Below are positions 1 through 54,998 of a DNA stretch of 54,998 nt, piece by piece. The notes below the pieces were generated by a model, which had not been told where the DNA came from, searched no databases, and saw only the letters and a program-made list of their open reading frames with translations. The stretch lies in NCBI GenBank assembly GCA_015231955.1, contig JADGAN010000020.1, forward strand, positions 36,603 to 91,600, in the 5' to 3' direction. How positions within the stretch are numbered: position 1 is the first letter of the stretch; each line of letters starts with the position of its first letter. Source of the DNA: Oligoflexia bacterium (lineage in GTDB: Bacteria > Bdellovibrionota > Bacteriovoracia > Bacteriovoracales > Bacteriovoracaceae). Made by a program: the position numbers and the translations under genes.

Positions 1-93
1 GAAATTAGTTTATCAAACTTCACGTTACCGATTCCTTTATCTACTGAAGATGCTTATCCTCTGGATTTTGATATTAGAGTGAAATCTTCTTAA
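1..93 (+). CDS. C-terminal fragment of unknown protein
   Basis: The first 30 codons of the window are open in frame 1 and end with TAA at 91-93; the gene begins outside the window. The last residues read LDFDIRVKSS. No family is recognised from so short a piece. An open frame on the other strand overlaps its last 20 bases, so only one of the two is likely to be real here. Confidence 0.35.
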   Translation, partial: EISLSNFTLPIPLSTEDAYPLDFDIRVKSS

Positions 94-358
94 GATCAAT
101 ATCCCCTAATTCATGCTGAACCAACTTTTCATTAACAGGCTCACATTTAATGGAGGAGAGCTTTAGGCGAAGATCGTAATCTATGTCTCTCGCACTGTTT
201 TTAAACCCCTCAACTCTACCATGCACATTACAGCACTTACCGAGATTTCCTATATGCCTCTCCTCGAGAAATATGGAGATAATATCAACATTGGTTTCAA
301 ACGTAACTCTCGTTTGAGAACGTAAAGTTCTTTTACAACTGAATATTGTTTTGAGGCG
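74..358 (-). pseudogene. Open frame without a start, possible gene remnant
   Basis: The minus strand is open for 94 codons, from just after an in-frame TAG (complement of 359-361) to a TAA at 74-76. It has a protein-like composition (for example TRVTFETNVDIISIFLEE) but no ATG, GTG or TTG near its beginning. It could be the 3' part of a truncated gene or chance. A vague likeness to PilZ-type sequences (spaced Arg residues before a beta strand) is not strong enough to name it. Confidence 0.22.
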
Positions 359-617
359 CTAACCAGCTGTTAAGCTACGCTACAGGGCGGGCCATGCCCG
401 AAATGGCCATTGTGTGTCTGGATTGTCGACCACAACAAAAAATTTGGTGCAGTCAGGAGGATAGGAACGAGAAAAAGGCAATAATCGGCCAAGAAATTTT
501 TGGGAAAAATGATTGGTCGAGGTTTTTTTGGGGACTGGAGTCTCAAAAAGATGGTGCTGGTTTCTTACGGAAGGATTTTGGTTTTTTGGAATTTGTTTTT
601 TTTTCAGAGGGAAAATA
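359..617. other. Chromosomal flank left of the island, no gene seen
   Basis: Open frames here are short, lack ribosome sites and run through the tRNA-derived repeat, so none is called. The stretch originally lay directly downstream of tRNA-Gly, before the island inserted. It holds a small imperfect palindrome around 358-376 (GCTAAC...GTTAAGC) that resembles a decayed tRNA D-arm on the minus strand. Confidence 0.4.
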
Positions 618-678
618 TGGAGCGGGTTATCAGATTTGAACTGACGACCTTCTGCATGGCAAGCAGACGCTCTAGCCA
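618..678. repeat. Left attachment site (61-bp tRNA-Gly 3'-end copy)
   Basis: This 61-bp stretch is identical, base for base, to 19633-19693, the 3' three quarters of the tRNA-Gly gene including its CCA end. Identity begins exactly at the tRNA 3' terminus and stops abruptly after TCTAGCCA, where the copy continues with unrelated sequence. A truncated tRNA 3' end as a direct repeat is the standard footprint of tyrosine-integrase insertion into a tRNA gene. This marks the left end of the island. Confidence 0.95.
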
Positions 679-786
679 TTTCCACTAATTGATCACTCTA
701 TCTTGATTGGTGTGCTTGGTCTGCTTAAATTTTGTGGGGTCTGTTTATCGTCACCTAATATTATACAGGCGGCCTAAAAATTATTA

Positions 787-804
787 AAAAGAGATCTCTT
801 TTTT
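787..804. terminator. Perfect A/T-flanked palindrome, possible bidirectional terminator
   Basis: AAAAAGAGATCTCTTTTT is an 18-bp perfect palindrome followed by more T. It could end transcription in either direction at the left edge of the island. With no loop bases the RNA hairpin would be short, so the function is uncertain. Confidence 0.4.
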
Positions 805-889
805 TATCTTCCTAGCGGAAAAGGATGGAAGATTTTGATAGACTCAACAGAATTGTTAATTAATGACACGGGGCAAATAGTTATGGTGA

Positions 890-1141
890 TTGAGTAAGAA
901 AAATTTACCAACATCAACAGTTACAATGGATCAAGAGATAGTTCCTTGGCTTGCGGCCACAGGAGAACATGCCTATAGTCCAAATAATCCTCCAGATCGT
1001 GATTACTACTTTCAGTACATCTGGATAATACCTGGTGTTTTCAACAATGACGTCAATAAAAGGGCACATCGTTGGTTTGGGGCCAGTTTAAAATATAGAA
1101 GTAGGAGGGTTTATGTTCAAAAATATAATAGAAGGGATTGA
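890..1141 (+). CDS. Small hypothetical protein at island left end
   Basis: An 83-codon frame opens at TTG 890 and overlaps the start of the next gene (1113) by 29 bases in another frame. The product contains aromatic-rich segments (for example RDYYFQYIWIIPGVF) and a basic tail. There is no clear ribosome site, and no family is recognised. It may be a remnant of a gene cut during island rearrangement; the overlap with a well-supported start argues against it being intact. Confidence 0.28.
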   Translation: MSKKNLPTSTVTMDQEIVPWLAATGEHAYSPNNPPDRDYYFQYIWIIPGVFNNDVNKRAHRWFGASLKYRSRRVYVQKYNRRD

Positions 1142-2135
1142 AAAAATCAGCAAACAGCAATCCATACTAGTACCTATTAACGCAGATAATGATGGTTATA
1201 TAGATAAAGAATGCCCTGTTAATGATTGTCTATTTAGCTTCAAAGTTAATGAGACTGATTGGTCCAATCTATTTAAAGATGAAGCTGTCTATTGTCCTCA
1301 GTGCGGCCATGCTGCTCCGTCTAAGTGTTGGTGGACAAGGGAACAAGTTGAAGAAGCAAAAAGACAAGCATTGAATCTTATAAAATCTCAGATCGGAAAT
1401 ATCCTGTTTGAGGGAGCTAGAGAAGCCCAGAATAGGAATCGTACTGGTTTCATAAAATTAAAAATTCAATATTGTGGAACAAATTCACGTTATATAATTA
1501 TGCCTATTAGTGCTCAAGAAGAGATGGAGCAGAAGGTTACATGCGATAAGTGTAATGCTCGATTCTCTGTCGTTGGTATAGCCTTCTTTTGCCCATGTTG
1601 TGGACATAACTCAATAGAAAAAATGTTTGATAATTCCTTAAATAAAGTTACAAATAAGTTAAATTCACTTCAGGCAATTCAGAAGATTCTGCTTGATTCT
1701 GGTCAAAGGGATGCAGCAGCTATTACATGTCAGTCGATTGTTGAAACATCTCTTTCTGACTGTGTCACCGCATTTCAATATTTCTGCGACAAAAAATATA
1801 AAGCTCCAGAGGGAGAAAAAAAAGTTCCTGCAAATTCATTTCAAAGAATTGAGTTTGGTAATACAGCTTGGAAAAAAGTGTTAGGTCAAGGATATGATAA
1901 TTGGTTAGGTGCTGAAGAATATAAAGAGTTAAGAATACTCTTTCAAAAAAGACATCTGCTACAACACTCCAACGGCATAGTTGATGTAAGGTATTTGGAA
2001 AAGAGTGGGGATACAAATAATAATCTAGGACAAAGAATAGTTGTTACTGTCAGTGATGTTGAAAATCTTGCTACAATGATTAAAAAGATAGTGACAAATA
2101 TTCGACAGCTTACTGAAAAAGCAGGCAACACCTAA
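1113..2135 (+). CDS. Zinc-ribbon protein with C-terminal HEPN-like motif
   Basis: This is a 340-residue protein whose ATG is preceded by GTAGGAGGG, a strong ribosome site. The N-terminal half has two zinc-ribbon-like cysteine sets: Cys34, Cys39, Cys61 and Cys64 (CPQCGH), and Cys144, Cys147, Cys160 and Cys163 (CPCCGH). The helical C-terminal half carries RHLLQH at residues 280-285, which fits the R-(N/D/H)-x3-H motif of HEPN ribonucleases, found in many toxin-antitoxin and antiphage systems. A HEPN RNase that senses or binds nucleic acid through zinc ribbons is an inference. The stop overlaps the convergent neighbour by 4 bases. Its place at the edge of a defence island agrees with an antiphage role; no family name can be given with certainty. 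Confidence 0.75.
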   Translation: MFKNIIEGIEKISKQQSILVPINADNDGYIDKECPVNDCLFSFKVNETDWSNLFKDEAVYCPQCGHAAPSKCWWTREQVEEAKRQALNLIKSQIGNILFEGAREAQNRNRTGFIKLKIQYCGTNSRYIIMPISAQEEMEQKVTCDKCNARFSVVGIAFFCPCCGHNSIEKMFDNSLNKVTNKLNSLQAIQKILLDSGQRDAAAITCQSIVETSLSDCVTAFQYFCDKKYKAPEGEKKVPANSFQRIEFGNTAWKKVLGQGYDNWLGAEEYKELRILFQKRHLLQHSNGIVDVRYLEKSGDTNNNLGQRIVVTVSDVENLATMIKKIVTNIRQLTEKAGNT

Positions 2136-3793
2136 GCAATGTTGCCATTAAGAAGTATTTTTCGGATGTTACCTTTGTAGATTGTTTGTACCAGGCAATT
2201 TTCTTCTTCTTTGAATATAATATTGCTTGGTAATTTGTCTAACGCCTGTTCCTTGTTCTGTCGATACAGGGCAAGGAAGTTATCTTTTAGATAATCAAGA
2301 ACCTGTCTTCTGAATTGTGATTCGGGTTTTTCATCCTGCATGTAATATAATCCAAGAGTTGTTATTACTGGCCTGGATATGGCTGGATATAATCCTTCTT
2401 CAAAATTGACTTTCAATTGAGCCATGATCTTTAGTTCAAATCTTTTTCTTATTTCCTTTAGCAGTATGTGATCTTCTTCTCCAATGGGGTAGATAGCGAG
2501 CCATAGCTCTATCAGTGAACTTCTTAACACGAAATCGTGGATACGGGTATAAGACGCTGACTCTAAAAGCTCGTAAGACCATTCTGAAATTTTGTTAATT
2601 ATCGTGCAATCTTTTTTATTATCAATCTTTGAAATGTATTCATGATAAGAATTGTCGTTTGCAAGAGAGGATTCAAGTGTTTTTGTTATTAGTTTTTTGA
2701 TAGTTGCACAGGAAATTTGTAAATAAGAACAAGCTGGTGATGAATAAACTTCATCCTTGGAAATTTTGTCGATGCTATAAATTGCAGATCTTGGAAATTC
2801 TGCAATTGTATTCCCTGGTGCCTGTATGATAAATGAGTGTTCATAAAATCTTTGTTGAGAAAAGTATGAGTCACATATCATTAAAAAACAATCAGCAAAT
2901 GCTTGAAATGTTTCATCATCCATATCCTTGTTCAGCAGAGGGAACCAATGAGACAATGGATATGTTTTCTCTGTGAATTCACAGTTGGAAAAAGTGGAAT
3001 TTAAAAATTCTTTTCTAAGGCCAAGTCCACTGTATGATCTTTCCCTGAATAAAATAGAAGATTTGTTTGCAAGTGCTTGCTTAACAATTTCCCAAACAAA
3101 AGGACGAGTAACCTCTCCTGAGAGATTGCTTCCTGCGATGTCATGAAACAATCTAATAATAAACCCTGGTTCTCTCTGAACAAGAGAAGAGCAAAAAAAT
3201 GGATCTGCTAATACTCTAATAAGATGTATCGCATCTGATGTGGTCTCTTCTATTTTATATTCTATCCCTTCTTCTTTTGCCAAATATTCTTTAAAATTGC
3301 TGTGTTTTTGAAGCCAATCAATAATGTCTGGTACTGCTGGGGTCAGATGCTCAGCAAGTTCAGCGTGATCTTTGGAATCGCCCCTTGCAATAATTCGTGT
3401 AACCGATCCTATAGTTGATTTAGCTGTTCTGGGTGAAAATTTCAGAGGTGAACGATACTTTATGATAACGTAAGTGATAACTCCGATGAGAAGGATGGCT
3501 GCACAGAACTCCCACGCTATCGGATAACCTAATATGGGGATGGCTTCACCTGGTAAAATTGGAAGTATCGATGAAATTATGATTAATAAGACTGCACCAA
3601 TCCAAAATAAATATGAATTTTTTAATGCGTGATAAATTGTTTCTTTTTTTGTTAAGGACAAGAGCTGGGTAAATGTCATCAGCAGTGCTATGGTTGTGAT
3701 GGTATCACCAATTGAGATAATTCTCCATGAAGGTTGATCTGGAAGGTATTTACAATTTCCAAGAAATTCCAGGCCTAGACAATATTCGCTCAT
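2132..3793 (-). CDS. Membrane-anchored protein of unknown function
   Basis: The protein is about 553 residues. ATG 3793 is chosen because GGAG lies six bases upstream; a TTG start at 3799 is also open. Near the N-terminus are about three hydrophobic segments (around residues 28-45, 66-85 and 95-118), then roughly 430 polar, mostly helical residues that would face the cytoplasm. No catalytic motif is recognised. It is convergent with the HEPN-like gene and shares 4 bases at the stops. A large soluble domain behind a membrane anchor is common in abortive-infection effectors, but that role is only suggested by the neighbourhood. Confidence 0.7.
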   Translation of the reverse strand: MSEYCLGLEFLGNCKYLPDQPSWRIISIGDTITTIALLMTFTQLLSLTKKETIYHALKNSYLFWIGAVLLIIISSILPILPGEAIPILGYPIAWEFCAAILLIGVITYVIIKYRSPLKFSPRTAKSTIGSVTRIIARGDSKDHAELAEHLTPAVPDIIDWLQKHSNFKEYLAKEEGIEYKIEETTSDAIHLIRVLADPFFCSSLVQREPGFIIRLFHDIAGSNLSGEVTRPFVWEIVKQALANKSSILFRERSYSGLGLRKEFLNSTFSNCEFTEKTYPLSHWFPLLNKDMDDETFQAFADCFLMICDSYFSQQRFYEHSFIIQAPGNTIAEFPRSAIYSIDKISKDEVYSSPACSYLQISCATIKKLITKTLESSLANDNSYHEYISKIDNKKDCTIINKISEWSYELLESASYTRIHDFVLRSSLIELWLAIYPIGEEDHILLKEIRKRFELKIMAQLKVNFEEGLYPAISRPVITTLGLYYMQDEKPESQFRRQVLDYLKDNFLALYRQNKEQALDKLPSNIIFKEEENCLVQTIYKGNIRKILLNGNIA

Positions 3794-3939
3794 TTTCAAC
3801 TCCAGATGTGGTATCCACTTCCACTTTCTGTCTTAATGATATTTTTTTCTAAGTTAGTTTTTGAAGTTTATCCCAGGCCCATTTTTACATCTACTTGCTA
3901 AAACACTCGACATGTAAAAACGCAGTAATCTAATAAGTG

Positions 3940-3968
3940 TTGACACGATGTTAGTGCAATAATATGAT
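3940..3968 (+). promoter_or_regulatory. Sigma-70 promoter of the type I R-M operon
   Basis: TTGACA at 3940-3945 is a perfect -35 box, followed by a 17-bp spacer and TATGAT at 3963-3968 (5 of 6 matches to TATAAT). Transcription would start near 3975, giving an untranslated leader of about 11 bases carrying the GCAAGAGG ribosome site of the first gene. It is the only strong promoter seen before the tightly packed genes to 13592. Confidence 0.8.
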
Positions 3969-3985
3969 AATTGCAAGAGGATTTA

Positions 3986-4567
3986 ATGATTACTAAACTC
4001 GGCAACCTTGTAGAAATTCATGCAGGTCAGTCAATTCGGAATAAAATTGATAATATCGCCAATGGCGATTACTTTATTATTCAAATTAAGGATATTGATC
4101 GTCATATAGGGGTCAACCTGCCATCACTATATAAAACTAACATGAAGGGCAAAGGAACCCCAAAGCTGGTTAAAAAAGGCGATCTCCTCTTTGTCCCTAA
4201 GGTTTTCAGAGAGTCTCTCCCTTACAGTGTAGTGGTAAACCTCGACCTACCTAACTTGATTGTAGCACCAACATTCTATACACTGTCTGTGAAGCCGTCG
4301 CTTATCAGGACGGAATACCTTAACTGGTTCATTAACTCTGGTGCTCACGGTGGAAAGTTCTTCAAAAAAAATGCTATGGGGAGTTCTATTCTTAATATAC
4401 CCAAAACTGTTCTAACTGAGATGGAAATCATAGTGCCGCCCCTACCTGTACAGGATAATTTTATCAAGCTCATGGCTGCTACAAAAAAAGAAAAAGAAAT
4501 CATGGATAACCTCTGTCAAAAGCGAATCGCTTTCATAGATGAGGCCATAAACCAATATTTAAATTGA
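3986..4567 (+). CDS. Single-TRD HsdS-like specificity subunit
   Basis: The protein is 193 residues from ATG 3986, chosen because CAAGAGG lies just upstream; a TTG at 3971 would place the ribosome site inside the gene. It resembles one half of a type I restriction specificity subunit: one target recognition domain, then the conserved stretch IVPPLPVQDNFIKLM (normally PLPEQQKIA) and a C-terminal helix that would form the dimer spacer. Known half-HsdS proteins dimerise to recognise symmetric sites. It is first in the operon, directly before hsdM, while a full-length HsdS follows at 7395. It may give an alternative specificity or act as a modulator. Confidence 0.85.
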   Translation: MITKLGNLVEIHAGQSIRNKIDNIANGDYFIIQIKDIDRHIGVNLPSLYKTNMKGKGTPKLVKKGDLLFVPKVFRESLPYSVVVNLDLPNLIVAPTFYTLSVKPSLIRTEYLNWFINSGAHGGKFFKKNAMGSSILNIPKTVLTEMEIIVPPLPVQDNFIKLMAATKKEKEIMDNLCQKRIAFIDEAINQYLN

Positions 4568-4579
4568 GGAGAAAAACAT

Positions 4580-6085
4580 ATGTCCGAAAAAGTATCACAA
4601 GATGAAATTAATGGAATCCTCTGGAAGGCCTGCGATACTTTTAGAGGGATTTTAAATTCTGCAAGTTATATGAACTACATTCTTCCCATGCTTTTCTTGA
4701 AGTACATCTCTGATGCGTGGGAAGAAAAATATGAAGAGTATGAAAAAGAGTACAAAGGAGATAAGGAGCGTATCAATCGCCGTATTCAAAAAGAAAGATT
4801 TATTCTCCCTAATAAATGCCACTTCCGTGATCTCTATAAACAGAGAGATGAGTCCAATATCGGTGAGATTATTAATATCGCCATGGAAAAAATCGAAGAT
4901 GCCAACAAAGAAAAACTGAGTGGTGTCTTTAGAAATATAGATTTCAACTCTGAGTCCATGCTTGGTCAGACTAAAGATCGAAATGCCAGACTAAAAAATC
5001 TTCTTGGTGATTTTAATGATTCTAAGTTAAATCTACGCCCAAGCAGAATAGGAAAACTTGATATTATCGGCAATGCTTATGAATATCTGATTGGGAAATT
5101 TGCCGCTAGTGGAGGCCAGAAAGCAGGAGAGTTTTACACTCCAGCAGAGATTTCTGAACTTATCGCTGAACTAGTTGCTCCTAAAAAAGGTGATCGTATT
5201 TGCGACCCTGCATGTGGGTCTGGTTCTCTTCTTATCAAATGTGCCAACCAACTTCTTGGAAAAGGGGTTAATGATTTTTACCTCTATGGGCAAGAAGTAA
5301 ATGGGCAAACCTTCGCCCTAGCAAAAATGAATATGTTCCTCCATGGAGTCGATAATGCTCGCATAGAATGGGGGGACACGATTAGAAATCCCAAACTTAC
5401 AGAGAAAAAGACCACCATGAAGTTTGAGGTAGTGGTTGCTAATCCTCCCTTCTCTCTCGATAAATGGGGTTATGAGGATGCTTCTGCTGATCCCTATAAT
5501 CGGTTTCACAGAGGACTTCCTCCAAAAACCAAAGGTGATTTTGCCTTTATTACTCACATGATTGAAACTATCACAGAGGACTCAGGTCGTGTAGGTGTTG
5601 TCGTTCCTCATGGTGTTCTTTTCAGAGGAGCGGCCGAAGGAAAAATTAGACAACAACTCATTGAAGAAAACCTTTTGGATGCAGTGATTGGACTTCCTGC
5701 AAATCTCTTCTTTGGGACAGGTATCCCTGCCGCAATTCTAATCTTCAAGAAGAAAAAGAAAGATGACTCTGTCTTTTTCATCGATGCCAGTCGAGAATTT
5801 CTAGATGGTAAAAATCAAAATTATCTCAGAGAACAAGATCTAAAAAAGATTGTTACAACCTACAAGAAGAGAGAGGACGTCGATAAATACGCCAAAAAAG
5901 CGACACTCAAAGAGATTCAGGAAAACGATTTCAACCTCAATATCCCTCGCTATGTAGACACCTTTGAAGAAGAGGCAGAAATTGATATTAAGGCCGTGCA
6001 GAAGGAAATTAATAAACTAGAAGCTGAACTTGTTACTGTTCAAGGGGAAATGAAAAAGTATCTAAAGGAGCTTGGATATGAATAA
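4580..6085 (+). CDS. hsdM: Type I restriction-modification DNA methyltransferase HsdM
   Basis: This 501-residue protein has the HsdM layout: an N-terminal helical domain (FRGILNSASYMNYILPMLF), the SAM-binding motif DPACGSGSLL near residue 210, and the adenine-N6 catalytic motif NPPF near residue 289. It would methylate adenine in the target set by HsdS, using S-adenosylmethionine. GAGGAG lies seven bases before ATG 4580. The stop overlaps the next start by eight bases, so translation is probably coupled. Confidence 0.96.
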   Translation: MSEKVSQDEINGILWKACDTFRGILNSASYMNYILPMLFLKYISDAWEEKYEEYEKEYKGDKERINRRIQKERFILPNKCHFRDLYKQRDESNIGEIINIAMEKIEDANKEKLSGVFRNIDFNSESMLGQTKDRNARLKNLLGDFNDSKLNLRPSRIGKLDIIGNAYEYLIGKFAASGGQKAGEFYTPAEISELIAELVAPKKGDRICDPACGSGSLLIKCANQLLGKGVNDFYLYGQEVNGQTFALAKMNMFLHGVDNARIEWGDTIRNPKLTEKKTTMKFEVVVANPPFSLDKWGYEDASADPYNRFHRGLPPKTKGDFAFITHMIETITEDSGRVGVVVPHGVLFRGAAEGKIRQQLIEENLLDAVIGLPANLFFGTGIPAAILIFKKKKKDDSVFFIDASREFLDGKNQNYLREQDLKKIVTTYKKREDVDKYAKKATLKEIQENDFNLNIPRYVDTFEEEAEIDIKAVQKEINKLEAELVTVQGEMKKYLKELGYE

Positions 6086-7268
6086 AAAGAAACCGACAAC
6101 TATAAAAAAATCTAAAGCTCTAACTGTTTCACCCAAACGCTCATCAGTGCTCTTTGAGCGGGTTGTGGAGATACTAGAGTCTGCTCGCAGTAGTGTAGTT
6201 CGAGCCGTGAATAACAATATGGTTATTGCCTACTGGCTTATAGGCAGAGAAATTGTTCAAGCTCTTCAGCAAGGAGAAGAGCGTGCCGAATATGGTAAAA
6301 AAGTTATTGAAGAACTTTCGACTAAATTAACAAAGAAATATGGCAAAGGGTTCTCTACAAGCAACTTATGGTATTTCAGACAATTCTATCAAGTCTACTC
6401 AGACCGTAAACCAGAAATTCTCCACAGGCCTTGTGGAGAATTAAAAGACAATAAAAAACTCCACAAGGGCCGTGGAGTTTTGGATAGTATGCTTCAATCT
6501 GTAACTAAGAAATCTGCTCCTAAAGGATTTTCTTCCTTGCTGAGCTGGTCACATTATAGAGCACTCTCTAAAGTTGAACATAAAAATGAGCGACTATTTT
6601 ATGAGATTGAAACTGAAAAAGAACTTTGGAGTGTCCCTCAGCTTGAAAGACAAATAAATTCCTTTCTTTTTGCACGCCTCTTAAAAAGTAAAAATAAAAA
6701 TGGAGCAATGAAACTCGCCAATGAAGGCAATGTCGTTAAAACTCCAATAGACACGATAAAAGAACCCTATGTTTTAGATTTTCTAGGATTAAAAGATGCT
6801 GAAAAGTTTCACGAATCAGAGTTAGAGTCGGCCATAATCACTCACCTTCAAGATTTCTTGCTGGAGCTTGGGAAAGGCTTTGCTTTCGTCGCTCGTCAAA
6901 AAAGGATGGAATTTGGCGATGAATATTTTTATGTCGATCTAGTTTTTTATAACTGTATTCTGAAATGTTACCTCCTCATTGATCTAAAGATGGGAAAATT
7001 AACTCATCAAGATGTTGGTCAGATAGATAGTTATGTTCGCATGTTTGATGATTTAAATGTTGCCTCTGGCGATAATCCAACTATAGGTCTCATCCTGTGC
7101 TCAGAAAAGAATGAAGTAGTAGTAAAGTATTCAGTCTTGAAAGAGGGTAAGCAAATTTTTGCTTCAAAATATATGCTTTATCTTCCAACCGAAGAAGAAC
7201 TTAAGAAAGAAATTAAGAGAGAGAAAAAAATCATTAGCAATGAAAAATCAAGGAAAGAAAGACAGTGA
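6078..7268 (+). CDS. DUF1016/YhcG-family PD-(D/E)XK nuclease protein
   Basis: The protein is about 396 residues; ATG 6078 is preferred over TTG 6072 because AAGGAG lies eight bases before it. The N-terminal DUF1016 region (YWLIGREIVQ; YGKGFSTSNLWYFRQFY) is followed by a variable linker, then the C-terminal nuclease-like domain with SWSHYRAL, FVARQKRMEFGDEYFYVDLV and LIDLKMGKL, the D...D-x-K pattern of this PD-(D/E)XK family. Members often travel with type I systems and are regarded as accessory nucleases. The linker contains two related palindromes (6416-6481) that stay in frame. Confidence 0.88.
   Translation: MNKKKPTTIKKSKALTVSPKRSSVLFERVVEILESARSSVVRAVNNNMVIAYWLIGREIVQALQQGEERAEYGKKVIEELSTKLTKKYGKGFSTSNLWYFRQFYQVYSDRKPEILHRPCGELKDNKKLHKGRGVLDSMLQSVTKKSAPKGFSSLLSWSHYRALSKVEHKNERLFYEIETEKELWSVPQLERQINSFLFARLLKSKNKNGAMKLANEGNVVKTPIDTIKEPYVLDFLGLKDAEKFHESELESAIITHLQDFLLELGKGFAFVARQKRMEFGDEYFYVDLVFYNCILKCYLLIDLKMGKLTHQDVGQIDSYVRMFDDLNVASGDNPTIGLILCSEKNEVVVKYSVLKEGKQIFASKYMLYLPTEEELKKEIKREKKIISNEKSRKERQ
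6416..6481. repeat. Two related palindromes inside the DUF1016 gene linker
   Basis: The first hairpin has 11-bp perfect arms (AATTCTCCACA at 6416-6426, TGTGGAGAATT at 6432-6442) and a 5-base loop. The second has 10-bp perfect arms (AAAACTCCAC at 6455-6464, GTGGAGTTTT at 6472-6481) and a 7-base loop. Both share the core CTCCAC/GTGGAG. They lie in frame between the two domains, encoding roughly EILHRPCGELKDNKKLHKGR, where the family varies in length. They look like a small palindromic element that spread within a coding sequence. Confidence 0.85.
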
Positions 7269-7394
7269 ATATATTAATTTTTATAACTAAAATTACTTTT
7301 AATAAGATCATGGATATAAAAGAAAACAATATCATTGGAAATGATATATTTAAATTGGTTGTGTGGTTCATAGTTAAATTGCAAAGGTGTGTTT

Positions 7395-8642
7395 ATGTTG
7401 CCTGATAGATGGAAAAAACAACCAATAGGGGAAGTGTGTAGATCTATCGTTCCAGGTAGAAACAAACCTAAAGTTTTTAATGGTGATATTCCTTGGATAA
7501 CTACTCCAGAAATAACAGGAAAATATATCCCCTCTAAAGATCAAGTAAATTATGTTTCCATAGAGGAATTAAAAAGAAGTGGAGGGAAGATAATTCCTGA
7601 AAATTCTGTAGTTATTTCTTGTGTGGGTAATTTAGGACTAGTCGCAATCGCAACAAGAGAAGTTGTTATAAACCAACAACTACATGCTTTTGTATGCCCA
7701 CCTTCTTTAGATCATGAATATCTTGCTCATTTTCTTTCTTCTCAAAAGCAATACATGGAAAGCATTGCATCTCAGACAACAATTCCATATTTGAATAAAA
7801 GCAACTGTGAAAGTATTCCTATTATTCTTCCTCCTCTACCTGAACAACAAAAAATCGCCAAGATTCTTTCGACATGGGATGAGGCAATTGAGAAGATAGA
7901 GAAGTTGATTAAAGGTAAGAAAAAGATGAAGATGAATCTCTCGAATTTGCTTTTATTTGGGAAGTTGAGATTTAGAGAGTTTAGAACGTCCGCTTCTTCT
8001 TCAAATAAGGAAAGACAGTTACCTAATGATTGGAGTGAGATACCATTGGGGGATTGTATAGTTTTGCTTAAGAGTGGCCTCTCCAGAAAATTATCAAATA
8101 CAGATGTCGGACTGCCTGTAATTAGGGCAAATAACGTTGGAGATAAATATACCAAATTTGATGATGTTAAATATTGGTATAACGATGACCCGCAGGGGGC
8201 AAACACAAAACAATACATCCTGGATGAAGGCGACTTGCTCATTAACTTCATAAATAGTGATGCTGGAATGGGTAAGGTCTGTTTATATAAAAACTACTTA
8301 AATCGGGACTGTATTTACACAACTAATATTTTGAGAATGAAAACAAACAAAAAATTATCATCAGAGTATTTTTTTCATCTCTCTAAGACTGCTACCTACG
8401 TCGATAAAATAAAAAAAATAACAAAACCAGCAGTGAATCAATCAAGCTTTACCACAGTAGATTTCAAGGCACTGAGGTTTTTGTTACCATCGTTCCCTGA
8501 ACAGCAAAAAATTTCTAAACTATTATCGCAATATGACCAAGAAATATCTTCTCTCGAAGAAATTAGGGGAAAGTTAGTAATTCAAAAACAAGGCTTAATG
8601 CAAGTTCTTCTTACTGGTAAAAAAAGAGTAAAAACATCATGA
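7395..8642 (+). CDS. hsdS: Type I restriction-modification specificity subunit HsdS
   Basis: About 415 residues; ATG 7395 has AAAGG upstream, with GTG 7389 as an alternative. Two target recognition domains are each followed by the conserved element: PPLPEQQKIAKILSTWDEAI near residue 150 and LPSFPEQQKISKLLSQYDQE near residue 370. These form the coiled spacers that hold two HsdM subunits and measure the gap in the split DNA target. A 126-bp AT-rich gap separates it from the DUF1016 gene, and its stop overlaps the next start by 4 bases. Confidence 0.95.
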   Translation: MLPDRWKKQPIGEVCRSIVPGRNKPKVFNGDIPWITTPEITGKYIPSKDQVNYVSIEELKRSGGKIIPENSVVISCVGNLGLVAIATREVVINQQLHAFVCPPSLDHEYLAHFLSSQKQYMESIASQTTIPYLNKSNCESIPIILPPLPEQQKIAKILSTWDEAIEKIEKLIKGKKKMKMNLSNLLLFGKLRFREFRTSASSSNKERQLPNDWSEIPLGDCIVLLKSGLSRKLSNTDVGLPVIRANNVGDKYTKFDDVKYWYNDDPQGANTKQYILDEGDLLINFINSDAGMGKVCLYKNYLNRDCIYTTNILRMKTNKKLSSEYFFHLSKTATYVDKIKKITKPAVNQSSFTTVDFKALRFLLPSFPEQQKISKLLSQYDQEISSLEEIRGKLVIQKQGLMQVLLTGKKRVKTS

Positions 8643-9667
8643 GCACAATATCTTTTGATGAAGCAATAAAAAGATCAAAAGGTAAACGCTACTTATTACT
8701 AGGGAATGGGTTTAGTATTTCACTTTTCCCTAAAGTATTTTCTTACAACTCTCTTTTAAGTGAAGCTGACTTTGAAAATAAAAACACAAAGGAAGTTTTC
8801 AATATTCTTAAAACATCCGATTTTGAGAGAGTGATAAAATCTTTAAAAGATACTGCAAAAATTGTCCCTATATACTCAGAAAATAATGAAAAGTTGGCAG
8901 AAGAAATAAAGCAGGAAGCTGATTCTCTGAAAAATATTTTAGTTGAAACGATAACTAAAAATCACCCCGCCAAGATAAGCGAAATTACAGACCAGCAACT
9001 TAAAAGTGCAATGGCCTTCTTGAAGAATTTTCAAGGAAATAAAATTTATACACTCAACTACGACCTACTTCTCTATTGGACTTTGCTTTCGGGTGAAAGT
9101 GGTCCAGACAAGATAGATGATGGTTTTAGAAATCCAGATAATGAATTTGGAGCTGATTATCGAACTTTTGATTCTCCTCAAAGTCCAACCTTTTGGTATC
9201 TACATGGTGGTCTTCATTTGTTCGATGCAGGTAGTGAGGTGAGAAAATATATCTGGTCTAATACAGGTAGACCCATTATGGGGCAAGTTAGAGAAGCCCT
9301 AGATAAAGAGCTTTATCCTTTATTTGTAGCTGAAGGCTCCTCAGAAGAAAAACTTGAGAAGATTACCCACAGTGGATATTTGAGCAAGGCCTTAAGAAGT
9401 TTTGAGGCCATTTGTGAACAAAAAAAAGCAGATCTTTTTATCCTTGGTCATTCACTTGCTGATAATGACGACCATGTTCTTGAAAAAATTGTAAAGGGTA
9501 CAATCTCAAGAGTTTTCATTAGTCTTTATAGACCAGACTCTGATGAATCTAAATCAATAATTAAAAAAGCAGAAAAATTAAGAAGCGACAGAAGTAATAA
9601 AAATCCATTAGAAGTGGTCTTTTTTGACTCAGAAACAGCTCACGTTTGGGATTCAAAGGTAGAATAA
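8639..9667 (+). CDS. DUF4917-family SIR2-like protein
   Basis: This 342-residue protein begins with a Rossmann-like glycine motif (LLLGNGFSISLFP), then has NYDLLLYW near residue 138, WYLHGGLHLFDAG near residue 184 and LFILGHSLADNDDHV near residue 274. This order (GNGFS, NYD, HGG, GHSL) matches DUF4917 proteins and resembles SIR2-like NAD-binding domains used as NADase effectors in antiphage systems. NAD consumption here is inferred, not shown. ATGA overlap with hsdS, and two bases before hsdR, place it inside the restriction operon, so it may be a backup effector if restriction fails. Confidence 0.8.
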   Translation: MSTISFDEAIKRSKGKRYLLLGNGFSISLFPKVFSYNSLLSEADFENKNTKEVFNILKTSDFERVIKSLKDTAKIVPIYSENNEKLAEEIKQEADSLKNILVETITKNHPAKISEITDQQLKSAMAFLKNFQGNKIYTLNYDLLLYWTLLSGESGPDKIDDGFRNPDNEFGADYRTFDSPQSPTFWYLHGGLHLFDAGSEVRKYIWSNTGRPIMGQVREALDKELYPLFVAEGSSEEKLEKITHSGYLSKALRSFEAICEQKKADLFILGHSLADNDDHVLEKIVKGTISRVFISLYRPDSDESKSIIKKAEKLRSDRSNKNPLEVVFFDSETAHVWDSKVE

Positions 9668-9669
9668 CT

Positions 9670-12600
9670 ATGGCAATAGCAAAGCACACTGAAGATCTTG
9701 TCTCCCACATTCCCGCAGTTCATCTCTTGATGAACTTGGGATTTAAATATCTCAGCCCCTCTGAAACAGTTTTGCTTCGAGGAGAGAAGAAAGGGAAAGT
9801 TGTTCTTGAATCAATCTTAGAAAAATGGCTTGAGGAAAACAATAGTATTACTTTCAAGGGGAAACAGGTTCCTTTTAGTAAGCAGAATATTAAACAAGCA
9901 GTGGATTCAATCACTAACCTTCCCTTCGATGCCCTTCTCTCCAACAACGAAAGAATTTATGATCTGCTGACTTTAGGTAAAAGTCTTGAGCAAACAATGG
10001 AAGCAACTTCTAAAAGTTATTCTTTGCATTTCATCAACTGGAAAGAACCTCATAAAAATGTTTTCCATATTACTGATGAATTTGAAGTTGAACGTCGGCA
10101 CTCCCACCAGACAAGGCGACCTGACATTGTTCTTTTTGTGAATGGTATTCCTTTTGTTGTTATTGAGTGCAAGAAGCCAGGGCTTCGAGATGATGCTGTT
10201 AAGTCAGCTATCAGTCAGCATCTTAGAAATCAAAAGATAGATGAAGTACCAGAGCTATTTACCTTCTCTCAAATTCTTTTAGGTGTGGCCCAAAACATGG
10301 CAAAGTATGGAACTACTGCTACCTCGGAGGAGTTCTGGTCTATGTGGCGGGAAGAAGATGAAGAGAGCCAGGATGAGGATTTAAAGAAGTTAATTAATAA
10401 AGCTCTTTCAAAAGATGATAAGAATAAAATCTTTTCTGAAAAGAAACCTGAACAGCGAACGTTCATGGAAAAAATATGGGGGGCAGGGAAACGCCTACCT
10501 TCGGCCCAAGATAGGGCCATTCACTCTCTTCTGCGCCCAGAGAGACTATTGGAATTGGTTTACCAATTTATCGTTTTTGATAACAAAGAAAAAAAGATCT
10601 GCCGCTATCAGCAGTATTTTGCAATTAAGGAAACTGTTAAACGAGTGACCAAGGTGAGAGGAGATCAAAAACGCCAGGGTGGCGTGATCTGGCATACAAC
10701 TGGCTCAGGTAAGTCCCTTACCATGGTGATGATGGCAAAGGCCTTGGCATTAGAGGAGAGTATTCTAAATCCAAGGATCGTGCTTGTTACTGACCGAGTG
10801 GATTTAGATGACCAGATCTATAAGACATTTCTAGCTTGTGGGAAAGAGGCCGAACTGGCAAAGGCCGAAAGCGGCCAGCATTTAATTCGACTTATTGAAG
10901 AAGAAAAAAAATCCATTATTACAACGATCATTGATAAATTTGAGTCAGCTAGTAAAAAGAAAAACCTTAAGGTACTCGGACATAATGTCTTTGTTCTCGT
11001 CGATGAAAGTCACCGTTCTCAATATGGGGTGAGCCATGCCAAGATGATAAACATGCTTCCTAACGCTTGCTACATTGGCTTTACTGGAACACCCCTGCTC
11101 AAAAAAGATAAGACCACGGCTCAAAAATTTGGAGGCTTCATTCATAAGTACACCATGAATCAAGCAGTTAGAGATGGGGCAGTGGTACCGCTTTTGTATG
11201 AAGGAAGGATGAGTGAGCTTCGTGGGGATAAAGAGCAGATTGATAAATGGTTTGAGCGCATCACCAAGGATTTAACAGATAAACAAAAGATGGATCTTAA
11301 GAAAAAATTTCATCGAGAAGAAGAAATTTTAAAAACGGAACAAAGAATGTCTGAAATCTCTTTTGATATTCAGGAACATTTTAAGACCAACTTTAAAAAC
11401 ACAGGATTTAAGGGGCAACTGGCCTGCGCTAGTAAAGAGAGCGCCATTAGGTATAAAAAGTATTTTGATGAATTTGGCGAAATTAAATCAGAAGTGATAA
11501 TTTCTGCTCCTGACACAAGGGAAGATCATACGAGCATTGATGAGTCGAACGTTCCAGAAGTGCAATTGTTCTGGAAAGATATGATGAATCGCTATGGAAA
11601 TGAAGAAAAATATAATAAAGCAGTGATTGATGCTTTTAAAAAATCAGATGAACCAGAGATTTTAATTGTGGTAGATAAACTTTTAACAGGCTTTGATGCT
11701 CCTAAAAATAGCGTACTCTATGTCGATAAACGCCTTAAGGATCACAATATTCTTCAGGCCATTGCTAGAGTAAACCGTGTTTTTGAAGGTAAGCCCCACG
11801 GTTTGATTATTGATTACCGAGGTATATTTGGTGAACTTAATGATGCCATTGATACTTATGCAGCACTAGAGAACGAGGGATTTGAGAGAGAAGATATTGA
11901 AGGAACTCTCATCAATGTAGAAAAAGAGATTCAGACCCTTGCTGAAAGACACACTAATGTTTGGGAGATGTTTAAAGAAGTAAAGAACAAGGGTGATACT
12001 GAAGCCCTTCAAAGACAATTAGAACCACTTGATCTTCGTCTTGAATTTTACAAAAGACTTACTCTCTTTTCAAAGACACTTCAGATGGCAAATGGAAATG
12101 CTAAATATCAAGACAATACACCAGGAGAAACAAAGACCCTTTATAATTGCAATCTTAAAATGTTTATTGAACTTAGGGCCGCAGTTAAGCAACGCTATGG
12201 TGAGACGGTTGATTATTCTACCTATGAAAAGCAAATTAGAAATATGGTCAACAAATATATCGGTGCGGATCAGGTAAAAATTATTATTGAGCAGACCGAT
12301 GTTTTTGATGAAGGCAATTTTGAAAAAGAGATCGAAAGAATTAATGGGGAAGCGGCAAAGGCCGATACAATCGCTTCGAGGGTGAAGCGAACGATCTCAG
12401 AAAGAATGGAAGAAGATCCAGCTCTTTATAAAAAACTTTCAGAACTGATTGAAGAGGCCATTCTTGCTCACAGGGAAAAGCGTCTTTCCGATGCAGATTA
12501 CTTGACAAAAGTAAGAACCGTACTCGATGAGATGCGTGGGAAGAACAAAAAAGATTATCCAAAGAAGATCAGAAACAATGATGAGGCAAAAGCCTTTTTT

Positions 12601-12855
12601 GGAGTGCTCAAGCAGATGCTCTCTATCGATAGTGAAGATGTTCTAGCTGACTACTCTTTGAAAATATTTGAAGTGGTTGAGCGACACAAGATTCGAGATT
12701 GGGTGAATAACAGAGATGTTCAAAATAAAATGTCTATTGAGATGGATGATCTTCTCTATGCTCTTAAGGGAAAGTATAATTTGGATATGACAAGCGATCA
12801 CATGGATGAGATCATTGAGACACTTTTAATGATTGCAAGGAGAAGGGATTCTTAA
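9670..12855 (+). CDS. hsdR: Type I restriction enzyme motor/nuclease subunit HsdR
   Basis: About 1061 residues from ATG 9670, which follows AAGGT. The N-terminal nuclease domain has RPDIVLFVNGIPFVVIECKK (PD...ExK) near residues 150-170. The helicase has HTTGSGKSLTM (Walker A), VLVDESHRSQYG (DEAD-like box), FTGTPLLKKD (motif III) and QAIARVNRVFEGKPHGL (motif VI). It translocates DNA on ATP hydrolysis and cuts unmodified DNA at a distance from the site, in complex with HsdM and HsdS. The length is normal and no disruption is seen, so the system looks active. Confidence 0.96.
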   Translation: MAIAKHTEDLVSHIPAVHLLMNLGFKYLSPSETVLLRGEKKGKVVLESILEKWLEENNSITFKGKQVPFSKQNIKQAVDSITNLPFDALLSNNERIYDLLTLGKSLEQTMEATSKSYSLHFINWKEPHKNVFHITDEFEVERRHSHQTRRPDIVLFVNGIPFVVIECKKPGLRDDAVKSAISQHLRNQKIDEVPELFTFSQILLGVAQNMAKYGTTATSEEFWSMWREEDEESQDEDLKKLINKALSKDDKNKIFSEKKPEQRTFMEKIWGAGKRLPSAQDRAIHSLLRPERLLELVYQFIVFDNKEKKICRYQQYFAIKETVKRVTKVRGDQKRQGGVIWHTTGSGKSLTMVMMAKALALEESILNPRIVLVTDRVDLDDQIYKTFLACGKEAELAKAESGQHLIRLIEEEKKSIITTIIDKFESASKKKNLKVLGHNVFVLVDESHRSQYGVSHAKMINMLPNACYIGFTGTPLLKKDKTTAQKFGGFIHKYTMNQAVRDGAVVPLLYEGRMSELRGDKEQIDKWFERITKDLTDKQKMDLKKKFHREEEILKTEQRMSEISFDIQEHFKTNFKNTGFKGQLACASKESAIRYKKYFDEFGEIKSEVIISAPDTREDHTSIDESNVPEVQLFWKDMMNRYGNEEKYNKAVIDAFKKSDEPEILIVVDKLLTGFDAPKNSVLYVDKRLKDHNILQAIARVNRVFEGKPHGLIIDYRGIFGELNDAIDTYAALENEGFEREDIEGTLINVEKEIQTLAERHTNVWEMFKEVKNKGDTEALQRQLEPLDLRLEFYKRLTLFSKTLQMANGNAKYQDNTPGETKTLYNCNLKMFIELRAAVKQRYGETVDYSTYEKQIRNMVNKYIGADQVKIIIEQTDVFDEGNFEKEIERINGEAAKADTIASRVKRTISERMEEDPALYKKLSELIEEAILAHREKRLSDADYLTKVRTVLDEMRGKNKKDYPKKIRNNDEAKAFFGVLKQMLSIDSEDVLADYSLKIFEVVERHKIRDWVNNRDVQNKMSIEMDDLLYALKGKYNLDMTSDHMDEIIETLLMIARRRDS

Positions 12856-13592
12856 TGTTTGACTTTATCGATTTTGGAAATTCTAAAATTGAGTTTAATG
12901 TTAAAAGAAGCAAAAGAAAAACCCTTGGAATTTCTGTTTATCCTAGCGGTGAAGTGGAAGTTACAGCACCAGAACATGCAGGAATTTTAAGAATAAAGGA
13001 ACTTGTTCAAAAACGAGCAGCCTGGATTTTAGAGCAAAAAAGACTGTCACAGTTTACTCCTTTACCTGAACCAACAAGACAACTTGTTTCTGGTGAGAGT
13101 TATTATTATCTGGGAAGACAACTAAGACTTAAGGTATTTGAAGCAAATTACGATTCAGTTGAATTACTGGATGATCGTTTAATTATCAATTGTACTTTTC
13201 CTGAGGAGAGAGAGATCAAGGTAGCTCTTCTAAAAAAATGGTATGCCGTCAAGGCTCAAAATTTGTTCACAGAAAGGATTCAGTTCCATTCAGCTAGGCT
13301 ATCCCAGGAGGATATAGGATTTACGATAAAAAAAATGAACAAATGTTGGGGGGAGTATCACCCCTCAAATAAGTTGATAGTTCTTAACGTGGAATTGATT
13401 GTTGCTCCTCTGGAGTGCATTGACTATGTTATCATTCATGAACTTTGCCACGCTCTTTGCCTTAACCATGGTTCAGATTTTTACAACCTACTTGCTAACA
13501 GACTCCTCAATTGGGAAAATTTAAAAAACAAATTAGAAACTTATTCTAATGGTCTTTCTGGTCTCTACACTTACGAAGGAAGCACTAATTAA
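12855..13592 (+). CDS. YgjP/SprT-like zinc metallopeptidase
   Basis: This 245-residue protein contains HELCHALCLNHGSDFY near residue 195, the HExxH zinc site with a third His, as in the YgjP-like metallopeptidase family (M48-type, formerly DUF45). The upstream beta-rich part (KRSKRKTLGISVYPSGEVEV) is also typical. Its start shares one base with the hsdR stop (TAATG), so it is the last gene of the operon. Relatives are often found downstream of hsdR; a role in turning over the restriction complex is possible but not established. Confidence 0.9.
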   Translation: MFDFIDFGNSKIEFNVKRSKRKTLGISVYPSGEVEVTAPEHAGILRIKELVQKRAAWILEQKRLSQFTPLPEPTRQLVSGESYYYLGRQLRLKVFEANYDSVELLDDRLIINCTFPEEREIKVALLKKWYAVKAQNLFTERIQFHSARLSQEDIGFTIKKMNKCWGEYHPSNKLIVLNVELIVAPLECIDYVIIHELCHALCLNHGSDFYNLLANRLLNWENLKNKLETYSNGLSGLYTYEGSTN

Positions 13593-13616
13593 TTATTCAC
13601 TTGAAGCCGATTACTC

Positions 13617-13639
13617 AATATTGAACAGAGATCAATATT
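13617..13639. terminator. AT-rich hairpin between convergent genes
   Basis: AATATTGA (13617-13624) and TCAATATT (13632-13639) form an 8-bp stem with a 7-base loop, followed by TT on the plus strand. It lies between the convergent metallopeptidase and ribbon-helix-helix genes and may end transcription of both, although the stem is weak. Confidence 0.45.
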
Positions 13640-13664
13640 TTCAGACAAGCAATGATCAACTAAA

Positions 13665-13856
13665 CTACCTCTCATTAATTTCTGTTAAGAACTTCTCTAT
13701 CAGTCTCTGAACTAAATCGGACATTCTAATCTCTTCTCCACTACAAAACTGTTTTAATTGCATACGAACATCCCTATCCAGATAGAGCATGACCCTATCC
13801 TTTTTATCTTTGCCTTGCTTAAGATCCTTCAATATCGACTTGGCAGCCTTTTTCAT
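13665..13856 (-). CDS. Ribbon-helix-helix DNA-binding protein
   Basis: A 63-residue basic protein starting at ATG 13856, seven bases after GAAGGAG; a longer frame upstream lacks a ribosome site. The C-terminal part (DRVMLYLDRDVRMQLKQFC, then a helix and RMSDLVQRLIEKFL) has the beta-helix-helix pattern of Arc/CopG/ParD-type repressors or antitoxins. No toxin gene is attached to it. It is divergent from the HYExAFE gene at 14029, and an inverted repeat lies between them, so it may repress itself and that gene. Confidence 0.75.
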   Translation of the reverse strand: MKKAAKSILKDLKQGKDKKDRVMLYLDRDVRMQLKQFCSGEEIRMSDLVQRLIEKFLTEINER

Positions 13857-13925
13857 TGAACATCTCCTTCGTATTAAATTTGTACAATTTAATCTTATCA
13901 CAGCTCAATGATTAGTCACTTTAAA

Positions 13926-13981
13926 GTACAGCTCTGTTGCTGCAAACAAAGCTGTACACCAAAGCTGCGGCGTGCTATACT
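13926..13981 (+). promoter_or_regulatory. Promoter with operator-like inverted repeat
   Basis: GTACAGCT (13926-13933) and AGCTGTAC (13950-13957) form an 8-bp perfect inverted repeat. The right arm overlaps a plausible -35 box (TGTACA 13953-13958), placed 17 bp before an extended -10 (TGCTATACT, TATACT at 13976-13981). A repressor bound here would block transcription of the gene at 14029. The neighbouring ribbon-helix-helix protein is the obvious candidate. Confidence 0.6.
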
Positions 13982-14028
13982 GTGCATCGTGATTTATCTT
14001 TACTTCCACTTAATCCCAAGGAGTCTCC

Positions 14029-14562
14029 ATGAAACGAAAAGGAAATCATTCCCACTATGAAAATGCTGTCGAGGCGTATTTGAGAGAGAAAAATATCCCC
14101 TACATCGCTACAAACGAAGGCCAAAAGGTTGTTTATAACGATAGCAAAATTAAAAACTTTGATCTGGTTTTACCAGGGAAAATGATGCACATGGTCGACA
14201 TTAAGGGCCGCAAATTCGGTTATCCCCCTTCCACTCCTAAGAATTTTTTTGAGAATTGGATATTGCAAGACGATGCCGAGTCTTTAAAAGTTTGGAATTC
14301 AGTATCCTCAAACAATCAGCAGGCTTATTTGCTTTATGCTTATTGCTGTCCTGATTCAGGTGACCCACTTCCAAAGTGTTTTGAAGGCAACACATTCTTT
14401 TTTGAAGGTAGGGCTTATGCTTTTTTTATGATCTCAATTCAAGACTATCTTAGCAACAGCAAAAGAAGGTCTTTGAAACCACCCACGGTGTGTGTATCCA
14501 GAAAACTTTTTTCAAATTTATTGAGGCCGCTGTCTCTAATCCTAATTGAGAATAAAATTTAA
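14029..14562 (+). CDS. HYExAFE-family protein
   Basis: This 177-residue protein begins HSHYENAVEAYLREKNIPYI and continues NFDLVLPGKMMHMVDIKGRKF, which matches the small HYExAFE family known from planctomycetes and other bacteria (H-Y-E-x-A near the start, then D...DIKGRK). The D-x(n)-D-x-K arrangement is like a PD-(D/E)XK nuclease core, so DNA cleavage is possible but unproven. CAAGGAG lies upstream of ATG 14029. The promoter in front has an operator-like inverted repeat; a helical protein gene follows closely. Confidence 0.75.
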   Translation: MKRKGNHSHYENAVEAYLREKNIPYIATNEGQKVVYNDSKIKNFDLVLPGKMMHMVDIKGRKFGYPPSTPKNFFENWILQDDAESLKVWNSVSSNNQQAYLLYAYCCPDSGDPLPKCFEGNTFFFEGRAYAFFMISIQDYLSNSKRRSLKPPTVCVSRKLFSNLLRPLSLILIENKI

Positions 14563-14576
14563 AGGAAGGTATGTTT

Positions 14577-14903
14577 ATGAACAAGGCAATTGAAGAAGTG
14601 TTTAACTATTTAGATGAGAAAATTGAAGATATACATGAATGTGTTTCAGGATCATTCATGAAGACAGAACTCCTTCTGGCCCTTAATCGCCAAACTGAAG
14701 CGATAGAGGTTGTTGAAAAATTAAGTAAGAAAATAGACAGGAAAATCGCTTACTATGAGGCCAGTAGGTTCATGTTCTGGAGGGGGCTTTATGAGCATAG
14801 CCTCATCTTCATCAATCTTGTGCTGGAAGATTATAAAGGCGATGAGATGTGCCTGAAGCACAGAGAAGAAATTTTATCGAAAGTGCAAAAGAGATATCGG
14901 TAA
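14577..14903 (+). CDS. Small helical, TPR-like protein
   Basis: About 108 residues; ATG 14577 is preferred to 14571 because AAGGAAGG (14562-14569) is correctly spaced only from the second. It is predicted all-helical with repeat-like segments (LLLALNRQTEAIEVVEKLSK; FWRGLYEHSLIFINLVLED), suggesting two or three TPR-like hairpins. No specific family is recognised. It probably shares a transcript with the HYExAFE gene 15 bases upstream. Confidence 0.65.
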   Translation: MNKAIEEVFNYLDEKIEDIHECVSGSFMKTELLLALNRQTEAIEVVEKLSKKIDRKIAYYEASRFMFWRGLYEHSLIFINLVLEDYKGDEMCLKHREEILSKVQKRYR

Positions 14904-14960
14904 GACTAATGATGAAATTATTTTTAGTAGTTTGGAAGCCGTGGGGAGCTATCTCCTTGT

Positions 14961-15710
14961 TTACAGTGTTTTGATGTTATACTGCCCAGTCTCCAATCTC
15001 TTGTTGATAAAATCAACATAGGTTTTACAAATTTCACACCCGATATAATTGCGGCCCATTTCCTTTGCCACCCACGCAGTCTGGCCTGCCCCCATAAAAG
15101 GGTCTAGCACAATGTCTCCTGGAACAGATGAGTAGTGAAGAATCTTTTCTATTACTGCCTTTGGCAGTCGGGTTGGTGTTTTTAAATATCCCTTCCAAGC
15201 CTCACGATCAATCTCCCATACATCAATTTTATCTGCGTAAGATTTTTTCCCTTTGGGGTAAAGAGAATGTCCATAAAATTTAACTTTATTCATATTTTTA
15301 CAATAATGGAGAACATTATAGTGAGAGACAACCCACTTATGGTCAGTCCTCACGCCAAAGCTGTATTTCCAGATTGGCTGATCTCGCAATATCAGTCCTG
15401 ATTCCCTCGCTGCTGTCATTATAAATTCTAAGTTTTCAAAGCCTGAAAATATAAATATAGAGCCTGTCTTCTTTAATGCTTTAGAAGCCGTTTCAATCCA
15501 CCTTTTTGAGAACGCAGGGTAATCCTTCTTGTCAATTTCAACATACCCAGGAAGAACAAGTTCGTCATCACGGTTGTAGGTAGCATGTCCTTTCCCGAAA
15601 TTTTGCCCGTAGGGAGGATCTGAAATTATTAGGTCGATGCTTTCTTTAGGAAGAGAATTCATGAATGGAATGCAGTCACAATTTTGAATAGTGTTTATTA
15701 AATGTTCCAT
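14961..15710 (-). CDS. Orphan DNA N6/N4 methyltransferase
   Basis: This 249-residue protein has the catalytic motif SDPPYGQNF near residue 30 and the SAM-binding motif DPFMGAGQTAWVAKEMGRNYIG near residue 207, the beta-class order (catalytic first, SAM site last) of D12/N4-N6 type MTases. DPPY favours adenine-N6, although cytosine-N4 cannot be excluded. No cognate restriction enzyme lies beside it. The ribosome site and start codon lie in a perfect hairpin (15706-15734). It follows a recombinase-like gene on the same strand, 40 bases away. Confidence 0.9.
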   Translation of the reverse strand: MEHLINTIQNCDCIPFMNSLPKESIDLIISDPPYGQNFGKGHATYNRDDELVLPGYVEIDKKDYPAFSKRWIETASKALKKTGSIFIFSGFENLEFIMTAARESGLILRDQPIWKYSFGVRTDHKWVVSHYNVLHYCKNMNKVKFYGHSLYPKGKKSYADKIDVWEIDREAWKGYLKTPTRLPKAVIEKILHYSSVPGDIVLDPFMGAGQTAWVAKEMGRNYIGCEICKTYVDFINKRLETGQYNIKTL

Positions 15711-15734
15711 GTAGACCTCCTTCGTCTACATGGA
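15706..15734 (-). promoter_or_regulatory. Hairpin around the methyltransferase ribosome site
   Basis: TCCATGTAGAC (15706-15716) and GTCTACATGGA (15724-15734) are perfect 11-bp inverted arms with a 7-base loop. Read on the minus strand, the loop is GAAGGAG, the Shine-Dalgarno sequence, and the start ATG lies in the second arm. The mRNA could fold so that the start is trapped, or the DNA palindrome could bind a regulator such as the methyltransferase itself. This suggests translational or autoregulatory control. Confidence 0.85.
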
Positions 15735-15750
15735 GCAAAATATTAATAGA

Positions 15751-17562
15751 CTATTTCTTTCCTAATTTATTATTATAGGAATCAAGATAATTGGCATCAT
15801 TCTGTCTGATGTTTTCATAGTTATTGTAATTATAATTTTTCATCACTGTCACAAGAGAATCATTCAGTAAACAACTAAGGTAAGCATAATCACCTGGAAA
15901 ACGACGAGCATAATCAGTTGGTCGGATTTTTCTAAAGTCATACGCTGTAATGGCAACACCTAAGTATTTTCTTCCAATTTTGGCAATGATGTTTGATACA
16001 GATGACCCATCCAATGACTCTTTTTTCTTACTTGGGAAAAGATATTTTGAATTAGAAAATATTTCGGAACGATGTTTTTGAAGGTACACATCTATCCATT
16101 TACTTAAAAAATCAGAAAAAATGAAATCAATATCCTCATTGTTTTTTACATCTTTTCCTTCTAGGCTGAGACCCCAACTACCACTTGAAAGTTGCCGTAA
16201 GTGCTTGTCCACCTCTAGACAACACATATTCATTCGTCTAAGAGGTTTTTCAATAAACATGTGAATCAAAACGATATTCCTGCATAATAAATGTGTATAG
16301 ATGTTCGGTTTCATTACTATTTTCTGCTCATATTCTCTGTGCAAAATATCTAGTAAATCATACAAGGGAGACAGAGGCTTATCCAGATCTAAGATTTTGC
16401 GGATTTTATTTCGAGGATTTCTACTTAGGGAAATCTCACTTAGAGAGGGCTTTTTATCTAAATAATCCAATTCGAGTATTCTTAAATAATCTACAATTTT
16501 CTTTAAAAGTTCCGTACCAGAAAAATGTTTTTTAATCTCCACCACCCAAGGCAACTGTACTTTATCAATCAATTTTTCAGGATACATAATATAATACTGA
16601 ACAATGCAAATCACATGATTAAGAAATGTGAGCACTGTACGAGTAGTCTCCCCACCCTGCCTACCAATGAAAAAATGTACATAATCTACAACCAATTGCT
16701 CATCAAGCAATAAACAAAGCGACAATGAAATCTCTTGTTTTCTTACATTGCAAAGATAGCCAAAAAAACTTTTCAAAGAATTGTTTAAAATATCCTCTGA
16801 AGAATAATTCCCATCAGCTCCTTTCTTCCATTTTCTTTTTCTCTTTTTCCTATTTACGCCCAAATCAATTGCATTTTTACTCAATCGTGGAGGAATTATT
16901 GAACTAGATTTGAATTGAACATACAGGGCCACTTCCTTTAGAACAGGATTCCATTTTGAATTTTGGAACCATTCTTTTCTGGAAATGCAATATAGATCAT
17001 TCTTTAAACGTTGCATTTTTTTGTTAAACTCCATTTCTCCTGTATGAAAAGAAGGTAATGGATTTCTTTGGGGAACTTTTAAAAAACTATCCACCAAAAA
17101 AGTTTCTGGCAAATTTAGATATTTTGATATGATATTAATTCTCTTGTAATTAACAGGATGAGGACAATTGCCATGAATAAACCATGAATAGACACTTGTG
17201 GATCCTGTTAGTTTTTCTAAATCTGAAATTTTTTTCCCCTTCTGGGCCATAAGCAATCTGACGTATGATGCAAGATTGTGTCCTTCTGTTGAAACAGTCA
17301 CAGCAACAATGGTATTAAAAAATTCATACCATTTTTTTATCCTGCTTCTTAGGTTATAAACATCTGATTGTCCTTTCAGGAATTCCTCTGTTTTAATTTC
17401 AAATAAGGTCAAGAATTCATCGCCGATGTATTGGTTCATTGCCACGTGATGGTCACTATTCTTAGTAACCATGACAACCCATTTTTTCAGGACAGAAATA
17501 GCATTTTTATCGACCTGGGCAAGGTTCTTGCTATGGCTGCTCCTTCTGTGATCAAGTGACAC
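15751..17562 (-). CDS. Divergent tyrosine-recombinase-like protein with HTH domain
   Basis: This 603-residue protein starts at GTG 17562. Residues about 100-160 resemble an XRE-type helix-turn-helix (SYVRLLMAQKGKKISDLEKL). The C-terminal third resembles a tyrosine recombinase: FIEKPLRRMNM like box I with its Arg; AYDFRKIRPTDYARRF in place of HxLRHTFA; LLNDSLVTVMKNYNY in place of LGHxxxxTTxxY. The first His is Tyr, and the LGH His is missing, but the second Arg and a candidate nucleophile Tyr remain. It may be a regulator or recombinase that lost part of its active site. It lies upstream of, and probably in one transcript with, the methyltransferase. Confidence 0.65.
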   Translation of the reverse strand: MSLDHRRSSHSKNLAQVDKNAISVLKKWVVMVTKNSDHHVAMNQYIGDEFLTLFEIKTEEFLKGQSDVYNLRSRIKKWYEFFNTIVAVTVSTEGHNLASYVRLLMAQKGKKISDLEKLTGSTSVYSWFIHGNCPHPVNYKRINIISKYLNLPETFLVDSFLKVPQRNPLPSFHTGEMEFNKKMQRLKNDLYCISRKEWFQNSKWNPVLKEVALYVQFKSSSIIPPRLSKNAIDLGVNRKKRKRKWKKGADGNYSSEDILNNSLKSFFGYLCNVRKQEISLSLCLLLDEQLVVDYVHFFIGRQGGETTRTVLTFLNHVICIVQYYIMYPEKLIDKVQLPWVVEIKKHFSGTELLKKIVDYLRILELDYLDKKPSLSEISLSRNPRNKIRKILDLDKPLSPLYDLLDILHREYEQKIVMKPNIYTHLLCRNIVLIHMFIEKPLRRMNMCCLEVDKHLRQLSSGSWGLSLEGKDVKNNEDIDFIFSDFLSKWIDVYLQKHRSEIFSNSKYLFPSKKKESLDGSSVSNIIAKIGRKYLGVAITAYDFRKIRPTDYARRFPGDYAYLSCLLNDSLVTVMKNYNYNNYENIRQNDANYLDSYNNKLGKK

Positions 17563-17569
17563 CCTTTAC

Positions 17570-17722
17570 ATGTCTAGAGACTTCTACTTGGGAAGTTATA
17601 GAAAAACGGTGGAGAAGGATCCCTTTGAAGATGGAGGACGTTTTTATATCGTGCTATGGTGGCCAGAGATTGAGGATGAAATATTTTATCTAGTTAAAAA
17701 CAACAAACTCAAAAAAAATTGA
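17570..17722 (+). CDS. Possible 50-residue protein or gene remnant
   Basis: From ATG 17570, 50 codons run to TGA 17720-17722, divergent from the recombinase-like gene. The product is acidic and aromatic-rich (for example GGRFYIVLWWPEIEDEIFYL). No good ribosome site precedes it. It could be a real small gene or the end of a lost one. Confidence 0.3.
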   Translation: MSRDFYLGSYRKTVEKDPFEDGGRFYIVLWWPEIEDEIFYLVKNNKLKKN

Positions 17723-18028
17723 TCGGAATGTCCGTCTAAATGTAGCGTTCTCCTAATAAAAAGAACTCCCCCTTCTATCTTTTGCTCAGTTGATGGTTGT
17801 TTGTTTTTAGGGTTTAACTATTTCAGTAGCTCTTCCAGAGCTACTGAAAAGGATAAAGTTTAAAGCTCACAACCAGCAAACAAATGTGTTAATAAACCAA
17901 GAGACTTCTCAATCTTAGAAGCACAATCAAAAAAAGGGATCAATAATCTTTTTAAAGTATGTGAAGTGTTTTCTTCCAGATTTGTATTATGCCAGGAAGG
18001 TCGAAATCAATGTGTTTAGGAGTTTGAA
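17723..18028. other. Integrase upstream region with 12-bp perfect hairpin
   Basis: No gene is seen. TTTCAGTAGCTC (17821-17832) and GAGCTACTGAAA (17838-17849) form a perfect 12-bp stem with loop TTCCA. There is no T run directly after it on the plus strand, so it is not a classic terminator for upstream plus-strand genes. It may bind the integrase or a regulator, or act as an RNA structure ahead of the integrase gene. AGGAG just before 18029 serves the integrase. Confidence 0.55.
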
Positions 18029-19342
18029 TTGGCAAAGGGAAAAATTCACATACAGGGCATATACTCTCTCTGGAGAAAAGGAAAAGAGTTTGATGCTTAT
18101 AGAGTTTCTGTTAGAAAATCTGGAACTGATGAAACTCAGGTGCAGATTAGTGCTAAAACTCAGCCAACTCTTAAGCAGATCAATCAATACTTACAGGGTC
18201 ACAAACTAAAAAAGGAACAAGCAGAACAAGATAGCAATTTTTTGGCCTTAAAACAGCGGCTCTATGAGGAGTTAGGAAAAGAACATTTCCTGAAAACCTA
18301 TCGTGCTAAAGAGGAATTGGATTTAAAAAGGAAAGGGTTTGATTTTGGAAAAAACTTAGAAGAGTTTGTAGCCCATAAGAGCGATTACAGTATCGCCTAC
18401 GCTTATAGAGGATACTTGGTTTCATTTTGGTTCCCTTTCTTCTTTGAGAAGGGATGCCAACATCCTAATGATTTTTTCCAATGGAAAAGAGAGGCTAAAG
18501 TTCACGTTAAGATGGCACAAACTAAACATGGCACGAAATATTCTTTTAACAGTTATCACGCACTCACTACCCCTTTAAATGAGTATATGAAATTTCTAGT
18601 AGAGTATAACCATATAACCAACGAGAATTTATTTTCCTTAGATGTGAAGATGACCCTTGAGAACAGGAAGCAGTTAAAAAGGAAAGATGGGATCAATATC
18701 CAAGCTGTTCGCAGCAATGAGACCTACTCTCTTGCTGAGTTGTTTGATATTAAAAGGAAGATTGACCTCGCCTATGCAGGGGAGGAGTTTAAGCCGATGA
18801 AGTTAAGGGCCTATGCTCTTTATTTGGGGGTGTGTACAGGATTAAGGAGGGGCAATATCCTTGGAATTAAACCTAGAGATCTTTATCCCGAATCAGATCT
18901 TCCGCATTTTGAGGTAGGAGATAATGTGGTTAAAGGCTGGAGTAGAGGAGAGGGTGGGGTATTGATTTTTGAAGGTTGCACCAAAACGACCTCCGATGAG
19001 AGTATTAAATTACCTTTGATTCAACCCTCAGTAGAAGTGCTGGTGGAAGTGGCCACATTCTTAAAAGATCATTTAGTGGGTGAAGAATATATTTTACAGT
19101 GTCATCCAGATACTGTCGCAAAATGGTGGGAGGGTATTGCTAAGGAATGTGATTTCAAACCTCTTCCTTGTCATCAGTGGAAGCATAGTTACGCCAGTAT
19201 TGGGGCATTACACCTGAATAACTGGTATAAGGGGAACCCTCATTTGTTACAGGTGTGTTGTTTGCACGAATCTTACAGAACGACAGAGAAGTACATAAAG
19301 AAAAATTCTGGGCAAATTCTAAGTGCTTTTAAGACGACTTAA
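18029..19342 (+). CDS. int: Tyrosine integrase of the island
   Basis: This 437-residue protein starts at TTG 18029, six bases after AGGAG. The N-terminal arm and core-binding regions precede the catalytic domain: TGLRRGNILGI (box I Arg) near residue 270, CHQWKHSYASIG (box II) near residue 385, and LHESYRTTEKYIK with the nucleophile Tyr near residue 425. The usual Arg of HxxRH is Lys here. It would recombine the 61-bp tRNA-Gly att sites; its place beside the intact tRNA supports this. Only about 290 bp separate it from the att site. Confidence 0.92.
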   Translation: MAKGKIHIQGIYSLWRKGKEFDAYRVSVRKSGTDETQVQISAKTQPTLKQINQYLQGHKLKKEQAEQDSNFLALKQRLYEELGKEHFLKTYRAKEELDLKRKGFDFGKNLEEFVAHKSDYSIAYAYRGYLVSFWFPFFFEKGCQHPNDFFQWKREAKVHVKMAQTKHGTKYSFNSYHALTTPLNEYMKFLVEYNHITNENLFSLDVKMTLENRKQLKRKDGINIQAVRSNETYSLAELFDIKRKIDLAYAGEEFKPMKLRAYALYLGVCTGLRRGNILGIKPRDLYPESDLPHFEVGDNVVKGWSRGEGGVLIFEGCTKTTSDESIKLPLIQPSVEVLVEVATFLKDHLVGEEYILQCHPDTVAKWWEGIAKECDFKPLPCHQWKHSYASIGALHLNNWYKGNPHLLQVCCLHESYRTTEKYIKKNSGQILSAFKTT

Positions 19343-19560
19343 TTAGCATCGTCAGGCACAACCTTTAAAATTTTCTTCATCACCCTCTTTTTAGATTCCT
19401 CTTCTTGTTGCTTGGAAGCGAGCTTCACCTCAGGCCTATTCAAACATTCATGAATAGGAATGGCCCACTTAAGTGAGTCAGGAACATCGCTGTATTTTTC
19501 TTGGGATTCTTTGGTGAATGCTAAGATTTTTGGTTTTTTCTCTTTAGCCATTCTAGCCAC
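19339..19560 (-). CDS. Small charged protein beside the integrase
   Basis: A 73-codon frame, with GTG at 19560 or a closer ATG nine bases in. The product is highly charged (MAKEKKPKILAF...ESKKRVMKKILK). It converges on the integrase and overlaps its stop by 4 bases. The ribosome site is weak. It could be a recombination directionality factor by position, but has no recognisable DNA-binding motif. Confidence 0.45.
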   Translation of the reverse strand: MARMAKEKKPKILAFTKESQEKYSDVPDSLKWAIPIHECLNRPEVKLASKQQEEESKKRVMKKILKVVPDDAN

Positions 19561-19632
19561 TTTGAAAGAGTTTTCTAGCCAGTTGCCATTCTGATTAGAA
19601 GTGAAAAAGCATTGATAATAAAGGATTATAAG

Positions 19633-19693
19633 TGGAGCGGGTTATCAGATTTGAACTGACGACCTTCTGCATGGCAAGCAGACGCTCTAGCCA
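19633..19693. repeat. Right attachment site (61-bp repeat within tRNA-Gly)
   Basis: Identical to 618-678. It covers the 3' 61 bases of the tRNA, from the anticodon arm side of the D-loop through CCA, so insertion keeps an intact tRNA gene. Confidence 0.95.
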
Positions 19694-19709
19694 GCTGAGC
19701 TAAACCCGC
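19633..19709 (-). tRNA. tRNA-Gly (GCC)
   Basis: Read on the minus strand it gives a full cloverleaf: acceptor GCGGGTT paired with AACCCGC, D-arm with TAGCTCAG, anticodon stem TCTGC/GCAGA with loop TTGCCAT (anticodon GCC), a T-loop TTCAAAT, discriminator T and an encoded CCA. It is 77 bases with CCA. It is the insertion target of the island; its 3' end is rebuilt by the element-borne att copy. Confidence 0.97.
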
Positions 19710-19738
19710 TCAATAAGTGTCTTTTGATTACAAGGTGA

Positions 19739-19768
19739 ATATTACAAAGATTTGAATTTAAATGTCAA
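19739..19768 (-). promoter_or_regulatory. Promoter of tRNA-Gly
   Basis: On the minus strand a perfect -35 TTGACA (complement of 19763-19768) is followed after 18 bases by TAATAT (complement of 19739-19744). Transcription would begin about 20-25 bases before the mature tRNA. It lies outside the island, so tRNA expression is preserved. Confidence 0.75.
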
Positions 19769-19801
19769 TTGATTAAATGAGTTTGATAAAAATAAATTTG
19801 T

Positions 19802-20842
19802 CTAGTTTTCTTCGAGGTTGATGTCGCTCTTGTCTAAAGGAGTAGTGCTTTTGTTAGTTTGATTTTGTGCCTGCACTTTTTCCTCGAGGTATTTTTGCCA
19901 CTTGTCGATCTCTTCGGAAGAGAGGAGTTTTACTTCGAGAATTTTTCGGAGTGCAAATGATTTGTTGGTGAGGGAGTGAATGCAAAGAGCGTAGAGAACA
20001 GGGCCTGAAGGGAGTGGGATAAGCGCCACTGGTTTGATGGGACGGAAGTTGCCTTTGTGAGAGCCGCCGTCATAACGGATTTCGACTAGCTCTTGGGAAG
20101 CGAGCCTTGGAATGAGGGGGCGGAGGCCTAGGGGGATATCCATATTGATTTTGTCGATAAGGCGCGGAGAGAGACGATAGATGCGTGCGATATCGAGGAT
20201 GGTGCTGAAGTTGGTGGTGTTCGACATGCTATCGAGGCATTTGGCAAAGACGCGCATGCAAACGAAAGCATCATAGAAGGCACGATGGTGTTGGGCCAAA
20301 GGGATGGCGAAGTGCTCTGCCAGGGTTGCGAGCTTGTTGTTTGCTGATTTGAGACCTGCTTTGCGAGCAAGTCTGCAAGAGTCGAAGATTTCACAATCGG
20401 GGGCGTTCATGTCAAGTTCTCGTAGGGAGAAGAGGATAAAGCCTAGGTCGAATTTTGCATTGTGGGCCACGATAGGGAGGTCACCGGTAAAACGAATGAA
20501 AGCGGGAAGAATTTCGCTTATGGTTGGAGAGCTTGCAACCATTTCGTTAGTAATGTGATGAATATCAATTGTGTTATTGGGGATTATCACTCGTGGATTG
20601 ACTAGGCTTTGCCAAGGAGAGATTGCTCCATCAGCGGTAATTTTGAGTGCTCCAATTTCGATAATTTTATCGGTCATGGGGGAGAATCCGGTGGTCTCAA
20701 GATCAAAGGCAACCACTCCGCGAGGAAAAAAATTGAGAATTGCACGAATCTCATTTTCGGGAAGATGAAGCTTAAGATTTGATTCCGATGCTGCGGAAGA
20801 AGTTGTATGATCTAGTGAATTTTGTTTTTGTCCTTTGCCCAT
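19802..20842 (-). CDS. DnaQ-like 3'-5' exonuclease
   Basis: A 346-residue protein with the three DEDDh exonuclease motifs: VVAFDLETTGFSPMTDKIIE (Exo I, Asp/Glu) near residue 40, VAHNAKFDLGFI (Exo II) near residue 127 and HHRAFYDAFVC (Exo III, His and Asp) near residue 185. This is the DNA polymerase III epsilon/RNase T type. The C-terminal 140 residues are not a UvrC or helicase domain and are not recognised. Probably a proofreading or repair exonuclease outside the polymerase. First gene of chromosomal backbone right of the island. Confidence 0.88.
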   Translation of the reverse strand: MGKGQKQNSLDHTTSSAASESNLKLHLPENEIRAILNFFPRGVVAFDLETTGFSPMTDKIIEIGALKITADGAISPWQSLVNPRVIIPNNTIDIHHITNEMVASSPTISEILPAFIRFTGDLPIVAHNAKFDLGFILFSLRELDMNAPDCEIFDSCRLARKAGLKSANNKLATLAEHFAIPLAQHHRAFYDAFVCMRVFAKCLDSMSNTTNFSTILDIARIYRLSPRLIDKINMDIPLGLRPLIPRLASQELVEIRYDGGSHKGNFRPIKPVALIPLPSGPVLYALCIHSLTNKSFALRKILEVKLLSSEEIDKWQKYLEEKVQAQNQTNKSTTPLDKSDINLEEN

Positions 20843-20953
20843 TTAGGTTTTATAACGGTTTAAACCTGAGAAGGCCAGCAGATTGCTGTTGTTGTTGGTA
20901 TGTATGGCCATTGGACGTGGATGTTAAAATACGAAGAGAAGGAGAGGGAATTA

Positions 20954-22429
20954 ATGAAGAACGAGAGCGAAAAAAAGTGTGATTATGATTTAGTGGTGAT
21001 TGGTGGGGGGCCTGGTGGATATACTGCCGCGATTCGTGCTAGTCAGCTTGGAAAAAAGGTGCTCTTGGTAGAGAAGGATAAGCTTGGAGGTGTTTGCTTG
21101 AATCGTGGATGCATCCCTACGAAGGCATTGATCAAGGCCGGAGGGATTGCAAAAGAGGTGAAGGAGTGTGCGGCACTAGGAGTTGAGGTAGAGGTTAAAG
21201 CACTTCGAGGAGAGGTGGCGCTTGCACGTGCGCGCGATGTGGCCACACGAGTGGGAAAAGGTGTGGGCTTTTTGATGAAGAAAAATGGGGTCGAGGTTGT
21301 CAGTGGTAAGGCGCGCTTGATTAGTAAGAATGAGATTGAGATTGCTATTGCTATTGCTAGTGACTGTGCTACGGCCAGTGACGGTGCTACTGGAGGGAGG
21401 CGAGTGACAGCGCAGGCGGTGATTGTAGCGACAGGAGCTCGCTATCGCACTTTTCCTGGGCTTCTCCATGATGGGGAGCGCTTGATTGGTGCTTTTGAGG
21501 CCTTAAACTTGACGAAGATGCCAAAGTCAATTGCGATTATTGGTGCTGGCGCGATTGGAATGGAGTTTTCCTTTTTTTTTAATGCCTTTGGAACAAAGGT
21601 GCATATTTTTGAAAAGATGCCTCGCTTGCTTCCGCTCGAGGATGTGGATTCATCGGTGGAGATTGAGCGTGTTTGGAAGAAGTATGGGATTAATGTGAGT
21701 TTGGGACTAGAGAGTGTGGTCGCGAAGAGATCAACTACAGCAGAGGGCACAGAGGGCGTACAGCTTGAGATTCAAGAGAAAAAACCTGACGGTTCACTTT
21801 GTGAGAAAAAAGAATTTGAATTTGATATGGCATTGATTGCTGTGGGGATGGTTGGGAATATTGAAGGAATTGGATTAGAGGAAGTGGGGATAAAAACCAA
21901 AGGTGGGTTTATTGAAGTGGATGGGTTAGGACGTACGAATGTTAATGGAGTTTGGGCAATTGGTGATGTGGCAGGGCCACCGTTGCTTGCTCATGTGGCA
22001 TCTCATCAAGGGGTGATTGCGGTAGAGGATTGGTGTGGAGAGAAGCCGCACCCTCTCGATGTAAATACAGTTCCAGGTGGGGTGTATATAAAACCGGAGG
22101 TGGCTTCAGTGGGATTTACGGAACGGGCAATTAATGAGAAGGGAATTGCCTATCGAACGGGCAAGATGCCTTTTCTTGGAAACGGCAAGGCCATTGCTGC
22201 CAATGAGAAGGAGGGATTTGTTAAGGTGCTCCTTGATGATGAAGGGAAGTTGTTGGGGGCGCATATTGTGGGGGCCAATGCCACGGAACTCATTTTAGAG
22301 TATACCTTGCTTAAAAGTATGAAAGGGACTGATCGTGATGTATACAATACGATACATCCGCATCCAACGCTTGGTGAGTGGTTGGCAGAGGCGATGTTGC
22401 TTGCAGATGATCGGGCAATTAATTTTTGA
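20954..22429 (+). CDS. lpdA: Dihydrolipoyl dehydrogenase
   Basis: About 491 residues; ATG 20954 follows GAAGGAGAGGG, so the longer frame from 20900 is not used. FAD-binding GGGPGGYTAAIRASQLG, active disulfide GGVCLNRGCIPTKAL, NAD site GAGAIGMEF and the dimer-interface His-Glu pair in HPHPTLGE are all present. It reoxidises dihydrolipoamide with NAD+ in 2-oxoacid dehydrogenases or glycine cleavage. A repetitive stretch (IAIAIASDCATASDGATGG) interrupts the FAD domain. A stand-alone lipoyl protein follows after 18 bases; no E1 or E2 gene is nearby. Confidence 0.95.
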   Translation: MKNESEKKCDYDLVVIGGGPGGYTAAIRASQLGKKVLLVEKDKLGGVCLNRGCIPTKALIKAGGIAKEVKECAALGVEVEVKALRGEVALARARDVATRVGKGVGFLMKKNGVEVVSGKARLISKNEIEIAIAIASDCATASDGATGGRRVTAQAVIVATGARYRTFPGLLHDGERLIGAFEALNLTKMPKSIAIIGAGAIGMEFSFFFNAFGTKVHIFEKMPRLLPLEDVDSSVEIERVWKKYGINVSLGLESVVAKRSTTAEGTEGVQLEIQEKKPDGSLCEKKEFEFDMALIAVGMVGNIEGIGLEEVGIKTKGGFIEVDGLGRTNVNGVWAIGDVAGPPLLAHVASHQGVIAVEDWCGEKPHPLDVNTVPGGVYIKPEVASVGFTERAINEKGIAYRTGKMPFLGNGKAIAANEKEGFVKVLLDDEGKLLGAHIVGANATELILEYTLLKSMKGTDRDVYNTIHPHPTLGEWLAEAMLLADDRAINF

Positions 22430-22447
22430 AGGGGAGTCTTAAAGAAT

Positions 22448-22684
22448 ATGATTGTTGAAGTAAAAATGCCGGATATGGGATCATCGGTGAAAGAGGTGTT
22501 GCTAGTGAAGTGGCACAAACAACCTGGTGATGAGGTTTTATATGATGATACACTATTTGAGGTCTCGAGTGATAAGGTGATTGCAGAGGTGCCCTCGCCT
22601 TTTGCAGGAAAGTTGCTAGAGTGTTGTTTTGAGGAGGGCGCTGCGGTTCCTATTGATCATGTCATAGCGAGAATTGAACAATGA
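22448..22684 (+). CDS. Free-standing lipoyl-domain protein
   Basis: A complete 78-residue lipoyl domain: KMPDMGSSVKEVLLVKW at the start and FEVSSDKVIAEVPSP around Lys44, the lysine that would carry lipoate; GKLLECCFEEG follows. It lacks the subunit-binding and acyltransferase domains of an E2. It is cotranscribed with lpdA and shares ATGA with the next gene. It may be a mobile carrier reduced by the neighbouring dehydrogenase, like GcvH in size but with an E2-type sequence. Confidence 0.88.
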   Translation: MIVEVKMPDMGSSVKEVLLVKWHKQPGDEVLYDDTLFEVSSDKVIAEVPSPFAGKLLECCFEEGAAVPIDHVIARIEQ

Positions 22685-23730
22685 AAGCAAAATTGATTAT
22701 TGTTTGCTTGGGGATCTTGGTTTTGATCTTCGTATATTGGGGAGTGAAGCGGCTTCGTGGCGGTGGAGATAGCAGTAGTGATAGTGAGCTTGAGATAGAG
22801 GCGATAGACGTAAAAAAAACAGAGAGAAGTGTTAGCGGAAAGAGTGGTAATAAAGAGGATCTTCTTGATGAAAAAGAGAGTTCTCTTTTGTCTGTGAATA
22901 AGAAATCTTTGGGAGAGCTTAATAGTAATTTGGAGTCGGGAGAAAACCAAAACAAGAGTGATTCACCTTTTTATAAGCTTGCAGTAGAAGGAGTTAAACT
23001 TTTAAGTGAAGGAAAGTTCGAGTTAGGAATTGAGAAGTTAAATGAGGTTTTGCAAAAAGATCCGAATAACGAAATAGCGCTTGAGGGTTTGGGACTTTAT
23101 TATTTGGAAGAGGGAAAGAGCGCGGAGAAGGCATTGCCCTTTTTTCAAAAGTTGGTAGAGAATAATCCCAATAATCCCGTGGCCATCAATGAACTCACCT
23201 TTGTTTTAGAGGAGAGTGGTGGTCTAGAAAAGGTGGAGTCGTATCTAAAAGAAATGGTGGAGAAAAACCCACACTCTGCTAATTTGCTGACTTCTTATGC
23301 TCACACACTGACTAGGCAAGGGCGACTAGAGGATGCGATCCCTCACTTAGAAAATGCTGCAAACACGTCGATTACTGGAGGAGATAAGGAAAGTGCTACC
23401 TATGCCATGGAGGATTTGGCAAATCTCTATTTGGAAACTAGTAATATGCCTGAGGCGGTAAAGAATTTTCGACGAATTATGGGGCTAAAGCAGCAGATGT
23501 TACAAGAAACACGTCAGAAAAATAACGATCGTGCTGATCTTATCAATGAGAAAGAAGACGATCTTTTATCGACGAGGCTCGACCTTGCTCATGCCTTGAT
23601 TCTTGATAATAATTGTGATGAGGCACAGACGGTACTTTCAGAAATAGATGCTCGCTTGCGTAACGATCCAGGAGTGAATGCACTGATTAAGGAGTCCTCT
23701 GAGAAGTGTAAGGGCGGAAATTGGCCGTAG
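22681..23730 (+). CDS. Membrane-anchored TPR protein
   Basis: A 349-residue protein. An N-terminal hydrophobic segment (LIIVCLGILVLIFVYWGV) anchors it, then come an acidic linker and several tetratricopeptide repeats from about residue 100 (for example KLAVEGVKLLSEGKFELGIE; LLTSYAHTLTRQGRLEDAIP). It probably sits in the inner membrane with the repeats in the periplasm, as a scaffold. It overlaps the lipoyl gene by 4 bases; a functional link is not evident. Confidence 0.85.
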   Translation: MKAKLIIVCLGILVLIFVYWGVKRLRGGGDSSSDSELEIEAIDVKKTERSVSGKSGNKEDLLDEKESSLLSVNKKSLGELNSNLESGENQNKSDSPFYKLAVEGVKLLSEGKFELGIEKLNEVLQKDPNNEIALEGLGLYYLEEGKSAEKALPFFQKLVENNPNNPVAINELTFVLEESGGLEKVESYLKEMVEKNPHSANLLTSYAHTLTRQGRLEDAIPHLENAANTSITGGDKESATYAMEDLANLYLETSNMPEAVKNFRRIMGLKQQMLQETRQKNNDRADLINEKEDDLLSTRLDLAHALILDNNCDEAQTVLSEIDARLRNDPGVNALIKESSEKCKGGNWP

Positions 23731-23761
23731 TCGTAGTAGTGGCCGTGGCCGGATTTGTATT

Positions 23762-24997
23762 TTACCTTATCTCGAAGAGATCATTTTTAAAGGTGTGATT
23801 AACGTGAAAGAGAGAAGCTAGCACATTTTCCAATCCCAGCTCGCCTACTTGTAGAAGAGAACAACAAGCACCAAAGCAACTTCTGCTTTTCTTAACCCAG
23901 GTGGGTAGCTGTGCTTTTTTATTTGTAAAATACTCCCCACCATGTTTTTCATCGGCCAGTGTGTAGTTTGCTGCTTTCGCACATTCGGGAGAGAGGAGAT
24001 GCTTGAGCACGCTGACATTATTTTGTCCTCTCTGTAAATACTCTTTAACGATGGATTGACAGGCGTCCACGCTTAGGGGGCAAGAGTAACCATCCTTTCC
24101 TTGGGCCTTGGCCTTTTCTTGCATTTCAAAATAGACCTTTTCATCCATCCACGGATTGCGGAGGCTGCTGCAGTTGATGGCCTCATCCCAGGCAGGGTTA
24201 ACGTAATCGCCCCAAGAAAATTTTACTTGAGGGTTTGCTTGCCACTTGCCATTTTTACAAATCACATAGGGTTGTTCATCGATAGTATTGTCACCGGTGG
24301 TCGTACGGATGCCGATCAACTTTTTCCAAAAACGCATTCCATCATAGTTTGAGGCAAGATCACCATAGGAGTAGATGCCAGTAGTTTGTAGGCCAAAATA
24401 GTATTTTTCAGAGGTGTGCCCATAATCAAGAGCATCTTGAATGCCATGAGTATTTTTATTGAGGTAAGCTTTTTTAAAGTAGGTGTATCCTTGAGCAAAA
24501 AAGTGTCCGACTTTATCGGAGCCGATAATGTTGTTGTTAATATTGATACTGGCACCAAGCCCATGGGCGGAAATATAGAAGGGAAACGACTCTTTAAAGG
24601 TAAGATTTTTGAAGACAGCATCTCGACGCTTTTGATCTACACGATAAGCTTCAAACTCCTTATCAAGATTGAGCTTTTTTTCAAGGTGAGCAAAGATGAA
24701 AGTGGTCATTTTTTTATAAACACTATGATAGAGGCGATGTTTGCTACAGGGGTGATGCTTACCCCCTTTGCGGTTGGCCTGCAGAATACCCTCTTCCAAC
24801 CAAGTGTTGGTGATATCATCCATCTTTAAGAGAAGCTCTTTGGATGCGGCCTGGTTTTGTAAAAGTTTTTCTCGACCAGTCCAGGGATCAGTTTCACTAG
24901 CAATAAGTCCCGAGAACAAATTAACGAGATTAATCAGTATCACTAGTGCAAATCTAACAAGTGTAACAGGTGTATTAATCATTGCCAAAATCATCAT
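23762..24997 (-). CDS. Secreted cysteine-containing protein of unknown function
   Basis: About 411 residues from ATG 24997, which has TGGAGGG five bases upstream; ATG 25015 is a weaker alternative. A signal peptide (LVRFALVILINLVNLFSGLIA) is followed by an exported domain. SDKVGHFFAQGYTYFKKAY near residue 165 and SYGDLASNYDGMRFWKKL resemble DUF2279/YfiM-like outer-membrane-associated proteins, though this is weak. About ten cysteines, mostly in the C-terminal half, suggest disulfides in the periplasm. Convergent with the TPR gene. Confidence 0.7.
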   Translation of the reverse strand: MMILAMINTPVTLVRFALVILINLVNLFSGLIASETDPWTGREKLLQNQAASKELLLKMDDITNTWLEEGILQANRKGGKHHPCSKHRLYHSVYKKMTTFIFAHLEKKLNLDKEFEAYRVDQKRRDAVFKNLTFKESFPFYISAHGLGASININNNIIGSDKVGHFFAQGYTYFKKAYLNKNTHGIQDALDYGHTSEKYYFGLQTTGIYSYGDLASNYDGMRFWKKLIGIRTTTGDNTIDEQPYVICKNGKWQANPQVKFSWGDYVNPAWDEAINCSSLRNPWMDEKVYFEMQEKAKAQGKDGYSCPLSVDACQSIVKEYLQRGQNNVSVLKHLLSPECAKAANYTLADEKHGGEYFTNKKAQLPTWVKKSRSCFGACCSLLQVGELGLENVLASLFHVNHTFKNDLFEIR

Positions 24998-25312
24998 ACG
25001 TACCCTCCACGGCATTGTTACTTCCTAAATTTCAAGAGAAGAATTTGTGGGAAAGTGTAATATGGATATGCAGTAAATATGATATAAAAGCGAAAAATAA
25101 TGTTAAAAATTAAAATTATTTCCAGTAGATGCACTATCGAGAAGATTGGAAGTAAGATGGGAAAGTTGTCTTCATTATGCCTACCACGATTGGCGTTGGC
25201 ATACGACACTTCTATCCATTATCCATTCTCCATTCTCCGCTTGAAGATTACCTATGATGAGATCAGAAAATATTGTTTCCTTTTTGAATGGAGAGCGAAT
25301 TAGATAGTTATT
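24998..25312. other. Intergenic region between divergent genes
   Basis: Contains the likely promoters of the secreted protein (minus) and of selO (plus). A short direct repeat, TATCCATTATCCATTCTCC at about 25213-25231, is visible. Open frames here lack ribosome sites. Nothing else is recognised. Confidence 0.5.
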
Positions 25313-26782
25313 ATGAAAAGTTTAGAAAATAGTTATCTTACTCTTCCATCATTGTTTTATAGTTATGTTAAGCCGGCCACCTTTCCACAAGTAAAGCTTT
25401 TGGCCTTTCACCATTTGCTTGCCTTTGAGCTTGGATGGAGTGATTTTTTAGAGTCTACCTCTGAAGAGATTGCAGCTTATTTGACAGGGAGGCCTTCGAT
25501 AACTCCTCTGCCTACACCGCCGATTGCGCTTGCCTACGCTGGACATCAGTTTGGCCATTTTGTGGAGCAGCTTGGAGATGGTCGGGCCATGGTTTTAGGA
25601 ACACGAAAGGATCGTCAAGGAAGAGCGCGCGATCTTGTGTTAAAGGGGGCGGGGCAGACCCCTTTTTCAAGAAGGGGGGATGGGCGATGCCCTTTGGGCC
25701 CGGCCTTGCGTGAGTATGTGGTAAGTGAGGCCATGCATGCACTGAAGATTCCTTCGACGAGGGCCTTGGCCGTGGTTTTGACTGGAGAGAAGGTTTTGCG
25801 AGAGGTGGGAACCGTGCCAGGGGCAGTGATAACCCGAGTGGCCTTTAGTCATATTCGCTTTGGAAGCTTTGAATACTTTGCCCATCGAAAAGATTATGTA
25901 GCACTTAAATTATTGAGTGATTATTGTATTGAGCGCTACTACCCTGAGTTGCTTCAAGTTTCACTCCCTTTGCGCTATCTGGAATTTTTCAAGATGGTCG
26001 CAAAGCGAACGCTTTCACTCGTGGCAAAGTGGATGCGAGTTGGATTTATTCATGGAGTGATGAATACCGATAATATGTTGGTGAGTGGGGAGACGATTGA
26101 TTTCGGCCCTTGCGCTTTTATGGATGAGTATAAGAGTGGGCAGGTGTTTAGTTCTATAGATCAGGGTGGGCGATATGCTTACAACAATCAGGGGCGTATT
26201 GCTATTTGGAATCTTGCATGCCTGGCGAGTGCACTAATTCCGTTGATCGATCAAGAGGAGAAGAGAGCGGAATGGTTGCTTAATGAGGAGCTTTCTCGCT
26301 GCTCACTTCTATTTGAAGAGTTTTGGTTGAAAGAGATGGCCTGTAAGTTTGGAATTTTCAATCCTAAAACCAGTGATGTACTTTTGGTTAGAGAGTTCTT
26401 GGCGCTCTTGGAGAAGCATCAGGTGGACTTTACTCTTGGGTTTCGTGGGTTAATGGGAGGTGAGAGCGCGTGGGGTGGGCCGCAATACGCGCTTTTTCTA
26501 GAGAAGTGGAGAGAGAGGTTGCAAGAACAAGGGAGATCTTTAGAAGAGGTTTTCCAATTGATGAATGAAAACAATCCTCGAGTGATTGCAAGAAATCATG
26601 TCGTGGAAAAGTGTATTGCACTGGCAACAGCAGGGGATCTATCTCTTTTTCATCGATTAAGTCGAGTGCTTGCTGACCCCTATTCCTATTCTTGTGCGTA
26701 TACGTTAGAAGAAGAGAATGAAATGTTTCTTAAACCTCCAACAAGCGAAGATCGTGTTTATAAAACGTTCTGTGGAACCTAA
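25313..26782 (+). CDS. selO: SelO (YdiU) protein adenylyltransferase
   Basis: This 489-residue protein has the diagnostic YdiU/SelO segments: AYAGHQFGHFVEQLGDGRA near residue 80, KGAGQTPFSRRGDGR near residue 115 and HGVMNTDNMLVSGETIDFGP near residue 245. SelO is a pseudokinase that transfers AMP from ATP to protein side chains, linked to redox stress. Length is normal. The C-terminal Cys-containing segment (KTFCGT) fits the redox-active C-terminal end seen in relatives. No strong ribosome site precedes ATG 25313. Confidence 0.94.
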   Translation: MKSLENSYLTLPSLFYSYVKPATFPQVKLLAFHHLLAFELGWSDFLESTSEEIAAYLTGRPSITPLPTPPIALAYAGHQFGHFVEQLGDGRAMVLGTRKDRQGRARDLVLKGAGQTPFSRRGDGRCPLGPALREYVVSEAMHALKIPSTRALAVVLTGEKVLREVGTVPGAVITRVAFSHIRFGSFEYFAHRKDYVALKLLSDYCIERYYPELLQVSLPLRYLEFFKMVAKRTLSLVAKWMRVGFIHGVMNTDNMLVSGETIDFGPCAFMDEYKSGQVFSSIDQGGRYAYNNQGRIAIWNLACLASALIPLIDQEEKRAEWLLNEELSRCSLLFEEFWLKEMACKFGIFNPKTSDVLLVREFLALLEKHQVDFTLGFRGLMGGESAWGGPQYALFLEKWRERLQEQGRSLEEVFQLMNENNPRVIARNHVVEKCIALATAGDLSLFHRLSRVLADPYSYSCAYTLEEENEMFLKPPTSEDRVYKTFCGT

Positions 26783-26809
26783 ACGCTAAGTGTGCTATTG
26801 TCATTTTTA

Positions 26810-26831
26810 GCACTTGCGAAACCACAAGTGC
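26810..26831. other. Small hairpin between selO and rsgA
   Basis: GCACTTG (26810-26816) and CAAGTGC (26825-26831) form a 7-bp stem with an 8-base loop. No T run follows on the plus strand, so it would not be an efficient terminator; it may be an mRNA processing or spacer structure in a selO-rsgA transcript. Confidence 0.4.
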
Positions 26832-26869
26832 ATGGCACCCGTGCTGGTACGGGATGGAGTTTTAAGTTT

Positions 26870-27892
26870 ATGGGCATGGTGTTGGCACAAGTTTATAGGT
26901 CAAGTCAGAGGATTTTCGATTGCAAAGTGATGAAGCAGGAGGGTGGGGTTACGGGGCCTACAGGGCCGATGATTGAGGCGACGGCGCTCGGACTGCTGCT
27001 TAAAGAGGGAGAGATCGTTATTGGTGATCATGTGGAGATTGAGATGGCCGATGCTGCTGGCGATGGCAATAACCCCAATACGATTGTGAAGGTGTTGCCA
27101 AGGAAGAGTGAGATCTACCGCTTTTATCAGAGGGAGTCGCGTAGGAAAGTGACCGCGGCCAACTGTGATTTGATTGCGATTATCAATTCGGTCTCAGCGC
27201 CGTCTTACAAGCGAGGAATTCTTGACCGCTTTGTGATTCGCTCTTATGAGTGGCGCATTCCCGCACTGGTAATTTTTAATAAGATGGATGAGTATGTAAG
27301 TGGTGGAGAGGTCGATCTGGAGTTTGAAGAGGCACGGATGAACTACTTAAAGATTCCCTCCTTTGAGCTCTCTGCAATCGATCTCGAGTACAGGCCACGC
27401 TTTCTAGAGGCGGGGCTTTGTGAGCTTAAAGAGATGATTGCTGGGAAGAGTGTGGTGATGTTAGGGCAGTCGGGGGTGGGCAAGAGCCGCTTGATTGAGG
27501 CCATATCCGGGGGAAGCGTTAAACTTAAGAGTAAAGAGATTGGAAAGGCCCGCAAAGGGACACACACAACCACATGGTCGGAGATTGTAGACGTGGGGAA
27601 CTTTCGCTTGATCGATTCTCCAGGAATACGCTCCTTTTCCCTTGAGGATATGAATGAGGAGGCGTTGATTTCACACTATCCTGATATTGATGAGTGGGCA
27701 ACCAAGTGTCAGTTTAGGAATTGTGAGCACCAGGAGGATTCACGGGGTTGCTTTTTCCATCAGCAACTGCCACAGCTTGTAACTGTTGATGATCTTGAGC
27801 GTAGAATTATTCTGTCGCGTCTAGAGTCGTATTTACAAATTAAAGCGGATCTCTCGGCCATTCCAAGCTGGAGTAAAAAAGAGCGTTATTAG
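26870..27892 (+). CDS. rsgA: Ribosome biogenesis GTPase RsgA
   Basis: About 340 residues from ATG 26870, with GGAG ten bases upstream. The order is that of a circularly permuted GTPase: an N-terminal OB fold, FNKMDEY (G4) before GQSGVGKSRLIEAI (G1) and DSPGIRSF (G3), then a zinc finger (CQFRNCEHQEDSRGCFF). RsgA helps mature the 30S subunit and is stimulated by it. The last 47 bases are duplicated, with four changes, at 30327-30373. Confidence 0.95.
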   Translation: MGMVLAQVYRSSQRIFDCKVMKQEGGVTGPTGPMIEATALGLLLKEGEIVIGDHVEIEMADAAGDGNNPNTIVKVLPRKSEIYRFYQRESRRKVTAANCDLIAIINSVSAPSYKRGILDRFVIRSYEWRIPALVIFNKMDEYVSGGEVDLEFEEARMNYLKIPSFELSAIDLEYRPRFLEAGLCELKEMIAGKSVVMLGQSGVGKSRLIEAISGGSVKLKSKEIGKARKGTHTTTWSEIVDVGNFRLIDSPGIRSFSLEDMNEEALISHYPDIDEWATKCQFRNCEHQEDSRGCFFHQQLPQLVTVDDLERRIILSRLESYLQIKADLSAIPSWSKKERY

Positions 27893-27894
27893 AG
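27848..27894 (+). repeat. 3' end of rsgA, first copy of a divergent repeat
   Basis: Encodes DLSAIPSWSKKERY and the stop. It matches 30327-30373 at 43 of 47 positions; three of four changes are synonymous. The two copies bracket the two-gene signalling cassette 27987-30283. Confidence 0.9.
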
Positions 27895-27986
27895 TCTTAT
27901 TGATAAAACTTCATTCAATAATTTATACCTGAAGCGTATAATGAAAATGATTTAACTATAACGAACTAACCAGCTTGAGGGTTACC

Positions 27987-28982
27987 GTGGAGTCTTATAT
28001 TCCTATTAAAATTTGTGATCTATCGCCGTTTCAAACGTTAGATTTTGATGTGTACATTTTACTTTTATCACAAAATAAGTACCTGAAGTATATTCATCGT
28101 AATGATCCGATTGATAATACAATGTTATTAAAACTACAAGGTAGAGGTTTGCACGTACTTTTCGTTAGCAGCAAGGAACTAGATGCCTATAAAAAATTTA
28201 TAGCACACTCGTTATCTGCAAAATTTAAAAATCCTGCATACACTAGTGAGCAACGAATTGCTATGGTTAAAAAAGAGGCGATACAACTTATTGAAAACCT
28301 CGAGACCATGAGTGAAGGATCAGATGTTTCTACCTGGACTCAAAATTGCTTTGAAATCATCATGGAATTTATTTACCAAATCTCTACAGTGGACTCCATG
28401 GAGAAGATGTTTAATGATTTTACAAAAAACACAGAAGAGGGATCGCCATTTATAAAGCATTCGATGCAAACATGTGCACTCAGTGTATTACTAGGGACGC
28501 TCTTAGGCATTCATGAGCATAAAGAGCTCACAGAATTGGCCATCGCTGGACTATTTCATGACCTTGGTCTTAAAAATATGACCGCAGCGGCCCAGCAGAA
28601 ATATTTTAGAGGAGAGAGCTTAACTGTAAGTGAAAAGTTGCAAATTCAAAAACATCCTGCAGATGGGGCCGAAAAAATCAAAAGCATGTTTGGCAATAAC
28701 ATTATTTCTCAAGATGTTCTTAAAATAATCAATGAGCATCACGTAAGCACTTCTGTGAATGCTTACCCTCACAATGCCTCTCTTGCAGAGCTTACCTATC
28801 TGACCAGGATTGTTGCCATTGCTGATTGCTTGTCACGCTTGGTGATGCAGGATGGAGTATTTGCTTTTCCACTGATTGTTTCAAAGCTCATTCTGATTCA
28901 GCAAAGAGATTTATACCATGAGCTAGATATGAAAATTTTAAATCAAATAAAAACTGTTGCAACTCAACAATGGGAGGGGTGA
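27987..28982 (+). CDS. HD-GYP-like phosphodiesterase-type protein
   Basis: About 331 residues; GTG 27987 follows TTGAGGG, so the frame from TTG 27975 would include the ribosome site. The N-terminal 120 residues are unassigned. The C-terminal half has an HD domain: IKHSMQTCALSVLLG, LFHDLGLKN (HD), QKHPADGAEKI and NEHHVSTSVNAYP. This is the HD-GYP arrangement, but the GYP signature is changed to AYP, so c-di-GMP hydrolysis may be altered or lost. The stop overlaps the next start (TGATG), so the histidine kinase is co-translated. Confidence 0.82.
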   Translation: MESYIPIKICDLSPFQTLDFDVYILLLSQNKYLKYIHRNDPIDNTMLLKLQGRGLHVLFVSSKELDAYKKFIAHSLSAKFKNPAYTSEQRIAMVKKEAIQLIENLETMSEGSDVSTWTQNCFEIIMEFIYQISTVDSMEKMFNDFTKNTEEGSPFIKHSMQTCALSVLLGTLLGIHEHKELTELAIAGLFHDLGLKNMTAAAQQKYFRGESLTVSEKLQIQKHPADGAEKIKSMFGNNIISQDVLKIINEHHVSTSVNAYPHNASLAELTYLTRIVAIADCLSRLVMQDGVFAFPLIVSKLILIQQRDLYHELDMKILNQIKTVATQQWEG

Positions 28983-30283
28983 TGCCAAAGGCCGGTGTGG
29001 AAAACGAGGTCTTAAATTACGAATTATCAGAGATCCTCCATGATTTCAACTTTGTCTTTGAAGAGCTGGAATTCCTTATCCAGGAAAGCGATGAAGCAAC
29101 GATACTATCTCAAATCACCAGTGGACTAAAAAATTTTTTAGGGGCCAAGAATGTGCTCTATTTTGTCTATGATTCAACAAAAAATGAGTTCAGATGGGCC
29201 GCTGGCAGTGAGGAATGCAATCAGAAAAAGATTCCAGGAAAAAATTTCTGTAATAGCGAAGGATCTATGCTCTTTGCCATCAAAGAGATGGGAACTTCTT
29301 TGGTGATTCAGAATACAGAGAACGAGACAAGATTTGTTTGTGATGAGATACTATCATTATCAGGGCCACAGAGTATTGTGCTTAAAAGAATAGAAAAGGA
29401 TAATGAACTTAAAGGTGTGGTGATTTTTTATTTTTCGCTAATCAATGGGAATCAACTGAGAGCACTCTATCATAAGATATCTCGCTTTTTAGCTGTATGG
29501 AACGATCTTTTTTTGATGAAGCTAGAGCTGCTTGCAGAAAGAAAGCGACGTAAGATTTTAGAGGAGAAGTTGCTTTGTGGAACACGCATTGCTTCGTTAA
29601 ACACACTACTCCATGGGATTGCTCATGAAATTTGTAATCCCTTACAGATTGCTAGTGGATTTTTTGAACTCTTAAAACCTGCAATTAAAGAGCATGTCCC
29701 TGATGCTGATAGTGAGATCGATAAAACTTGTGCAAAGGTTGAGACTTCTCTTAGTCGGATAAAGACAATCATTGATTTTATGATTAAACTGCATCCAAAA
29801 GAAAAATTAAACACAAGTGTAGATCTTAATGGCCTCTTAGCTGAATTATCTGAACTCCATCGCAATCATTTTCAAAATAATGGCATTGATTTAATATTTA
29901 CCCCCTGTTGTTCTCCTGTTTGGGTTTTGGGAGGGGAGACTCTGTTTGAGCAAGTGTATCACCAACTCTTAACAAATGCTTTTGATGCTCTAACAGATAC
30001 GCTTTGTGTGCAAATGCAAAAAAGTGTGCAAGTGGACCTGCATATTGAGAGCGCCAAATGTATACAGTGGTGTATTTATGATAATGGCATTGGCATTGAG
30101 AAACATAATCTTCCAAAAATTTTTGATCCCTTTTTTACTACCAAGGATCCAGGAAAAGGCCCTGGTCTAGGATTGACTTTAGTTCATAACTCTATTTATG
30201 TGCTTAATGGCCAAATTAGTGTGGAATCGGAGAGGAATCGGTTTACTAAAATTTGCATAACCATTCCCTTGTTTAATCCCTAG
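28982..30283 (+). CDS. Cytoplasmic GAF-type sensor histidine kinase
   Basis: About 433 residues; ATG 28982 overlaps the upstream stop and follows GGGAGGGG. There are no membrane segments. Residues about 30-180 look like a GAF sensor domain. [20 protein letters not shown] holds the phospho-accepting His near residue 218, and the ATPase has NAFDALTD (N box), [20 protein letters not shown] (G1/F box) and GPGLGLTLV (G2). No response regulator is adjacent; the coupled HD-GYP-like protein is its likely partner. Confidence 0.9.
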
Positions 30284-30610
30284 TTATTTCGAAATCGCTA
30301 ATTGCCGCAGCTTGCAAATGCAAGAGGACCTCTCGGTCATTCCAAGTTGGAGTAAAAAAGAGCGCTATTAGAGATGCTCTGTGTTTTTTAGCGAATAATC
30401 TCTAAATAGGAGCATTTCTGTTTGGTTTAAAAAAAAATATTCTGGCTTCCGTATAATTCTCATTCTTTTTTCTGTAATAATTTTGTATAAAATCGATGTA
30501 AAATCCAAGAGAAAATTCACGTTTCGTTAGAGAATATAATTGTCTGGTCGACTAACGTTTCAGCTTGAAAACTTACCGACTAACTATTTTTCACACAAAA
30601 GGACCCCTTT
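30284..30610. other. rsgA remnant and leader of nifJ
   Basis: Holds the degenerate rsgA 3' copy and then about 235 bp of AT-rich DNA before nifJ. Within the latter, CGTTAG and CTAACG lie as an inverted pair around 30520-30560. AAAAGGACC ahead of ATG 30611 is the nifJ ribosome site. No consensus promoter can be assigned confidently. Confidence 0.5.
30327..30373 (+). pseudogene. Remnant of a second rsgA 3' end
   Basis: This 47-bp piece encodes DLSVIPSWSKKERY and a stop in one frame, the same as the end of rsgA apart from Ala to Val. Weaker similarity extends a few codons further upstream (LQMQED against LQIKAD). No start or GTPase domain precedes it. It is the fossil of an rsgA end left behind when the signalling cassette was inserted or recombined. 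Confidence 0.85.
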
Positions 30611-33600
30611 ATGACAAAGAAAAATTTTCCTAAGGCGACCGTTAATGGGAACTTCGCCGCTGCTCATGTGGCCTATGCGTATAGCGATGTGGCCGCGATC
30701 TATCCGATCACTCCTTCATCTGAAATGGGTGAGTATTCTGATGCTTGGGCGGCCGCTAGTCGCAAAAACGTCTTTGGCCAAGTGGTTGATGTGGTCGAGA
30801 TGCAATCGGAAGCAGGTGCTGTGGGTGCTGTTCACGGTGCACTCTCCGCAGGTGCTTTTACCACGACGTTTACTGCCTCTCAAGGTCTTATGCTGATGCT
30901 TGCGAATATGCATAAAATTGCTGGCGAGATGATTCCAACTGTATTTCACATCTCTGCTCGCTCGCTTGCAGCTCAATCACTTTCAATCTTTGGTGACCAC
31001 TCCGACGTGATGTCAGCTCGTAATACTGGTTATGCGATGCTTGCCTCTTCCTCTGTGCAAGAGATTGTTGATTTGGCGATTGTCTCTCACTTGGCGACGC
31101 TTAAATCAAGCATCCCTTTCCTTCACTTCTTTGATGGTTTCCGTACTTCGAGTGAAATACAAAAGATTGAGTTAGTGGATTATGAAACCTTGGGTGAGTT
31201 GTTAGAGCCAAAATATGTTGAGGATTTTCGTAGTCGTGCTTTAAATCCAGAAAAACCACGTTCAAAAGTTGGTGCTCAAAATCCTGATGTTTATTTCCAA
31301 GGGCGAGAGACTACCAATAAAGAGTACGATGTTACTCCAGCGATTGTTCAAGAGTATATGGATAAAGTGGCCAAAGTTACAGGACGCCAATACCACTTGT
31401 TTGATTATTATGGTGCTGCAGATGCAGATAAAGTGATTGTAGCAATGGGAAGTGGTCTTGAGACCATTGAAGAGACCATCAACTACTTAAACACAGTGAA
31501 GGGATTAAAGCTTGGCGTAGTTAAAGTTCGCCTCTATAGACCTTTTAGTGGTGAGGCGTTGGCAAAAGCAATTCCTACAACTGCCAAGAAAATTGTAGTG
31601 CTTGATCGAACGAAGGAGCCAGGCGCGATTGGTGAGCCACTCTATCTTGATGTTGTAGCAGCATTGCAAGAGCGCAAAGAGATCAAAATCATTGGTGGCC
31701 GTTATGGATTATCATCAAAAGAGTTCACACCTTCTATGGTGTATGCTGTTTATAAGCACCTTGATCAGAAGTGCACACACGGTTTTACCGTGGGAATCAA
31801 CGATGATGTTACCCACCTTTCACTTGAAGTGACTGAAGAGATTGATACCACTCCTAAAGGAACTACCAGCTGTAAATTTTGGGGGCTTGGTGCTGATGGT
31901 ACAGTTGGTGCCAATAAAAATTCGATCGCGATTATTGGTGACAACACCGATATGTATGCTCAAGGATATTTCCAATACGATTCCAAAAAATCGGGTGGGA
32001 TTACCAGAAGCCATTTGCGATTTGGTAAAGAGAGAATCACCTCTACTTACCTTGTAAACCATGCTGACTTCATCGCTTGCCACAACCAATCTTTCATTGG
32101 TCGTTACAACGTGCTTGAAGGAATTAAAGAGAATGGTACTTTCCTTTTAAACTCTAGTTGGAAAACAGAAGATGTGTTTGCCAACCTTACAGAGGATATG
32201 CAAAAGACCATCATTGCAAAGAAAATCAAACTTTATAATATCGATGCACTCAAGATCTCCAATGAAGTTGGTTTGGGCGCAAGAATTAATAGCGTAATGC
32301 AAGCTGCTTTCTTTATTGTTTCCAATATTCTTCCTCGTCAAGAGGCGGTATCGATGATTAAGAAAGCGATCCAAAAAAGTTACGGCAAGAAGGGACAAGC
32401 AATTGTGGATATGAACTGGACAGCGGTGGATGCAGCAGATGCTGCTCTTAAAGAGGTTCCAGTACCTGCAAAAGCTCCTGGTAAGGCCGCTTCCATTAAG
32501 CGCCTTATTCCAGAAAATGCCGATCATTTCATCCGCACTGTAGTTGAGCCAATTATGAGGGAAGAGGGTGATAAGATTAAAGTTTCTGAAATGCCTAAGG
32601 ATGGATTTATTGATAACACAATTACTCGTTTGGAAAAGCGTGGAGTTGCTCCGCAAGTTCCGATCTGGCATGCAGATAAGTGTATTCAATGTAACCAGTG
32701 TTCTTTTGTTTGTCCGCACGCTGCTGTTCGCTCGAAGCTTATCGATCCTAAAGACCTTGTAAACGCGCCAGCAAGCTTTAAGACACTTACCGCGAGCGGA
32801 AAAGATAAAGATTATCAATATAAGATTCAAGTCTATCCTGAAGATTGTATTGGTTGCGGTGACTGTGTGAATGAGTGTCCGAAAGCGGCGCTTACTTTTG
32901 CTCCAATTGAAAAATCGCGTGAAATGGGTGAGACCAAAAATGCAGAATTTTTCGATTCTCTTCCAAATGATGTTCTTGGTAACAATAAAGAGGATACTGT
33001 TAAGGGAAGCCAATTTAAACAACCACTGCTCGAGTTCTCAGGTGCTTGCGGTGGATGTGGTGAGACTCCCTATATTCGCTTGTTAACGCAACTTTATGGC
33101 GACCGTATGGTTATTGCCAATGCAACTGGTTGTTCTTCTATTTGGGGTGGAACTTTCCCTTCGATACCTTATTGCAAAAACAAAGAGGGACACGGTCCTG
33201 CTTGGGCAAACTCTCTTTTCGAGGACAATGCTGAGTTTGGATTAGGGATGAGAGTGGGAGTCGATTCTAACCGTCGTCTGTTGAAGAGTGCTGTGATGTC
33301 ACTTTTAAGTGAGCATGCAAATACTCTTGATGGAGAATTAAAAAATTCTCTTAGCTTTGCTCTAGAAAATTGGGAAGGCATTGAAGAAAATCACAAAGCA
33401 AACGCTAAGAAGATTCAGTCCTTATTGCCTTCGGCCCTAAAGAAAGTAAGCAGTGGGAGTGCAGCAGAAAAACTTCTTCGCAAAACATGTGAACTTCAGA
33501 GCTACTTTATCGAGAAATCGGTTTGGTGTATTGGTGGTGATGGTTGGGCCTATGATATTGGTTTTGGTGGTCTTGATCATTCGCTGGCCTCTGGAAAAAA

Positions 33601-34159
33601 TCTTAACTTATTTGTACTCGATACAGAAGTGTACTCCAATACTGGTGGACAAGCTTCCAAGTCGTCACCTCTTGGTGCTGTTGCTAAATTTGCAGAGGCC
33701 GGAAAAGCAACGGTGAAGAAAGATCTTGGAATGATGCTCATGAGTTATGGTTACATCTATGTGGCCTCTGTTTCCATGGGTGCCAATAAAGTGCAGCTGA
33801 TGAGAGCAATCAAAGAAGCAGAAGCTTACAAAGGTCCATCGATTATCATCGCCTACGCTCCATGTATCAATCACGGGATCGATATGTCGAGAAGCCAAGA
33901 GCGTGAGAAATTGGCCGTTGAATCGGGATATTGGATGCTCTATCGCTACAATCCAATGTTAAAGGCCGAAGGCAAAAATCCATTTGTGCTTGAATCGAAA
34001 GAGCCCAAAATGCCAGTGGAAGATTTCTTGAAAGAGGAGACACGTTATACCTCTTTAGAGCGTTCTTTCCCTGAGCGTTCGGCACAATTTCGCGCACAGT
34101 TTGGAAACTACGTGAAAGATCGCTACGCTTTCTATAAGCGTTTAGCAGAAGGAAACTAA
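30611..34159 (+). CDS. nifJ: Pyruvate:ferredoxin (flavodoxin) oxidoreductase
   Basis: This 1182-residue protein is the full-length fused homodimeric enzyme. It begins with the pyruvate-site domain (AAAHVAYAYSDVAAIYPITP), has two 4Fe-4S clusters at CIQCNQCSFVCPH (about residue 693) and CIGCGDCVNECPK (about residue 748), and a TPP-binding C-terminal domain (GACGGCGETPY; WCIGGDGWAYDIGFGGLDH; DTEVYSNTGGQASKSSP). It converts pyruvate and CoA to acetyl-CoA, CO2 and reduced ferredoxin or flavodoxin. Suggests an oxygen-limited metabolic option. Monocistronic by position. Confidence 0.97.
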   Translation: MTKKNFPKATVNGNFAAAHVAYAYSDVAAIYPITPSSEMGEYSDAWAAASRKNVFGQVVDVVEMQSEAGAVGAVHGALSAGAFTTTFTASQGLMLMLANMHKIAGEMIPTVFHISARSLAAQSLSIFGDHSDVMSARNTGYAMLASSSVQEIVDLAIVSHLATLKSSIPFLHFFDGFRTSSEIQKIELVDYETLGELLEPKYVEDFRSRALNPEKPRSKVGAQNPDVYFQGRETTNKEYDVTPAIVQEYMDKVAKVTGRQYHLFDYYGAADADKVIVAMGSGLETIEETINYLNTVKGLKLGVVKVRLYRPFSGEALAKAIPTTAKKIVVLDRTKEPGAIGEPLYLDVVAALQERKEIKIIGGRYGLSSKEFTPSMVYAVYKHLDQKCTHGFTVGINDDVTHLSLEVTEEIDTTPKGTTSCKFWGLGADGTVGANKNSIAIIGDNTDMYAQGYFQYDSKKSGGITRSHLRFGKERITSTYLVNHADFIACHNQSFIGRYNVLEGIKENGTFLLNSSWKTEDVFANLTEDMQKTIIAKKIKLYNIDALKISNEVGLGARINSVMQAAFFIVSNILPRQEAVSMIKKAIQKSYGKKGQAIVDMNWTAVDAADAALKEVPVPAKAPGKAASIKRLIPENADHFIRTVVEPIMREEGDKIKVSEMPKDGFIDNTITRLEKRGVAPQVPIWHADKCIQCNQCSFVCPHAAVRSKLIDPKDLVNAPASFKTLTASGKDKDYQYKIQVYPEDCIGCGDCVNECPKAALTFAPIEKSREMGETKNAEFFDSLPNDVLGNNKEDTVKGSQFKQPLLEFSGACGGCGETPYIRLLTQLYGDRMVIANATGCSSIWGGTFPSIPYCKNKEGHGPAWANSLFEDNAEFGLGMRVGVDSNRRLLKSAVMSLLSEHANTLDGELKNSLSFALENWEGIEENHKANAKKIQSLLPSALKKVSSGSAAEKLLRKTCELQSYFIEKSVWCIGGDGWAYDIGFGGLDHSLASGKNLNLFVLDTEVYSNTGGQASKSSPLGAVAKFAEAGKATVKKDLGMMLMSYGYIYVASVSMGANKVQLMRAIKEAEAYKGPSIIIAYAPCINHGIDMSRSQEREKLAVESGYWMLYRYNPMLKAEGKNPFVLESKEPKMPVEDFLKEETRYTSLERSFPERSAQFRAQFGNYVKDRYAFYKRLAEGN

Positions 34160-34162
34160 AAA

Positions 34163-34879
34163 CTAGTAACCAAATAGTTGTGTTTCGGTGGTGGTGGCGC
34201 CTGCAAAGCGAGTGAGTGTTAAAGCAAACTCGCTTGCAGCTTCTGTGAGCGTAGTTTTTGTGGTCACCTCTTTGTTGGCGTAAATCACCCCGAGCACATT
34301 TTTTGCCTCTGTTGTTGCTGCCGTTTGTGATGCAAACACTTTCGTTGCCATTGAGTCTTTGATGGGATTGCCAATTGCACGAGAACTATTATTAGCAGAG
34401 TCTGCAACCAACAAGAGATCTTGCAGATCGATATCTTGCCCGCTTTGATTAAAAATATAGCGTTCGCCAAGTAGTCCATGGCGGATGGTGAGTGGTGGGG
34501 TACATTGGTCTAGGTCAAAGATACTGATGGGAAGTTGATGTTTAAGAGAAATAAAATTGTTGGCATCAACGATGTTGTTGATGAAGTTGATTGCTCCTTG
34601 TTCACGTGCAAGGTTATAGAGGTATTCGGAGGCAGGCTTTCCGCGTCCAGTGGCACGATATTTTCCAAACTTTAGGAGGGCGCGGATCGACTGTTTGCTA
34701 GGATCGCTATTATTATCTCCATCGCCGCTTTGATTTTTGCTCCTTATTCCTTCGCAGAGATGAGTAATCATTTGTTTAAACTCTTCCGGACTATCCTTTA
34801 CGTTAACACTCTGGGCGTAGACGATGGCCACGGCCAAAGGAATTTTTAAATCAAATTTATTGAAAATCGATTCTAACAT
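34163..34879 (-). CDS. B3/4 domain protein
   Basis: A 238-residue protein with AAAGGAG eight bases before ATG 34879. The central part (LLKFGKYRATGRGKPASEYL; NNIVDANNFISLKHQLPISI; IRHGLLGERYIFNQSGQ) matches the B3/4 domain found in the PheRS beta chain and in stand-alone proteins. Stand-alone B3/4 proteins may edit or bind misacylated tRNA or amino acids; its substrate is unknown. Convergent with nifJ, three bases apart. Confidence 0.8.
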   Translation of the reverse strand: MLESIFNKFDLKIPLAVAIVYAQSVNVKDSPEEFKQMITHLCEGIRSKNQSGDGDNNSDPSKQSIRALLKFGKYRATGRGKPASEYLYNLAREQGAINFINNIVDANNFISLKHQLPISIFDLDQCTPPLTIRHGLLGERYIFNQSGQDIDLQDLLLVADSANNSSRAIGNPIKDSMATKVFASQTAATTEAKNVLGVIYANKEVTTKTTLTEAASEFALTLTRFAGATTTETQLFGY

Positions 34880-34959
34880 TTTCTATACTCCTTTAGAAAA
34901 ATTTGTATCTTGACGATAGGAGATAACGGTAGTTATCACTCTATCCAGGATCTATCTCT

Positions 34960-36702
34960 ATGTTAAAAATCCAACACAAGATTGCTCTGTTTATACTTCT
35001 ACCCTTGCTGATCTTAGTTCTGTTTGGGATCTACTCCATTTATATAAAAATAAGTGATTTGAGAACAGCAGATTTTATGTCTCAAAATGTTTTAATTCTA
35101 ACCGAATCTGCTTCACTAGTGACTTCGATGCAAAAGGAGCGAGGCCTCTCGTCTATTTATCTTAATAACAGTGATCACTCAATTCAAGAGGTGGAAAAGC
35201 AAAGAGTGGAAAGTGATAAGCTGCTTGCAGTATTAAAAGAGGGATTTTCCAGTATAAAAGATAAGAGGGCGCTGCATTTGACAGAGGTAGGTGAAGTAGA
35301 AAAAGAGTTAAAAACGATTCGAGTGGCGATTAATGAGCGCAAGATCGCACCCCTTGAGTCGCTTAAAAAATATACCGAGATGATTAAAATTTTGATGAAG
35401 TTTGCTAACGATCTCCTGCGGGAAAAGACCAGTTTTGGACTGGGAAAGCAGATGACTAACATTTTAATCTTAACTGAGGCCCAAGAAAATTTAGCGCTTC
35501 TTCGCGGAACACTCTCTGGAATTTTGGCCAAAGATGCAGCGATGGAAAAAGCGCAAGTCCAAAAATTGATTACACTCCATACAGGAATTTTAAATAATGC
35601 CTACTCACCAGCATTAATTCTATCTGAAGCTGGTATGACACAGTTGCGTGCAATTTTTGAAATGCCCGAGTGGAAAACTACCCAAGAAATTTTTGAACTA
35701 GCACTATCAAAGAGTGCTGAGGGAGCATATGCGACGAACCCTCAAGAATTTTTTGCCAAGGCCACTAGCGTGATTGGAGCGATGATTCAACTCAGTGAGA
35801 GTGAGAAAGAGGCCATCTTAGTACAAATTGAGACAATAAAGAAAGATGCTGTAAGCAGCACCTGGATTGTAAGTATACTTTTAAGTGGACTTTTTCTTGC
35901 ATTAGGAGTGCTTATTGTATTTTTCTTAAAGGATTTAAACAAGCTTTCAAAAATTTTATTGGATGCTAATGAAACGGTGTTAGCGATGGCCAATGAGTTG
36001 TCACTTAAAAATCAAGATTTGTTCCAAAGAACACAGGAGCAATCATCATCGCTACAATCAACGGCCTCTGCCATTGAGGAGATTACCTCTACCATCAAAC
36101 AGTCCCTTGATGGCTCAGTGACCTCTGGAAAATTATCAAAAGAGGCCGTCGATTTAGCAGAGATAGGAAAAAAAGAGTCTGCAGAGAGTTTGGACGCGAT
36201 GGCAGAGATCTCAAGTAGCAGTAATAAGATCTCGGAGATTGTGGCCTTAGTAGAAGAGATTGCTTTTCAAACTAATATTTTAGCGATTAACGCTGCCATT
36301 GAGGCCGCCAAGGCCAGTGAGCATGGCAAAGGATTTGCTGTTGTTGCTATCGAGGTGCGTGATCTCGCACAGCGATCTTCGCTAGCAGCAAAAGAGATTA
36401 ATACACTAGTTCATTCTACCCAAGAGAAAGTTTCCCATGGTGAGAACTTGGTTAAATCGAATAACGAGCGTTTAAGTGAGATTGTTCAGAAGATCAATCA
36501 GGTGGCAGAAAATGTGGATACCATCGTTCATGCAGGAAAGGAACAGTGTCTTGCTATTGAGGATATTAACAAGGCGGTTTCTGATATTGAACAAGTTACG
36601 CAGCAAAATACCTCTATGGTAAGTGACTTGGCCTCCTCGGGAAAACAAATGACAGAAAAAGCAGACAATGCTAATAATACCATTAAACGTCACTTTGGAT
36701 GA
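34960..36702 (+). CDS. Methyl-accepting chemotaxis protein with NIT-like sensor
   Basis: A 580-residue receptor. TM1 is at about residues 8-27; a helical periplasmic domain begins SLVTSMQKERGLSSIYLNNS, typical of the NIT (nitrate/nitrite-sensing) fold; TM2 is at about residues 300-322. The cytoplasmic coiled coil carries the conserved tip VEEIAFQTNILAINAAIEAA. A HAMP domain is not obvious. It would pass ligand binding to CheA/CheW. The real ligand is unknown. The stop overlaps a possible start of the next gene. Confidence 0.93.
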   Translation: MLKIQHKIALFILLPLLILVLFGIYSIYIKISDLRTADFMSQNVLILTESASLVTSMQKERGLSSIYLNNSDHSIQEVEKQRVESDKLLAVLKEGFSSIKDKRALHLTEVGEVEKELKTIRVAINERKIAPLESLKKYTEMIKILMKFANDLLREKTSFGLGKQMTNILILTEAQENLALLRGTLSGILAKDAAMEKAQVQKLITLHTGILNNAYSPALILSEAGMTQLRAIFEMPEWKTTQEIFELALSKSAEGAYATNPQEFFAKATSVIGAMIQLSESEKEAILVQIETIKKDAVSSTWIVSILLSGLFLALGVLIVFFLKDLNKLSKILLDANETVLAMANELSLKNQDLFQRTQEQSSSLQSTASAIEEITSTIKQSLDGSVTSGKLSKEAVDLAEIGKKESAESLDAMAEISSSSNKISEIVALVEEIAFQTNILAINAAIEAAKASEHGKGFAVVAIEVRDLAQRSSLAAKEINTLVHSTQEKVSHGENLVKSNNERLSEIVQKINQVAENVDTIVHAGKEQCLAIEDINKAVSDIEQVTQQNTSMVSDLASSGKQMTEKADNANNTIKRHFG

Positions 36703-36722
36703 TGTTTTCAAAAGAGGATGGT

Positions 36723-37493
36723 ATGAATTTAGTAGAGGCATTAAGGATCTCTTTGGATCTAATGAGACGTGATCGTGTCATTCAACTATTAAGCCTGCTT
36801 CCAGTGGCCATTGGTGTGGGCATCTATTTTTTTCTTGGGAAATTTATTTTTACCGACTTAAGAGAAAGTATTAACAGTTATCTTCTCACTCATGTGCAAA
36901 ATGGGATCCTATTTGATATTTTGAATTTTTTTCTGATCGGAGTCTTCTCCATTATCTTAATTTTTTTAATCAATTGGACTTTTATCATGCTCTTGGGATT
37001 TCTCTCTGCTCCTTTAAATATAGTGGTGAGTGCTCGGGTAGAAAAACAACTGCTCAGTAGTCGCCAAAATGAATTGATGAATAAGATGCAACAGCTCCCC
37101 TGGTATTTGCAATTTTACCATACCGTAAAGAGTGAGATCAAAAAGGTGATTCTTATTGTTTTTCTAACCATTTGTTCTTTTGCGCTAAGCTTATTTCCTC
37201 TATTGGTTCCTATCAGTATGTTCTTCACTGGAGTTCTTTTATCGTATAGTTTTCTCGACTATAGCTTTGGTCGTCACGAATACGATTTTAAGCAAATCAA
37301 ATCTGACCTCATGAAAAACTTTTTTTCATGGGGGATGTTGGGAATCTGCTTTATGTCAATGTTTTCTATTCCTTTTCTAAATATTTTAGTCTTCCCCTTT
37401 GCAGTGGTGTTCTACTCTGTCGTGTGGTTACTGCAATCACAACACAAGATAGAAGTTATCGGGAATTATGCTTCAAAAAAATCTATAGCGTAG
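36723..37493 (+). CDS. EI24/CysZ-family membrane protein
   Basis: About 256 residues; ATG 36723 has AGAGGATGG upstream, so the 36699 start is not preferred. It begins NLVEALRISLDLMRRDRVIQ, then has about four to six hydrophobic segments, the layout of the EI24/CysZ family of inner membrane proteins (CysZ imports sulfate). No sulfate assimilation gene is nearby, so the substrate is open. Probably cotranscribed with the chemotaxis receptor. Confidence 0.75.
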   Translation: MNLVEALRISLDLMRRDRVIQLLSLLPVAIGVGIYFFLGKFIFTDLRESINSYLLTHVQNGILFDILNFFLIGVFSIILIFLINWTFIMLLGFLSAPLNIVVSARVEKQLLSSRQNELMNKMQQLPWYLQFYHTVKSEIKKVILIVFLTICSFALSLFPLLVPISMFFTGVLLSYSFLDYSFGRHEYDFKQIKSDLMKNFFSWGMLGICFMSMFSIPFLNILVFPFAVVFYSVVWLLQSQHKIEVIGNYASKKSIA

Positions 37494-37577
37494 TTTGCGG
37501 TGAGAGTTGCTTTCTCTTTTTTCCTCATCTATAAAATGAAATAAAAATATTAAAAAAAGATAAGAAGAGAGGCCATT

Positions 37578-38102
37578 ATGGAATTGCAAGATCACAAGGA
37601 GTATTTCGAAGGCAGCGAAAACGAAGTATGGGAAGATGACGATTCTAGCAAAAAGAGTAATAGTAAAAGTAAAAGCACAAACACTTCGAAAAAGAAGGAA
37701 GGAGCAGCAGTGAGCGGACAAACAACAATTTTTGATTCAGCATCAATGACAGAAAGTGAGAGTAGTAGCGAGAATGTAACTCAAGAGAAGAGTGAAATGA
37801 AAGGTAGCAACAACAAAAGCAAAAATGGTAAAAAAGAGAAAGAGAAGAGCGAACCCAAGAATAAAATCAAATTGGAGCTCGATCTTTCTCAGCATCCTGA
37901 TGTTTACACCACCTTTGAATCACTCTACAATCGTGTAAATAACAAAGGCGTTGGCCGTACCATCAGCAAAGAGGAGATCTTCAGTAAACTACTTGCTGGT
38001 ATCGCGGATGATTTTGTCTGGGAACTTCAGCGTGAATCCCTCTCCCTCGAAGAGGTCAATCAAATCCTACGCTCCCACATGGATCAGGTTCTCGTACAAT
38101 AA
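37578..38102 (+). CDS. Protein with disordered Ser/Lys-rich N-terminus
   Basis: A 174-residue protein with AAGAAGAGAGG upstream of ATG 37578. The first 95 residues are low-complexity and rich in Ser, Lys, Glu and Asn, probably disordered. The last 75 (LDLSQHPDVYTTFESLYNRV; RTISKEEIFSKLLAGI) look folded and helical. No family is recognised; a small DNA- or protein-binding head on a flexible tail is possible. Confidence 0.65.
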   Translation: MELQDHKEYFEGSENEVWEDDDSSKKSNSKSKSTNTSKKKEGAAVSGQTTIFDSASMTESESSSENVTQEKSEMKGSNNKSKNGKKEKEKSEPKNKIKLELDLSQHPDVYTTFESLYNRVNNKGVGRTISKEEIFSKLLAGIADDFVWELQRESLSLEEVNQILRSHMDQVLVQ

Positions 38103-38111
38103 CACCCGCAG

Positions 38112-38594
38112 CTACTTCTCTTTTTTCTCAACGACAGTTGGTGCCGCCTCAATAAACGATGCAATCTTTAGCGTCTCTTTATTGCTGCTAATCTTCACTT
38201 GCCCCCAACTCCCAAGCGTGGTTGCCACGGAGGGTTCTGCAATCACCACCTCTTTAGCATTGGCATCAAGAAGCTTATACTTAATCTGCACCGCCTTTCC
38301 ATGGTTATCGCCCCCATGATTATTGGCCTTTTCAATTTTGCCCACCAACAAAACACCCTCTGCAGGGCGGACTAGCGGCATCCAATCCTCCTCCCCCTCT
38401 GGAATAAAAAACTCATCCTCTCCCTTAATCTGCCTCCCCTTATCTTTAAACGTAAATGACGTCTTTACCATATAGCCTGGCTTTCCTGTTGGCCTTGTTG
38501 AAGGTATAGATGCCAGCAGCGATGAGGAGGTTGCGATGGCCACGAAGGTGGTGATAAGCGTTGCTAGGATAAAAAGGTGAAATGATGGCGCCAT
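38112..38594 (-). CDS. Exported or membrane-anchored hypothetical protein
   Basis: A 160-residue protein with AAGGAG before ATG 38594. One N-terminal hydrophobic segment (FILATLITTFVAIATSSSLLA) is followed by a beta-rich domain with charged loops. The length and layout recall FixH-like proteins, but no motif confirms it. Convergent with 37578-38102, ten bases apart. Confidence 0.65.
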   Translation of the reverse strand: MAPSFHLFILATLITTFVAIATSSSLLASIPSTRPTGKPGYMVKTSFTFKDKGRQIKGEDEFFIPEGEEDWMPLVRPAEGVLLVGKIEKANNHGGDNHGKAVQIKYKLLDANAKEVVIAEPSVATTLGSWGQVKISSNKETLKIASFIEAAPTVVEKKEK

Positions 38595-38856
38595 ATGAGG
38601 AACTCCTTTGCAAACTTGAGTGAGTATTAGGCCTGAATTTTATTCTCTTGATCTCTTTTACTTATTAATCACAATACGACTGCCGTAAAAAGACAAGAGG
38701 TGATTTCAGTGAAATCGAGGGGGGCGCGTTGCGTCTTTGGGTCATTCTTTCTTGCTCCCAAGAAAAAGAGCAGAGAGCAGCTAAATTGAGCATTGACATG
38801 AAAGGGCCTTTTCACTATTCTTAAGAGGCTTTTATTTCAATAATTTTTCTTTACAT

Positions 38857-38933
38857 GCACCGGTAGCTCAGTTGGATAGAGCAGCTGCCTTCTAAGCCGC
38901 AGGTCAGAGGTTCGAATCCTCTCCGGTGTACCA
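38857..38933 (+). tRNA. tRNA-Arg (UCU)
   Basis: Cloverleaf: acceptor GCACCGG paired with CCGGTGT (one G-U), D-arm TAGCTCAGTTGGATAGAGC, anticodon loop CTTCTAA (anticodon TCT), T-loop TTCGAAT, discriminator A and encoded CCA at 38931-38933. One T-C mismatch is visible in the anticodon stem. A recombinase remnant on the other strand ends inside the gene, so it has served as an integration target. Confidence 0.95.
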
Positions 38934-40079
38934 CTTCTCTTTACCCCCTAAATTAGCAAGCAAATCAAATGGTTTTCGGTAATCATATTCAATACTTCCG
39001 TTCGAAATAGTGAGGTTCGATACAACGATCTCGACCATTTTTCTTTTTACAGCAGAATTTGCTCTAATGTACGTCTGGTAGGCGTTTTTGGCGAGTTCGA
39101 TACAAATCACCCCACGCTCAATATACCCATCTCGGCGGTCGTCCATTGTATCTAATTCACGCTTCACTTGCTCCCGCTCTAGTGTCCACTGGTCATGCTT
39201 TTTACGCCATATCTCTTCGGCGATGCGATTGTTTAGTTTATCTTCATAAGACCTATCGAGGTAGTTTTCTAGCATAGTAAGTCTCGATCGCAGTGCATGC
39301 GACTTCATTTTATGATCTTCTTTTTGCTCATTGTGATGATCCATCAACTCTTCTTGCATCCACTGGCAATCCTCATCAGAGAAATGCAAGTTAGCAAAGA
39401 TAGGGGCCATCATCTCCTCTAACTCTTTTTGAGTATGATTTACTTTCAGTCCTCTAGGCCTAAGGAGTGCGGTGTTTCTTTCTGAGCAATTGTTCCTATG
39501 GTTAGAGCAGTGCCAGTGATAGTGATAGCGGATGGTACCATCTTTACGCTTTCGCCTGGTCTCTTCTCCCGTGATGGCAGCACCACACTTCTTTCCTGTC
39601 GGTTTATCGTTCTCATCTAATATCTCTCCACCGCATCTAAACAACCCAGAATAAGGATTCTTGATAACCCTACCTCTAGTGTTACGCCCTCTCCGCTCGA
39701 AAACACTTTCAACTTTTTTCCAAAGTTCAAAACTGATCAAAGCTGGGTGGTATTCAGGGTTGCCCTTATAAACTGCTCCATCATACTGAAAGTCACCGTA
39801 ATAGAATGGGTTTTTAAGCATGCTTACTAGATAGGAAGTTGCGGGTATCTTTCCTCTTAAACGTGAGGGTTGGTAGGCCTTTAATTCTTCCCTCATTGCC
39901 GGAATTGAGTAGCGACCAGTTGCAAATAGTTCGAATGCCTTTTTAACATAGAGGACGGAGGTATCATCAATTTTGAAGACGCTAAGGCCATTTTCATTTT
40001 TATGATTTAAATATCCAAGAGGGGCCTTGCCTGGAAAGAGACCTATCTCAATTCTCTTGATTGTGCCATCCCATGCTTG
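38904..40079 (-). pseudogene. Truncated serine recombinase ending inside tRNA-Arg
   Basis: The open frame runs for 391 codons without a proper start, from after an in-frame stop at 40080-40082. It begins in the linker and recombinase domain (RIEIGLFPGKAPLGYL; LKNPFYYGDFQYDG) and has the Cys-rich zinc ribbon (FRCGG...KKCG...WHCSNHRNNC) and coiled coil of large serine recombinases. The N-terminal catalytic domain with the active-site Ser is missing, so it is inactive. Its last residues (GEDSNL) are encoded by the complement of the tRNA T-arm. Confidence 0.88.
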
Positions 40080-40529
40080 TTAAATTCCAATAACAATTAT
40101 TCGACAAACACTATTATATTATCTTCCTACGTTTATAAATAAAAATTTATTTGCAAAATACAGAGATATCGTGATTAGATTCATTCTAAAAATTGTCATC
40201 AATTCTTTTGTGGGTAATTGTAAGTAGACGCAAAACTGTGCCAGTTTAAGTTTTTTTGAAACCGTATACTGTCCCCGCTAGCTTCACACTGGAACTGCTA
40301 ACAAATACTGCTACCAGCCACCCTGCTACCTGCTTGCTGGATTTGTAAAACTGTTTTACTGGAATCCAGTTTAAACTTACGAATTATTTACTCATGTGTA
40401 ATAACTGCCAATCTTTAGTGCAAAGAAATTTTAGACCCGAGTGATAATAAAAAGTAATTTAGATTTTAAAAAGATAATAGTGTCCTCAGCTCAGCAGTTT
40501 AGACTGATCAGAACTTGAATGGTTGAATT
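40080..40529. other. Intergenic region with small palindromes
   Basis: No gene is supported. Short perfect palindromic units occur: AAACTGTGCCAGTTT near 40233 and ACTGGAATCCAGT near 40358. The tract 40300-40345 repeats the word TGCTA. These may be remnants of recombination sites left with the broken recombinase. Confidence 0.5.
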
Positions 40530-41105
40530 TTACATTCTAGTTCTTACTATCTTTCCAAACATCTTGGCTTCTTTACCTACTACCACCTCACAGTCGGAAC
40601 CCTCTATAACAATATCTCCTTTAACTTCAGACTTGCCGATAATCTCAAGTTTTTGCTTTCTGTTCTCATTATCTTTACGGAAGGTGATGGTGCTAAAAGT
40701 TGAGTCTTTTAAGGTTGCTTCTTTAGCGGTTATATCGAGATGACCGCTAAATTGACATTTTTTACATTCGGTTGGGCCTATGATTCTAACTTCTTTCTTC
40801 GCCGTGATGTTATCCGCCTTAACTGGCCCGATGAGATTCGCATTAGTGATAGAAGTATCACTTAGGTTGCTTGGCCCTATGATCTTTAGAGAACCTTCGA
40901 TACTTGTCCCATTTTCTAGGGTTGCCGGCCCTGTTATCTGCAGGTCTTGCTTCACGATGACTTTGCTTAATTTAGCAATGCCAGTTATTTTAAGTGAATC
41001 GTAATTTGCATCAGAGAGAGATACATTGCCTATCATTGATTGCATTGCCAAAGCTCCTTGTGAGTAGATCATAAGAGGTAAGACTATTGATAATATTTTT
41101 TTCAC
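40530..41105 (-). CDS. Exported beta-helix-like repeat protein
   Basis: A 191-residue protein; GTG 41105 follows CGAGGAGAAAAA. A signal peptide (ILSIVLPLMIYSQGALA) is followed by repeats of about 20 residues with the pattern L-x-I-x-GP (QDLQITGPATLENGTSIEG; SLKIIGPSNLSDTSITNANL), as in bactofilin-like or other beta-helix proteins. Two Cys (ECKKC) lie near the middle. It is the last gene of the maturase transcript, 48 bases after it, and may act on or bind the exported peptide. Confidence 0.78.
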   Translation of the reverse strand: MKKILSIVLPLMIYSQGALAMQSMIGNVSLSDANYDSLKITGIAKLSKVIVKQDLQITGPATLENGTSIEGSLKIIGPSNLSDTSITNANLIGPVKADNITAKKEVRIIGPTECKKCQFSGHLDITAKEATLKDSTFSTITFRKDNENRKQKLEIIGKSEVKGDIVIEGSDCEVVVGKEAKMFGKIVRTRM

Positions 41106-41153
41106 TTTTTCTCCTCGGTATAGAGTTAATAATATTGGGATGCGGTTGCTATG

Positions 41154-42527
41154 CTATCTTGAGGCAACCTCTGCTAGTATACTCTTCGTAACTTCATAGC
41201 AACGAGCAGTTTGACCTAAAACATCTTTGCTCATAAAGTACGCTTCTCCTCTACACCCACCAGCACACCGCTTGGAATAATCACAGTTACCACAACCCTT
41301 CAACTTGGTAACTGCTTTCTCGCATAGTGAACGTAACTCTTTTCTTGCTGTCGATGTGGCCCATAGCTCTGCTATGGAATGAGTGGTGACATCGCCCATC
41401 CAGAATGGTTCGTAAGCAAGCGAGGTACAAGGATAAAAATTTCCTGAGGAGTCAATGTAAGCGAATCGTGAACCGGCCTGGCACTCCATCACTTTATATT
41501 CCCTTTCTGGCCTGGTTTCAAAGCAGTAGGAGAATAACTCCCCATCGCTGAAATTAAGGTGAGGGTAGAGGGAGCGAAGTTTGGGTATTGTACGAAGATG
41601 AAACTCATTTTCTTCTTGGAGCGATGGTTTACTGTTCAAATAGATATCAGGATTACCGAATGGAACTAGCTCTTGGAAGGTTATCCCCGCGGTTCCCATG
41701 CTATCACTAAACTGCGCCAGCTCTTCGACATGATGAATGTTGTGTTTTGTGAGCACGGTTGTGAGATTAATCTTAACCCCAGCACAAACTAAATTACGAA
41801 TTCCCTCTGAGGTCCGGGCCAACACCCCTTTTCCTCTAGTAAGGGCGTTTATATCTTCGTTACAAGAGTCAACACTAACCCCCATGCGGATGTCTCTAGA
41901 TGCGATTTGCTTTGCGATTTGAGGGGTAATCAATGTACCGTTTGAGACCATCGTTACCTCGATGTTATTCGCGATGAAATAATCAATGATCTCGAAGAGG
42001 TTACGTCGAAGGAGTGCTTCCCCTCCAGAAATACGCACGAAGAGAACTTTGGCATCGACGATGTTCTTTGCGATCTTAAAGACCATGTCATCACTAACAG
42101 AAGAAACTTGACGATAATTTCCTGAACATTCTGGAAAGCAATAGAGACACTTAAGATTACATGCTCCCGTAATCGCCCAGATAACATTAATCGGAGCGGT
42201 GTTGCTTGTAAGAGATAGGCGTCCACTAGGATTAAAGATCAAGTTCTTGGTCACGTCAGAAATATTTATTTGCTCTATGGGTGGTAAAGAAAAATCGATA
42301 AAGCGAAACCTTTTCAGGATGCTCAGATGCCTTGCATGCTTGGTGAACATCGACTGGTCAATGACTCCGTTAGCACTTCTTGCCGCCTCTAAGAGTGCGA
42401 ACATGGGTTTAGATATTTTTAGAGTGGTAGTGTTTTGGCGATTGAATAATAGATAGTGCTCACTCTCTTCCTTCGCTAAGTAAGGGTTGAAGGTTAGTTG
42501 TACTCTCTGATTTTTTATATTGTTCAT
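41154..42527 (-). CDS. Radical SAM/SPASM peptide maturase
   Basis: A 457-residue protein. Residues 123-130 are CNLKCLYC, the CxxxCxxC cluster site that binds 4Fe-4S and SAM. The C-terminal region has the SPASM cysteine set (KGCGNCDYSKRCAGGCRGEA, then a final Cys) for auxiliary clusters. The first 80 residues may form a PqqD-like peptide-recognition domain. Such enzymes modify ribosomal peptides (PqqE, AlbA, MftC types). It is coupled to the MFS gene (68-bp overlap), and AAGGAAC precedes ATG 42527. Its likely substrate is the Gly-rich peptide encoded at 43923-44048. Confidence 0.9.
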   Translation of the reverse strand: MNNIKNQRVQLTFNPYLAKEESEHYLLFNRQNTTTLKISKPMFALLEAARSANGVIDQSMFTKHARHLSILKRFRFIDFSLPPIEQINISDVTKNLIFNPSGRLSLTSNTAPINVIWAITGACNLKCLYCFPECSGNYRQVSSVSDDMVFKIAKNIVDAKVLFVRISGGEALLRRNLFEIIDYFIANNIEVTMVSNGTLITPQIAKQIASRDIRMGVSVDSCNEDINALTRGKGVLARTSEGIRNLVCAGVKINLTTVLTKHNIHHVEELAQFSDSMGTAGITFQELVPFGNPDIYLNSKPSLQEENEFHLRTIPKLRSLYPHLNFSDGELFSYCFETRPEREYKVMECQAGSRFAYIDSSGNFYPCTSLAYEPFWMGDVTTHSIAELWATSTARKELRSLCEKAVTKLKGCGNCDYSKRCAGGCRGEAYFMSKDVLGQTARCYEVTKSILAEVASR

Positions 42528-43824
42528 TTGTCTGTTCCTTATCGAGTAATTCCAATTCTAGCTTCGTAATATTTATTAAATCATTCTCTGGTGTCTTGAA
42601 AAAAGTTCTGAGCACTGGGGAGATATAGAGCACGGGAGCAACGATCATTACCAATACTCCTGAAAACCACAAAAACACCTCTGGGGAAATTTTGTTTCCA
42701 ATTAATCCAACAATGAATAATCCTAGTGGGTGGGCCAGACCACAGAGTGAAACTGTGATGGTCATCACTCTGGTTCTAACATGATCGGGATACGCCAAAG
42801 GTAACCTAGCGTCGACAAGAATTCCCCCGATTGTACGACTGACACCGACGAGGAAGTAGGCCGCAAAGGGAAGATAGAATGCGGGTGCGGTTAAACCGAT
42901 AATCCCTAACCCCATTAAGGTCAGAGCTATAACGACCAGAAATTCTTGTTTGATTTTTTTTTGGATAAAGCCTAGTGATAATGAAGCAAGGATAACTCCT
43001 ATACTTAATATTGATTCGAGTGATCCCAGATACCACGCTGGTAGTTGACGAACTAACTTGATATAGGATGGTACCGCGACAACCAAAGGAGAAAATGCAA
43101 GTTGAACAAAAAACAAAGTTCCGATTAAGTATCGGAGCAGTTTTGATTTTAGCACCACCTGCATTCCATACTTTAAATCTTGAAGATGAGTTTTAAGTTT
43201 ACCGCCTCTTTTCATCACCTGTTCGATGGCCGGAGAAGTATTGGATGAAATGAGCGAAGTCATCGTAATCGCCCATACGAATGATAAGAAGTCAGCAAAG
43301 AATGCGGCCTTGTATCCACCAAAGGTGATTATAAGTCCCGCGAACGCTCCTCCTACCATAGTAGAAACGCCACTGGAGATCATTGAATAGCGGATGGCCT
43401 TATTGAAGTCATTCTTGGGGACAAGTTTAATGACAATAGAGGCGGCCCCGACGGAGAAGATCACCTTGGCCACTGCTTGACAGGCGAAAAGGAAAGTTAG
43501 AAGTGCGACGTTAAAGTGTTCATAATAGATTACTCCAAATAATATGAGTGATGCGAAGACAGAGATACTCTGGCCAACGAGGAGTAATTTTTTTCGAGAG
43601 TAACGATCTCCGAGCGGCCCTAAGAGTGGGGATAGTATCAGCCTTAATACGGTGTTGATGAAAACGATGTTTGCGACAAGAGAAATATCTTTGGTCTTAT
43701 CGAGTAGATACCAAGAGAGTGCCAGCATCGAAGCACTGTCTCCTAAGAGTGAAACAAATTGACCAAAATGGAAAAGCCAAAAATCTTTGGTCAGCAAATT
43801 ATGACGATTAAGAAATTGAACCAT
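42460..43824 (-). CDS. MFS transporter, likely peptide exporter
   Basis: About 454 residues with around 12 hydrophobic segments. LLGPLGDRYSRKKLLLVGQS near residue 65 is the major facilitator motif A between helices 2 and 3. It resembles drug/macrolide efflux members (QFVSLLGDSASMLALSWYLL at the start). ATG 43824 or GTG 43830 can be the start. Lying between the peptide gene and its maturase, it probably exports the modified product or gives immunity. Confidence 0.9.
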   Translation of the reverse strand: MVQFLNRHNLLTKDFWLFHFGQFVSLLGDSASMLALSWYLLDKTKDISLVANIVFINTVLRLILSPLLGPLGDRYSRKKLLLVGQSISVFASLILFGVIYYEHFNVALLTFLFACQAVAKVIFSVGAASIVIKLVPKNDFNKAIRYSMISSGVSTMVGGAFAGLIITFGGYKAAFFADFLSFVWAITMTSLISSNTSPAIEQVMKRGGKLKTHLQDLKYGMQVVLKSKLLRYLIGTLFFVQLAFSPLVVAVPSYIKLVRQLPAWYLGSLESILSIGVILASLSLGFIQKKIKQEFLVVIALTLMGLGIIGLTAPAFYLPFAAYFLVGVSRTIGGILVDARLPLAYPDHVRTRVMTITVSLCGLAHPLGLFIVGLIGNKISPEVFLWFSGVLVMIVAPVLYISPVLRTFFKTPENDLINITKLELELLDKEQTNEQYKKSESTTNLQPLLSEGRE

Positions 43825-43867
43825 AAGCACATAACTCTCTTTTGTGTAATCGTGGGGTAAAGAGGTA

Positions 43868-43893
43868 AAAAGGGACGAGTCCTTGTCCCTTTT
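43868..43893 (-). terminator. Attenuator-like terminator after the peptide gene
   Basis: AAAAGGGAC (43868-43876) and GTCCCTTTT (43885-43893) form a perfect 9-bp stem with an 8-base loop. On the minus strand it lies 30 bases after the peptide stop and is followed by a short T run. It would leave much peptide mRNA and allow less read-through into the transporter and maturase, a common design for precursor genes. Confidence 0.7.
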
Positions 43894-43922
43894 ATACCCT
43901 CAGGTTTTTTTGCTAGGGGATG

Positions 43923-44048
43923 TTAAGCATTAACTCCACCGCCGCCTACACCACTTGCATGCCCGCCAACTCCAGCGGCAGCATCATACATGGATTGAAA
44001 ACCATCTTCATGGGTTTCTACTACTTCAATGTCAACGAATGTAGACAT
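43923..44048 (-). CDS. RiPP precursor peptide, Gly-rich core
   Basis: A 41-residue peptide from ATG 44048; AAGGAG lies six bases upstream. The acidic leader includes FVDIEVVETHEDGFQS, and the C-terminal part is AAAGVGGHASGVGGGGVNA, with eight Gly, one Ser, one His and no Cys; a GVGG word is repeated. A sigma-54 promoter lies 36-60 bases upstream and a terminator follows. Its neighbours are a radical SAM/SPASM maturase, a YcaO-like enzyme and an MFS exporter, the usual partners of a ribosomally made, modified peptide. The core resembles no family I know. The true cleavage site is not visible; one Ser limits azoline chemistry. Confidence 0.85.
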   Translation of the reverse strand: MSTFVDIEVVETHEDGFQSMYDAAAGVGGHASGVGGGGVNA

Positions 44049-44094
44049 ACTCTACTCCTTGTTTTGTGAAAAGGTTTAACTCTGATTTTACTAA

Positions 44095-44110
44095 AGCAAG
44101 CTCGATGCCA
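44095..44110 (-). promoter_or_regulatory. Sigma-54 (-24/-12) promoter of the precursor gene
   Basis: On the minus strand TGGCAT (complement of 44105-44110), a 5-base spacer and TTGCT (complement of 44095-44099) match the consensus TGGCAC-N5-TTGCW, with the invariant GG and GC ten bases apart. The start would be near 44084, giving a leader of about 36 bases to ATG 44048. The sigma-54 activator encoded divergently at 44272 is the obvious regulator. Confidence 0.85.
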
Positions 44111-44132
44111 CTCTTTGATAGCGTTGGGCCAA

Positions 44133-44205
44133 TATTGAAAGGTATTGAAATCACATGGAGCATGAAAAATTTATAAAAATATAATTGACTTGAATTTTAT
44201 CAATT
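44133..44205. promoter_or_regulatory. Candidate activator-binding repeats upstream of the precursor promoter
   Basis: TATTGAAA is repeated 10 bp apart (44133-44140 and 44143-44150), and AATTGA (44183-44188) with TCAATT (44200-44205) forms an inverted repeat. They lie 25-100 bp upstream of the -24 box, where enhancer sites for NtrC-type proteins usually sit, and could also control the divergent regulator gene. Assignment is tentative. Confidence 0.45.
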
Positions 44206-44271
44206 AGTAGAAACCAATATATTTTTGTAGAAGACTCGTTTTCAGTAACGCAAAGAAAATAGGGATGAAGT

Positions 44272-45744
44272 TTGAACCTTACGCATAAAATTCTTATTAT
44301 TGAGGATGAAGAGTATTTCAGAGAAGCATTGGTTAAACAGCTATCTGTTCTCGCTAATGTGGTGGCGGTTGCGAATAAACAAGATGCTCTGAAAGAAATT
44401 CAAAGAAACCACTTCGATGCTGTGATTATAGATATCGACCTCTCCGGTGAGATCGCAGGCTTCGACATATTAGAGTCAGCAAAGAGCAAAGATTTCTTTA
44501 CTATCATGCTAACCGATAACAGTAGTGATGATTATATCAAGAAGGCCTACTCCATGGGATGCGATCACTACCTCACCAAAGAGCAATCTGAACAGGTCTT
44601 GGAATTTATCATAATGGAGCGCTTACGGGTGACGAGTGACTCCGTTAGTGCTGAGTTCTTTAAGAGAAAATATGTTACCGAAGATCATACGTTAGTTAGC
44701 GACATCATCTCACTTAAAAAGCGACTAAGAAACAATGAGCGGTCTCTGCTTCTACTAGGAGCAACTGGCGTTGGGAAAACATTGCTTGCGGAGTGTATCC
44801 ATTATCTCCTCGGCGGTACCGAGGAGAGTTTTGTTGCTCTTAATGTTGCTTCAATCCCAGAACACTTAATCGAGAGTGAACTCTTTGGTTATAAAAAAGG
44901 GGCCTTCACTGGTGCGATAAAAGATAAGAGAGGACTGCTTGAAGAAGCAAACAATGGAACCCTCTTTCTTGATGAGATAACCAGCATGCCAATTCAAGTT
45001 CAGAAAAAGCTGCTTAAATGCATTGAGGAGAAGATATTTTATCCACTCGGCGGTACGACTGCGGTAAAAGTGAAGTTCCGATTAATCACTTCTACCTGTG
45101 AAGATATTTACCAGAAGATACAAACAGGAGATTTTAGAACTGATTTTTACTATCGTATTTGCGGGGTTACACTCACCATTCCGTCCTTAAAAGAACGTCC
45201 CAAAGATATAAAACTACTGATTAAGCACTTCCTTACTCAAGGTTCCCGGCAAGTTTCTTTCAGCAAAGAGGCCTACCGCTTGATGAGTGAGTATTGTTGG
45301 CCGGGAAATATTAGAGAGCTAAAGAGCGTGGTCGAAGAGTTGTCGCAGATTGATAGCGGTGAGGTTACATCGGAGGATTTACCAGAGCATATTCGCCTCA
45401 ATAAACCGATGCAACTAACAGCGAACTCCGCAAAATTTATTAATACCGATCATATTAGCTTTATTCGACAATATGGAATAATCAAATTTCTTTTGAAGTT
45501 AGAGGCCGATGCGGCCTTTGAAATAGAGAAGATGTTCAAAAACGATGCGGAAGGTGGGACGGAGTTTATGAAGGTCTCAAAAGCGTATTATTATAGGATT
45601 CTTCAGAGGGCCCGAAACCTCGAAAAGAACTTAAATATTGATCTGAAAGAGATCAAAGCCGGAACATTAAAATCAACCCATCGGCATCGACCACCAGTAA
45701 AGCAATCTGATATGGATGACTTTTCCAGTGAACTCATGCAATAG
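44272..45744 (+). CDS. NtrC-family sigma-54-dependent response regulator
   Basis: A 490-residue protein; the start is TTG 44272, a few bases after AGGGATGAAG. The receiver domain (residues 1-125) has the acidic pair (EDEE), phospho-Asp in VIIDIDLSG near residue 57 and Lys in YLTKEQ. The AAA+ domain has LLGATGVGKTLLAE (Walker A), ELFGYKKGAFTGAIKDKRG with the GAFTGA sigma-54 contact, and LFLDEI (Walker B). The end has a FIS-like helix-turn-helix (SKAYYYRILQRARNL). It should activate the precursor promoter at 44095-44110 when phosphorylated. Confidence 0.94.
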   Translation: MNLTHKILIIEDEEYFREALVKQLSVLANVVAVANKQDALKEIQRNHFDAVIIDIDLSGEIAGFDILESAKSKDFFTIMLTDNSSDDYIKKAYSMGCDHYLTKEQSEQVLEFIIMERLRVTSDSVSAEFFKRKYVTEDHTLVSDIISLKKRLRNNERSLLLLGATGVGKTLLAECIHYLLGGTEESFVALNVASIPEHLIESELFGYKKGAFTGAIKDKRGLLEEANNGTLFLDEITSMPIQVQKKLLKCIEEKIFYPLGGTTAVKVKFRLITSTCEDIYQKIQTGDFRTDFYYRICGVTLTIPSLKERPKDIKLLIKHFLTQGSRQVSFSKEAYRLMSEYCWPGNIRELKSVVEELSQIDSGEVTSEDLPEHIRLNKPMQLTANSAKFINTDHISFIRQYGIIKFLLKLEADAAFEIEKMFKNDAEGGTEFMKVSKAYYYRILQRARNLEKNLNIDLKEIKAGTLKSTHRHRPPVKQSDMDDFSSELMQ

Positions 45745-45768
45745 GTTCGTTATAGGAGTGATCGCTGT

Positions 45769-45978
45769 ATGGAAAATACAAAAGATAAGGGCCAACTCAT
45801 TCATGATTTAAGAAAATCTCTTAGGCGAATGAAGTTAATCCTTGATGGGCTGGATAGCAGTAACAATGGCACAGCTCCTAAAGACCAATTTCAGTTAGAT
45901 AAAATGAAAAAAGATTTTAGTGATGAAATTCTTAATATCAAAAACATTTGGGATCTAGACCATGAAAATATTAGATAG
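45769..45978 (+). CDS. Small protein with H-box-like motif
   Basis: A 69-residue protein, 24 bases after the activator gene. QLIHDLRKSLRRMKLILDGL near its start resembles the phospho-accepting helix of histidine kinases (HDLR-x-xL), with His12 in the right place, but there is no ATPase domain. It may receive or relay phosphate between the kinase at 50219 and the activator, or act as a decoy. No family is recognised. Confidence 0.65.
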   Translation: MENTKDKGQLIHDLRKSLRRMKLILDGLDSSNNGTAPKDQFQLDKMKKDFSDEILNIKNIWDLDHENIR

Positions 45979-46025
45979 TTTGATAGTCAGAACAGGAACA
46001 ATAACAATAAACAAAGAGGTATCGT

Positions 46026-46352
46026 GTGAAAGGTAACAAAATTTTAAATCTTATTCTTAGTGCTTGTTTACCATTTTTATCTAAAAGTGTGATGGCCAAT
46101 ACTCCAGGTGATTTCTTTCTTAAGGACTCAGTGTTAACTAAAGCAAATTTTCATGATTTGAATTTAGATTTTGAAAAAGTTGCGGCCAAGTTCGATGCAG
46201 TTAATCCGGTAGACTATGAACGGCATGTGTTCTATTTAGACCCTCATGTTGAAGATAGCAAAATTACTATTAGCGATGTGGACGGGGTTATGCTTCGACT
46301 TCCAATAGACAGAGTCTCTTATGGTTCTCCTAGAAACGAAGGGCATAACTAA
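46026..46352 (+). CDS. Small secreted protein in the RiPP cluster
   Basis: A 108-residue protein; GTG 46026 follows AAAGAGG. A signal peptide (KILNLILSACLPFLSKSVMA) with likely cleavage after VMA is followed by about 80 acidic residues with no Cys. No family is recognised. It lies in the divergent operon directly before two solute-binding proteins, so a role in peptide or signal handling in the periplasm is possible. Confidence 0.65.
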   Translation: MKGNKILNLILSACLPFLSKSVMANTPGDFFLKDSVLTKANFHDLNLDFEKVAAKFDAVNPVDYERHVFYLDPHVEDSKITISDVDGVMLRLPIDRVSYGSPRNEGHN

Positions 46353-46397
46353 TTTTTTTTTGCTTTCCCTCATCCTGATAAGAGAGATGGTTTTACG

Positions 46398-47930
46398 ATG
46401 AAGTACACTTTTTATTTTTCTATAATCTGCTTGACCCTATTGATGCTACTCGGTTGTTCTAAACAACCAAATAGCAATGTATTGAACTATGTCATTACCG
46501 ATGAAACGAGTAGCATATCTTTTTCTCCTTACGACTCTGATCTTGATACTAATGCTACGGTGGTAGATCATCTTGTTGGCACTCTTGTAAAGTATGGGCC
46601 GGATGGCCGATATGCCCCCTTCCTTGCAGAGAAATGGTATTCCACTCAAGATAACAAATGGATATTTGAACTTAAAGAGAACTTATCGTCAGAGGATGGG
46701 CAAAAAATAACGGCGGAAAATTATGTTAAGTCGCTTAAGTTTATTTTCAAAAAGTTGGCCCATGACGGGACATTGCCCACCTTTGATGCTCTGATTGGGT
46801 GGAAGGAATTTATTCGTGGGGCCGGGGAATTAAAAGGACTTTACTATAAAGATGATAAGACTTTGGTCTTTGAGTTTGATCGGAAGATTGAAGGATTGAT
46901 AGATTATTTGGCCATGCCTTATTATGGATTTTATTCTTCTAGTGATTTTAATCCGGATGGTACCTGGAAAAACAATCAAAAAATCTCGTCTACTGGTGCT
47001 TATAAAGTCAAGAGATACACTGAAAATGAAATTCTCTTGGAAATGAGACAAGATATTTTCTCTTATGATAAGTTTGCCCCACAGTTGGTTTTAGTGAAGA
47101 AGCAAAAATCAGAGGATGCTTTAAAAGAAAACCGGAGTAGATCACTATTAACCATATCCTTAGAAGGTAAATCTATTTCACAATCAGATTTTACTCTCAT
47201 TAAAGGGCCGCCAATTGTTCTGACCACGATCATCCTGAGTCCCTATAAAGAAAATGTATTCCACGACCTTTCTATGAGAGAAGTGTTTGTTGAAGACGTC
47301 CTTGAATACCAAACATCAAACCGCTTTGAGAGCAGTGATAAAATTGTATCTACAGATTTTTTTGTTGATTATCCTGGGAAGCAAACATCTACTCTCAAAG
47401 GCAGCATCGCCCCTAAAGATACTTTGAAGATAGTAAAAGGAAAAGAAGTCCTAATCTATATCCCCTCACTCTTAGCAAAGGCCGAACGGGATTATTTAGA
47501 TACTCTTTTCACCTTTATCTTAACTAAAAAGCATGGGATTAAGTTCACTTATGCGAGTGATGATCCCAAAGACGAGCAGTTAATTCAAAAGAAGATCAAC
47601 AATAAATTTTTTGACATTAGGGTTTCAACAGTGTTTGCCGGTAGCACTATCGACTGGTTTATTGTGAAGATGATCTTCTGTACCAAACTAGGGGTCAGTT
47701 ACCCCGATCCATCAGGGCGGATGTGCTCACTCACCAAATCCTACGAGGAGGGCAAAGTTGCGCTGAAAGATTTTCAACAGCGATTTAATCAAATCTATAG
47801 AGAGGATAGCTCTGTGATCCCAATGTTCCATGGTGGAGCAACTTGGCTTGTCTCTAAAGATATTGATCTTAAAAATATTGCATCGACGATGAGCCATCCA
47901 CGTTTTGATCTTATAAGATTTGTGAAATAA
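46398..47930 (+). CDS. Family 5 solute-binding lipoprotein (peptide-binding type)
   Basis: A 510-residue protein. The N-terminus has a lipobox (LLMLLGC) and then a DppA/OppA-like fold: VVDHLVGTLVKYGPDGRYAP, FLAEKWYSTQDNKWIFELKE and GQKITAENYVKSLKFIFKKL. Such proteins bind peptides or other small molecules for ABC importers. No ABC permease or ATPase gene is nearby, so it may act as a sensor co-receptor or peptide chaperone. A paralogue without signal sequence follows after 12 bases. Confidence 0.88.
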   Translation: MKYTFYFSIICLTLLMLLGCSKQPNSNVLNYVITDETSSISFSPYDSDLDTNATVVDHLVGTLVKYGPDGRYAPFLAEKWYSTQDNKWIFELKENLSSEDGQKITAENYVKSLKFIFKKLAHDGTLPTFDALIGWKEFIRGAGELKGLYYKDDKTLVFEFDRKIEGLIDYLAMPYYGFYSSSDFNPDGTWKNNQKISSTGAYKVKRYTENEILLEMRQDIFSYDKFAPQLVLVKKQKSEDALKENRSRSLLTISLEGKSISQSDFTLIKGPPIVLTTIILSPYKENVFHDLSMREVFVEDVLEYQTSNRFESSDKIVSTDFFVDYPGKQTSTLKGSIAPKDTLKIVKGKEVLIYIPSLLAKAERDYLDTLFTFILTKKHGIKFTYASDDPKDEQLIQKKINNKFFDIRVSTVFAGSTIDWFIVKMIFCTKLGVSYPDPSGRMCSLTKSYEEGKVALKDFQQRFNQIYREDSSVIPMFHGGATWLVSKDIDLKNIASTMSHPRFDLIRFVK

Positions 47931-47942
47931 CAAAGGAATTGT

Positions 47943-49391
47943 ATGCGAGGAATATCTTACATAGTAACGGACACAACCAAAGATTTTTCTCTATCTATCC
48001 ATGACTCTGATTATAGTCAAAACACCATTGTTATGGAGCAAGTTGTAGGAACATTGCTTAAGTTTAATCACCAAGATCAAGCTATCCCTTTCTTGGCCGA
48101 GAGCTGGAAAGTTGTCGATGGCCTAAAATGGATATTTAAGTTAAGATCGAATTTAAAATGTGAAAACGGAGAAGAGATAACAGCAGAGTCGTATGTAAAT
48201 AACTTTAAAAATATATTTCGGATGCTGGCAAAGAGTAATGAACTTCCAACCTTTGATTGCCTGAGAGGGTGGGATGCTTTTATCACAGGAAAGAGTAGCG
48301 ACTTGGGCCTCTTTGTAGAAGACAAGGTTACAATCGTATTTTCATTTTCTAAAAAAGTCGAAGGCGTTGAAGAGTATTTAAGCATGCCATATTTTGGATA
48401 CTATGCTTCTGCAAATTTTAACATTGATGGAAATTGGGCCAATAAGGGGAATGTAATTGCTTCTGGCGCCTATAGGGTAGCTTCCTTTTCTCAAGATGAA
48501 ATTAAATTACTTGCGAGAGAAGATATGTTTCAGTTTAAAATAACCGCCCCCCTAAAAGTGTTAATTCAAAAGAAAGAATTGAATCAGGCCCTTAAAGATA
48601 ATAAAGACCACACCATTATTGCCAAAAGAGGTGAATGTGATTTGCGTTTACTTTCTAAAAGTAATTTTACTACTGCTAAAGGTAGGCCTGTGATAGCTTA
48701 CTCATTGATCCTTAACCCGAAGGGAAGTCGTTTCTTTTCTACAATAGAGAATAGGCAGATATTCATCAAGCATTTCCTGAACGAGAAGTCATTGCTTCCC
48801 TTGTTAAATAGTGATTCTGAACTATCAAATGATTTATTTCTTGATCATCCATCGGCCACCTCTTTTTTTGAAGGGGAATCAAATCAAGATCAATTCTCGA
48901 TATCAAACGAAGGACCATTAATAATTTACTCCCCTTATCCAACAGAAAACAAAGAGTGCTCTTATATAAAAGAACTTATCTGTAGAGTTTGCCATAAACT
49001 CAATATCCAGTATGAGTTTACCAATGCTCCTTCCGATAGTTCTAAAGATGTCATAAAGAAACTCACCAAGGAATGCGATCTAAGGATTTCTGGGGTTCAT
49101 GCAGGAACAAAAATTGATTACTTTATAGTTAAAATGATCTTTTGTAGTGATTTGGGCGTAAGTTACCCCGATCCCTATAACAAATTAGGTAGCTTAACTA
49201 AACTCTACGAAGAGGGCAAAATTGATCTCGCCGATTTTCAACAGCAATTTAATCGTATCTACAGAGAGGATAGTGCTGTGTTGCCAGTACTTCACTCAGG
49301 ACCAATTTGGTTTGTGAGCAAAGAGATTAATCTTAATAATGATAACGGTAGAATCTACACTCCTCGTTTTGACTTGATAGAGGTGAAGTAA
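47943..49391 (+). CDS. Solute-binding-protein paralogue without signal peptide
   Basis: A 482-residue paralogue of the preceding gene, aligned along its length: VVGTLLKFNHQDQAIPFLAE, the EEITAESYVNNFKNIFRMLA segment, and the shared ending with FNRIYREDSAVLPVLHSGPI. It starts directly in the mature domain at MRGISYIVTDTT; AAAGGA precedes ATG 47943. With no signal or lipobox it should stay in the cytoplasm, where it could bind the precursor or product and present it to the YcaO-like enzyme whose gene follows. Confidence 0.85.
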   Translation: MRGISYIVTDTTKDFSLSIHDSDYSQNTIVMEQVVGTLLKFNHQDQAIPFLAESWKVVDGLKWIFKLRSNLKCENGEEITAESYVNNFKNIFRMLAKSNELPTFDCLRGWDAFITGKSSDLGLFVEDKVTIVFSFSKKVEGVEEYLSMPYFGYYASANFNIDGNWANKGNVIASGAYRVASFSQDEIKLLAREDMFQFKITAPLKVLIQKKELNQALKDNKDHTIIAKRGECDLRLLSKSNFTTAKGRPVIAYSLILNPKGSRFFSTIENRQIFIKHFLNEKSLLPLLNSDSELSNDLFLDHPSATSFFEGESNQDQFSISNEGPLIIYSPYPTENKECSYIKELICRVCHKLNIQYEFTNAPSDSSKDVIKKLTKECDLRISGVHAGTKIDYFIVKMIFCSDLGVSYPDPYNKLGSLTKLYEEGKIDLADFQQQFNRIYREDSAVLPVLHSGPIWFVSKEINLNNDNGRIYTPRFDLIEVK

Positions 49392-49394
49392 GTT

Positions 49395-50255
49395 ATGATA
49401 GAGGAGCTAAGACTACTTGACCCTAAATTCCAGAAGATTATTGTCTCTCCGATAAAAGAGAAAGATCAGGATATCGGATATAGCAGTATTGTTATTTGCA
49501 ATGATAGTGCTATTGGCGGTGGTGTCTCTTCATCAGAAGATGAGAGTGTTAAAATCGCCATTGCCGAGTTTATTGAAAGATCGCTTTTTAAAATGATTTC
49601 AAATTCAGACCAGAGACAGGATTTTCTTCTTGATGAACACCCTACCACAAGCGGTTTTGCTGCTGGTTTTGATCATTCAAAAACATTTTTAAGGGCCTTA
49701 TGTGAGGCCACCGAGCGATGGTTATGGTCAAAATGGATAGATGAGGGGTTTTTTGTCCCAAGCATTTCCATTCCACTTCAAAATATGACTCCACTCGAAC
49801 GCTTCTTTTTATCCCATTTTGATTCAACCCAATTCAGAAAGATGAGCATTACTATTGACCATCCAATTACGGGGAAGGCCACTGCATATTTTGCGGTCTG
49901 CTTAGGAATAAAAGGCAATGGTATCTTTCCTGGGTCTAGAGTAAGTTTTGTTGAAGATAATCTGTGGGTGCATCCTCTCGTCGAGGCGTATAGGCATTTG
50001 GATATTTTCAACAAGAGGGATAAAGACCGTGCTCTTGCTGATTTTGATTTCATAGATCAAAGAATAATCTATTTTGGAGAAAATAAAGAGCATGCTCTAA
50101 ATACGATCAGCACTTGCAAACGAACCGATTGGCCCAAAATCACCTATAAACTAACCAAAGAGTATCCAACTAACAAACAGTACTACTTATGGAGAGTGCT
50201 GGCCGATAACTACAAAGGATGGCATCAAGGATGTTACGACCGCTTCGTTTACTAA
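49395..50255 (+). CDS. YcaO-like peptide-modifying enzyme (short)
   Basis: A 286-residue protein with the two YcaO signature helices: GGGVSSSEDESVKIAIAEFI followed by ER at about residues 41-62, and TSGFAAGFDHSKTFLRALCE followed by ATER at about residues 85-108. These Glu/Arg-rich motifs bind ATP and Mg in YcaO enzymes, which activate peptide backbone amides to form azolines, thioamides or amidines. It is shorter than typical YcaO proteins and lacks the usual C-terminal part. No TfuA or E1-like partner gene is seen. It overlaps the kinase gene by 37 bases. Confidence 0.82.
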   Translation: MIEELRLLDPKFQKIIVSPIKEKDQDIGYSSIVICNDSAIGGGVSSSEDESVKIAIAEFIERSLFKMISNSDQRQDFLLDEHPTTSGFAAGFDHSKTFLRALCEATERWLWSKWIDEGFFVPSISIPLQNMTPLERFFLSHFDSTQFRKMSITIDHPITGKATAYFAVCLGIKGNGIFPGSRVSFVEDNLWVHPLVEAYRHLDIFNKRDKDRALADFDFIDQRIIYFGENKEHALNTISTCKRTDWPKITYKLTKEYPTNKQYYLWRVLADNYKGWHQGCYDRFVY

Positions 50256-52255
50256 AAGAAAATATATTGCTTGAAATAGGGCCAACTAAAGTAGCACTTA
50301 TTCTTTTGCTAACCACACTACTTCACCATGTTTGCTTCTACTTTATTTCATCTCATGCCTCTAACAAAACGGTTTTGGGAGTAACGGGACTTCTACGCCA
50401 GCAATTCGTTGACTACGATCCATATAAAATTTCAGAGACACTACATGACTTAGAATCGCTTAACTTGATTAAGTGTTCTCAGTTTACCAATCTCGAAAAT
50501 AATTTAGCGTATTTGGATATGAGATATAAGAGTGGTGCCTCTGGAGGTTGTGAAGAGAGTTTTTTTCTTCTGAATGGAATCAAAAAAGATGTAACCATTA
50601 TTGGTGCGAATAATATTCGATGGGATGTTCAGTTTTTATCTATAAACGATGGTAGCTTCCTCTTGGCCCGTTTGTTTACGCTTATCCTCCTTCTTGTTTT
50701 CATCTTATCCTACCTATTCTCACGGGGACTTAAATTAAAAAATGAAAAGCAGGTCAGTGCTCTTAAAGACCAAAGTGCTGAACAGATCATGACCCTTGCA
50801 TCTCAAGTATCCCATGATATTCGCTCTCCACTAACAGCACTTGCTTCATCGGCAAGATCGTGGATACATTTACTGCCGGAGGATGACAGGGTAATTGTGC
50901 GATCTCAAATTCAACGCATTCAAGATATCGCAAACGATCTCCTCCGTAAGCGTAAAGAAATTAAGAGTGGTAAAAGTGGCGTAGAAAGTACCAGTAAGTT
51001 AGAACCACAGCTCCTTTCAAGTTGCATTGAAGAAATAGTAACTGAAAAGCGAATGACATTTCGCCAACACATTGGTCTTCATATAGAGGCCAATGTTGAG
51101 CAGACCTATGGTGTCTTCGCTATCATCAATCTCGTTGAGTTTAAACGCCTCATATCCAATCTTATCAATAATGCTACTGAGGCCTATGATGATAAGAAAG
51201 GTGAGATCAAGGTTCAATTAGTAGAAGACGAATTAAATGCAATTCTGAGTGTAGAGGATAATGGCAAGGGCATTCCCCCTGAAGTCTTAGCGAAACTTGG
51301 ATCAGTAGGTGTTACTTACGGTAAGGGAGATAACTCAGCTTCTGGCAATGGCCTTGGTGTGGCCCATGCTAAAAAGAGTATCGAAGATTGGGGCGGTCGA
51401 TTTAAGATAGAGTCCGAAGTAGGAAAAGGAACCAAAATCATTCTCGCTATTCCCAAAACTACCGCCCCTCATTGGTTTGTTTCCAAGATATCTTTAGAAA
51501 GCAATATGGCGATAGTGATCCTTGATGATGATGCTGGCATCCACCAAACTTGGGATAAGCGACTAGAGGGTGTGCTTGCATGTAGTGATTCCCAAGTAGA
51601 AGTTGTTCACCTCTCTACTCCAGATGATTTTAGTTCCTGGGTACAGAATCACTCTGCTCACTACAATAAAGTTTTATACCTCTGTGATTACGAATTACTT
51701 GGCCATAAAGTTAGTGGCCTTGACCTGATTGAAAAACATTCTTTGAATGGCCTGACCTACTTAGTGACCAGTCATTATGAGGAAGAGAAGATACGGACAC
51801 GCTGTAAAGAATTAGGAGTGAAACTGATTCCTAAGATGCTAGCAGGCTTAGTCCCCATTGAGGTTAAGAAAGATAAGCCCGCTCAGAGCGAAGCTACTTT
51901 GACGACTGATCTCCAAGACGTCCAAGCTGTCTTAGTGGATGATGATGAATATATCCGAATTGATTGGAGTAAATACGCTAAGAAGGCCGGTATTAAGTTT
52001 CTGGCCGTTGAGTCTTCAGCACAACTGATGAACATGACCCCAAAGCTCTCTAAGGAGCTTTGTGAAGTGTTTATCGATAGAGAGTTAGGTGAAGGGCTTC
52101 CCAAAGGTGAGGATGTGGCCATTACACTCTACGAGCAAGGCTTTAAGAAGCTTTCCTTGGCGACTGGTCACCCTGCTGACATGTTTGCACATCTGCCTTG
52201 GCTTAAATGCCAAGGGAAGGTGTGTCCGTGGTCGGATGAAGATGATGACTGGTAA
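50219..52255 (+). CDS. Membrane hybrid histidine kinase with two receiver-like domains
   Basis: A 678-residue protein. Two transmembrane segments (about residues 24-44 and 145-166) flank a periplasmic sensor domain of about 100 residues. SQVSHDIRSPLTALASSARS holds the phospho-accepting His near residue 200; NLINNATEAYDD, VEDNGKGIPPEVLAKLG and GNGLGVAHAKKS form the ATPase. Two receiver-like domains follow: one keeps acidic residues and LCDYELLG; the other has VLVDDDEY and VFIDRELGEG. Probably senses an outside signal, perhaps the peptide, and signals to the activator at 44272. Confidence 0.9.
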   Translation: MASRMLRPLRLLKENILLEIGPTKVALILLLTTLLHHVCFYFISSHASNKTVLGVTGLLRQQFVDYDPYKISETLHDLESLNLIKCSQFTNLENNLAYLDMRYKSGASGGCEESFFLLNGIKKDVTIIGANNIRWDVQFLSINDGSFLLARLFTLILLLVFILSYLFSRGLKLKNEKQVSALKDQSAEQIMTLASQVSHDIRSPLTALASSARSWIHLLPEDDRVIVRSQIQRIQDIANDLLRKRKEIKSGKSGVESTSKLEPQLLSSCIEEIVTEKRMTFRQHIGLHIEANVEQTYGVFAIINLVEFKRLISNLINNATEAYDDKKGEIKVQLVEDELNAILSVEDNGKGIPPEVLAKLGSVGVTYGKGDNSASGNGLGVAHAKKSIEDWGGRFKIESEVGKGTKIILAIPKTTAPHWFVSKISLESNMAIVILDDDAGIHQTWDKRLEGVLACSDSQVEVVHLSTPDDFSSWVQNHSAHYNKVLYLCDYELLGHKVSGLDLIEKHSLNGLTYLVTSHYEEEKIRTRCKELGVKLIPKMLAGLVPIEVKKDKPAQSEATLTTDLQDVQAVLVDDDEYIRIDWSKYAKKAGIKFLAVESSAQLMNMTPKLSKELCEVFIDRELGEGLPKGEDVAITLYEQGFKKLSLATGHPADMFAHLPWLKCQGKVCPWSDEDDDW

Positions 52256-52339
52256 TGTTCCAAAACGAAGCCAATTAGATTGATCAAGTATGTTGTGATG
52301 GATTTGTTTTATTGACTTAAATTATTGAGGGGAATAAGC

Positions 52340-52549
52340 ATGAGTACTAAAAAAAATAGATCCACTGATGCCGTATTTAGGGAAATGCTTGGACATGTCT
52401 CTTTTGGTGAGGTGCTGGAGAGCGAGCGAATCTCTCTTGGGCTTACGCAAACGGTGTTTGCAAAGAAGCTCGGTATCTCCAAGCAAGAGTTATGCGATAT
52501 TGAGAAGGGGCGAAAGAGTATTTCGCTAGTTTCTGCTGACTTCCGCTAG
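52340..52549 (+). CDS. XRE-family regulator, apparently truncated
   Basis: A 69-residue protein; ATG 52340 follows GAGGGG. FGEVLESERISLGLTQTVFA and KKLGISKQELCDIEKGRKSI make a helix-turn-helix of the XRE/HigA type. The frame stops at TAG inside the palindrome TTCCGCTAGCGGAA (52541-52554), just where the normal last helix should be, so the 3' end has been replaced. Confidence 0.7.
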   Translation: MSTKKNRSTDAVFREMLGHVSFGEVLESERISLGLTQTVFAKKLGISKQELCDIEKGRKSISLVSADFR

Positions 52550-52668
52550 CGGAACGGCTTGTTTCCGCTGGAACCGCCTAGGCAGTTTGTAAGTTCTTGA
52601 ATTCAAGTATTTCGGAGGTGGAATTTTGTAGGAAAAAGGTTCGATATAGCGGAACTAGGGTGTACCAC
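52541..52668. repeat. TTCCGC palindromes and tRNA-like 3' end
   Basis: TTCCGCTAGCGGAA (52541-52554) is a perfect palindrome; further TTCCGC and GCGGAA words occur at 52563 and 52649. AGGTTCGA (52637-52644) and GGTGTACCAC (52659-52668) match the T-arm and CCA end of tRNA-Arg (38908-38915 and 38925-38934) but five bases further apart. This looks like a decayed attachment site. Confidence 0.5.
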
Positions 52669-52738
52669 AACTACTTAACCAATTGTAATCATTACTCCTT
52701 TTTTTTGATGGTCGTCTTTAGTCGTCTTTTTAAGATTT

Positions 52739-53534
52739 TTACGGCTTTTTGTTGAAACCAAAACATGGCCAATCACCATTCACGATTTTTAGTCTTGGCT
52801 TGTCCATCACGAACTCTTCAAGTTTTTTAGAAGCCTCCTCTTTTGTATCCATATCAAGATTGCAGTAATGCCCGGATTGCTTCGAACTTTTATGTCCTGT
52901 CATAGACTGCGCCATGTCCAGCGAACCTGTGGTAAAACACCGCCACCTCTTTGACTAGAATTTTATCTGCTTCAAATAAAACCCTAGAACTTTGAAGTCC
53001 AAGTGCCTCTTGAATGCGCCCTGCTAGAAAAAACTGAGTTATCGCTATATCCTGCCAAATGGTTTTATCGCCTAGTTTTTCCCAGAAAAGCAGAAGTTCT
53101 TTTTTGGTCATGGCCAATTCTTTGTAATGAGTCTCTTTTATAAATCCCTTAGTAAAGTGAGCTTTACATATAGGATTAATAAATCGCTCATCATCAGAGT
53201 AACCTCTCCACCAACTAAAGATGGCGTTCAGAACCTTCAGATCATCCTTAAAATTACATCTTCTTGATTTTTTCGTATCTTTCATACTGAGTGCTTTATT
53301 TCGTTCACTCTCAATATGTTCCGTAATAACCCTGCTGGTGATTTCTCTCATCCGGTAATCAAACAGTGGCGAAAGAAATTCAACCTTTCCTAGACGAACC
53401 CTAATGCTTGAATGGGCCATTTCATGAGGAACCAGCCGTTTGCCTTTGTGCAATTCCCAAACCTCTCTAAAAGTAATGGTATTTCTGCCGTTGAATTCGA
53501 GTTCTTTGTTGATCCGCTTAGGTTCTTTGCTCAT
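52739..53534 (-). pseudogene. Broken tyrosine integrase
   Basis: The N-terminal 190 codons from ATG 53534 (after GGGGGAG) encode an integrase core-binding domain and box I (FFLAGRIQEALGLQ). The frame then runs into a stop at 52890. The true C-terminus continues in another frame: TTGSLDMAQSMTGHKSSKQS and then GHYCNL with the nucleophile Tyr, ending at 52739-52741. The box II region is missing, so there is an internal deletion and frameshift. The gene ends about 70 bp from the tRNA-like repeat, as expected for an integrase beside its att site. Confidence 0.85.
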
Positions 53535-53926
53535 TGAAACTCCCCCTTCTCATGTAATTTTTATTTACACCAAGATTGTGACCTGTCTCATAAAGAAAAT
53601 TGTATTACTCAGAACATAATGCGGATTTAGAATTGTCAACGACTCGCTGGTAATCCTTTTTTATTTAGATTGAAGTTTTGAGGTTTAGTTCGATACAGTT
53701 ACCTATGTAAATAGTATTCCACTTTAGGAATGCTTGCCTAAATAATGCAATGAAAGTGGTTCGGTATGTTCGCTTATAGATTTTCAAGCAGGCAACACTT
53801 GACCAGAGTAGTAAAAAAATTGTTTTTTGGTTTGCAGCACGATAAACTTTACACAAAGGGCCAATAACAGCATGATATTTCCATTAAATAGAACTTCAAA
53901 ACAACACGAGAAAAAGAGATGAGCTA
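53535..53926. other. Intergenic region, no gene seen
   Basis: AT-rich DNA between the broken integrase and the methyltransferase. CCACTTTAGG and CCTAAA...AAAGTGG around 53720-53762 form a loose inverted repeat. No frame has a ribosome site; promoter elements are not clear. Confidence 0.5.
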
Positions 53927-54742
53927 ATGGATAAAATTATTAATTTTTATGATCAAGATGCCAATTATGAATGGAATCGGTTACAGCGTCATCGAACAGA
54001 ATTTGCGTTGACACTAAAATGTTTAGAAGAATGGTTTGTTTCTGGAGAAAAGTGCAAGAAGATTTTGGATATTGGCGGTGGCCCAGGGAGATATGCTATA
54101 GAGTTGGCGAAATGGGGGCATCATGTTTCATTAATCGATCTTTCCCCTCAGTTGATTGAGAAGGCCAAAGAAAAATCTCGAGAAATAGGGGTTGTGTTGC
54201 CTATGATTCAAGTAGGTAATGCCTTGGATTTATCCTCTTTACCAGCAGAGCATTTTGACATAGTCCTAATAATGGGACCATTTTATCATCTCCTAACAGA
54301 GGCAGAGCGATCTCAGGCGCTAAAGGAAGCTAAAAGAGTCTTGAAACCTAAAGGTCTAATATTTGCTACTTTTCTTAGTAGATTTGCATCGATCAGACAT
54401 GTGGCCGCTTCTGCTCCAGAGCAAATGAAAGACAAGTTCCTCAGAGACATAGAAGAAGAAGTTCTAAAGAGTGGAATTTATACTTCAAAGAAGAAACTAA
54501 GTTGCTTTACTGATGCTTACTTTTGCCATCCTAGCATGATTATACCTTTTTTTGAAAAAGAAGGATTTCAGAAAAAAGATCTCATAGGAGTAGAAGGATG
54601 TATCAGCGAGATTGAAGAAAAAGTGAATACACTAAGTGAGTCTGATTGGGATTGGTGGGTTGAAATAAACTATCAACTAGGGCATGAACCATCATTAATA
54701 GGAGCTTCCTCTCATATTCTTTATGTAGGAGAAAAAGAGTAA
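53927..54742 (+). CDS. Class I SAM-dependent methyltransferase
   Basis: A 271-residue protein with ILDIGGGPGRYAIELAKWG (motif I) near residue 46, VSLIDLSPQLIEKAKEK (motif II) and FDIVLIMGPFYHLL (motif IV), followed by KRVLKPKGLIFATFLS, the usual order for a UbiE/Methyltransf_11-type small-molecule methyltransferase. The substrate is unknown. AAAGAG precedes ATG 53927. Monocistronic. Confidence 0.9.
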   Translation: MDKIINFYDQDANYEWNRLQRHRTEFALTLKCLEEWFVSGEKCKKILDIGGGPGRYAIELAKWGHHVSLIDLSPQLIEKAKEKSREIGVVLPMIQVGNALDLSSLPAEHFDIVLIMGPFYHLLTEAERSQALKEAKRVLKPKGLIFATFLSRFASIRHVAASAPEQMKDKFLRDIEEEVLKSGIYTSKKKLSCFTDAYFCHPSMIIPFFEKEGFQKKDLIGVEGCISEIEEKVNTLSESDWDWWVEINYQLGHEPSLIGASSHILYVGEKE

Positions 54743-54790
54743 GCTAATCTCCTGTCAAAAAAATAGCTTTATTGTTATAAAATTGTAACT

Positions 54791-54884
54791 GCTCACCCCC
54801 TTCAGCCTTCTGCCCTCTACCAGATGCTGACAACTGCCTAGCTGACAACATCTGGCCGAGAGGAGAAGGTAGAGGGGTGTGAGC
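54791..54884. repeat. 94-bp imperfect palindromic element
   Basis: The ends GCTCACCCCCTTCAGCCTTC and GAAGGTAGAGGGGTGTGAGC are imperfect inverted repeats; inside, CAGATG pairs with CATCTG and CTCT with GAGAG. GCTGACAAC occurs twice near the centre. GC-rich, unlike its surroundings, it may be a REP- or MITE-like unit with a transcript that folds as a long hairpin, and could terminate the methyltransferase gene. Confidence 0.7.
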
Positions 54885-54978
54885 TAATGGAATGGACTCG
54901 CCTCTTTTAAATACGGCATCTAAGTGCCAGAATAGTAAAAAAACTAATTTATTATTCACATTAAAAAAGGACGAATCC

Positions 54979-54998
54979 ATGAGTAAGATTAGTACATT
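54979..54998 (+). CDS. Start of a gene running off the window
   Basis: ATG 54979 follows AAAAAAGGACGAATCC, a good ribosome site, and opens MSKIST to the window end. Nothing can be said of its function. Confidence 0.45.

Follow-up and report, generated by a model that had tools for sequence, protein, structure and literature searches.

YcaO enzymes are known either to make peptide natural products or to modify a small number of cell proteins, and those of E. coli and of methanogens act on proteins, not on RiPPs. In the pheromone/OppA systems of Gram-positive bacteria, such as Phr and PrgZ, a small protein is exported through Sec, its C-terminal part is the active one, and the binder is of the OppA type. 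Another mode of signalling, the LuxP-LuxQ-LuxU-LuxO quorum-sensing relay, was described in Vibrio (PMC5394107). Moreover, clusters carrying both a radical SAM (rSAM) enzyme and a YcaO have been reported in Bacteroidales, where the YcaO ItfB acts at the C-terminus of the precursor (PMC10352776), and the pairing of rSAM and YcaO is therefore not new in itself.

The locus analysed here combines an rSAM/SPASM enzyme, a YcaO, two solute-binding proteins (SBPs) and a hybrid histidine kinase (HK) around the promoter of a 41-aa peptide gene. The original prediction knew of no described family with this set of genes. The rSAM and YcaO pairing is known (PMC10352776); no description of a YcaO-SBP-kinase module was found in the literature searched. 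The parts are of known kinds and their combination is apparently undescribed; the mechanism, if proven, would constitute a new class.

We propose, with a probability of roughly 0.45, that a peptide-sensing relay with a YcaO-modified ligand (unit A) controls a RiPP operon (unit B) through sigma-54. In this explanation, a membrane-anchored OppA-like SBP would present a peptide to the hybrid kinase, which would signal to an NtrC-type sigma-54 activator in the fashion of LuxP-LuxQ-LuxO. The compact ATP-dependent YcaO of the same operon would most likely modify the C-terminal tail of a small Sec-exported protein encoded upstream, and the processed, modified tail peptide would be the ligand of the SBP. 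The sigma-54 promoter of unit B would be the probable output, with the rSAM enzyme predicted to modify the 41-aa peptide and the MFS protein as its candidate exporter.

Organization of the locus

The window, that is, the whole 55-kb stretch of DNA that was analysed (contig positions 36603-91600), belongs to a genome of 5.6 Mb from a predatory-type bacterium of the phylum Bdellovibrionota, an assignment that the names of related contigs support. The locus within it consists of two units around a divergent control region, the sensor module (unit A) and the RiPP cassette (unit B), as separated by comparative genomics. Leftward from about 44.05 kb lie the genes of the 41-aa peptide, the MFS protein, the rSAM/SPASM enzyme and a 191-aa protein, and rightward from 44.27 kb those of NtrC, a 69-aa ORF, a 108-aa signal-peptide protein, two OppA-like proteins (SBP1 and SBP2), the YcaO and the hybrid kinase:

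40530..41105, minus strand: 191-aa protein whose N-terminus resembles a signal, positionally the final gene of the peptide operon; no Pfam family
41154..42527, minus strand: radical SAM/SPASM enzyme (Pfam Radical_SAM 5.6e-24, SPASM 7.3e-9); CxxxCxxC reads CNLKCLYC
42460..43830, minus strand: MFS exporter, candidate for peptide export (Pfam MFS_1 1.5e-29); overlaps the rSAM start
43862..43912, minus strand: hairpin with U-run ahead of the MFS gene, terminator- or attenuator-like (dG -18.2 kcal/mol, z -2.81)
43923..44048, minus strand: gene of the 41-aa Gly-rich peptide, candidate RiPP precursor (RBS, codon usage, promoter)
44095..44110, minus strand: sigma-54 -24/-12 element TGGCATCGAGCTTGCT, the sole match without mismatch in the window
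44272..45744, plus strand: NtrC-type sigma-54 activator with GAFTGA motif (Pfam REC and Sigma54_activat)
45769..45978, plus strand: 69-aa ORF with a HDLRKSLRRMKLIL segment resembling a kinase H-box; codon score 0.226, gene-like; no Pfam match
46026..46352, plus strand: 108-aa signal-peptide protein directly 5' of SBP1 (position, signal-like N-terminus)
46398..47930, plus strand: SBP1, OppA-like lipoprotein (SBP_bac_5 1.4e-15; LLGC lipobox)
47943..49391, plus strand: SBP2, OppA-like paralog of SBP1 without a signal peptide (SBP_bac_5 5.4e-20); starts 12 nt past the SBP1 stop
49395..50255, plus strand: compact YcaO enzyme of 286 aa (profile, fold, invariant ATP/Mg residues)
50219..52255, plus strand: membrane hybrid histidine kinase (HisKA/HATPase) whose C-terminus holds receiver domains; overlaps the YcaO gene

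All genes named in the original prediction were recovered at these positions from ORFs and Pfam matches, including the MFS protein, the NtrC-type activator, the hybrid kinase and the two SBPs, arranged divergently around the peptide promoter. It had omitted the signal-peptide ORF (46026-46352) and the 69-aa ORF (45769-45978) between NtrC and SBP1. The 191-aa protein gave a weak PHROG tail-fibre match (0.0011), which suggests a repetitive beta fold. SBP2 matched OppA chains in sequence comparison. A recombinase adjoins tRNA-Arg at 38.9 kb, and no attachment repeat of this tRNA of at least 14 nt was found within the window.

The likeness to the Vibrio relay lies in the association of a periplasmic binding protein, a membrane hybrid kinase and an NtrC-type regulator, which is found in the window and eight other loci. 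Such a relay is proposed because the SBPs mostly have an N-terminal membrane segment and resemble peptide binders, the hybrid kinase is a membrane protein, and NtrC combines a receiver domain with one for sigma-54 interaction. As to the HPt protein of the Lux relay, the 69-aa ORF shows an H-box-like segment and no Pfam match. However, the SBP of unit A is of the OppA type, suggesting peptides and giving no link to AI-2; unit A also includes a YcaO and a small secreted protein, and most loci lack NtrC.

The YcaO enzyme and its conserved neighbours

Taken alone, the window YcaO scored under the Pfam cut-off (20.3 vs 25.7 bits) and had no NCBIfam match at 1e-3. A profile of 44 sequences recovered MJ1094 and McbD, and the AF2 model (pLDDT 96.4, pTM 0.92) had YcaO enzymes as its best 14 structural matches, with McbD first (Z 19.0, 262 aligned). 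Ten columns are invariant over the 44 sequences, which reach down to 16% identity to the window protein (G43, E58, E61, G87, A89, E104, E107, R108, E197 and R200), and R62 is nearly conserved. In the profile alignment, the E/ER residues coincide with the McbD and MJ1094 ExxER helices. The protein, originally called YcaO-like, is thus a real YcaO by profile, fold and ExxER residues, and its sequence and model describe a genuine, active-looking compact enzyme. A degenerate YcaO was rejected, since all ATP/Mg residues are invariant.

The enzyme shares its fold (Z 19.0) and ATP/Mg residues with McbD of microcin B17, but it is compact (about 286 aa vs 396), has no McbB/McbC-like partner or dehydrogenase, ends in a conserved RF[VIL]Y or ERLCL and resides in a signalling operon. 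The E1-like/RRE partner expected of an azoline-forming RiPP YcaO (TOMM) was absent among the Pfam matches of the window. No leader-binding partner (RRE, TfuA or ThiF-like) was seen for the YcaO, which speaks against the proposed relay.

A single-sequence search of genome contigs gave no confirmed YcaO match. The three close homologs in the family are all in SBP-YcaO-HK loci, with the order altered and the contig ending in one. An alignment-based search found 10 loci, all in Bdellovibrionota-type MAGs under names including Bacteriovorax stolpii, Bacteriovoracaceae and Pseudobdellovibrionaceae, and a nine-sequence profile run against 369 phylum genomes matched 65 of them, 50 at E<=1e-20. The resulting census comprised 48 loci, the window among them; the YcaO gene had an adjacent SBP in 40/48 and an adjacent kinase likewise in 40/48, and contig ends accounted for several of the misses. 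SBP and YcaO genes overlapped in 31/39 cases and YcaO and HK genes in 25/31, counts that use the longest starts and may slightly overstate the overlaps. An N-terminal signal or membrane segment is present in at least 34 of 39 SBPs. SBP-YcaO-HK is a tightly packed, mostly overlapping triad conserved across Bdellovibrionota.

No rSAM or MFS gene was matched in the vicinity of this triad at any of the 48 related loci. NtrC adjoins it at the same position in nine loci, namely the window and eight related ones; in most loci it is absent, and the kinase must then frequently rely on a different regulator, which counts against the proposed relay. Sigma-54 sites near the module were also found at two other loci: in L095 the site precedes the small protein, and in L104 a 71-aa ORF ending GSKTPKLAGGNGTATGRPN.

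The small secreted protein

A small secreted ORF (40-140 aa, with an RBS and a signal-like N-terminus; further cases were found by eye) lies directly 5' of the SBP gene in no fewer than 24 of the 37 loci that could be tested, compared with 5 of 180 control genes. Pfam gave nothing significant on these proteins. In one clade, the protein ends at 14 loci in [GAST][ST]Q[DE] followed by a short tail, and apart from the signal peptide no stretch other than this C-terminal [ST]Q[DE] is conserved. The tails at the remaining loci are SGNW-like, Gly-rich or of the YNK type. Mapping of the tail class (three classes) onto the YcaO tree required 4 changes against 15.4 in shuffles, and 0 of 200 shuffles were as low. 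This tracking is consistent with the pairing of an enzyme and its substrate and is not proof of it, as neighbours in the same operon share their history.

The proposed relay resembles the Phr and PrgZ systems in its Sec-exported small protein and OppA-type binder, and differs in coupling a kinase and a YcaO to the binder, in occurring in Gram-negatives and in having no uptake permease genes. Several observations speak against it. The small secreted proteins fall into several unrelated sequence families, SBP2 has no signal peptide, and unit A has neither a peptide exporter nor a protease conserved alongside it. In addition, the 108-aa protein of the window showed no significant sequence match to the small proteins of other loci, and a group-B small-protein profile did not recover it from the window (E about 7); it is a candidate syntenic counterpart of the module's small secreted protein by synteny and signal peptide only.

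It is also conceivable, albeit rather unlikely, that unit A senses foreign or prey oligopeptides, with the small protein as a periplasmic helper and a cell protein such as the SBP or the kinase as the substrate of the YcaO. Many peptides are bound by SBP_bac_5 proteins, predators meet many of them, and the diversity of the small secreted proteins agrees with such a helper; stand-alone YcaOs with protein substrates exist as well (PMC13063428). Contrarily, what is conserved in the small protein is a short C-terminal motif, typical of a processed core, and the class of this motif follows the YcaO clade.

The 41-aa peptide cassette and its sigma-54 promoter

The 41-aa ORF (43923-44048, minus strand) reads MSTFVDIEVVETHEDGFQSMYDAAAGVGGHASGVGGGGVNA, and AAGGAG precedes its ATG. 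Its codon score of 0.203 per codon falls inside the range of real-gene chunks (0.167 +/- 0.083); among 162 spurious ORFs (0.001 +/- 0.083), 0.6% score as high. A search of the whole window with TGGCAY-N5-TTGCW returned a single sigma-54 site without mismatch (0.17 expected), the end of which lies 46 nt 5' of this ORF in the correct orientation, and the genome carries rpoN. Past the stop codon lies a GC hairpin with a U-run (z -2.8). Because of its RBS, codon usage, sigma-54 promoter and downstream hairpin, the ORF, first noted for its strong ribosome site, is probably a true gene; the possibility of a spurious ORF was rejected by codon usage, promoter and hairpin. The peptide had no homolog among 129 family genomes and no match in Pfam, NCBIfam or PHROGs.

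Since the sigma-54 site stands on the divergent peptide operon, unit B is likely the output of the proposed relay here. The sensory circuit of kinase and activator, as originally suggested, is supported by this promoter, which links it to the peptide operon, and by the conserved triad. The two units would instead be unrelated neighbours in an accumulation region, with the site serving another activator, if the rarity of the rSAM cassette and the recombinase beside tRNA-Arg at 38.9 kb were given priority; this is improbable, as the single perfect site sits between the NtrC gene and the divergent peptide operon.

Close relatives of the rSAM enzyme were found in only 1 of 369 phylum genomes (G060), in two copies that both keep CxxxCxxC and the SPASM domain. 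Each is preceded by a short peptide gene (72 and 81 aa) with a strong RBS and a leader of the double-glycine type (LEKVSGG and LLAVSGG). The two peptides are related (E 8e-6), a third copy of the GG-leader peptide resides elsewhere in G060, and none of these adjoins a YcaO. The genome to which the window belongs also has a degraded copy of the rSAM gene (51% over 83 aa), located on contig C114. The enzyme fits no curated NCBIfam family, and its structure model, built from only 3 sequences, was too poor (pLDDT 48) for a search for an N-terminal RRE. The homologs beside GG-leader peptides fit the expectation for a peptide maturase, as do the Radical_SAM and SPASM domains for the CxxxCxxC/SPASM maturase first described, and we infer that the rSAM enzyme is probably the maturase of the 41-aa peptide.

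These data support a rare local RiPP-like cassette of short peptide, rSAM/SPASM enzyme and exporter. As in known rSAM/SPASM cassettes, e.g., that of mycofactocin MftC, an rSAM/SPASM enzyme stands beside a short peptide and an exporter, but an MFS protein replaces the peptidase ABC exporter, and the best family score, to MftC, is 138.9 bits against a cut-off of 265 bits.

The reading in which the 41-aa peptide is the signal of the circuit and a substrate of rSAM and YcaO alike draws on the co-location of the three, the position of the peptide gene divergent from NtrC with a sigma-54 promoter and the existence of rSAM and YcaO RiPP clusters (PMC10352776), yet is the least probable of all, as the YcaO triad, which has a small secreted protein of its own, is found again at 48 loci that lack rSAM, MFS and 41-aa peptide, rSAM relatives occur without YcaO, and the peptide core contains Ser but no Cys. 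The enzyme is kept where the short ORF is absent, which is the refuting condition set by the original prediction, and its joint claim fails for YcaO. Considering that the peptide-making cassette and the conserved SBP-YcaO-HK module are separable, the YcaO probably serves signalling rather than the 41-aa peptide.

More tentatively than the relay itself, the locus may represent a new class of signalling by peptides, used by Gram-negative bacteria that are largely predators, in which YcaO backbone modification of a Sec-exported tail would be read out by an OppA-like protein and a hybrid kinase, and a sigma-54 output would drive an antibacterial-type RiPP cassette. Two questions are now testable, namely the substrate of the YcaO and the stimulus of the kinase. 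If true, a phylum-wide operon of YcaO, peptide binder and sensor kinase would connect signal transduction with the chemistry of the peptide backbone, and predatory bacteria would gain a candidate channel for cell-cell communication or prey sensing.

Left flank of the cassette and surroundings of related modules

The left flank of the cassette (Gly-rich peptide, MFS exporter and rSAM/SPASM enzyme) and two loci carrying the recurrent SBP-YcaO-HK module (binding protein, YcaO and histidine kinase) contain the following features.

Window 38857-38933: tRNA-Arg gene
Window 38904-39896: serine-recombinase-like ORF (PF07508)
L014:7858-9857: two phage-type integrases
L104:5770-6072: perfect sigma-54 site and, behind it, a 71-aa ORF

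The recombinase-like ORF shares its 3' end with the tRNA-Arg gene, which encodes its final residues; this arrangement suggests a mobile island boundary immediately to the left of the cassette. Within the window, a search for attachment repeats of at least 14 nt found none. At L014 the integrases lie directly upstream of the module, hinting that it is capable of mobility. The L104 site and ORF, the latter with an internal hydrophobic segment and a Gly-rich tail, lie 1.5 kb from the module.

A possible phosphotransfer protein and a binding protein of the window

Window 45769-45978: 69-aa ORF between NtrC and the secreted-protein gene

This ORF contains a kinase H-box-like segment, LIHDLRKSLRRMKLIL, making a phosphotransfer protein possible. 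SBP2 (47943-49391) lacks any signal peptide, its paralog SBP1 being a lipoprotein, and its mature N-terminus aligns directly, so that SBP2 may act in the cytoplasm.

Other rSAM and GG-leader peptide loci

L057:9606-9854 (contig C114, same genome as the window): remnant of a second cassette-rSAM copy, 51% identity
L055:8152-8370, L056:8382-8627 and L151:1483-1719 (genome G060): GG-leader peptides

The remnant, retaining the SPASM end only, lies where an operon of the sugar/ATP-grasp/rSAM type ends. The three G060 peptides are mutually related, share Pro/Arg-rich KPxRPxxG repeats and, in two of three cases, adjoin rSAM enzymes; they apparently constitute an rSAM-RiPP family not previously described.
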